28,738 nt of DNA from a virus: the IMG/VR virus record IMGVR_UViG_3300021964_000369, positions 1-28,738 of that record. One strand, given 5' to 3'. The notes beneath the pieces were generated by a model. That model was not told the origin of the DNA and did no database searches. It saw only the letters and a list, made by a program, of their open reading frames with translations. The translations under genes were made by a program, and so were the position numbers. Positions 1-28,738 of this stretch are shown here, piece after piece. Within the stretch, counting starts at the first letter, position 1. Each line of letters begins with the position of its first letter.

Positions 1-2
1 TC

Positions 3-440
3 CGCATATTCCTGTACCGGCAAGACCCGGACATGCAGGCGCAGATCGAGGACGCGGTGCATGACTTCGAGCGGCGCAAGCGTGATATCGACTGGTATCC
101 GCCGCTGTCGTCCGAGGACGCGAACGTGGCGTGGGGTCGTGTCGATGACGGCGCGCCGGCGATGGACCTCAACGGCATTGAGGACGCTGACCACTGGACG
201 CAGGTGCTGGTCAACCGGCTCGAAGAGAAGCGCGCCCTCGAGGCCGAGATCGACGAGGCGCAGACGATGCTGAAGGAGATGCTCGGAAATCACGAGGAGG
301 GGCGCGTCGAGGTTGGCGGCTCGACCTACTACGTCAAGTGGCCGATGCGTAACTACAAGGCACAGCCCGCCAAACCTGCGACGCCGGCCAAGCCTGCCCG
401 GCAGGTGCGTGCCAAAACTCTGATCGTGAAGGAGGCATAA
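3..440 (+). CDS. YqaJ-type phage exonuclease, C-terminal part (5' partial)
   Basis: The reading frame is open to the left edge, so this is the 3' end of a longer gene; the first ATG at 33 is probably internal. The visible part (about 145 residues) has an acidic helical stretch with the pattern AEIDEAQTMLKEMLG, then EVGGSTYYVKWPMRNYKAQP and a Pro/Ala/Lys-rich tail. This resembles the C-terminal region of YqaJ/lambda-exonuclease-like phage recombinases, which resect double-stranded ends for recombination; the catalytic core would lie outside the window, so the call rests on C-terminal resemblance only. It is followed directly by the LexA-like gene (TAA then ATG, no gap), suggesting one rightward operon. 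Confidence 0.55.
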   Translation, partial: RIFLYRQDPDMQAQIEDAVHDFERRKRDIDWYPPLSSEDANVAWGRVDDGAPAMDLNGIEDADHWTQVLVNRLEEKRALEAEIDEAQTMLKEMLGNHEEGRVEVGGSTYYVKWPMRNYKAQPAKPATPAKPARQVRAKTLIVKEA

Positions 441-650
441 ATGCCAGCGCTGACACAGAAGCAGCTTAACGTGCTGGCCTATCTATCCCGGCACATCCGG
501 CGCTACGGATATGCGCCGAGCGTGAAGGAACTAGCTGATGCGACGGGGCGCTCAAAGACTGCGGCGCACTCCATACTTGTGACGCTTGAGAGGCGCGGCG
601 CAATCAAGCGCGACAAGTACAGCCACCGGGCGATTGAGTTAGTGCGATGA
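441..650 (+). CDS. Stand-alone LexA-type winged-helix DNA-binding protein
   Basis: This 69-residue protein corresponds to the LexA N-terminal DNA-binding domain only. The family pattern LTxKQxxVLxxLxxxIxxxGYAPSVxELAxxxG is present (residues about 4-36), followed by a recognition-helix-like SKTAAHSILVTLERRGAIKR and a wing ending RAIEL. The autoproteolytic S24 peptidase half is absent, so classic RecA-triggered self-cleavage cannot operate. The start follows the preceding TAA directly and has a GGAGG ribosome site five bases upstream inside the end of the exonuclease gene. It probably acts as a phage transcription regulator; its operator is not identified here. Confidence 0.85.
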   Translation: MPALTQKQLNVLAYLSRHIRRYGYAPSVKELADATGRSKTAAHSILVTLERRGAIKRDKYSHRAIELVR

Positions 651-823
651 CCACCTGCCCTGAGTGCGACGGGAAAGGCGTCGCGTGGTATGAGGTGAGG
701 GTCGCCGCGCCGGGGGACTGGAGCGGTGGCTACCTCGACGAGAAGGAGACGGAGTGCCGCCTGTGCGATGGCAATGGAGACGTTGACGAGGAGGTTGCCG
801 AGAGTTACGATCCCTTTGAGTGA
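647..823 (+). CDS. Small DnaJ-like zinc-binding protein
   Basis: This 58-residue frame starts at an ATG that overlaps the TGA of the LexA-like gene (ATGA). It carries two CxxCxGxG motifs, CPECDGKG at residues 4-11 and CRLCDGNG at 37-44, the spacing typical of a DnaJ-type zinc-binding hairpin. The C-terminus is strongly acidic. Phages often encode such mini zinc proteins near early genes; the function is unknown. Coupled start, codon structure and the paired cysteines support it being real, and it is the last gene before the terminator. Confidence 0.8.
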   Translation: MTTCPECDGKGVAWYEVRVAAPGDWSGGYLDEKETECRLCDGNGDVDEEVAESYDPFE

Positions 824-861
824 TCGCCTGCGGGAGCGTTATCCCGCGTTCCTCCCTGACT

Positions 862-897
862 GACCCGGCGGCTTAAAACCGTCGGGTCTTTTTTATT
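862..897 (+). terminator. Rho-independent terminator of the rightward operon
   Basis: Arms GACCCGGCGG (862-871) and CCGTCGGGTC (879-888) form a 10-bp stem with one G-U pair and a 7-base AT-rich loop, followed by TTTTTTATTT. It ends rightward transcription. Read on the opposite strand the hairpin has no trailing T-run, so it should not efficiently stop leftward transcripts arriving from the holin gene, which ends at 893 inside the T-tract. Confidence 0.9.
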
Positions 898-1267
898 TCG
901 TGTCGGTCTTCTTGGCTTTGTCGTATGACCTCATGCCAGAGATTCCGAGCATTCCAAACATCAGAGGCATCATCACGCTCATGTCAGCCTGCGGGATCAC
1001 GACGCCGAACCCGGCGCAGATTGGGCTGACCATATAGTTGATGCCGAGAGACAGGCCGCAGATCCACCCGATCAACGGACGCCACGACGCCTGAAACCAG
1101 TTGCCCTTTGCGTCGGCCTTCAGCACCTCGATCTGCGCGAGTATCTGCTCCTGCGCGTGGCGCTCGGCCATCGTCGCAAGATCGTGCGCCAGCTTTGCGC
1201 GCTGGTCCTTGTCCTCGATGAACTTGTCGAGGATGCCGGACACGGCGGGTATCAGTGCCTGTATCAT
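893..1267 (-). CDS. GTA-type three-transmembrane holin
   Basis: A 124-residue membrane protein with an amphipathic charged N-terminal half (about 1-55) and the motif NWFQASWRPLIGWICGLSL (56-74), the signature of the GTA_holin_3TM family. Hydrophobic segments lie at about 64-82, 83-92 and 97-112, followed by a basic tail. Holins collect in the inner membrane and open holes that release the endolysin. The ATG overlaps the TGA of the upstream 65-residue membrane gene by four bases (ATGA). It is the last gene of the leftward transcript and ends inside the terminator of the opposing operon. Confidence 0.85.
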   Translation of the reverse strand: MIQALIPAVSGILDKFIEDKDQRAKLAHDLATMAERHAQEQILAQIEVLKADAKGNWFQASWRPLIGWICGLSLGINYMVSPICAGFGVVIPQADMSVMMPLMFGMLGISGMRSYDKAKKTDTK

Positions 1268-1461
1268 TTCTTTGTCTCCGAGTTCAGGAATACCGCCAGA
1301 CTGCCCGTCATCGCGCCTGTCACGACGCTAATCAGACTTGCCTGCTGCGTGCTGAGGTCGGGTTGCTGTAGCGCCCACTCGATGCAGCGCACATACACGC
1401 CGGTCATGATCAGGATCATCAGACGCGGGATGATCTTGTATTCGATAAATAGCTTAGCCAT
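1264..1461 (-). CDS. Small two-transmembrane protein, putative second holin or antiholin
   Basis: A 65-residue protein beginning MAKLFIEYKIIPR. Two hydrophobic segments are visible: about residues 9-29 (IPRLMILIMTGVYVRCIEWAL) in two adjoining pieces and about 40-59 (SLISVVTGAMTGSLAVFLNS). A longer frame extends upstream to 1572 but would lie wholly inside the lysozyme gene, so the ATG at 1461 was chosen; it overlaps the lysozyme stop by eight bases. Its position between endolysin and holin suggests a lysis role, as second holin, pinholin or antiholin. Function is inferred from topology and context only. Confidence 0.7.
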   Translation of the reverse strand: MAKLFIEYKIIPRLMILIMTGVYVRCIEWALQQPDLSTQQASLISVVTGAMTGSLAVFLNSETKK

Positions 1462-1930
1462 TTGCAAGTCCCCTGATCCGCTGCACCAGCCTCTTGGCTC
1501 TGTTGGGAACCTGATCGTGCCAGCGGCTGTCCACAGCCTCGTCAGCCACGGCGTTCCACATTGCAGGGTCATCCACCGCCTTTGCGACGTTGCCCCAGAA
1601 CCGTTTGAATTTCGAGAAACGCGGGTATCCGAGATTGAACGCCATATTGCACAAGATTAGCTGCGCCTCACCGTCAAGCGCATCGAAGTCCACATCGACG
1701 TTCTTGCACAGGCGGCGGCAGTCTTCGATGGTGACCACAATGTCGAGCGCGAATAGCTGGCGCACGCGCTCCTCAGACACAGGCGTGCCTACAGGCTGGC
1801 CGTGTTCCGGGTCGCCCTCAACGATCAGGTGGCCGATGCCGCAGGTGGGCAGGCCCAGATGGTCAAGGTAGACCTCCATCTTCACGCCCTCATCGGCGGC
1901 GATTTCTTCGCGCAGTTGGTTCTTATCCAT
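1454..1930 (-). CDS. T4-lysozyme-like endolysin (GH24 muramidase)
   Basis: This 158-residue protein has the T4 lysozyme catalytic triad with family spacing: Glu14 (DEG), Asp23 (YLDHLG) and Thr29 (PTCGIGH). The C-terminal half keeps the fold signature NMAFNLGYPRFSKFKRFW and DSRWHDQVPNRAKRLVQRI seen in T4 lysozyme. It cleaves the glycan strands of peptidoglycan. No signal peptide is visible, so it should need the neighbouring holin for release. It overlaps its neighbours on both sides by eight bases, in line with a translationally coupled lysis cassette. Confidence 0.95.
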   Translation of the reverse strand: MDKNQLREEIAADEGVKMEVYLDHLGLPTCGIGHLIVEGDPEHGQPVGTPVSEERVRQLFALDIVVTIEDCRRLCKNVDVDFDALDGEAQLILCNMAFNLGYPRFSKFKRFWGNVAKAVDDPAMWNAVADEAVDSRWHDQVPNRAKRLVQRIRGLANG

Positions 1931-2348
1931 TCCGCGTCTCCATTATTATCTCGACGGCGCGCTGCCAGCTTTCCTCTTCCAGATCCGGCGTCTCGAACCA
2001 GCCCGGCGGGCGGCGCTGCGAATACTGGTTCACGCAGCACGCCGCCTGAAAATGTACCTTCCTCGCGTCGATGGCGCAATGCGCGAGGATGTCGAACTTG
2101 TCGAGGGAGGGCAGCGTCTTCTTGATACGCCCGGCCCCGTTCTGGAACTGGTAGCAGGGGTTGTGATGCTTCTGCCTCCGCAGGTGCGCCGACTTCACCT
2201 GCACCCGCATAAACACGCCGTCGCCATTCCACGCCACAAGGTCAACACTGTCCTGCTGCGCCGGCGAGACGCGCCAGCCAAGCTCCAGTATTGCCGCCGC
2301 CGTCAAATACTCGCCGGCGAGGCCAGTTGTGGTCGGGGATATAGTCAG
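1923..2348 (-). CDS. PD-(D/E)XK nuclease-like protein, probable CTG start
   Basis: The core SVDLVAWNGDGVFMRVQVKSA contains the D-x(13)-QxK arrangement of small PD-(D/E)XK nucleases (Asp36, Gln50, Lys52 counted from the CTG). The first conventional start is a TTG at 2306, but the family's N-terminal pattern GLAGEYLTAAAILELGW is split by it. A CTG at 2346-2348 would supply the missing residues (Glu13 included). It has a GGAG eight bases upstream and overlaps the preceding TGA as CTGA. No ATG, GTG or TTG lies in frame upstream of the TTG. From CTG the protein is 141 residues. A nuclease within a lysis cassette is unusual; it could be a resolvase, a DNA-degrading factor or a homing-type remnant. 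Confidence 0.65.
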   Translation of the reverse strand: MTISPTTTGLAGEYLTAAAILELGWRVSPAQQDSVDLVAWNGDGVFMRVQVKSAHLRRQKHHNPCYQFQNGAGRIKKTLPSLDKFDILAHCAIDARKVHFQAACCVNQYSQRRPPGWFETPDLEEESWQRAVEIIMETRNG

Positions 2349-2821
2349 GCGTTCTTCTCCAGATATAGCCAGAGGATCACAGCGAAGAACCCAAGCGTCG
2401 CGACGCTGAACAGGATGATGGCGGAAATCTCGATGAACTTGCGCCGCCTCTCAGCCTGCTTGTACAGCGTCTCCTTGCGCTCCTTTCGGATGCGCGCCTC
2501 GGTCGCCACAAGCTCGTCCCACGCGCTCTGGCCCATCGTGTATTGGATGTAGGTGCGGAGTTGGTCGCGGTCCTGCTGCGCCTTCTTGCGCGCGGCAAAC
2601 ACCTGCATCGCCTCAGCCTCAGCGGACTGGCCCGCGAAAAGCTGCTTGAATATCGGCGGGTGCTTAGAGAGGCGTTCTGCTTCGTCGAGATCACTGAGCG
2701 CGCCCATCCAGCGCGACAGGTCGCCCGCCATCTGCTCGATGTCGCGCCCGACCGAGAACCCGGCCTTAATCACTCGAAAGGCAGACGCCGCTGTGGCTGC
2801 GGCGGTAACCGGATCAACCAC
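2345..2821 (-). CDS. Conserved phage protein with charged helices and C-terminal transmembrane anchor
   Basis: A 158-residue protein with GTG start. The N-terminus is alanine-rich (DPVTAAATAASAF). The middle, about 60-128, is highly charged and likely helical or coiled coil (AARKKAQQDRDQLRTYIQ, EARIRKERKETLYKQAERRR). A single strong membrane span lies near the C-terminus (about 133-153, SAIILFSVATLGFFAVILWLY). Similar proteins recur next to lysis genes in uncultured marine phages, as far as I recall. A tail-anchored topology would suit an inner-membrane lysis or virion-entry role, but no function is established. The GTG shares one base with the TAG of the 25-residue gene upstream. Confidence 0.75.
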   Translation of the reverse strand: MVDPVTAAATAASAFRVIKAGFSVGRDIEQMAGDLSRWMGALSDLDEAERLSKHPPIFKQLFAGQSAEAEAMQVFAARKKAQQDRDQLRTYIQYTMGQSAWDELVATEARIRKERKETLYKQAERRRKFIEISAIILFSVATLGFFAVILWLYLEKNA

Positions 2822-2898
2822 TAGCGCCTCGTCACAAGCACTAGGATCGCCAGCAATAGCCCGACCTGAATAAGGTCAATCATCGGCATTGCGATCAT
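2821..2898 (-). CDS. 25-residue transmembrane micropeptide
   Basis: The frame reads MIAMPMIDLIQVGLLLAILV then LVTRR, a single hydrophobic helix with a basic C-terminal end. Its ATG (2896-2898) overlaps the TGA of the upstream 66-residue gene (ATGA) and its TAG shares a base with the GTG of the downstream gene (TAGTG), so it fills exactly what would otherwise be a 77-base gap. Both junctions follow the pattern of every other gene in this cassette. It may be a tiny lysis regulator or holin-like peptide. No homologue is recalled. Confidence 0.6.
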   Translation of the reverse strand: MIAMPMIDLIQVGLLLAILVLVTRR

Positions 2899-3098
2899 CA
2901 GTACACCTTCCGCGTTGGTGGCACCATCTTCGGCAAGCAATATGCCGTGATCTGGCCCCTTCCTGATTGCTTCGTCAACGTCTGCGCGTACCAGACGCAC
3001 TCCCGTAAATCCCGAAAGGCTAGGTCGTCGCTGACCTTGCGCCTGTCCTCGCCCGTGCCGAGGAAGACATACAACACAAAGACCGGCACCAACTCCAC
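2898..3098 (-). CDS. Small protein with hydrophobic N-terminus and two cysteines, unknown function
   Basis: A 66-residue product from GTG at 3098, two bases past the upstream TGA (TGATGTG). Residues 3-13 (LVPVFVLYVFL) are hydrophobic and could be a short signal anchor. The rest is charged, with Cys34 and Cys54 that could pair outside the cytoplasm. Small secreted proteins of this layout are frequent in marine phage lysis regions. An ATG at 3100 in another frame was not chosen because it lacks the conserved-looking downstream frame. Function unknown; a spanin-like role is possible but there is no lipobox. Confidence 0.6.
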   Translation of the reverse strand: MELVPVFVLYVFLGTGEDRRKVSDDLAFRDLRECVWYAQTLTKQSGRGQITAYCLPKMVPPTRKVY

Positions 3099-3099
3099 A

Positions 3100-3324
3100 T
3101 CAGTCGCGCCCCATCAGCTTGTCCAGCTTGGCGTCTAAACGGTTCAACGCATCCATCACATTCTGCCGGTCGTCACGCAACTCACCCTTGGTGGCGTAAT
3201 CTTCGCGCGTCCTATTCAGCAGGATGTCGATGCGCTTCTGTTCCCGCGCTATGCCGCCAATAAACCAAGCCCCGCCAGCGATGACGAGGCCGATAAGCAG
3301 GTCAATGAGGCTGGCCATCTCCAT
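3100..3324 (-). CDS. Small membrane protein with C-terminal coiled coil
   Basis: 74 residues from ATG at 3324, which shares a base with the TGA of the upstream gene (TGATG); a GTG two codons earlier is less likely. One membrane span lies at about residues 5-25 (SLIDLLIGLVIAGGAWFIGG), followed by a charged heptad-like helix (DRQNVMDALNRLDAKLDKLM). This N-in anchor plus coiled coil resembles phage inner-membrane spanin or haemolysin-XhlA-like components, but sequence identity to either is not evident. Probably part of the lysis or entry machinery. Confidence 0.65.
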   Translation of the reverse strand: MEMASLIDLLIGLVIAGGAWFIGGIAREQKRIDILLNRTREDYATKGELRDDRQNVMDALNRLDAKLDKLMGRD

Positions 3325-3509
3325 CACTCAGCATCCGCAATGGTCAGCGTACCGGCTGCGACCTGTCGCTGGATTTCGTCGTAGTGGCGGTTGCCGGGTG
3401 CGTTGTTTGGAACAGACATCTCAGTGCCATCTATTGTTGCCAGAATTATGACATCATCACCAAGCATGTCTGCGACGTATCGAGCCGACGTAATATTCAT
3501 CTCATTCAT
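3324..3509 (-). CDS. Small protein downstream of tail fibre, unknown function
   Basis: 61 residues beginning MNEMNITSARYVADM and ending HYDEIQRQVAAGTLTIADAE. Short proteins with the same C-terminal pattern (a YxEIxRQVxAGxLTIxDA-like ending) are common directly after tail fibre genes of marine phages and may assist fibre assembly or attach to the fibre; this is from memory of the family, not proven. It starts two bases after the fibre stop. The ATG at codon 4 (3500) is an alternative start. Confidence 0.6.
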   Translation of the reverse strand: MNEMNITSARYVADMLGDDVIILATIDGTEMSVPNNAPGNRHYDEIQRQVAAGTLTIADAE

Positions 3510-3511
3510 GT

Positions 3512-4870
3512 TTACAACTCCGCATCTGCTTCAATGGTGGTCGCATTGGGGGCTTGTCGAATAAACAAACCATTACCGCTAGTGCCACTCAATCCTGTCA
3601 TCGCAACTACACAGCCAGATTTTTTTGAATAATTCACAGAAACAGATGCGGGTGTCTCAACAGAAACTCCACTTTCTTCAACCAAGTTAGTAAAGGGACT
3701 GTTAGTCGTTACAGTAGGGGCAGCCCTCATTACTCTGGGAAATTTCAACGCAACCTTGCCCTCAGTGGAGTTGTGAAAGCTGCCAAAATTGTCTGCGTTA
3801 AACTGCTCTAGGTTGGTGTAATAGCGGCTGCAAGAAAAAAGTTCATCCGCATACGACCGATGCTCAAACGGCGTGGCCTGTTCGCCGACCTCAAGCTGGA
3901 CGCCGGTGATTTCTAATGTTCTGTCAGTGCTGTCAAAAAACATTGTCTGGTCTGATTTGACGGTGTTGGCGTTGCTGATGCTTGCCCAAGTGTTAGAAGT
4001 AAACGTGCCGCCTGTATAGTCGCTGCCAGCTTGCAAATAAATCTGGATACGCAGACTTGCACCGTTATCATTGCCAAACTTCCCGGTGGTGTCAGGGCTG
4101 AAAGTTTTGACGACACGGGTCCAGCCTGTAGTGACATCAAATGTCTGTGTGTTTTGGCGACTGTTGTCGTTGTCTTGCAACTCAATCGTGTATGTCGCTG
4201 ATGCGTTACCCTTTACATAAAATGAAACAGTAAAGCTCTCTGCATCTGAGTAGCCTTTTTTGAATTGCTGCAAATCTTGGCCTTCAATCGCATACTGCAA
4301 AATTGCAATCTCGCCAGCCGCAATAGAAGTGTCTGCGGTAGTGCAATCAAGTTTCAGTGCATGAGCAAAGCCAGACAAATCTGTTACATCTGCCTGTGAT
4401 TGCGTCAACCGGCCCGCTGTTCCGCTGAAGTACATATCAAAACGGTCTACTGTAAAATAACCGGCACTGCCCCCGATGCCGGTCACCGAGGTCGAACGCT
4501 GGGCCACCTGCATCGCACCGTTGATAATCAGGTTCCTGTTGCCATACGGCGCGGCCCACGACAGCGTGCCGCTGCCATTTGTGATTAGCGTCTGCCCGCT
4601 GTCGCCGTCGCCATCGGGCAGGGTGAGCGTGGTGTCGCTCGTCACCGACGCAGGCGCTTGCAGCTTCATCGCCGCGCTGGCGTCATCGTCTGCGAGGCTC
4701 AGGACATCAATGCCGCTTGTTCCATCGGAGAACTCCTTGAGGTGCGTGAGAAGTTCTCGCAGGGCATTATTAACGGCACTGGGGAGCATGCCCTCGTCGA
4801 TGTTTACTCCGCCCACGTCCGTGTTCGAGGCGTTGGTCGCGGAGTAGTCGGTGAGTTTATCCTTCGGCAT
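3512..4870 (-). CDS. Tail fibre / receptor-binding protein with carbohydrate-binding-like C-terminus
   Basis: 452 residues. Residues 1-50 (DYSATNASNTDV, EGMLPSAVNNALREL) match the N-terminus of the next fibre gene at roughly 40 percent identity and are probably the virion attachment domain. NLIINGAMQVAQRS at 113-126 marks the start of the binding region found in many phage fibres. A beta-rich segment of the carbohydrate-binding type follows, closing with VQLEVGEQATPFEHRSY (324-340). The part downstream of about 4500 is visibly richer in AT than the rest of the window, suggesting exchange of the receptor-binding module. The ATG shares a base with the TAA of the upstream fibre gene (TAATG). Confidence 0.85.
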   Translation of the reverse strand: MPKDKLTDYSATNASNTDVGGVNIDEGMLPSAVNNALRELLTHLKEFSDGTSGIDVLSLADDDASAAMKLQAPASVTSDTTLTLPDGDGDSGQTLITNGSGTLSWAAPYGNRNLIINGAMQVAQRSTSVTGIGGSAGYFTVDRFDMYFSGTAGRLTQSQADVTDLSGFAHALKLDCTTADTSIAAGEIAILQYAIEGQDLQQFKKGYSDAESFTVSFYVKGNASATYTIELQDNDNSRQNTQTFDVTTGWTRVVKTFSPDTTGKFGNDNGASLRIQIYLQAGSDYTGGTFTSNTWASISNANTVKSDQTMFFDSTDRTLEITGVQLEVGEQATPFEHRSYADELFSCSRYYTNLEQFNADNFGSFHNSTEGKVALKFPRVMRAAPTVTTNSPFTNLVEESGVSVETPASVSVNYSKKSGCVVAMTGLSGTSGNGLFIRQAPNATTIEADAEL

Positions 4871-5964
4871 TATGCTGTCTCCAATGCTTCGATGCGGGCC
4901 GTCAGGTCAGCGTTGCTTGTCTCTAGTGCCTCAATCTTGGCGATGGCCTCTTTCAATGCGCCGGTCAGCAGCGGCACCAGCTTGCTCTGGTCGATGCCCT
5001 GCATGACAGCGTTGCCGTCGTCGTCCACCTCGTTGTGGGTGCCGGTGACTGCTTCCGGTACGACAGCCTGTGCCTCGTGTGCAAGGAAGCCGTCAACCGT
5101 TGTGTCGGGATGCCGTATAAAGTTGAACCGCTTGGGTGCCAGCGCCTTCACACGGTCGATTGCGCCGGTCATGTCGGCCACATTTTCTTTCAGGCGGTGG
5201 TCTGAGGATGTGTTGTAGCTGGTCGATGACCCGCTGGTGTCGATTGAACCTACATCGCCGTTAGGGTTGTAAAAAATAATTTGCTCACGGGCGGCAGTGC
5301 TAGCACGGGAACAAAGTACGCGGTGGCCGTCATTGCCATCGACTAAAAATGCCTCTCCAAACGGGAACGAAAAGTTCGTCGTTCCCATCATCAGCCGACC
5401 GCTGCTGTCGATGCGCATACGTTCGTTGTTGCCAGCCGTATAAAACTCAAGCTGCTGCCCGGATGAAGTTACGCCAATCCTTGCCCTGTCGGTGTTTGTC
5501 CCCTCATAGTCAAACCGCAGCATCGCATCGCCGCTGCCGCCATTGCTGATGATGACTGTGCCGTCGTTATCGCCACTGTTGTGCGTTGTTCCGAAACGTG
5601 CAGTGGCGCTGCCAGACGCTACTATGGCATCAACCAAATGTGCGGGGCTGCTAGTCCCGATGCCGAAGTTACCCGACGCAACAATCACATCGCCCGTGCC
5701 ATCCGGGTCGAGGCTAATGTTGCCGTTTGTGTCTGTGGACGAGATGGTGTTGCCGTCGATGCGGATGTTATCCACGTTCAGTTGATCCGCGCTGGGCGTC
5801 TCAAGCGCGACCGTGCCGGTGCTGACATCCTTGAGGTCGGCCATCACTTCGCGGATCGCGTTATTAATCCCCGACGCGGCGCAACCTTCCGAGATGTCCG
5901 TTGACTGGACGTCGGTGTTGTTCGCCGCTGTGGCGTCATAATCGCGGATGCTGTTCTTGGCCAT
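4870..5964 (-). CDS. Tail fibre with C-terminal S74 intramolecular chaperone
   Basis: 364 residues. The N-terminal 50 residues (DYDATAANNTDV, EGCAASGINNAIREV) are the paralogous attachment domain shared with the neighbouring fibre. The middle carries beta-strand repeats typical of trimeric fibres (GNISLDPDGTGDVIVASGNF, GIGTSSP). From about 250 a Peptidase_S74 domain follows: SSDHRLKENV (253-262) with candidate catalytic Ser254 and Lys259, then FLAHEAQAVVPEAV and a C-terminal coiled coil (EAIAKIEALETSNADL). In the family this domain helps the trimer fold and then cuts itself off. An upstream gap of 46 bases holds no recognisable site. Confidence 0.9.
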   Translation of the reverse strand: MAKNSIRDYDATAANNTDVQSTDISEGCAASGINNAIREVMADLKDVSTGTVALETPSADQLNVDNIRIDGNTISSTDTNGNISLDPDGTGDVIVASGNFGIGTSSPAHLVDAIVASGSATARFGTTHNSGDNDGTVIISNGGSGDAMLRFDYEGTNTDRARIGVTSSGQQLEFYTAGNNERMRIDSSGRLMMGTTNFSFPFGEAFLVDGNDGHRVLCSRASTAAREQIIFYNPNGDVGSIDTSGSSTSYNTSSDHRLKENVADMTGAIDRVKALAPKRFNFIRHPDTTVDGFLAHEAQAVVPEAVTGTHNEVDDDGNAVMQGIDQSKLVPLLTGALKEAIAKIEALETSNADLTARIEALETA

Positions 5965-6010
5965 CAGGTTGTTCCTTCGTTTCTGCGCTCAGTTTATCAC
6001 GGCGCGGGGG

Positions 6011-7666
6011 TTATGGGTATGCCGGTCCGAGGAGAGTTTCCTGAACTCCCGGCGCGAACCGTTCTGCCAGCAAGCCAGCCGTTGCGGGGGAGCGCGCTAT
6101 CGCCTTCCCAACCCTAACGGCAGGGCGTCCAGCAAGAAGCATCCCCGGCCTAGTGTATAAAGCCCGTCCCGCTAGCCCCCCTGCCGCTGCTATAGCTGCC
6201 TGCTCAGGGCTAACGTATCCTGTGCCGACGCCAAGGCCGGTAAGACCGCCAGCGACCCCAAGAACGCCGCTCCGCATTGCGGTGCCGCTATCTGGAAGCG
6301 TCGCGCCAAGAACCCTTTTTGATATCTCCATCAGGGGCTGCATGCGCCCCTCTCCGGCAGCAAGCGCCCCCTGACCGGTAGCGCCCAGCCTTTTTTCTTC
6401 GGCGCGTACCGCGCGCAGAGCCTCAGCCGGAGTGAAGGCGCTTTCGTCTGCCATAGCCGCAGCGCGACGCAGCGGGACATAATTTGAATACGCCCGATCA
6501 AGCTTCTTCAGCCGCGTCGCCATACTTGGAGCCTGATCAGCGAACAGGCTAAGAAGAGCGGCGTCCATATCGGAATAAGCGTCAGCAAGGTCGAACTCGT
6601 TCTTTTTAATCGCCTCGGCCATTTTCTTCTTAATTTGGCTGGATATTTTCTTCAGCTCTTTTCCAGCGAGAACATCCTGATTGTCTCCAGCAGCCGAAAT
6701 GACGCGGTTAAGAACGAGGTTCTCAAAGTCCGTTGCCTGATCCTTGCCGACTTCTCCGAGATTTTGTTTGGCTCTCGCCACTACAGCCTCAAGCCTATCG
6801 AGAGCCTCGTCCCCGAAAGGCACGTCAACACCCTCAAGAACTTCGTCATATTCTCGTGTAATTATGGACTTCGTTCTGTTAAACGCCTGTCGCGCATCCA
6901 AGTCTTTTGAGATTGATTTTCCCATTGGCTTCAAGGCGCGGTTATACATCATAGCCGGGAACGCCTCAACACTAGCGCGGCGCGCCTTTTCGACGCCTCC
7001 GCCCATAATCGGGACGCTAGTCAATGCTTGCTCAACTTTGCTTCCGTGTCCGCCAAGCATCTGTCCGGGCGTCAACTTAGAAACGCCAAGTTTGCTGCTA
7101 AGTTCCCTGCCAAGCGCGGCGGTCGCCCTTGATATTGGTTCGCCTACCTTTTGCCCGCCAGCGCCGAGGACGCCACCCACAGCAGTTGCCACAGGTATGT
7201 CCGCTGCTTCTGGCGCTGTGCCAGCGCCATACGCTGCGCCGCCCGCTACGGCCTGACCCATTCTGCCTGTTGCCACCGCAGGAAGCGCTGCGACGGCTCT
7301 GGCGGCTCTAGGGGCCATAGTTAAAACCTTAACAATACCACCCGGCGTCAAGAGGGCGGCGGCAATTTCTGTCCCATATGCAAAGGCCGTCTCTTCGTCT
7401 CTGAATTGCTCCATATCGGCCCTGATCTTGTCTCGGATGATGGAATATTCCTCTCCGCCAAGAGATCTAAGCCCCGCCTCAATCTCGTCTCCAAAACCGA
7501 AGGTCATTCCCTGAAGAACCGACCGGCCAATGCCAGCTCCGAAGTCAGCGTTTAACCGGCTTGTGATCTGGTTTAGAGCGCCTTTGCCTGCTGAAATTGC
7601 CACTCCCTCGGCCATTTCTCCGGCGGTGGGGGAGGTCTCTGTTGATGTTACTGGTTCCCAGCCCAT
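6011..7666 (-). CDS. Probable internal virion (ejection) protein, large
   Basis: 551 residues with alternating Gly/Ala-rich hydrophobic stretches (about 130-180, TGRMGQAVAGGAAYGAGTAP; about 470-510, GVLGVAGGLTGLGVGTGYV) and long charged helices (about 280-440). This organisation is typical of podovirus proteins that are ejected with the DNA and insert in the host envelope. It lies in a run of three such genes next to tail genes. A GGAG lies six bases before the ATG. There is no visible transglycosylase or peptidase motif. By eye its GC is somewhat below that of the head genes. The role is inferred from composition and position. Confidence 0.6.
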   Translation of the reverse strand: MGWEPVTSTETSPTAGEMAEGVAISAGKGALNQITSRLNADFGAGIGRSVLQGMTFGFGDEIEAGLRSLGGEEYSIIRDKIRADMEQFRDEETAFAYGTEIAAALLTPGGIVKVLTMAPRAARAVAALPAVATGRMGQAVAGGAAYGAGTAPEAADIPVATAVGGVLGAGGQKVGEPISRATAALGRELSSKLGVSKLTPGQMLGGHGSKVEQALTSVPIMGGGVEKARRASVEAFPAMMYNRALKPMGKSISKDLDARQAFNRTKSIITREYDEVLEGVDVPFGDEALDRLEAVVARAKQNLGEVGKDQATDFENLVLNRVISAAGDNQDVLAGKELKKISSQIKKKMAEAIKKNEFDLADAYSDMDAALLSLFADQAPSMATRLKKLDRAYSNYVPLRRAAAMADESAFTPAEALRAVRAEEKRLGATGQGALAAGEGRMQPLMEISKRVLGATLPDSGTAMRSGVLGVAGGLTGLGVGTGYVSPEQAAIAAAGGLAGRALYTRPGMLLAGRPAVRVGKAIARSPATAGLLAERFAPGVQETLLGPAYP

Positions 7667-7675
7667 TGAAATCTC

Positions 7676-8866
7676 CTACTTCACCTGACCAATGACGCCG
7701 TCCATCATTACGAATGAACCTTTAGGGTAGTTGTCCGCCTCTTGCTGACTGTAAGCAATATACGGAAAGTCCTTCGTGCCTCGCTGGGGGATGCGCGAGC
7801 GAGAGATAACCCTATCCGGCCTAAGCCCCTGAGCTTCAGCTTCTATGCGGAAGTCGTCCTCAATCAGTTCTTGAGAATCGACATACGGCTCAAAAGTCTC
7901 ACTGGCTGTCTGCAAGAACGCTCTTCTGACCTCTGGGGCAAGTTTTTCGTCCTCGTTATTGAAAAGCCTATTGTATTGAACGCCAAGCGAGCGCAGTAAA
8001 GATCCGGCACCGGCAGCGGCCTCATACTCAGAGCCTCGGACCACAGACGTGGGATCAAGCATCTTCATGAAGTTAAAGATCATAGCGATGTCTGTAGTGC
8101 CAGTTGGATTAGGGGACGTCGCGTTTGCCACAATCCTCCCATAATTCAGGTTCGCTGCGTCAAAGCCCTTGGAGGCAGCCCTGAAGTCTTTTGCGCGGGT
8201 CATCTCTCGGTCTACCTGCTTGGCAGAGGCATCCCCAGATGCCTTTATGCGAGCAGCCTGAGTGGTCGCGTCAATTTCCTCTCTCTTTAGGCCTAGCATT
8301 TGCTGCCGGTACTCTTCGTCTAGGCGAGCCTTTTCCGCAGCCGCTTCGCGCGCCTGTCGCGCCTTTTCAGCTTGCGTATAAGCCTGCAAACCAGCCGCGC
8401 CCATCCGCGCCAGACCTTGACCCAGCGAGGTTGGCGTCATTGACGGCCCACCATATTCGAGGCCGGTCAGCGCCGCAGCCGCGATGCCTTGGCCGGTCGG
8501 CGAAGTCAGGGGCTGGCGGAAGGCGTCGGCGATGCGGCCCATCCCGCCAGCGGCAGGAGCCTGTGGCGCGCGCTGGCCACCCATCCCACCCCTGATCTGG
8601 GCGGCGCGCATAGCGGCCTGCTCCAGAGGCATAGGGCGAGGCGGCATTGCCTGAGCCTGCGCCGCAGCGCGTTGTTGCAAGTCCATATAGGGAGGCATCG
8701 CCTTCCCGCGCATCGCGCCGCTCTCATAAACCGGGTACGGCAGTGGGCTGACGCGCCCCGGAGAGACTTGCGCCTGCGTCGGCTCAGCCATCTGCGTGAA
8801 CATGCGCGCCGCACGCTGAGGCGGCATAAAGGCGAGAAGTCCGGGCCGTGTCATTCCGTTTGCCAT
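7676..8866 (-). CDS. Probable internal virion / ejection protein with FMKMLDPTSVVR motif
   Basis: 396 residues. The N-terminal 150 are rich in Met, Pro, Gln and Ala and look disordered. An alanine/arginine/glutamate helix follows (about 165-230). The second half has the motif AMIFNFMKMLDPTSVVRGSE near residue 265, which recurs in putative internal virion proteins of many marine podoviruses. The last residues FVMMDGVIGQVK resemble a small beta-hairpin ending found in such proteins. It sits nine bases from the upstream ends of its neighbours. Enzymatic residues are not recognised. Confidence 0.6.
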   Translation of the reverse strand: MANGMTRPGLLAFMPPQRAARMFTQMAEPTQAQVSPGRVSPLPYPVYESGAMRGKAMPPYMDLQQRAAAQAQAMPPRPMPLEQAAMRAAQIRGGMGGQRAPQAPAAGGMGRIADAFRQPLTSPTGQGIAAAALTGLEYGGPSMTPTSLGQGLARMGAAGLQAYTQAEKARQAREAAAEKARLDEEYRQQMLGLKREEIDATTQAARIKASGDASAKQVDREMTRAKDFRAASKGFDAANLNYGRIVANATSPNPTGTTDIAMIFNFMKMLDPTSVVRGSEYEAAAGAGSLLRSLGVQYNRLFNNEDEKLAPEVRRAFLQTASETFEPYVDSQELIEDDFRIEAEAQGLRPDRVISRSRIPQRGTKDFPYIAYSQQEADNYPKGSFVMMDGVIGQVK

Positions 8867-8869
8867 ATC

Positions 8870-9625
8870 TTACCCCGATAGTCCTGCAAGTAGACCGAGA
8901 CCTGCGCCCATACCCGGCGTGAAGGCACTGCCGGCGGGCATGAGGCCAGCCAACTGAGCGCCGCCCAGAGCGCCGCCAAGCGCGGAGAGGGCAGGCTGAC
9001 GATAGACCGGCTGGACCGTCTGACCGCCGACCGTGCCGCCAGCAACGGTTGCCATATAATCAGCAAGGGCGGCACGCGGTGCCTCCTGCTCGAACTGGAA
9101 GCGCTGGATGTCAGACGCGAGTTCTGCCTGCGACTGAGCCTCGCGCGCTGCGCCAACCTGCGCCAGCGTCTCAAGGTCAGCCTGACCGAACGCACGCGCC
9201 GCCGGGGCTTGCGAGAGGGCTTGCTGCTGCGCCTGATACGCCATCGGCGCAAGTGCCTGAGCCAGCGCCGCCTGCTGGTAGCCGGAGCCGTAGCGCCCAG
9301 CCTTGGACGCCTCAGCCTGAACCTGCTCTACAGCGGGGCGGAACGCCGCAGCCATCAGTGGGTTCGTGCCAGTCAGGTTCTGCATCACCACGTCCTGCAC
9401 GGCACCGATAAATGGTGAGCCGGTGATGGCCTGCTGCCGCAGACCCGAAAGCGCCATCTCAGTCTCAGGTGAGTACCCGATGGTGGTGGCACCCGGATAG
9501 AATTGCTGGGGCTTGCCGTATAACTCTTTCGCCTGAGACAGGCCAAACTCCAGAAACGGCTGCGCGTACTCTGGCGCGCCGGTCTGGCTCGTCACTGTTC
9601 TTGTGGCTCCGCCGCCTTTACTCAT
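8870..9625 (-). CDS. Virion structural / ejection protein, Gly-Ala-Gln rich
   Basis: 251 residues. The N-terminal pattern PEYAQPFLEFGLSQAKELY, then FYPGATTIGYSPETEMALSG and ASKAGRYGSGYQQAALAQAL, are repeatedly seen in a family of podovirus internal or tail-associated proteins located between tail and ejection genes. The remainder is alanine- and glutamine-rich helix, ending in a glycine-rich hydrophobic tail. The start overlaps the upstream stop by eight bases. It may be a P22 gp7/gp20-like ejection component; this is inference from composition and order. Confidence 0.6.
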   Translation of the reverse strand: MSKGGGATRTVTSQTGAPEYAQPFLEFGLSQAKELYGKPQQFYPGATTIGYSPETEMALSGLRQQAITGSPFIGAVQDVVMQNLTGTNPLMAAAFRPAVEQVQAEASKAGRYGSGYQQAALAQALAPMAYQAQQQALSQAPAARAFGQADLETLAQVGAAREAQSQAELASDIQRFQFEQEAPRAALADYMATVAGGTVGGQTVQPVYRQPALSALGGALGGAQLAGLMPAGSAFTPGMGAGLGLLAGLSG

Positions 9626-10019
9626 CGCTGAAATCCTTCATCAATACCACCGCACTCTCGCGATAGTCTTTAAGTTGTCGAGACCAACCCCTGCGCCCGA
9701 TGATCTCCATCCCGCTGCAACCTAGCGTCTTGGCCCACGCAGCGATTGCAGCTTCCGCTTGCATTAACTCGTCGAGGTCACCGCCCGCAAGCCAAATACG
9801 GCACATCGCCTTCTGCGGGTAGTCAACGATCTCAGTCACTATAGCAGACCTTTCCAGCGGAAAGAACTGGGCCTTGCCCTCCTGTATGAACTGCCACACA
9901 TCCTCGATTGTGTGCGAGCCGCCCGCATATTCCAGAGCGTCCTCGATGTAGCGCCGACAGCGCTGCCAGTGGTCTTCCATACGGTTTTCACCCGATAATA
10001 AGGTAGGCGAATGGAGCAT
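9618..10019 (-). CDS. Conserved phage protein, possibly GNAT-like
   Basis: 133 residues from ATG at 10019 (AGGGA five bases upstream), overlapping the upstream gene by 32 bases; an ATG at 9980 would give 120 residues and no overlap. The C-terminal half (AMCRIWLAGGDLDELMQAEA, then WAKTLGCSGMEIIGRRGWSR) has the feel of a degenerate GNAT acetyltransferase fold, as seen in T7 gp13-like assembly proteins. A canonical acetyl-CoA loop (QxxGxG/A) is not evident. Its place beside virion genes suggests a morphogenesis role, and catalytic activity is doubtful. Confidence 0.5.
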   Translation of the reverse strand: MLHSPTLLSGENRMEDHWQRCRRYIEDALEYAGGSHTIEDVWQFIQEGKAQFFPLERSAIVTEIVDYPQKAMCRIWLAGGDLDELMQAEAAIAAWAKTLGCSGMEIIGRRGWSRQLKDYRESAVVLMKDFSDE

Positions 10020-10311
10020 CGTGTCCCTGATTGTCGTGGTTGATCACCATCGTGCCGTCGACGCTGCTGCCGTCGATGTACGGGTTGTGATGCCACGGGT
10101 CGTGATCTACCCCCGTGAAAAACACCAGCGACGACACAGAATAGCGCGGGTCTTGCACTGTGGTCTGCGTCGTATTCGCCGGGAGCGTGACATACCCGAC
10201 GCTGTTCAAGCCGCCGTTAATCGTGCGGTTCAGGACTTCGGCGATCTCGCGCGTCGTCGCGGTGACCGGGTTGAGTGTGCGGAAGTTGGTGGTGCGCTGC
10301 TCTGTCGTCAT
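9988..10311 (-). CDS. Small conserved virion-region protein
   Basis: 107 residues starting MTTEQRTTNFRTLNPVTATTREIAEVLN and ending with beta-rich segments (YVTLPANTTQTTVQDPRY, FAYLIIG). The pattern FRTLNPVTxTxREIAEVxN followed by a short beta domain is common in marine phage genomes next to the tail nozzle gene; the function there is not established. The start overlaps the upstream TGA by four bases, so it is translationally coupled to the nozzle gene. A small fibre- or tail-associated trimeric protein is plausible. Confidence 0.6.
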   Translation of the reverse strand: MTTEQRTTNFRTLNPVTATTREIAEVLNRTINGGLNSVGYVTLPANTTQTTVQDPRYSVSSLVFFTGVDHDPWHHNPYIDGSSVDGTMVINHDNQGHDAPFAYLIIG

Positions 10312-11768
10312 CGCCTGCCCACCTGCCTAGCCTCGACGTCCATACCCTGCGCGAAGGACCACTGCCCGCTCAGGTTCATGCGCGCGCGGTGGTATCTGCC
10401 CTGCGCCCTGAACGGCGCGAAGCCGTCATCGTTAGGCGACTGCGCCGTGGTGAATGTCACGCTGTCGGTGTGGAGGCCGCGCGTGCCGACCTGCATCGTG
10501 ACGCTGCCGCCCTCGTGATACGGGTAGATGCGGGTCACCATATTGAACTTGCCGGTCGCAAGACCAGCCTCTGCCGTCTCAATCGTGGCGGACAGCGGGT
10601 CGCCCGTGAATGTGTAAATCTTGTCGCCGACAGCGCCACCGAACAGGAACTGCCCGCCCTTGTATAGCGCGCTGTCAAGAGACGCTGGCAGCGCGTCGAG
10701 GCTGGCGTTGATGCTGTCAAGCTGCTCAAGCGTGTAGGCCGGGGTAAAGAACGGCGCAATCAGCCCGGCGCTGACGTTCGCCGTTGACCAGCGCCCGATG
10801 GCGTAGTTGTAAATCAACAGCTTGTCAGGCTCGCCGTCGAGGCTGCTGTTCGACACATACGACCAGACCGCGATCTGGTTCTGCGGGTCAACGCTCGACG
10901 TCATCTTGTCTTTGTAGGCGATATTGAAATCCGAGAAGAAGAACTTGTCCACCTTCTCCGCGCCGATGTTCTGAGACCGGCTGCCGTCAAACGCATAGAA
11001 GCCGTCGTCCGACAAGAAGAATACGGTGTGGCCTATGTTGCACACAGACCCCGGAACCTGACAGCCGCGAGCCGTCTCGACTTTGTCAAACTGCCAGATC
11101 AGCGGCGGGCCGGAGTAAGTGGCACGAACGATGGCACGCTCCATCAGGATCGTGCAATATTCCCCGCCGACCATACCGGTGATGTTGCCCGCGTCGGGTA
11201 TGTCCTGAAAGTCGGACTGCTCCGTGCCAGCCGTCCAGCTTGTGATGTCGTTGAACCCGGACCACTGCACGCGATAGGGCAGGCGGTTGCCCGACCCATC
11301 CTCGACGTTGCCGAGCCACACGAAGTCGCGCACCACCGCGATGAAGTCGGCGTCTGGCGGAGATCCGGCGAGGTCAGCGAACAGCGTGCTGGTGCCGAGG
11401 GTGTAGCGCTGCGGGGCCACACCGATGCCGCCAACTGCGATCACGTCCTTGCCGAACTGAACAAAGCGCCAGCGTTCCTGCGGCGCAGTCAGGGTGTAGT
11501 TTCCGGCCTTGCTGATGTTGTCGAGGCTGCTGTCGGTGCTGTCGAACTCATACAGTTTTGTGTTGTCGCCAGCGAACAGCTTCACGTTGCCGGTGTTGTC
11601 CTTCGCCGCAAAGATGCCGTTTATGTTGCCGTCAGCCGCGCCTGAGTAGGCGACGAACTCCGGCAGGCTGCGATACCCGCCAGCCGCAGGGATGACATTT
11701 TCGGCGCGCGTCACGCCGGGGTTTGAATAGTCAGGCTGATCGGGCAGCCACTCGCCGAACTGTATCAT
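10308..11768 (-). CDS. Tail nozzle / packaged-DNA stabilisation-type protein (beta-propeller like)
   Basis: 486 residues, beta-rich throughout, with repeated strand-turn units ending in aromatic or glycine pairs (FIAVVRDFVWLGN, GHTVFFLSDDGFYAFDGSR, DKLLIYNYAIGRWSTANV). This matches podovirus tail hub or nozzle proteins, a group that includes P22 gp10-like stabilisation proteins and T7 gp12-like proteins; which of these is nearest cannot be told by eye. It plugs the tail below the head-tail adaptor. Residues 356-368 (SLDALPASLDSAL) are almost repeated in the next gene. ATGA overlap with the upstream gene. Confidence 0.7.
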   Translation of the reverse strand: MIQFGEWLPDQPDYSNPGVTRAENVIPAAGGYRSLPEFVAYSGAADGNINGIFAAKDNTGNVKLFAGDNTKLYEFDSTDSSLDNISKAGNYTLTAPQERWRFVQFGKDVIAVGGIGVAPQRYTLGTSTLFADLAGSPPDADFIAVVRDFVWLGNVEDGSGNRLPYRVQWSGFNDITSWTAGTEQSDFQDIPDAGNITGMVGGEYCTILMERAIVRATYSGPPLIWQFDKVETARGCQVPGSVCNIGHTVFFLSDDGFYAFDGSRSQNIGAEKVDKFFFSDFNIAYKDKMTSSVDPQNQIAVWSYVSNSSLDGEPDKLLIYNYAIGRWSTANVSAGLIAPFFTPAYTLEQLDSINASLDALPASLDSALYKGGQFLFGGAVGDKIYTFTGDPLSATIETAEAGLATGKFNMVTRIYPYHEGGSVTMQVGTRGLHTDSVTFTTAQSPNDDGFAPFRAQGRYHRARMNLSGQWSFAQGMDVEARQVGRR

Positions 11769-12490
11769 TGCTGCAACCAGACCTCGCTGCCTGTGGATAC
11801 CGTGGCCCAGACTTCAGAGCCTGCCGCGACATCCGTCCACGTCTCGGTGCCGTCAGCGACTTCCGTCCAGTCTTCGCCCAGCACCTTGCCGCGCATTGTA
11901 GCAGATATCGCCGCGTCTGCGGAACCAGCCCCTGCAAACACACCCACAGACGCGCCTGTGGCGCTCGCTGACAGGCTCGAAGACCCTTGGAGCAGGTACA
12001 CAAGGCTGGATGCCGCTGTGGCCGCCAGTGAGGCTTCTGCGGAGCCGTCTAGGCCGCGCACCGGAGTAATCGCGCCAGCGACTGTGACCGCCACGCTTGC
12101 AGCGCCATCCATCTTGGCGATGAACGACGCGGTGGCGGTGGCGGATGCAGCGCCCGTGACCGATGCGGTCATGTGCTGGATGCGCTGCGCCTCGCCGGTT
12201 GTGGACGCGGATATATTTACGGATGCGTCGAATTGAATGGCGAACTGGATCGCGCCAGTCGCGGTTATTGCGATGTCGGCAGATCCCGGCGCGTGGATAA
12301 CATCGAGGTTCGCAAGCTGTTCAAGCGTGCCGAACGTGTCGAGGCTGTCCATATCGCCCCAAGCGTCTAGCTGCTCCAGCGTCGGGTTCGACCAATCGAC
12401 CCGCGTCAGCAACAACGCGCTGTCCAAAGAATATGGAAGCGCGTCGATGCTGCTCGTGAAGTTGTCTAGGTGCGGGGTGCCGGTTGCCAC
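11765..12490 (-). CDS. Repeat-built minor tail/structural protein (7 x 20 aa plus 3 x 10 aa)
   Basis: 241 residues from GTG at 12490 (AAGGTG five bases upstream). The N-terminal 67 residues are acidic with repeated LEQL and SLD motifs. Residues 68-207 divide without gaps into seven 20-residue units with consensus x-[GA]-[SA]-[AV]-x3-x-[TS]-A-T-[GA]. Residues 208-237 are three 10-residue units W-[TA]-x-V-x-x-G-[ST]-E-[TV], then WLQQ. Such alternating small and beta-branched residues suggest a beta-solenoid or an extended shaft. The gene lies between nozzle and a small structural protein, so a tail needle, shaft or decoration role is likely. Unrecognised beyond that. Confidence 0.75.
   Translation of the reverse strand: MATGTPHLDNFTSSIDALPYSLDSALLLTRVDWSNPTLEQLDAWGDMDSLDTFGTLEQLANLDVIHAPGSADIAITATGAIQFAIQFDASVNISASTTGEAQRIQHMTASVTGAASATATASFIAKMDGAASVAVTVAGAITPVRGLDGSAEASLAATAASSLVYLLQGSSSLSASATGASVGVFAGAGSADAAISATMRGKVLGEDWTEVADGTETWTDVAAGSEVWATVSTGSEVWLQQ
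11780..11869 (-). repeat. Three 10-residue tryptophan repeats
   Basis: The encoded units are WTEVADGTET, WTDVAAGSEV and WATVSTGSEV (residues 208-237 of the structural protein). Spacing is exact at 30 bases and a fourth tryptophan (residue 238) begins a broken copy. Confidence 0.85.
11870..12289 (-). repeat. Seven 20-residue coding repeats, 60-base period
   Basis: Units begin at residues 68, 88, 108, 128, 148, 168 and 188: PGSADIAITATG, DASVNISASTTG, TASVTGAASATA, DGAASVAVTVAG, DGSAEASLAATA, QGSSSLSASATG, AGSADAAISATM (first 12 of each). No insertion or deletion is needed. At DNA level the copies are diverged, so the array is old or under protein-level selection. Confidence 0.85.
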
Positions 12491-12499
12491 GCTATCACC

Positions 12500-12886
12500 T
12501 TATGCTGCGGTGATGTCGAGATCACCCGTCGAGATTTTCAAGATGTCGCCCGATGCGATTGTCTTGGCGGTGGTGAACGCACCGTGGATCAGCAGGTTGC
12601 CAGACGAGGAAGCATCAAAGATCCCGAAATGGGATACCGAACCCCACGATCCCGTGGCAGCCGCGAACTCAATCGCCGCGCTGTTCGAGGTCGTGCCGGA
12701 TGCGGCGGCGCTGAACGTCGCGGAGACGCGGGCGTAATTGTTGCCGGTCAACTCGGTGCCGCTGTTGTCGTCACCGAACGAGCCGGTGGACAGGCCGACA
12801 TATACCGTGGTCGGCATCGTGTACGCGCCGGTTCCGAGGATGTGGTCGAGAATTTCGTTCTCTAGGTAGTCACTCATTGCAGACAT
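12500..12886 (-). CDS. Conserved phage structural protein
   Basis: 128 residues: MSAMSDYLENEILDHILGTGAY, then YVGLSTG, ELTGNNYARVSATFS, WGSVSHFGIFDASSSGNLLI and a beta-rich end (SGDILKISTGDLDI). This ordered set of motifs (YLEN-LLDH-, YxGL, YARV, HFGIFDA-SGNLL) defines a widespread phage protein family annotated as minor head or tail protein. GGAG lies eight bases ahead of the ATG at 12886; the ATG at codon 4 (12877) is a possible alternative. It is probably a small virion or tail-attached component. Confidence 0.7.
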   Translation of the reverse strand: MSAMSDYLENEILDHILGTGAYTMPTTVYVGLSTGSFGDDNSGTELTGNNYARVSATFSAAASGTTSNSAAIEFAAATGSWGSVSHFGIFDASSSGNLLIHGAFTTAKTIASGDILKISTGDLDITAA

Positions 12887-12888
12887 TT

Positions 12889-13533
12889 TTAACTCTCCAC
12901 TGCTGCGTTCTGGCGGGCGTAAATGCTGCTGATCTGCAACGACCCAGTCCCGTAATGCGCGCGCTGCTCGTCAACCTTGATCTCTTCGAGCGCAAGGTTG
13001 AAGCGTTGCAGATACTGCGACGCGCGCTGTTCGTCTAGGAGGTAAGCATACGCCTCCGCAAGCGCGCCGTATAGGTAGGCATCAGGCGAACGCGACAGGA
13101 TGTTGTTCGTGGCGTTGCTATCGGACAGGGCCGTGACCGTGCCGATGTAGATGATTTCGGCGGTGTACCCGCTGTCAGGGATCGGGCGCAGCTTCATCTC
13201 GTCGCCGACGATGCTAAAGCCGAGCGGCTTGCTTGTACCGCCGGACGAGAACTTCTGATCCAGCGCGACCGGGCTGTAGTAGGTCAGCACCGTGACCGGG
13301 GTCGTATTCAGCTTAACCTCGCGAACCTCGCGCAGGTCCGTCGGCAGCGCGATGTATTCGTCGCTTGCCGTCAGCGTTGCGGTGGCGCGTTTCTCCTGAC
13401 TGCGCGTCTCAAGCTCGCGAGACATGCGCGCCTCGGCAAGCTGGATGAAGTCGGGGATGACGCTGGTCAGGTCATCACGCGCAAGGAAGTTGGCTATCGC
13501 CGACTTCAATTCGCTGTAGGTTGTAATAGCCAT
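12889..13533 (-). CDS. Head-tail adaptor (phage adaptor protein, P22 gp4/T7 gp11-like)
   Basis: 214 residues. The N-terminal pattern YSELKSAIANFLARDDLTSVIPDFIQLAEARMSREL is typical of the phage adaptor family that binds below the portal ring. It is followed by a beta region (YIALPTDLREVREVKL, LRPIPDSGYTAEIIYIGTV) and a C-terminal helical hairpin (YLYGALAEAYAYLLDEQRA, FNLALEEIKVDEQRAHYG). It lies directly downstream of the capsid block and upstream of the nozzle, the usual position. The ATG shares a base with the upstream TAA (TAATG). Confidence 0.85.
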   Translation of the reverse strand: MAITTYSELKSAIANFLARDDLTSVIPDFIQLAEARMSRELETRSQEKRATATLTASDEYIALPTDLREVREVKLNTTPVTVLTYYSPVALDQKFSSGGTSKPLGFSIVGDEMKLRPIPDSGYTAEIIYIGTVTALSDSNATNNILSRSPDAYLYGALAEAYAYLLDEQRASQYLQRFNLALEEIKVDEQRAHYGTGSLQISSIYARQNAAVES

Positions 13534-13856
13534 TATAACATCCCGCCGCCTGTCCTGAACGCTCTGTTCTCACTGTCGTTCAGCCACGCCTTCCACGCCT
13601 TCGGGTTTTCGCGGATCGGGCCGAACTTCTCTAGGAGATGATTGTATATCACATTGGGGATTTCCGCCACATGCTGTGTGTGACGCTGGGTGTTGCCGAT
13701 CAGGGAGCCGGGCTTGTAGTCGTCAGCCATCTGCTTGTTGATTTTCAGCAGGTCGCCGAACTCCTGCTTCTGCTCGATGTAGGTCGAGCCGTCGCTGTTC
13801 TGGCGCAGGGACACTTCCTTGCGGGTGCGCGGGTCGGTGTAGAGATATCGCTTCAT
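13533..13856 (-). CDS. Conserved protein between capsid and adaptor genes
   Basis: 107 residues from ATG at 13856, preceded by GAGGA five bases upstream. An upstream in-frame extension to 13973 exists but runs through the hairpin and into the capsid gene, so it was not used. The N-terminus is basic (MKRYLYTDPRTRKEV) and the C-terminal half has WKAWLNDSENRAFRTGGGML. Proteins ending in W-L-N-D-x-E-N-R-x-F-R-T are common at this site in marine podoviruses; function unknown. Possibly a capsid-associated or connector component. Confidence 0.7.
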   Translation of the reverse strand: MKRYLYTDPRTRKEVSLRQNSDGSTYIEQKQEFGDLLKINKQMADDYKPGSLIGNTQRHTQHVAEIPNVIYNHLLEKFGPIRENPKAWKAWLNDSENRAFRTGGGML

Positions 13857-13872
13857 TTTGTCCTCATAGAGA

Positions 13873-13896
13873 AGGGGGCGACCGAAGCCGCCCCCT
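13873..13896 (-). promoter_or_regulatory. Stable hairpin with UUCG loop after the capsid gene
   Basis: On the leftward strand, arms AGGGGGCG and CGCCCCCT (8 bp) enclose GC-UUCG-GU, adding one C-G and one G-U pair capped by a cUUCGg tetraloop. It begins eight bases after the capsid stop codon. There is no U-run, so it looks more like an mRNA 3'-end stabiliser or processing boundary than a terminator. Confidence 0.75.
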
Positions 13897-13903
13897 AGGT
13901 AGA

Positions 13904-14854
13904 TCAGGAACCGCTGAGATCGAAGACGGCAGCGTGCGCCTTCGGGGCGGTCGGCTTGAGCGCCCACTCGCACAAAATGTGGCTGTCGGTTGCGTCTCCG
14001 GTCTTGGCGAGATCTTCCTCAAGGAAGTTACGACCGTTGAGCGTCGCAATCGACACGAAGTCCGGGTCGATCAGGAAGATGCGGTCGTTGCTAAGGAAGC
14101 GGCTCGGCGTGCTGGAAAGCGTGCCGAAATCCCCAAGCATCACGCTAGTGGAGCCAACATATGTGACCTCTTTGGCCGCAGTCATGTTGACGTCGTTGCT
14201 GACAAGGTTACCAGTCGCGGACAGGTCCGAGAAGTTCGCCTTGTTAGTCGCCGACATAACCATCAGGCTGGGGTTACCACCGTCGGTCCAAGCGTCCTGC
14301 TGCGCGTCCTCGATGAGGGCGAGCGTCAGTGCGCGGCTGTCGCCAGCAGTGATCGTGTCAGTGCCGTCACCAGTGCCGAAGGCACCAGCGGTCGCACCAA
14401 CCGAACCATTGGTCATCCAGCAAGACAGCGAAGCCGACTTGCGAGGATCAGACGCGGAACGTGCAACGTCAGTGTCGCCGATCATCTTTTCGATGTCCCG
14501 CCTTAGCTCTAAGCCTTTGAGAACCTTTTGGTAATTATGCTCTCGTTCTCGTCCGGCAACGTCTACGGCATCCAGAGTGCCAGAGGTCGCGAAGACCTTC
14601 TTGGAAATCTGGTGGTAGTTACCCACACGGCTGGTCGGCGTGGCCGCGGCTGTACTCGTGTCAGCACCTTCGTTGTGGTAGTTCGTGGTGCTGGCGGCTG
14701 CCAGTTCCTGAACTTGCCACTCGGTAAAGATGCCGTTCGAGGTTTCCTTCTTCACGTTCGAGAAGATCGGTGTTTCAGCAGGGTCGATGCGGTAAATCAC
14801 ATCTGCCAGCTGCTCGCGCTCACCTACGGCGGCGCTAGTTGCGAAAGTCGTCAT
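13904..14854 (-). CDS. Major capsid protein (SU10 major head protein-like)
   Basis: 316 residues. The N-terminal pattern GEREQLADVIYRIDPAETPIFSNV, then FTEWQVQELAAA, NYHNEGAD, GNYHQISKKVFATSGTLDAV and ELRRDIEKMI matches the SU10-type HK97-fold major head protein family. The C-terminal half contains GDFGTLSSTPSRFLSNDRIFLIDP and a terminal strand CEWALKPTAPKAHAAVFDL. It assembles the icosahedral shell on the scaffold encoded upstream. A ribosome site AGGA lies eight bases before the ATG. Hairpins flank the gene on both sides, which may set high steady-state mRNA levels. Confidence 0.92.
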   Translation of the reverse strand: MTTFATSAAVGEREQLADVIYRIDPAETPIFSNVKKETSNGIFTEWQVQELAAASTTNYHNEGADTSTAAATPTSRVGNYHQISKKVFATSGTLDAVDVAGREREHNYQKVLKGLELRRDIEKMIGDTDVARSASDPRKSASLSCWMTNGSVGATAGAFGTGDGTDTITAGDSRALTLALIEDAQQDAWTDGGNPSLMVMSATNKANFSDLSATGNLVSNDVNMTAAKEVTYVGSTSVMLGDFGTLSSTPSRFLSNDRIFLIDPDFVSIATLNGRNFLEEDLAKTGDATDSHILCEWALKPTAPKAHAAVFDLSGS

Positions 14855-14875
14855 GACTTTGTCCTTTCAAGTTGC

Positions 14876-14892
14876 GGGCCTACTTTCGGCCC
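14876..14892 (-). promoter_or_regulatory. Small hairpin ahead of the capsid gene
   Basis: GGGCC and GGCCC arms (5 bp) around a 7-base loop, overlapping the stop codon region of the scaffold gene and ending about 20 bases before the capsid ATG. It is weak by itself; noted because a stronger hairpin closes the same gene at 13873-13896. Confidence 0.35.
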
Positions 14893-15887
14893 ATAAGATA
14901 CTCAACAGCGGCATCGACGGTTCCGGCGGTTTCAAACCGCTTTTTCGCCTCTTGCCGAGAACGGTTAGCAACTTCGCGCTTGGTCTTCGGTCGCCCTGCC
15001 TTGGCCATCTTCGGGGCTTGTCGGGTGCGCTTCTTGGCGGAGGGGGCTTTGTCTTGAAGCTGATCCCAGCGCCACGCCTTGTAGAGGAGTTCGATGGCTC
15101 GCGCGTCAGACGCGTTTGCAATCTCTTCCTCACTAAACCCGATCCGCTTCTGAGCGTAGGAAATCACTTCCTTGCGCTCAGTCTCGCGAGTGTCCTCATC
15201 CTGCCACGCAGGGATGCGGCTGAGCATCTCGCCACGCTGCACCTCAAGGTGCTGGCGCAGGTTCTGCTCCTGTTCGCGAGATTGTTCCGACGCAATGCGC
15301 TGACGTTCGGCATCGACCTGCTTCTGGTATTCCCTCTGCTGGTCAAACTCGGCCTTCGCCAGAAACAAGTCACGCTCGGACATCGTCTCGGCCAATGCTC
15401 TCCAGTCAGGTTCCTGTTGGGTTGCCTGATGGATTTGGGCAGCCAACTGATCAAGTTGCTGCGCGTAAGCGTCTCGAAGTTGTCTCGTCTCAGCTTGCTC
15501 CGCCTCAAAGGCTTTGCGCTGTTCGGCTAACTCCATCGAGCGCTTAGTGTACGCCTGCTGCCGCGAATAACCGTTCTGGAGTTCGTCGAGGGTTACCTCT
15601 ACCTCTTGGCCGTCCACCTTCACGGTGTAGACCTCCGGGGGTTCCTCTTCGTACTCTTCGCCGTCATCCGCCTCGTAGGCGTCTTCGCCCTCGTCGTCCT
15701 GCTCGTAATCCCCTTCGGCGGTCGCTTCTGCGGTCTCCGCCTCCGGCTCATACGCCTCGGTCTCAGGCTGTTGAGGCTCTTGCGCCTCGGTGGTCTCTTC
15801 CGCCACGGTGTCCGCTGGGGGCGTGTTCAGAAGAGAAACTGCATCAGTTAAAGAAATAGGGCCGGTTCCTTGCGGATTGTCGGACAT
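14880..15887 (-). CDS. Scaffolding protein
   Basis: 335 residues from ATG at 15887 (AGGAG seven bases upstream; a TTG one codon earlier is disregarded). The N-terminal third is strongly acidic and disordered (runs of EQDDEGEDAYEADDGEEYEE). A small beta motif YTVKVDGQEVEVTLDELQNG follows near residue 88-107, then a long Gln/Glu/Arg coiled coil (about 115-240) and a basic C-terminus (AKKRTRQAPKMAKAGRPKTK) that would bind the capsid interior. This arrangement and the position just before the capsid gene define phage scaffolds, which guide shell assembly and then leave. Confidence 0.85.
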   Translation of the reverse strand: MSDNPQGTGPISLTDAVSLLNTPPADTVAEETTEAQEPQQPETEAYEPEAETAEATAEGDYEQDDEGEDAYEADDGEEYEEEPPEVYTVKVDGQEVEVTLDELQNGYSRQQAYTKRSMELAEQRKAFEAEQAETRQLRDAYAQQLDQLAAQIHQATQQEPDWRALAETMSERDLFLAKAEFDQQREYQKQVDAERQRIASEQSREQEQNLRQHLEVQRGEMLSRIPAWQDEDTRETERKEVISYAQKRIGFSEEEIANASDARAIELLYKAWRWDQLQDKAPSAKKRTRQAPKMAKAGRPKTKREVANRSRQEAKKRFETAGTVDAAVEYLMGRK

Positions 15888-15897
15888 CAAAAAGCTC

Positions 15898-16176
15898 CTA
15901 GTTTATGCGGCCATAGCGCCTGAACTCGTCAAGCTGGGCCTTTGCTAACTTACCATCCTCGACCACGCTCTGAAAGTACCCCTTGACAGCGCCAAGTGCC
16001 TGCATCAGGTGGAATAGTTTCTCGCGGGCCTCTGCATCATCAATGTTGGAGGTCTTCCACGCATTAATGAATTGCTCATCGAGGTACTCGAACGCCTCGA
16101 CGAAAAGTTCGTTTCGCAGCAGTGCCTCGGCCCTTGCCGAGCGGTCCTGCCGCTGCCTGATCTTGTTTTCGTTCAT
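15898..16176 (-). CDS. Small conserved helical protein upstream of scaffold
   Basis: 92 residues, wholly helical and charged: RAEALLRNELFVEAFEYLDE, then WKTSNIDDAEAREKLFHLMQ, ALGAVKGYF and GKLAKAQLDEF. The pattern (NExFxEAFxxL, INAWxxTxxxDxxxREKLF, LGxVxxYFxxVxxxGKLA) is frequent in phages directly upstream of the scaffold gene. Function is unproven; an assembly or chaperone role is possible. ATGA overlap with the upstream gene; ten bases separate it from the scaffold ATG. Confidence 0.65.
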   Translation of the reverse strand: MNENKIRQRQDRSARAEALLRNELFVEAFEYLDEQFINAWKTSNIDDAEAREKLFHLMQALGAVKGYFQSVVEDGKLAKAQLDEFRRYGRIN

Positions 16177-17207
16177 GAGAGCAGGGTGTACCCATCCAAT
16201 TTCGGTGCGGTGCGGAAATATTCTGGATATGTAGCACCTTGGCGGCGGAAAGCAAGGTTTGCCGCCTCGAAGTCCATCGGCGTGCCGAAGCCCGCGCCGT
16301 ATCTATTCTGGAACTCAAGCAAGCCCTCCGGCGCCACGTCAAGCAGGCCGGTGCGCGCATACGCCTCGCCGGGAGTGGCCGTGGTGGCGGTCACGTCCAT
16401 CGGCGCAAGGCGGCATGCGTTGAGGTCTGCGTCGAAGATGTAGCCATCCGGGCAGCGCTCCTGACCCGTGGCCGGGTCTTGTATCGGCGCGGTTACTTCG
16501 GGGGCGCTGTCTCCATAAAGCCTGCGGCGCTCCTCTTCCTCCGCATCCGCGACCGGGTCTCGGCCAGTCAGTCGCCCATACTCGTCACGCACACCTGTCA
16601 ACTGCCCGGTCGGCCCATAGACCGGCTCAACAAGACGCCTGTCCGAAAGGTAACGCTCGCGGCTCATAGCGTCTTCAAGTTGGCCCATCATCTTGTCGCG
16701 CATGTAGCCGCCAAAGGAGTCAAGGCCAAGGCCGACCGGGGACGGCATGCCCAAGCCTGACCGGGCAGCCATCTGCCGCCGAAGCTGATCAATACCCGCC
16801 TGCGTGCGCGCCTCATACGCATCATATCCAGCCTGACGCTGCGCCAGACCCATTGCTGCGGCGGCTTCCTGAGCGCGGAACGCTTCGGCCTCAGCGTTAC
16901 GCTGCGCCTGCTGTTGACGCTGCAAGGCCAGCGCGTCTTGTATCGCCACCTGATCAGCAAAGCGGCGCTGGCGCTGCTCGGACTCGTACTGCTGCGCCGC
17001 GAGGTTTGCTAGTGCCGTGTCGGCGGCGTCGATTGCACCCTGATATGGGCCGGCGGGCTGGGGCGCTCTCATCGGGCCGTAATCAAAGAAGCCCGCCCCG
17101 TAGTCGTCCCCGTAGGATGCGGCGATCTCTTCCGCCATCTGCTGCGCCTCGCGCTCCTGACGGGCGCTAGGCTGAGGATTTGACCAATCTGTGTCGTTGC
17201 GTGCCAT
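16173..17207 (-). CDS. Ala/Gln-rich virion-region protein with CPDGYxFDxxxxxC motif
   Basis: 344 residues. The N-terminal half is a long Ala/Gln/Arg helix (ANLAAQQYESEQRQRRFADQ, LALQRQQQAQRNAEAEAFRA). A Gly/Met region follows (RSGLGMPSPVGLGLDSFGGY). RCPDGYIFDADLNACRL, near residue 257-273, is a short two-cysteine motif that recurs in marine phage structural proteins. The gene sits between portal and scaffold, and GAGG precedes the ATG. It may be an internal head or ejection component. Not recognised as a named family. Confidence 0.5.
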   Translation of the reverse strand: MARNDTDWSNPQPSARQEREAQQMAEEIAASYGDDYGAGFFDYGPMRAPQPAGPYQGAIDAADTALANLAAQQYESEQRQRRFADQVAIQDALALQRQQQAQRNAEAEAFRAQEAAAAMGLAQRQAGYDAYEARTQAGIDQLRRQMAARSGLGMPSPVGLGLDSFGGYMRDKMMGQLEDAMSRERYLSDRRLVEPVYGPTGQLTGVRDEYGRLTGRDPVADAEEEERRRLYGDSAPEVTAPIQDPATGQERCPDGYIFDADLNACRLAPMDVTATTATPGEAYARTGLLDVAPEGLLEFQNRYGAGFGTPMDFEAANLAFRRQGATYPEYFRTAPKLDGYTLLS

Positions 17208-17209
17208 CC

Positions 17210-19249
17210 CTAATTCCTCGGCAGGTTGGTGGAAATGTCGGCGTCGGTGACGGCCTTGGCCATACGCAGTTCGGCCTCAGCCTGCAACTCCTGTCGGCGC
17301 AGCTCCATCTGCATCGCCATCTTCTCGCGCTCTAGCTGCATCTCCGCCTCCATCTTCTCGCGGGCAAGCTGGATGTCGGCCTGCGCCTTGGCGCGGTCCA
17401 TCTCCATCTCCTGCTGCATCTTGACCATCTCCGGGTCAGGCTGCGGAGCCTGCTGCTGTTGTGCCTGCATCATCTGCTGCTGGCGGATCATCTGCGGCGA
17501 ATTGAAGAACTGATCCACGTCCTTGAAGCCGCCAATTTCCGCAATCGAGCGCAGGGTGTTGACGTATTGCTCCATCGACACAATCGGGTTCTGCGGCCCC
17601 ATCTGCATCAGGATTTGCTCCTGCTTCGCCGCGACCTGCGTCAGGAACGCGATCTTCGTCTCGTCGTCCGTGGTGCCAAGCCCGACTTGCACGATGGTGT
17701 CGAACTGCGACTTCCACTCGCCGGGGTTGATCGGCACGAAGTTATTCCGCAGGCGGAAGACCTTCGGCTTGTTGTCGTGCTTCAGCACCAGATGCAGGAT
17801 GCCCTTGAACAGATCCTTCACGCCGGTCTCGGCCATTGTGCGGGCGTAACTCTCCAGCTTCACCTGAGCGCCGCGAACGGTCGCCGCGACCGCGCTGGCG
17901 GTCGAGGACTGGAGCGCATCGGGTGACAGACCCTGCGACGCGCGGCTCATGCCGGTGCGGGTCTCCTTCACGCTGTCGAGGTAATCCATAAGCGGGCGGA
18001 TCTCGCCGCCTACGGATGCGCCGGTAATCTGCTGAACCATACCCGGCTGGCGTGCGCGGATGACGCCGCCTGCGGAGCCGTCCAGCAAGTCATCGAGGTT
18101 CACCTGTCCCTCGACCGCGATCATGCGCGGCAGCGTGCTGCTGTAGACGCTGTCGAGGTACTGGCGCATCAGCGTGGTTTTAATCACCTGAAGGTCTTCG
18201 GTTAGGTCATAGATAGAACGCCCGATCAGGCGGTGCGGCATCAGGATCGGGGAGCATACCGCGAACGGCATGTGATCCCACGGCTCATTGTGCAAAATGT
18301 ACGCGCCGTCGCCACCAATCGCGCAGATCCGGCGGCGTTCTGCGATGCCGTCGCCGTCGAAGTCCACGTTCATGATGCACTCGTGGTAAATCACGGAGCG
18401 CAGGGTCGGGTCAGCCGGGTCAACGCCGGTCGCCGCCTCAAGATCCTGAAAGCGGTTGTTGACCTCGCGGTCGGTGTCGAGTTCGTTTTCGCCCGCATAC
18501 TGCTCGACGATGTCGCGGTCGTAGCCCATCGCCACAAGTTCTGAGACGGTGAGCGAGGTGCGGTGCGCGACGAAGTGACAATCGTCCAGCGACACGGCGT
18601 GGCGCGAGACAAGGAACTCTTCGGGCGGCACGTTGATCGCCTTGATCTGGCCGGATTTGCGCTTCACGCGGACCGACATATCGTACTGAACGTCGAGCGG
18701 CACCTCGGTGCCGTCGTCGTCAGTGTACGACGCCATCACGGTCTCGTTCTGCTCCACGACCTCGATGTTCGGATCGTTCAGCAGCATGACCATTTCCGGC
18801 TCGCTCAGGCCGAAATATTCTTCCTCGTCAACTTCCTCGACTTCCTCGTGGAAGAACTTGATCACGCCAGCGCGGAACAGCAGCGCGTCCTTGAAGAACG
18901 TGTGCAGCAGCTTGTAGCCGTCGTTCTGGTTCTGGATGATATAGTTGACGTAGTCCGACGCCTGCTCGGCGGCCTCGACGTCCTCACCAGTGCGCGGGGC
19001 GAAGCGGACGTATTTGTCGTTCGTCGAGAACACCCGCATCAGATTAGGTATGATGGCTTCGACTGTATCCGCCAGTTCGGTGGCGACGACAGCGGATCGA
19101 CCCTCCACCTCGTTGCCGAGCGGCTCGCCAAGGTAGAAGTCCAGCGCGCGCAGGCGATCCTGCGTGTATTCGCTGTCGAAGTGGTTCAGCGCGTCAGTGA
19201 TCTCTCCGCTGACGATAGACCCAAGCTGTACGTCGTCCATCTCAGACAT
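17210..19249 (-). CDS. Portal protein (P22-like)
   Basis: 679 residues. The N-terminal wing and clip carry DFYLGEPLGNEVEGRSAVVA (about 37-56) and TELADTVEAIIPNLMRVFST, standard in P22/SU10-like portals. Further along are LLFRAGVIKFF, VPPEEFLVSRHAVSLDDCHF, RLIGRSIYDLTEDLQVIKTT and TRTGMSRASQGLSPDALQSS. The C-terminus (about 590-665) is a Met/Gln/Glu coiled coil, likely the barrel that extends inside the head. Twelve copies form the DNA channel at the packaging vertex. The start shares junction bases with the 62-residue gene stop. Length agrees with P22-type portals (about 700). Confidence 0.93.
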   Translation of the reverse strand: MSEMDDVQLGSIVSGEITDALNHFDSEYTQDRLRALDFYLGEPLGNEVEGRSAVVATELADTVEAIIPNLMRVFSTNDKYVRFAPRTGEDVEAAEQASDYVNYIIQNQNDGYKLLHTFFKDALLFRAGVIKFFHEEVEEVDEEEYFGLSEPEMVMLLNDPNIEVVEQNETVMASYTDDDGTEVPLDVQYDMSVRVKRKSGQIKAINVPPEEFLVSRHAVSLDDCHFVAHRTSLTVSELVAMGYDRDIVEQYAGENELDTDREVNNRFQDLEAATGVDPADPTLRSVIYHECIMNVDFDGDGIAERRRICAIGGDGAYILHNEPWDHMPFAVCSPILMPHRLIGRSIYDLTEDLQVIKTTLMRQYLDSVYSSTLPRMIAVEGQVNLDDLLDGSAGGVIRARQPGMVQQITGASVGGEIRPLMDYLDSVKETRTGMSRASQGLSPDALQSSTASAVAATVRGAQVKLESYARTMAETGVKDLFKGILHLVLKHDNKPKVFRLRNNFVPINPGEWKSQFDTIVQVGLGTTDDETKIAFLTQVAAKQEQILMQMGPQNPIVSMEQYVNTLRSIAEIGGFKDVDQFFNSPQMIRQQQMMQAQQQQAPQPDPEMVKMQQEMEMDRAKAQADIQLAREKMEAEMQLEREKMAMQMELRRQELQAEAELRMAKAVTDADISTNLPRN

Positions 19250-19438
19250 TTACTTCGCCTTTTTCTTGGTCTTTTTGACCAGCTTCTCGCCCTTCATCAG
19301 GACGTTACCGCTGGTCGTGTTGACGTTTTTCAGCGCTGGCTCCTTCGGCGGCTCAGGCGCTGGGGGCATTTTGCCCATAATGCAGCGATCCATCGAGGCG
19401 CAGCGACGCGGGTGTCCGCAGTTATTACAGGGTGTCAT
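19250..19438 (-). CDS. Small Cys4 protein with basic tail
   Basis: 62 residues. Cys4, Cys7, Cys13 and Cys19 in MTPCNNCGHPRRCASMDRC suggest a zinc knuckle; a proline-rich linker (PPAPEPPKEP) leads to a lysine tail KLVKKTKKKAK. Small cysteine proteins of this shape often lie just upstream of the portal gene in marine phages. The function is unknown; nucleic-acid binding is plausible. ATGA overlap with the upstream gene and immediate junction with the portal ATG. Confidence 0.65.
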   Translation of the reverse strand: MTPCNNCGHPRRCASMDRCIMGKMPPAPEPPKEPALKNVNTTSGNVLMKGEKLVKKTKKKAK

Positions 19439-19692
19439 CTTTTCTTACTCCTAGCGCGCGCAGACTTGTAGATATCCTTGTCCGCAGTTCGGGCCTTATC
19501 GCCTCGTATGTAGCTGTTGACGCGGCCCATACTCCAAGCAGCCATTGGCACATTCCGTGAGCCAGAAGATAGGTATGCGCCCTGACCGCGTCGATACACT
19601 TTCGCCAACTCGCCATAGGTCATGTTCGCCTTTTCTGCCTTCTCGCGGAGCGTCTTCTTGGTCGCCTCGGATAGTGGTTTAGCTTTTGCCAC
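19435..19692 (-). CDS. DUF5824-like small basic protein
   Basis: 85 residues from GTG at 19692, with GAGGAAG just upstream inside the previous gene. The pattern MTYGELAKVYRRGQGAYLSSGSR, then AAWSMGRVNSYIRG and ADKDIYKSARA recurs in small proteins of marine phages and giant viruses; I associate it with DUF5824 from memory, without certainty about the number. It is rich in Lys and Arg. The role is unknown. It overlaps the upstream gene by 14 bases. Confidence 0.65.
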   Translation of the reverse strand: MAKAKPLSEATKKTLREKAEKANMTYGELAKVYRRGQGAYLSSGSRNVPMAAWSMGRVNSYIRGDKARTADKDIYKSARARSKKR

Positions 19693-19885
19693 GTTGCTTC
19701 CTCTTCGCTTGGGCGGCGCGGGATGCGCTGACCTTCTTCACGTCGATTTTGCGTCCCTCTTTGTAGGCTTTGGCGGTGCGCTTAATCTCCGCTGCCTTGC
19801 GAGAGCGAGAGCGCGCACCCCTGAGATATTTCTCCGGGAGGCCGGTGCGTTTGTCTTTAGGGACACTGGGCGCGCGCCGAGACAT
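19679..19885 (-). CDS. Small very basic protein, unknown function
   Basis: 68 residues: SVPKDKRTGLPEKYLRGARS, then AAEIKRTAKAYKEGRKIDVK and a Lys/Arg-rich C-terminus. The motif VPKDKRTGLPEKYLRG with a following helix occurs in small proteins adjacent to the DUF5824-like gene in other marine phages. High positive charge suggests binding to nucleic acid or ribosomes. The ATG shares a base with the TGA of the 25-residue gene upstream (TGATG). Confidence 0.65.
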   Translation of the reverse strand: MSRRAPSVPKDKRTGLPEKYLRGARSRSRKAAEIKRTAKAYKEGRKIDVKKVSASRAAQAKRKQRGKS

Positions 19886-19962
19886 CAGCCGCCGCAGTAT
19901 TTGCCGAGGACTTCGTTCGCGGCCTTCTTGCCGCCCTTGCCTTTGCCCTTACCGTATGCCAT
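19885..19962 (-). CDS. 25-residue glycine-lysine microprotein
   Basis: The frame encodes MAYGKGKGKGGKKAANEVLG followed by KYCGG. A GGAAGGA ribosome site sits eight bases ahead of the ATG at 19962 and the TGA overlaps the next ATG. The alternating Gly-Lys N-terminus is followed by a short helix and a lone cysteine. Placement within a chain of coupled small basic genes argues that it is translated. Function unknown. Confidence 0.6.
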   Translation of the reverse strand: MAYGKGKGKGGKKAANEVLGKYCGG

Positions 19963-20116
19963 CGTGTTTGTCCTTCCTTGAATAAGAGCCACGCCCCTTG
20001 CGCGGCTTCACGATTTGTTGCCTCAGTCCCCGAAGCGCCAGCGCCACAGGGTTACCACTTTGTGCGATCCGCCCAGTACGCGGCTGACATCTTGCCCTTT
20101 GCGATGTTTTCCGCAT
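19949..20116 (-). CDS. ArfA-like (alternative ribosome-rescue factor) short protein
   Basis: This frame encodes 55 residues from ATG at 20116 (AAGG seven bases upstream), or 32 from GTG at 20047, four bases after the upstream stop. The C-terminal part NPVALALRGLRQQIV plus KPRKGRGSYSRKDKH follows the bacterial ArfA core, whose E. coli form reads [22 protein letters not shown]: Gln, Lys, KGxGSYxRKxKH are kept. ArfA recruits RF2 to ribosomes stalled on stopless mRNA. The hydrophobic C-terminal degron of full-length E. coli ArfA is absent. The frame overlaps both neighbours (65 and 14 bases), which is unusual and lowers confidence. Confidence 0.5.
   Translation of the reverse strand: MRKTSQRARCQPRTGRIAQSGNPVALALRGLRQQIVKPRKGRGSYSRKDKHDGIR
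19987..20007 (-). promoter_or_regulatory. Hairpin inside the ArfA-like frame
   Basis: Arms AGCCGCGC and GCGTGGCT (8 bp, one G-U) around loop AAGGG, across the codons for KPRKGRGS. In E. coli, arfA mRNA is cut at a hairpin by RNase III; here the hairpin may equally be a by-product of codon content. Confidence 0.4.
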
Positions 20117-20345
20117 GACGCGCCTTGAACGATTTGCGCCTCGCGGCGGCTGATCTGCTCTCGCCCTCTCTTCTCGGCGACCCGCTGACGCCCTGCTGGC
20201 CGAAGCGGATCGTCTTGATCTTGTCGCCTTCCTTCGCCACAACCACATGCGACTTCTTGGGGTGGTTCGGGGTGCGCTTCGGCTTATTGTAACCGCTAAC
20301 GCCTGCTCGCGCTAGGCGGGGGTCTTTAGGGGCGCGTGGGGCCAT
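20052..20345 (-). CDS. Conserved small basic marine-phage protein
   Basis: 97 residues: DPRLARAGVSGYNKPKRTPN, HPKKSHVVVAKEGDKIKTIR, FGQQGVSGSP, RKSFKARHAENIAKGKMSAA, YWADRTKW. This is a strongly conserved pattern in uncultured marine phages and some giant viruses (a DUF family whose number I do not recall with certainty, perhaps DUF6321). The KTIRFGQQG and KARHxxNIAKGKMSAAYWA blocks are diagnostic. It is very basic; function unknown. AGGGA lies seven bases before the ATG. It is the first gene after the embedded rightward gene, so a leftward promoter may lie in 20346-20400, though none is clear. Confidence 0.75.
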   Translation of the reverse strand: MAPRAPKDPRLARAGVSGYNKPKRTPNHPKKSHVVVAKEGDKIKTIRFGQQGVSGSPRREGESRSAAARRKSFKARHAENIAKGKMSAAYWADRTKW

Positions 20346-20356
20346 CGTTTTTCCCT

Positions 20357-20384
20357 TTTATATCGCTCTGATATATCCTATAAT
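20357..20384 (+). promoter_or_regulatory. Sigma70-type promoter for the embedded rightward gene
   Basis: A perfect -10 box TATAAT at 20379-20384 with a partial -35 TTTATA at 20357-20362 (four of six, spacer 16). Predicted transcript start near 20391, leaving a short leader before GGAGG at 20399-20403. It points against all surrounding late genes. Confidence 0.6.
20359..20375. promoter_or_regulatory. Inverted repeat within the promoter, candidate operator
   Basis: TATATC-GCTCT-GATATA: 6-bp arms around 5 bases, lying between the -35 and -10 boxes. A protein bound here would block the promoter. Also overlaps the leader of the leftward gene starting at 20345. Confidence 0.45.
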
Positions 20385-20407
20385 CATGCCTCACAATGGA
20401 GGTTGCG

Positions 20408-20578
20408 ATGTTCGAACTTACACCAGAAATGCACCGCGAACGCATAATGCGGCGCGTAATGAAGTCAGTCGAGCTGCCGCTTGAAGAGGCTGAAAAGCTG
20501 GACGAGATCATATGCGAAGCAATCGGCATAGACACAAATGAAAGCCCTCCGTTCTTTCTGCTATCGGCCCAAGAGTGA
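20408..20578 (+). CDS. Embedded rightward gene, small acidic protein
   Basis: 56 residues from ATG at 20408, which has GGAGG five bases upstream; an ATG four codons earlier (20396) lacks a site. The product MFELTPEMHRERIMRRVMKS, VELPLEEAEKLDEIICEAIG and a short tail is helical and acidic, with no HTH that I can identify. It is the only rightward gene inside some 27 kb of leftward genes, has its own consensus -10 box, and ends 18 bases inside the opposing gene's 3' end (tail to tail). An early regulator or anti-host protein is possible. Unknown family. Confidence 0.65.
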   Translation: MFELTPEMHRERIMRRVMKSVELPLEEAEKLDEIICEAIGIDTNESPPFFLLSAQE

Positions 20579-22042
20579 GTTTTTCATCAGGGCGTCAAGC
20601 ATCTGCTGATCAACCATCTGCGTCGGAAGTTGGCGCTCTTGGGTGTATTTTATGTTCTGAGGGGTCAAAAGATTTCCCCTTATATCGCGCCGAGCCGAAA
20701 GAGTGCTGTAGGATTGAGGGAAGAATGTTCCCTGCGGGGCCAAACCACCCTCTAAAAGCGACCCCATATACCCGCCTCGCTGATCAGGGATTGACCCAGC
20801 CTGCATCTGCCCGCTGTATGTGGTGTGCGGGAACCGAGGATTCGCAATCAGCGGCTTGTTCACATCGAGCAATCCAAACGAAACACCCTCAGAAAATGTT
20901 GGGGTATCGTAAAGTTCTGGGTCCGTCACAGCGCGCCGAACAGCCCCTATATTAGGGAACCCTGCTTTCTTTGCGTCACTCTTATCCATCAGCCGGATAA
21001 ATTGCTTGCGAAGATCGCCTGATGCGGCATCAAGGTATTCCTCAAGGTTGTCCGCATCAACTCCGGGGAAGTTTTCGTCAACCTTCTCCATAGTCTCATT
21101 AAAGGATTTTTTGGCTTCTTTCGGGATATCCATATTAGGAAGCATCCGCGCCACAATCTTTGTCGGCATTGTCGAATGGTCAATAGCATCGATGCCCATA
21201 ACCACATTAACGCCGACGACGTCTGCTCCACCGGCCTTGTCGGAATCCCGCTGGGCCTTTTTTGCCATTTTGGACACAATGCTCTTCTTGCTGGCCCACA
21301 GCGCATCTTGCTTTTGGGCGGCTTCTCCACGCATAAACCCGGAACCGCCCTCCAGATAAACTGGACTAGTCAATTCAGTGCCGTCAACGGACTTTACCTG
21401 ACCGCCAATCGCGCTTCTGTCAGTAAAAAATGGCATTAGCAACTTGCCCTGAAGGCGCTCCAGTTCAATCTGGCGACGCGGCATCAAAAGCCCGGAGCCG
21501 TCAACAATTTCCATCGGCGTGTCTTCGATGCGGTAAGGCATCTCAGTTTTTGAGTAGCCCATAGGGTCTTTTTCAGCTTTTGTCAGCCGCCCACCAGCAG
21601 CGCCAAGCGTGACGCCCGGCTGGCGCATAGCGGCGATGCCACCACCCAGCAGGTACTCAATCGGCAGGATCGGGCTGGCCTCGATCGGCTCACCTTCCGG
21701 GGTGATCATGCCCTCATAGCCGCCCTCAAGCGCCCCAAGGGACGCGGTGGCGTAGTCCTCGATCTGACCAGCCATAGCGCCGGGGACGGCCTTCGCGGCC
21801 CCCACAGGGTCGCTCAGAAGGCCGGACACGGCCTGTACGACGGGCATGTAAGAGAAACCGAACTCAGGGTCGCCGTACTCACCCGGTATCGTCTCGACGG
21901 GGTACATAGCGCCGTCAATCTCTTCATATTGGGTGTCGCCGGGCGAAATTACGGGGCGACGCAGCGGCGTGAAGAAGTCGAGCAAACCCATAATGCCCTG
22001 ACCCTGCTCTGGCGTTCTCCCATATTCATAAGCTGTCGCCAT
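20561..22042 (-). CDS. Large conserved virion-associated protein of unknown function
   Basis: 493 residues from ATG at 22042, which shares a base with the terminase TGA (TGATG); an in-frame TTG 12 bases upstream is unlikely. The N-terminus has YGRTPEQGQGIMGLLDFFTP and a Gly/Ala region. The middle has RIEDTPMEIVDGSGLLMPRR, ERLQGKLLMPFFTDRSAIGG and YLEGGSGFMRG, a pattern I recall from large polyvalent proteins of marine phages. The C-terminal half has FPNIGAVRRAVTDPELYDTP and PRFPHTTYSGQMQAG. No catalytic motif is certain. By eye, GC falls in the 3' half (20580-21550). It may be an internal head protein; the position after terminase is not diagnostic. Confidence 0.6.
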   Translation of the reverse strand: MATAYEYGRTPEQGQGIMGLLDFFTPLRRPVISPGDTQYEEIDGAMYPVETIPGEYGDPEFGFSYMPVVQAVSGLLSDPVGAAKAVPGAMAGQIEDYATASLGALEGGYEGMITPEGEPIEASPILPIEYLLGGGIAAMRQPGVTLGAAGGRLTKAEKDPMGYSKTEMPYRIEDTPMEIVDGSGLLMPRRQIELERLQGKLLMPFFTDRSAIGGQVKSVDGTELTSPVYLEGGSGFMRGEAAQKQDALWASKKSIVSKMAKKAQRDSDKAGGADVVGVNVVMGIDAIDHSTMPTKIVARMLPNMDIPKEAKKSFNETMEKVDENFPGVDADNLEEYLDAASGDLRKQFIRLMDKSDAKKAGFPNIGAVRRAVTDPELYDTPTFSEGVSFGLLDVNKPLIANPRFPHTTYSGQMQAGSIPDQRGGYMGSLLEGGLAPQGTFFPQSYSTLSARRDIRGNLLTPQNIKYTQERQLPTQMVDQQMLDALMKNSLLGR

Positions 22043-23454
22043 CACACCACCCAATTCGTTTTCGGCTTGACTACGCGGTTGCTATTGTAACCCCTTGAGT
22101 AGCCACCGGCAACCGCCCCCTGCGCCGCAAACGTCAGCACGAACGCATCCGCCACGTCGGGCGAGCGCTGCCCGCGCTTCTTCATCTCGTCCTTGCTCTC
22201 GATCTTCAGCTTGCCGCTCGACAGGTACTTGTACCTAATCCCCGTCAACTCCGATATCAGCGTGTCGTCCGACGGGATCTTGCAGTCACGCGCCTCGAAC
22301 CACTCGCGCGCGGCCCAGAACAATTCGTCGCGCAGCCTGTTGAAGCGATCCTTCAGGGATGCGGTCTCGCTGACCGATACCGCGACCGCTGGCATGTCCA
22401 ACTCGCGCAGGCGGTCGGCCAGACCGGCCCCCAACCCGATGGCGTCAATGTAGATCGCGTGCGGGCGCTTGCTGTACGGCACGGCGTCGTATTCGGCAAG
22501 CACGATCCCGGCCAATTCCATCAAATCCTTGTTCTGCCACGTCTTGATCGGCTCAACCAGCACGTTGCCCTGCCGTTTCGCGAGTGCGGACCTGTCCGAG
22601 CCGAAGCGTGCCACGTCCAGCCCCCACGTCACGGGCGTGGTCGGCCCCGCCTCCACGTCGCGGTGTGTAGCATCCTCCACAAGGTGCAACGGCAGCAAAA
22701 CATCATCAGACTGCGTCGGGAACTCGCCCAAGACGCGCACGCGGAACACATTGCTCGCCTCGCCGTACTTCTCGGCCATATCCGTAATAAACTTCGGATC
22801 GACATAGTCGCCATCCTCGCACGACACGGTCATGCAGTGCCACTTCTCGCGATCCCCGTGGAACGCATCGTAAAAATACCCATCCGACCGGGTGGGGTTA
22901 CCGCACATGATAATCTTCGCGCCGGGGGTGGACAGCGCACCCGACGCAGTCTCGAAAATCACGTTCGGCACGCCCGACGCCTCCTCAATCACGAACAGCA
23001 TGTGCGGCGAGTGGAAGCCCGCGAGGCTCTCCGGGTTTTCGCGTCGGCTGGTACGCGCCACGGCGAAGCTGTCCGGCGCACCCTTCAGCGCGATCTTGTC
23101 TGACTTGAAATCGAGCAGATCCTTGAACGCCTGCGGCATGCCGCGCGCCCAGCGGTCAATCTCGGTCCACAGGACGTCGCTTAGCTGGTGCGCGCTGTTG
23201 GCGGTGACGGCGGCCTTGCACGGGTAGTGGGTCAAAAGCCACCACAACACGACCCACGACTCAAATGCCGTCTTCCCGACGCCGTGACCGGATTTGATCG
23301 CGACCTTGTCGTTCTGCGCCACGGCGTCCAGCGCCTCGGCCTGCCAGCGCTGCGGCGTCGCGCCGAGGACCGATTGCACGAAAAAGCGCGGCTCGTCGCG
23401 GAACTGCGCGATCATCGCGACGAGATCATTTTTTTCGGCGCCAGAGGGGGTCAT
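22042..23454 (-). CDS. terL: Terminase large subunit
   Basis: 470 residues from ATG at 23454, with GGAG eight bases upstream; an extension to 23580 is possible on paper but runs through the repeat-rich gap. Walker A is KSGHGVGKT (54-62), Walker B MLFVIEEA (152-159), the coupling motif GNPT (185-188). The nuclease domain has GLDVARFGSDRSAL (Asp280), YIDAIGLGAGLADRL (Asp337) and SPDVADAF (Asp433, Asp436). It is the ATPase motor that cuts concatemers and pumps DNA through the portal. C-terminal basic tail (VVKPKTNWVV). Confidence 0.97.
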   Translation of the reverse strand: MTPSGAEKNDLVAMIAQFRDEPRFFVQSVLGATPQRWQAEALDAVAQNDKVAIKSGHGVGKTAFESWVVLWWLLTHYPCKAAVTANSAHQLSDVLWTEIDRWARGMPQAFKDLLDFKSDKIALKGAPDSFAVARTSRRENPESLAGFHSPHMLFVIEEASGVPNVIFETASGALSTPGAKIIMCGNPTRSDGYFYDAFHGDREKWHCMTVSCEDGDYVDPKFITDMAEKYGEASNVFRVRVLGEFPTQSDDVLLPLHLVEDATHRDVEAGPTTPVTWGLDVARFGSDRSALAKRQGNVLVEPIKTWQNKDLMELAGIVLAEYDAVPYSKRPHAIYIDAIGLGAGLADRLRELDMPAVAVSVSETASLKDRFNRLRDELFWAAREWFEARDCKIPSDDTLISELTGIRYKYLSSGKLKIESKDEMKKRGQRSPDVADAFVLTFAAQGAVAGGYSRGYNSNRVVKPKTNWVV

Positions 23455-23537
23455 GCGGGTTCTCCGAGAGGGTGGGGGGTGAGAGGGGTATATATATTTA
23501 TCCCGCCCGGCCGCGTGCGTGAGACGGGGGGGGGTCG

Positions 23538-23560
23538 ATGTTTCACGGGAATGTTTCACG
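23538..23560 (+). repeat. Tandem ATGTTTCACG repeats, parS-half-site-like
   Basis: ATGTTTCACG occurs at 23538-23547 and 23551-23560 (period 13), followed by further AATGT words at 23562 and 23572. TGTTTCACG is identical to the left half of the bacterial chromosomal parS consensus TGTTTCACGTGAAACA; the first copy matches 12 of 16 positions. Confidence 0.6.
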
Positions 23561-23568
23561 AAATGTCG

Positions 23569-23584
23569 CATAATGTCCATTATG
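23569..23584. promoter_or_regulatory. 16-base palindrome, candidate protein-binding site
   Basis: CATAATG-TC-CATTATG, perfect 7-bp arms with a 2-base centre. It is too compact for a stable RNA hairpin, so a dimeric DNA-binding protein (terminase small subunit or a repressor) is the natural candidate. Confidence 0.55.
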
Positions 23585-23643
23585 GAAATTTTTTCTTGTG
23601 CGTTTTCAGCTATTTATCATTTTGCGCCATAACGCCTTCGCAA

Positions 23644-23663
23644 CGTGTCGTGTTTAGGACACG
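23644..23663 (-). promoter_or_regulatory. Hairpin after terminase small subunit
   Basis: On the leftward strand CGTGTC and GACACG arms (6 bp) with an 8-base loop, a few bases downstream of the small subunit stop. No U-run follows, so it is at most a weak or Rho-dependent stop, or an mRNA end stabiliser. Confidence 0.4.
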
Positions 23664-23666
23664 CGA

Positions 23667-24146
23667 TCAACCGGATTTCGGTTGACCGATGTCGCCATCA
23701 CGCGCGCGTAGTTCTTTCGGTTGTGTGTCTCTCTCGTCTGTGATCACTACCGGCTCAACCGCGTTGACCTGCGTTAGCGCCTCAAGGTACGAGCCGCCTT
23801 TCGATGGCGTCACCTCAAGCTGCTGCCTGTCGCCGTAAATCTTTGGCGTCATGCGAGCGACCTGCCACTTCGTGATGTCCGCCGCAAGACGCAAGCCCTG
23901 CGGATCTCCCATCCCCATCTTCGCGTCGCGCTTGATGTCCTCCAATTCCTCTTGCAGCAGCATGCCCCTGAACTCCAGCGCCAAACGATATTGCCGCTCG
24001 AACTCAGGTTCAGCTGCCAGCTTCCTAGAGATTGATGTCCAGCTTGGCATCGACTTGTCTTTCACGATGGCCGTAATCGTGCTGCCGTTCGTCAGACGCT
24101 CCAGAAATTCGTCCCAGACCTCTTCCTTGATCTTCGGATACGCCAT
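23667..24146 (-). CDS. terS: Terminase small subunit
   Basis: 159 residues. N-terminal helix-turn-helix region WDEFLERLTNGSTITAIVKD, KSMPSWTSISRKLAAEPEFE matches the small terminase pattern (GxSLxxIxxDxxMPSxxTVxxWL). Central helices YRLALEFRGMLLQEELEDIK and LRLAADITKWQVARMTPKIYG follow, the last typical of this family (KWxAxKMxPKxYG). A flexible tail ends the protein. It recognises the packaging site and activates the large subunit. ATGA overlap with the upstream zinc-ribbon gene; the 212-base gap downstream is where a pac site could lie. Confidence 0.88.
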   Translation of the reverse strand: MAYPKIKEEVWDEFLERLTNGSTITAIVKDKSMPSWTSISRKLAAEPEFERQYRLALEFRGMLLQEELEDIKRDAKMGMGDPQGLRLAADITKWQVARMTPKIYGDRQQLEVTPSKGGSYLEALTQVNAVEPVVITDERDTQPKELRARDGDIGQPKSG

Positions 24147-24361
24147 CAGTCGAAATCCTCCTCGAACTCAATGTAGTGCTGCGGATCGCTGTCTATCTCC
24201 AGAAGCGGCTTGCGACAGGCGCTGCACACGACTGTCTGCGTCTCCTCGTACACCCTGCCGCGCGTCGGCATACCGCACCAGTCGCAGTCCCAGTGTTCGC
24301 GAAAGAAGCGCACCCAGTCGCGCTCCTGCTCTTCTAGGTTGATCACGTCAGACATCGTCAT
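24146..24361 (-). CDS. Small zinc-ribbon protein
   Basis: 71 residues with Cys26-xx-Cys29 (CDWC) and Cys46-xx-Cys49 (CSAC), a four-cysteine zinc ribbon, and an acidic C-terminus (QHYIEFEEDFD). Starts at 24361 or at the second ATG (24355); neither has a strong ribosome site, consistent with coupling to the upstream gene, which it overlaps by 14 or 8 bases. Probably a small nucleic-acid-binding accessory protein. Function unknown. Confidence 0.7.
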   Translation of the reverse strand: MTMSDVINLEEQERDWVRFFREHWDCDWCGMPTRGRVYEETQTVVCSACRKPLLEIDSDPQHYIEFEEDFD

Positions 24362-24623
24362 CCCATTCCGTCGCTATCTCGACGCCGCACGCACCATAGC
24401 CCGCGATGTCAATCCAGCTATCCTCGTGGTCAGGCGTCTCGATGAGCCTCGCCACCTTCAGGCACGTCATGCACAACGCCACCTGTTCCGGCGTCACGTC
24501 CTGCCCAAGCACGACCGACCACAGTCGCGCTATCCGCAGGTGGTTCTCCCGCACGCCGCCATAATTCTCGCCACGTTCCTCCACGGCGCTTATAGCTTCC
24601 CGCAGCGCCTCTACCTTGTCCAT
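24348..24623 (-). CDS. DUF6378-like protein
   Basis: 91 residues from ATG at 24623, preceded by GGAGG five bases upstream (a TTG four codons earlier was rejected). The pattern RGENYGGVRENHLRIARLWS, VLGQDVTPEQVALCMTCLKV, ARLIETPDHEDSWIDIAGYG fits the DUF6378 family common in phages. Its conserved RxxxYGxxxxNH and DxWxDxAGY motifs look like a MazG/dUTPase-type all-helical fold, but no enzyme activity has been assigned to my knowledge. Encoded between zinc-ribbon genes close to the replication block. Confidence 0.8.
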   Translation of the reverse strand: MDKVEALREAISAVEERGENYGGVRENHLRIARLWSVVLGQDVTPEQVALCMTCLKVARLIETPDHEDSWIDIAGYGACGVEIATEWDDDV

Positions 24624-24759
24624 ATGTACCTCCAATCACTAAACCACACGAGCCGCACCTCCTGACGCCCTCAGCGCCCTTCAGCGGCCCGCTCTGACAT
24701 TTGGGGCAGCAATCGCGCCCCAGCCACTTCTCGAATGATCCGTCGCCTTCATCGAACAT
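24430..24759 (-). CDS. Zinc-ribbon protein with long overlap into the next gene
   Basis: 109 residues in frame from ATG at 24759. Residues 1-43 lie in otherwise noncoding sequence and hold Cys17/18, Cys21, Cys35 and Cys38 (CCPKC, CGSCG), a clear zinc ribbon. The remaining 60 or so residues overlap the DUF6378-like gene in another frame and are Arg/Gly-rich without recognisable pattern. Either the two genes truly overlap by 194 bases, or a frameshift near 24640-24660 has removed an earlier stop. The N-terminal part is convincing and the C-terminal part is not. It overlaps the upstream gene by 11 bases. Confidence 0.55.
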   Translation of the reverse strand: MFDEGDGSFEKWLGRDCCPKCQSGPLKGAEGVRRCGSCGLVIGGTYGQGRGAAGSYKRRGGTWRELWRRAGEPPADSATVVGRAWAGRDAGTGGVVHDVPEGGEAHRDA

Positions 24760-25006
24760 ATCGCTTCACCACCCTTGTCCGGTGCGCCGCGTCTGGCTTC
24801 TCCCAGCGCGCCTCGCACGATGCCAAGGCGTCGCTGACGCCGTCATGAGCCGCCGGGAATATTTCGACCTTCACGCCGTGCTTGCCACGCATGATGTGAA
24901 CCGTCAGCGTGTGGACATCGACCCAAGCGTGATTGCCGAGTAGCTGATATTCCTCGTCGGTATACAGGATGTTCATCTTGTCCTGCCATTTCTCGTTGCC
25001 AGCCAT
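24749..25006 (-). CDS. Conserved hypothetical phage protein
   Basis: 85 residues: MAGNEKWQDKMNILYTDEEY, then NHAWVDVHTLTVHIMRGKHG, VKVEIFPAAHDG. Likely one alpha/beta domain with several beta strands in the middle. No motif that I can name. The ATG overlaps the TGA of the upstream gene (ATGA) and the end overlaps the zinc-ribbon gene by 11 bases. Operon position suggests an accessory role in replication. Confidence 0.6.
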   Translation of the reverse strand: MAGNEKWQDKMNILYTDEEYQLLGNHAWVDVHTLTVHIMRGKHGVKVEIFPAAHDGVSDALASCEARWEKPDAAHRTRVVKRYVR

Positions 25007-25596
25007 CAGAACGGTATCTCGTCATTGAGGTCGGTCTCAACCGGCTTAGGCTTCACGCTCTCGATTGTAGCACCATCGAACAACGAAACCACCTTCTTTG
25101 CCATCTCACCCGCCTTGGTTTCTTCCCACGCCTCGACAATAGCCGCGACCTCGCTCATCGAATACACCCGGTCGAGCCGACCGTCGGCGCGTATCTTCGC
25201 AATCTCACTGGCATCGCGGCACACAGCGACGACGGCGCCGTTCGGCGTGGTTTCCTCCCACACCTCACCCGTCACCGGCTGCGCCCCAAGTTCGACCGCC
25301 CTGCGCTCCAGCGCCTGAACGCCTCGCACCGTAGACGCGACGGCTTCCTCCACCTCGACGCCGCTGCCCTTAGCCATCGCCTCATTTAGCACACCCATCT
25401 GCGCCCAGAAGCGATCCCGCAGATCCGCCTCAACCAGAAGCGGCAACCTGTCGATGCCCCACTTCACCTCCGACGCCCTCACGACAGCGTCATAAGTCGC
25501 AAGCGCAGCACGGCACTTGTCAGCGTCACGCTCTGACGGATAGAACCGCCAATCCCTCGAAGTCTTACCCTTCGGTACTCTCTTCCTTGTAGCCAT
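25006..25596 (-). CDS. Replication-module protein with SSB-like C-terminal tip
   Basis: 196 residues. The N-terminus is basic (MATRKRVPKGKTSRDWRFYP). The middle is helical (LPLLVEADLRDRFWAQMGVL, VRGVQALERRAVELG), followed by a small beta part (GEVWEETTPNGAVVAVCRD). The last residues LNDEIPF closely match the acidic-hydrophobic tip of bacterial SSB (DDDIPF in E. coli), which docks many repair enzymes. The family resembles a group of phage/GTA-region proteins of unknown role. AGGGAGA lies seven bases before the ATG. It follows the iteron-like repeats and the primase-helicase gene. Confidence 0.65.
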   Translation of the reverse strand: MATRKRVPKGKTSRDWRFYPSERDADKCRAALATYDAVVRASEVKWGIDRLPLLVEADLRDRFWAQMGVLNEAMAKGSGVEVEEAVASTVRGVQALERRAVELGAQPVTGEVWEETTPNGAVVAVCRDASEIAKIRADGRLDRVYSMSEVAAIVEAWEETKAGEMAKKVVSLFDGATIESVKPKPVETDLNDEIPF

Positions 25597-25626
25597 CTTT
25601 TTTCTCCCTTCTACGATCCGGCTCGT

Positions 25627-25708
25627 ACTCCGAAACTACGACGCCCATAGGGGGCGTCGGAGTTGTCGTAGTGCTACGACACTCCGATACGACACTCCGA
25701 AACTACGA
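25627..25708. repeat. Iteron-like repeat array with hairpins
   Basis: ACTCCGAAACTACGA occurs at 25627-25641 and 25694-25708. ACGACACTCCGA occurs at 25676-25687 and 25689-25700, a 13-base period. Between them are two hairpins: GACGCCC (25640-25646) with GGGCGTC (25652-25658), and GTCGTAG (25665-25671) with CTACGAC (25674-25680). The word TACGACACTCCGA recurs in both orientations. It lies between the primase-helicase and the next gene: candidate replication origin, operator, or processing site. Confidence 0.7.
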
Positions 25709-27541
25709 TGAAACACCATTTAACTCTTTGTTTTTCCAACATACACCATCGACGGAGATGATCCATTCTTCCTCAATTAGCTTGTCACGAGCCGATCCCT
25801 TCGTGCTGTCCGGCGTATCGGGCATATCGGAGTGCATTTTGGCCGTCCAATCGCTGTATCTGACCTTCGGCGAGCCGCGATCCACGCACAGGTTCTCGAA
25901 CACCTGAAGCGCACGTTTGATTGAGCCGGTCGGACGCCACACCCTCTTCTTCTTCGGCTTCTCGTCGGTGCGCTTCAGCACGACGGACGTCTCGGAAATA
26001 GACGCTGGCACGACCAGCATGCTCAGGTTGATGTCGTCGAGCGGCTCCGCGTCCTTCATCTTCTCGGTACGCAGCGTCACGATATCCTCGGACTTGCCGA
26101 CCATCAGTGACGTGTCAACCGCACCCAGAAGCGCCGTGGAGCCGCGTGCGCCGCGATTGGCGTCCTTACCGGCGTGATGTACCGCCAGCAGCGCACCGCC
26201 CGTCAGCGCCTTAATTTCGTCACACGCCGCGACGAACAGCCCCATATCCGTGCTGCTGTTCTCCTCGGCACCAGCGATGGCGCGCGCCACCGTGTCCACG
26301 ATGACGAGCGAGAACCGCTGCCCGATGTCCTCGATGGTCGCGACGAGCCGCGCGATGTCTTCCTGCTCGCGGAAGTTCACCGCCGTCGGCAGCAGGTACA
26401 GGTCCGGCTCATCCTTGACGCCGTGGTGGTTCTCCCACGCCTTCCATCTTTTTGAAAATCCGCCTATTCCCTCGCCCGCTATATAAAGTACGGCTCCGGG
26501 CTTAACTTCCTGCCCCTGCCACTCTATGCCGTGCGCGACGGACAGCGCTATGTCGATGGCGATGAACGACTTACCCGTGCCGGGCGCACCGTACATCATC
26601 GTGAAGCCTGTGTCGGTGATCAGCCCATCCACGAGAAACTCGACCGGAGGCATCGCGAACACCGCGTCCCGCCGCATCGTCTGGTATCGCTCGACCGCGC
26701 CGTCCTCATCCGCCACCACGTCATCGCTGACCTGCGGCGCCTCGGTGAGCGCTGGCGTGCCTTTAACGATTTCGATCAGTTCGCCGAGCGTGTGTTCGCG
26801 CAGGTAGTCCACGACGTCGCCCTTCTCCGGCAGCCCCGGCAGGTCCACGCGCTTTATCTGGTCCGCCTTGCCCCACAGCGACACAATCACCGTGTCGGCG
26901 TGGCGCAGACCCACCTCATCGTTGTCGCTCATGACGACCACGTTACGGCCCACCAAGTGCTGCGCGTGCGCGTCCAGCCACTTGCCCGCCCCGCCGTGGG
27001 ACGTCGTCCCGACCAGCCCGGCCTCGATGAGTGCGTCGGCGCACGCCTCACCCTCGACGACGAATACCGGCTGATCCGGGTGCTTCATGATGCCCGGCAG
27101 GTTGTACGGCAGCGGCTCGACGCCGTCCATCTTGTAGATGTACCCGCCGCGTCCGTCCGGCCTGCGCTGACGGAAGCTCTTCGGGTACATCCGGCACACC
27201 TGATACGCCTCGGCGCCGTCCGCGTCGAAGTATGAGTAGATACGCTGTATATACTGCTTCGGCTCCAGCGCCTTCTGCGCCTGCTTCTGGATGCCGAACT
27301 CGCGCTCCAGCACGTCGGCGACTGAGCCGGAGATGCCGAGGTTGCCGTACCGCTTGACGAGGTCCACGATCCCGCCGCCGCAATTTTCCTCGAAGTCGTA
27401 CCAGACGCCGCGCAAGTCGAGTTCCTTGCTGCCCTTTGTCCCCCAGCGCAAGGTGCGACCTTTTATCGACAGCTTCGCGTTCGGCTCGCCCCAGTAGTGC
27501 CGGGCGATCCTCTCCGCGTGTGCCGCAATATTCTGTGTCAT
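25703..27541 (-). CDS. Toprim primase fused to RepA-like helicase
   Basis: 612 residues from ATG at 27541 (GGAG eight bases upstream; an extension to 27712 crosses a hairpin and the neighbouring gene and was dropped). The N-terminus (HYWGEPNAKLSIKGRTLRWG, WYDFEENCGGGIVDLV) resembles DnaG/phage primase N-terminal parts but lacks the four cysteines. Toprim: VVEGEACADAL (161-171) and MSDND (204-208). RepA-like AAA domain: Walker A GAPGTGKS (318-325), Walker B LVIVDT (412-417), then LLAVHHAGKDANRGARGSTA. It should unwind and prime phage DNA. Confidence 0.9.
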   Translation of the reverse strand: MTQNIAAHAERIARHYWGEPNAKLSIKGRTLRWGTKGSKELDLRGVWYDFEENCGGGIVDLVKRYGNLGISGSVADVLEREFGIQKQAQKALEPKQYIQRIYSYFDADGAEAYQVCRMYPKSFRQRRPDGRGGYIYKMDGVEPLPYNLPGIMKHPDQPVFVVEGEACADALIEAGLVGTTSHGGAGKWLDAHAQHLVGRNVVVMSDNDEVGLRHADTVIVSLWGKADQIKRVDLPGLPEKGDVVDYLREHTLGELIEIVKGTPALTEAPQVSDDVVADEDGAVERYQTMRRDAVFAMPPVEFLVDGLITDTGFTMMYGAPGTGKSFIAIDIALSVAHGIEWQGQEVKPGAVLYIAGEGIGGFSKRWKAWENHHGVKDEPDLYLLPTAVNFREQEDIARLVATIEDIGQRFSLVIVDTVARAIAGAEENSSTDMGLFVAACDEIKALTGGALLAVHHAGKDANRGARGSTALLGAVDTSLMVGKSEDIVTLRTEKMKDAEPLDDINLSMLVVPASISETSVVLKRTDEKPKKKRVWRPTGSIKRALQVFENLCVDRGSPKVRYSDWTAKMHSDMPDTPDSTKGSARDKLIEEEWIISVDGVCWKNKELNGVSS

Positions 27542-27572
27542 TGAAGTGTCTCCCACGTCCCCCCTTGTAGAC

Positions 27573-27610
27573 GCTTCCGGCGGGGAAGGGAGACTGACCC
27601 CGCCGGAAGC
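27573..27610 (-). promoter_or_regulatory. Perfect 13-bp hairpin between replication genes
   Basis: GCTTCCGGCGGGG and CCCCGCCGGAAGC are exact reverse complements around a 12-base loop, starting seven bases after the stop of the upstream gene. No U-run follows on either strand. It could stabilise or process the mRNA between the putative ssDNA-binding gene and the primase-helicase gene, lowering expression of the latter. Confidence 0.85.
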
Positions 27611-27617
27611 TACCGCG

Positions 27618-28256
27618 CTAGAACAGGTTGGCACCTGCCGGTGCAGCCGCCGGAGGTTGCGGCGCAACTGCGGCAGCAGCCACTGTCGGCGCGGGTTCGG
27701 ATGGAGCGGCACCGCCGCCGTCCATCATAGCTGGCCGGTCGATCCACGAGGTGATCGACCAATCCGGCACCTTGAAGCGCAATTCACCCTGCGGCGAATT
27801 GATCTTGATGGTCTCGGTCCCGGCAATCGTTACCACCGGCATCTTGCCCGGATTTGCCGGAGCCTCCGCCTGATACTGATTGTGAAGAGCATCCATCGCA
27901 CGCAATACAGTTTTCGCAGAATGCGAAAATTCGCGAAGGCCAAGGTTGGTGGACCCGATGCGGACGCGGAACGCCTGCTTATGGTCCGGGCTTGGCTGCG
28001 CCGGGATAGGCTCGCCCGCCCTGACCATTTGAAAGTCAGGCGCACCTGAGGCGAACGAGAGCCACCCGATCTCGATGTTCTCCAAGTCCATACCGACTTG
28101 TATGGGAAGCCCCAGTTCCTGTTCATCCTTCTGCCACGTCCCGTCACCAGCTTGGTAACGGTCCTGCTTGATGAGGTCGCCAGCCTTGGCGTCCCACTTG
28201 ACGATGGGCAAAATGTCACCGCCGCTTTTGGTCTCAAGATTAAATCCTAACGACAT
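27618..28256 (-). CDS. Putative phage ssDNA-binding/replication accessory protein
   Basis: 212 residues: GDILPIVKWDAKAGDLIKQD, then IEIGWLSFASGAPDFQMVRA, FRVRIGSTNLGLREFSHSAK, then VPDWSITSWIDRPA, and a Pro/Ala tail ending GANLF. The order of these motifs recurs in a marine-phage protein that sits beside primase and nuclease genes and is often suspected to bind ssDNA; I do not know of direct proof. The disordered C-terminus with an end aromatic residue is like that of phage SSBs but is not acidic. AGGAG lies nine bases before the ATG. Confidence 0.6.
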   Translation of the reverse strand: MSLGFNLETKSGGDILPIVKWDAKAGDLIKQDRYQAGDGTWQKDEQELGLPIQVGMDLENIEIGWLSFASGAPDFQMVRAGEPIPAQPSPDHKQAFRVRIGSTNLGLREFSHSAKTVLRAMDALHNQYQAEAPANPGKMPVVTIAGTETIKINSPQGELRFKVPDWSITSWIDRPAMMDGGGAAPSEPAPTVAAAAVAPQPPAAAPAGANLF

Positions 28257-28281
28257 AGCTTGTTACTCCTTAACGCTAACG

Positions 28282-28707
28282 TCAGTTACTTTTTTGGCTG
28301 ATCACTGTCAGCCGCTCGATTGGGTAGTAGGCGCAGATGTCCTGATCCTGCGGATCGTTTCGATCTGACCTACCGCCCGGACTTACCGTGAAGCCCGACG
28401 CGAAGTCCAACTTCGCGAGAGCATCACGGTAAAGCAGAATGAGGTGACAGGGCAAGCCCGTCGCCTCGGTAAGCATTTTCGCGTGCATCACCTTCGACAG
28501 GCTGATCATCACGCTCGGATATGTATTCAGGTCGCACTTGCGCGCCTTGACCTCGGCGAAACCGATGGGCTGGTTGTCGCGCCTCAGCAACCAGTCCAGC
28601 CGGTACTGAACCGGCAGCTTGTAAACCTCATAGCCGTGTTCAGCCAGCGCGTCGGCGACCAGCCGCTCGTTGGCGATGTCCTTTTCAGTCTCGTACTTGG
28701 GACGCAT
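28282..28707 (-). CDS. PD-(D/E)XK nuclease (resolvase/VRR-type)
   Basis: 141 residues. N-terminal helix ANERLVADALAEHGYEVYKL is followed by RLDWLLRRDNQPIGFAEVKA with the catalytic pattern Asp38 and Glu52-x-Lys54 (D-x(13)-ExK). This is a PD-(D/E)XK core of the type found in phage Holliday-junction resolvases and structure-specific nucleases. It lies next to primase-helicase and putative ssDNA-binding protein, consistent with processing replication or recombination intermediates. It differs from the nuclease in the lysis cassette, which has QxK in place of ExK. Confidence 0.85.
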   Translation of the reverse strand: MRPKYETEKDIANERLVADALAEHGYEVYKLPVQYRLDWLLRRDNQPIGFAEVKARKCDLNTYPSVMISLSKVMHAKMLTEATGLPCHLILLYRDALAKLDFASGFTVSPGGRSDRNDPQDQDICAYYPIERLTVISQKSN

Positions 28708-28738
28708 CGTCTGCCTCTTTGATTGCGTACAAGATACG
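28685..28738 (-). CDS. C-terminal end of an upstream gene (partial)
   Basis: A frame open at the right edge reads RILYAIKEADDASQVRD then TGA at 28685-28687, overlapping the nuclease gene by 23 bases. Overlaps of this size are ordinary here, and the other frames give less likely peptides, but 17 residues are too few to name it. Confidence 0.35.
   Translation of the reverse strand, partial: RILYAIKEADDASQVRD

Follow-up and report, generated by a model that had tools for sequence, protein, structure and literature searches.

A 20-residue repeat protein encoded beside a gp80-like bead gene as the probable rope of a beaded fibre in a short-tailed bacterial virus

Next to the tail nozzle gene of an uncultivated virus (IMG/VR record IMGVR_UViG_3300021964_000369) lies a gene for a 241-residue protein built largely of tandem repeats, and the question is what such a protein contributes to the virion. 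The whole 28,738-nucleotide stretch that was analysed is referred to here as the window. On its minus strand the genes run in the order SU10_adaptor, a 128-residue bead protein, the repeat protein and the nozzle. The head-tail adaptor of the SU10_adaptor family is encoded at 12889..13533 (Pfam PF24175, E 2.6e-37), the bead protein at 12500..12886, the repeat protein at 11765..12490 and the tail nozzle at 10308..11768 (phmmer match to PDB 8zkm_E, 'nozzle', E 2.5e-12; phrog_3287, E 1.7e-87). The repeat gene starts with GTG about 10 nt past the stop of the bead gene and ends in a 4-nt overlap with the start of the nozzle gene. A preliminary description had taken the product for a tail or fibre component beside the nozzle, and this assignment is supported; that account mentioned neither the partner gene upstream, nor the conserved module that residues 1-67 form at the N-terminus, nor a conserved 'ASVTGA' marker unit.

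Residues 68-237 of the repeat protein correspond exactly to 11780-12289. Residues 68-207 fall without gaps into seven 20-residue units, all on the minus strand: unit 1 (residues 68-87, 12230..12289), unit 2 (88-107, 12170..12229), unit 3 (108-127, 12110..12169), which holds the marker ASVTGA, unit 4 (128-147, 12050..12109), unit 5 (148-167, 11990..12049), unit 6 (168-187, 11930..11989) and unit 7 (188-207, 11870..11929), with a conserved LGED at its end followed by W208. BLOSUM autocorrelation, scored against 2000 shuffles of the same composition over offsets 5 to 49, gives z = 6.6 at offset 20 and z = 6.5 at offset 40, no other offset in that range exceeding 2.5, so that the seven-unit division of the preliminary description is borne out. 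The three 10-residue Trp units that follow (residues 208-237, 11780..11869, with a fourth Trp at W238) had likewise been placed exactly. The Thr-Gly/Ala turn described as fixed is a tendency only: of 189 family units, 68% have Thr at position 11 and 68% have Ala or Gly at position 12. These units share the pattern x-G-S-A-S-V-A-V-T-A-T-A, after which comes a linker rich in R/F-I/V-R/F; mostly tiny residues (S, T, A) line one face of the strand, and A, V or I the other.

Searches with the repeat protein returned no significant profile match in Pfam (best E 0.26) or PHROG (best E 0.041) and no match in a PDB sequence search; 77 loci with relatives were recovered from IMG/VR. Within this family both ends of the protein are strongly conserved and the units are variable, diverged in sequence yet in register. 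The Trp residues at 208, 218, 228 and 238, spaced by 10, are invariant in 35 aligned homologues, and GEDW followed by three Trp is found in 87 of 90 distinct relatives. The Trp units may be a docking face. The N-terminal module (12290..12490, minus strand), which carries the motifs LDNFTSSIDALPYSLDSAL and PTLEQLDAWGDMDSLD and is conserved, is probably an anchor; a similar motif occurs in ropes of Desulfovibrionaceae prophages (L280, L283, L284 and L291). A segment of the nozzle, LEQLDSINASLDALPASLDSAL (10665..10730, minus strand), resembles the SIDALPYSLDSAL motif of this module, and the common motif, TLEQLD..S.DALPxSLDSAL, is present in both nozzle and repeat protein here and in about 11 relatives. 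Nozzle and repeat protein may perhaps bind one partner through it, and, judged from sequence, the likeness of SIDALPYSLDSAL to SLDALPASLDSAL of the nozzle hints that this end of the chain meets the nozzle region. Elsewhere in the window, two adjacent tail fibre genes (3512-4870 and 4870-5964) begin with a similar segment of about 45 residues (..YxATxxxNTDV..), past which one has a weak CBM-like match and the other an S74 chaperone domain.

Length varies among the relatives by whole units, a check that the preliminary description had named, with 6, 7, 8 or 10 units counted by eye from the sequences. In one closely related pair (L042 and L044, 97% identical in aligned DNA) a single 60-nt unit in one corresponds to a two-unit cassette in the other. 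The marker [AGT]SVTGA is present in 80 ropes of 187-442 aa, and in every one of them it precedes GEDW by exactly 3.8 or 4.8 units, irrespective of protein length, indicating that units are added mostly towards the N-terminus and that the C-terminal register is kept. By inspection, occasional 21-residue units are found on the N-terminal side. Two 220-residue ropes (L163 and L147) have a second LEDLDQLGSMDQLDYYGTLEVLDDL module in the C-terminal part, the usual place of the Trp units, which suggests that the LD-rich module and the Trp units are interchangeable plugs. Three 442-residue ropes (L153, L149 and L151) have an extra, globular-looking N-terminal region of about 190 residues, a possible tip or anchor.

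The clearest clue to function comes from the gene upstream. The 128-residue protein matches Pfam PF23140, 'Podophage GP4 fiber I protein gp80' (Gp80), at E 4.7e-47, and its AlphaFold2 model (pLDDT 93.1, pTM 0.87) finds 8jou_a as its best PDB match with Foldseek (E 3.8e-8, TM 0.86), an entry entitled 'Fiber I and fiber-tail-adaptor of phage GP4'; the next matches come from the Bas63 connector and from the neck of Sf14. By sequence and by fold, the upstream gene is the bead of GP4 fibre I (gp80). The repeat protein had been described as not recognisable from a known phage family, and this holds for its direct relatives in sequence, none of which is characterised, but the two genes together correspond to the bead and rope of GP4 fibre I. 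The bead gene is directly upstream of the repeat gene in 71 of 71 IMG/VR relatives with enough upstream sequence, and the repeat gene directly follows the bead gene at 148 of 149 related bead loci; these two sets overlap because the loci of both searches were pooled. The pairing of bead and repeat gene is obligate in this family.

On this evidence the repeat protein is likely to be the rope of a GP4-type 'beads on a rope' fibre of a short-tailed bacterial virus, threading gp80-like beads. The upstream gene would make the bead, which is dimeric in GP4, and each 20-residue unit would form a strand of alternating tiny residues with a short linker. The extended chain would pass through the beads with one of its seven units for each bead or bead dimer, and unit number would set the length of a flexible beaded fibre; each repeat probably accommodates a single bead or bead pair, and for the window seven beads or bead dimers are predicted. 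The N-terminal LD module, the C-terminal Trp units or both may anchor one end in the nozzle or adaptor region and present the other. Physical threading or binding, the stoichiometry of one unit per bead, the role of the Trp units and the polarity are the parts of this model that we infer.

The same association was then sought at divergent bead loci, retrieved with three divergent beads and reduced to 47 representatives with less than 70% bead identity. A best period of 19-21 with z>3 was found in the gene after the bead at 18 of 37 viral loci and in 13 of 266 genes at other positions (Fisher p 3.5e-11). In a prophage and genome set of 42 loci, none of which had been used in forming the hypothesis, the corresponding figures were 20 of 37 and 10 of 252 (Fisher p 7e-14), and at z>4 the period was exactly 20 in 16 of 17 genes following the bead. 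Under strict dereplication (beads less than 60% identical to each other and to all viral beads) a period-20 next gene was seen in 6 of 16 cases against 5 of 106 elsewhere (p 6e-4). Away from the position after the bead, the background rate of a period near 20 is about 4-5%. Shuffling was done in 60-residue blocks, thereby controlling for regional composition, and only the bead's own strand entered the statistics, because spurious antisense ORFs arose in GC-rich loci when genes were called in all six frames. The genome scan used a narrower bead profile in place of a distant one that was too variable. The 20-residue period recurs across bacterial phyla among the prophage loci, and about half of the divergent bead loci had no period-20 next gene at this sensitivity, some having one nearby.

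The loci with the period include characterised phages. In GP4-like Burkholderia phages the gene after gp80 (BcepIL02 gp56, z 9.1; BcepMigl gp57, z 4.3) is annotated as virion-associated, and this gene of the GP4 clade is, by its repeats and position, a candidate for the rope gene of GP4 fibre I. A 20-residue period is also found beside the bead genes of the mycobacteriophages Phlyer (gp33, z 8.4) and ChrisnMich (gp29, z 7.1), where rope-type repeats are followed by a Gly-rich, tip-like region, as well as in Itty13 (z 4.3), PVJ1 (z 5.5) and SP-15 (best period 21, z 6.1). The two mycobacteriophage proteins (L298:2756-3958 and L299:2821-3978) are annotated as 'minor tail proteins' and the adjoining bead gene as 'head protein'. 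In Firmicutes phages and prophages the ropes are fused at the C-terminus to Mu gp48 or SPP1 Dit domains, which are tail-tip parts. The same bead-rope gene pairing thus recurs in many unrelated phages, including well-studied mycobacteriophages. Bead genes with no recognisable rope nearby are found in the large phages Caulobacter CcrC3 (L301), Stenotrophomonas YB07 (L303) and Acidovorax ACP17 (L300), the bead gene of YB07 coming after the baseplate hub lysozyme. Among 247 bead ORFs there was no natural bead-rope fusion, only a tandem double bead (L242:4001-4813), one gene with two tandem bead domains and hence a natural covalent bead dimer. Mass spectrometry of JC1 virions detected the bead gp53 and not the rope-equivalent gp54, an outcome that fits a low copy number (one rope, many beads) and fits absence as well.

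Two other readings of the repeats themselves were weighed. From 35 homologues, AlphaFold2 places a strand every 20 residues in the repeat protein (71-77, 91-97, 111-117, 131-137, 151-157 and on) at a mean pLDDT of 46.6 and a pTM of 0.35, and a fold search with this model gave noise only, with zero PDB matches at E <= 0.001, as is expected at such a pLDDT; an alignment of similar size gave a pLDDT of 93 for the bead. A self-standing beta-solenoid, which the alternation of small and beta-branched residues had led the preliminary description to propose, is therefore unsupported, although low confidence on a repeat protein is compatible with a solenoid too. A poor model of this kind would also be the outcome expected of a chain that folds only on its partner. 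That the repeats form a solenoid or a trimeric beta-fibre shaft, the bead being merely a neighbouring virion protein, agrees with the residue alternation, the strict period and the predicted strands, but, given the low confidence, the lack of a significant fold match and the association of period-20 genes with the bead gene in phages whose tails differ greatly, we consider it unlikely. Very improbable in our estimation is a flexible low-complexity spacer of small-residue repeats expanded by slippage, with no defined partner per unit: a composition rich in Ser, Ala, Thr and Gly, the disorder-like AlphaFold2 confidence and the whole-unit length changes would suit it, yet the C-terminal units are held at exactly 20 residues in 80 family members, the figure of 20 recurs across bacterial phyla, and the units are diverged but in register and accompanied by a conserved marker unit and invariant Trp.

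A further proposal refines the rope reading rather than replacing it, in that the C-terminal Trp units or the N-terminal module would be a receptor-binding part and the rope would carry an adhesin. The mycobacteriophage proteins, in which rope and tip-like region are joined in one chain, indicate that a rope can carry a tip. However, strongly conserved ends beside variable units in the window family look more like assembly contacts, and the C-terminal fusions in prophages are Dit or Mu gp48 domains, that is, tail-tip anchors, which leaves a receptor-binding role for the ends doubtful.

If the repeat protein is a rope, a simple rule follows: 20 residues of rope per bead. Fibre length could then be told from sequence, phages would alter it by gain or loss of whole units, and every relative would hold a candidate gene for the GP4 fibre I rope. 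The more general finding behind the observed repeats is a conserved 20-residue unit in a bead-plus-rope gene pair. A broader proposition, to which we give about an even chance, is that this unit serves tailed phages generally as a code for docking gp80-like beads, with its copy number as a ruler for bead count and with rope ends that can be exchanged like plugs (Trp units, tips, and Dit or Mu gp48 domains). If true, the code would span podo-, sipho- and myovirus types and prophages of many bacterial phyla, and the repeat proteins long overlooked next to genes called 'head protein', in mycobacteriophages and elsewhere, would be fibre ropes. This would give a likely function to many unannotated or misannotated phage genes, among them those labelled 'head protein', 'minor tail protein', 'E3 ubiquitin-protein ligase HERC6' and 'serine-rich adhesin'. 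The bead and the GP4 fibre are already known; that the repeat gene encodes the rope, and that this holds generally, appears to be new, though the GP4 study may already name the rope gene.

Fibre I of GP4 reportedly has five gp80 dimers, which an elongated 'rope protein' holds together (Zheng et al. 2023, J Mol Biol 435:168258). The bead of this fibre (8jou) is homologous to that of the window in sequence and fold, and 20-residue repeats are encoded directly after the bead in GP4-like Burkholderia phages, as they are in the window. The ropes of the GP4 clade differ in having an Arg-rich C-terminus where the window rope has Trp units, together with an LD-rich N-terminal module, and neither their sequences nor their profile matched any chain in the PDB. 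The window also differs in having no homologue of the 15-fold fibre-tail adaptor of GP4 (8jou_D); the BcepIL02 and BcepMigl homologues of that adaptor gave no phmmer match among 17 window proteins. Its fibre anchoring must thus be different, which weakens the claim of a full GP4 architecture but not that of a bead-rope fibre.

Outside this clade, a neck fibre of A-1(L) made by gp80-82 is also beaded, but its beads are head-to-tail gp81 trimers with no rope (PMC10966104); it was rejected as the same architecture and serves as an analogy only. In the Alishewanella phage LSH1, gp35 has an HHpred match to 8JOU (E = 0.0075) and was modelled as a dimer, and the adjoining adhesin gp34 was described as a poorly modelled 'beta helix' suspected to be repetitive (PMC13243795). 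The repeat-like region of gp34 has no confident fold, like the window rope alone; the gp34-gp36 module differs in belonging to a siphovirus and in having the rope-like part fused to the adhesin. The mycobacteriophages Phlyer and ChrisnMich share with the window a 20-residue period beside the bead, but they are siphoviruses in which the rope gene lies before that of the bead and continues into the tip-like C-terminal region. In the Felix O1-like myophage Sf14, gp31 (PDB 9c39) has the bead fold of the window protein, and the Bas63 connector (9mt4) was likewise matched. Sf14 differs in having one bead dimer per whisker, and its gp30 (166 aa) showed no 20-residue repeats when tested for them. However, the gp31 dimers of its whiskers are joined to gp30, a single chain of which threads both whiskers (PMC11821841), and the Sf14 whisker thus provides a structural precedent for a bead fold with a threaded chain.
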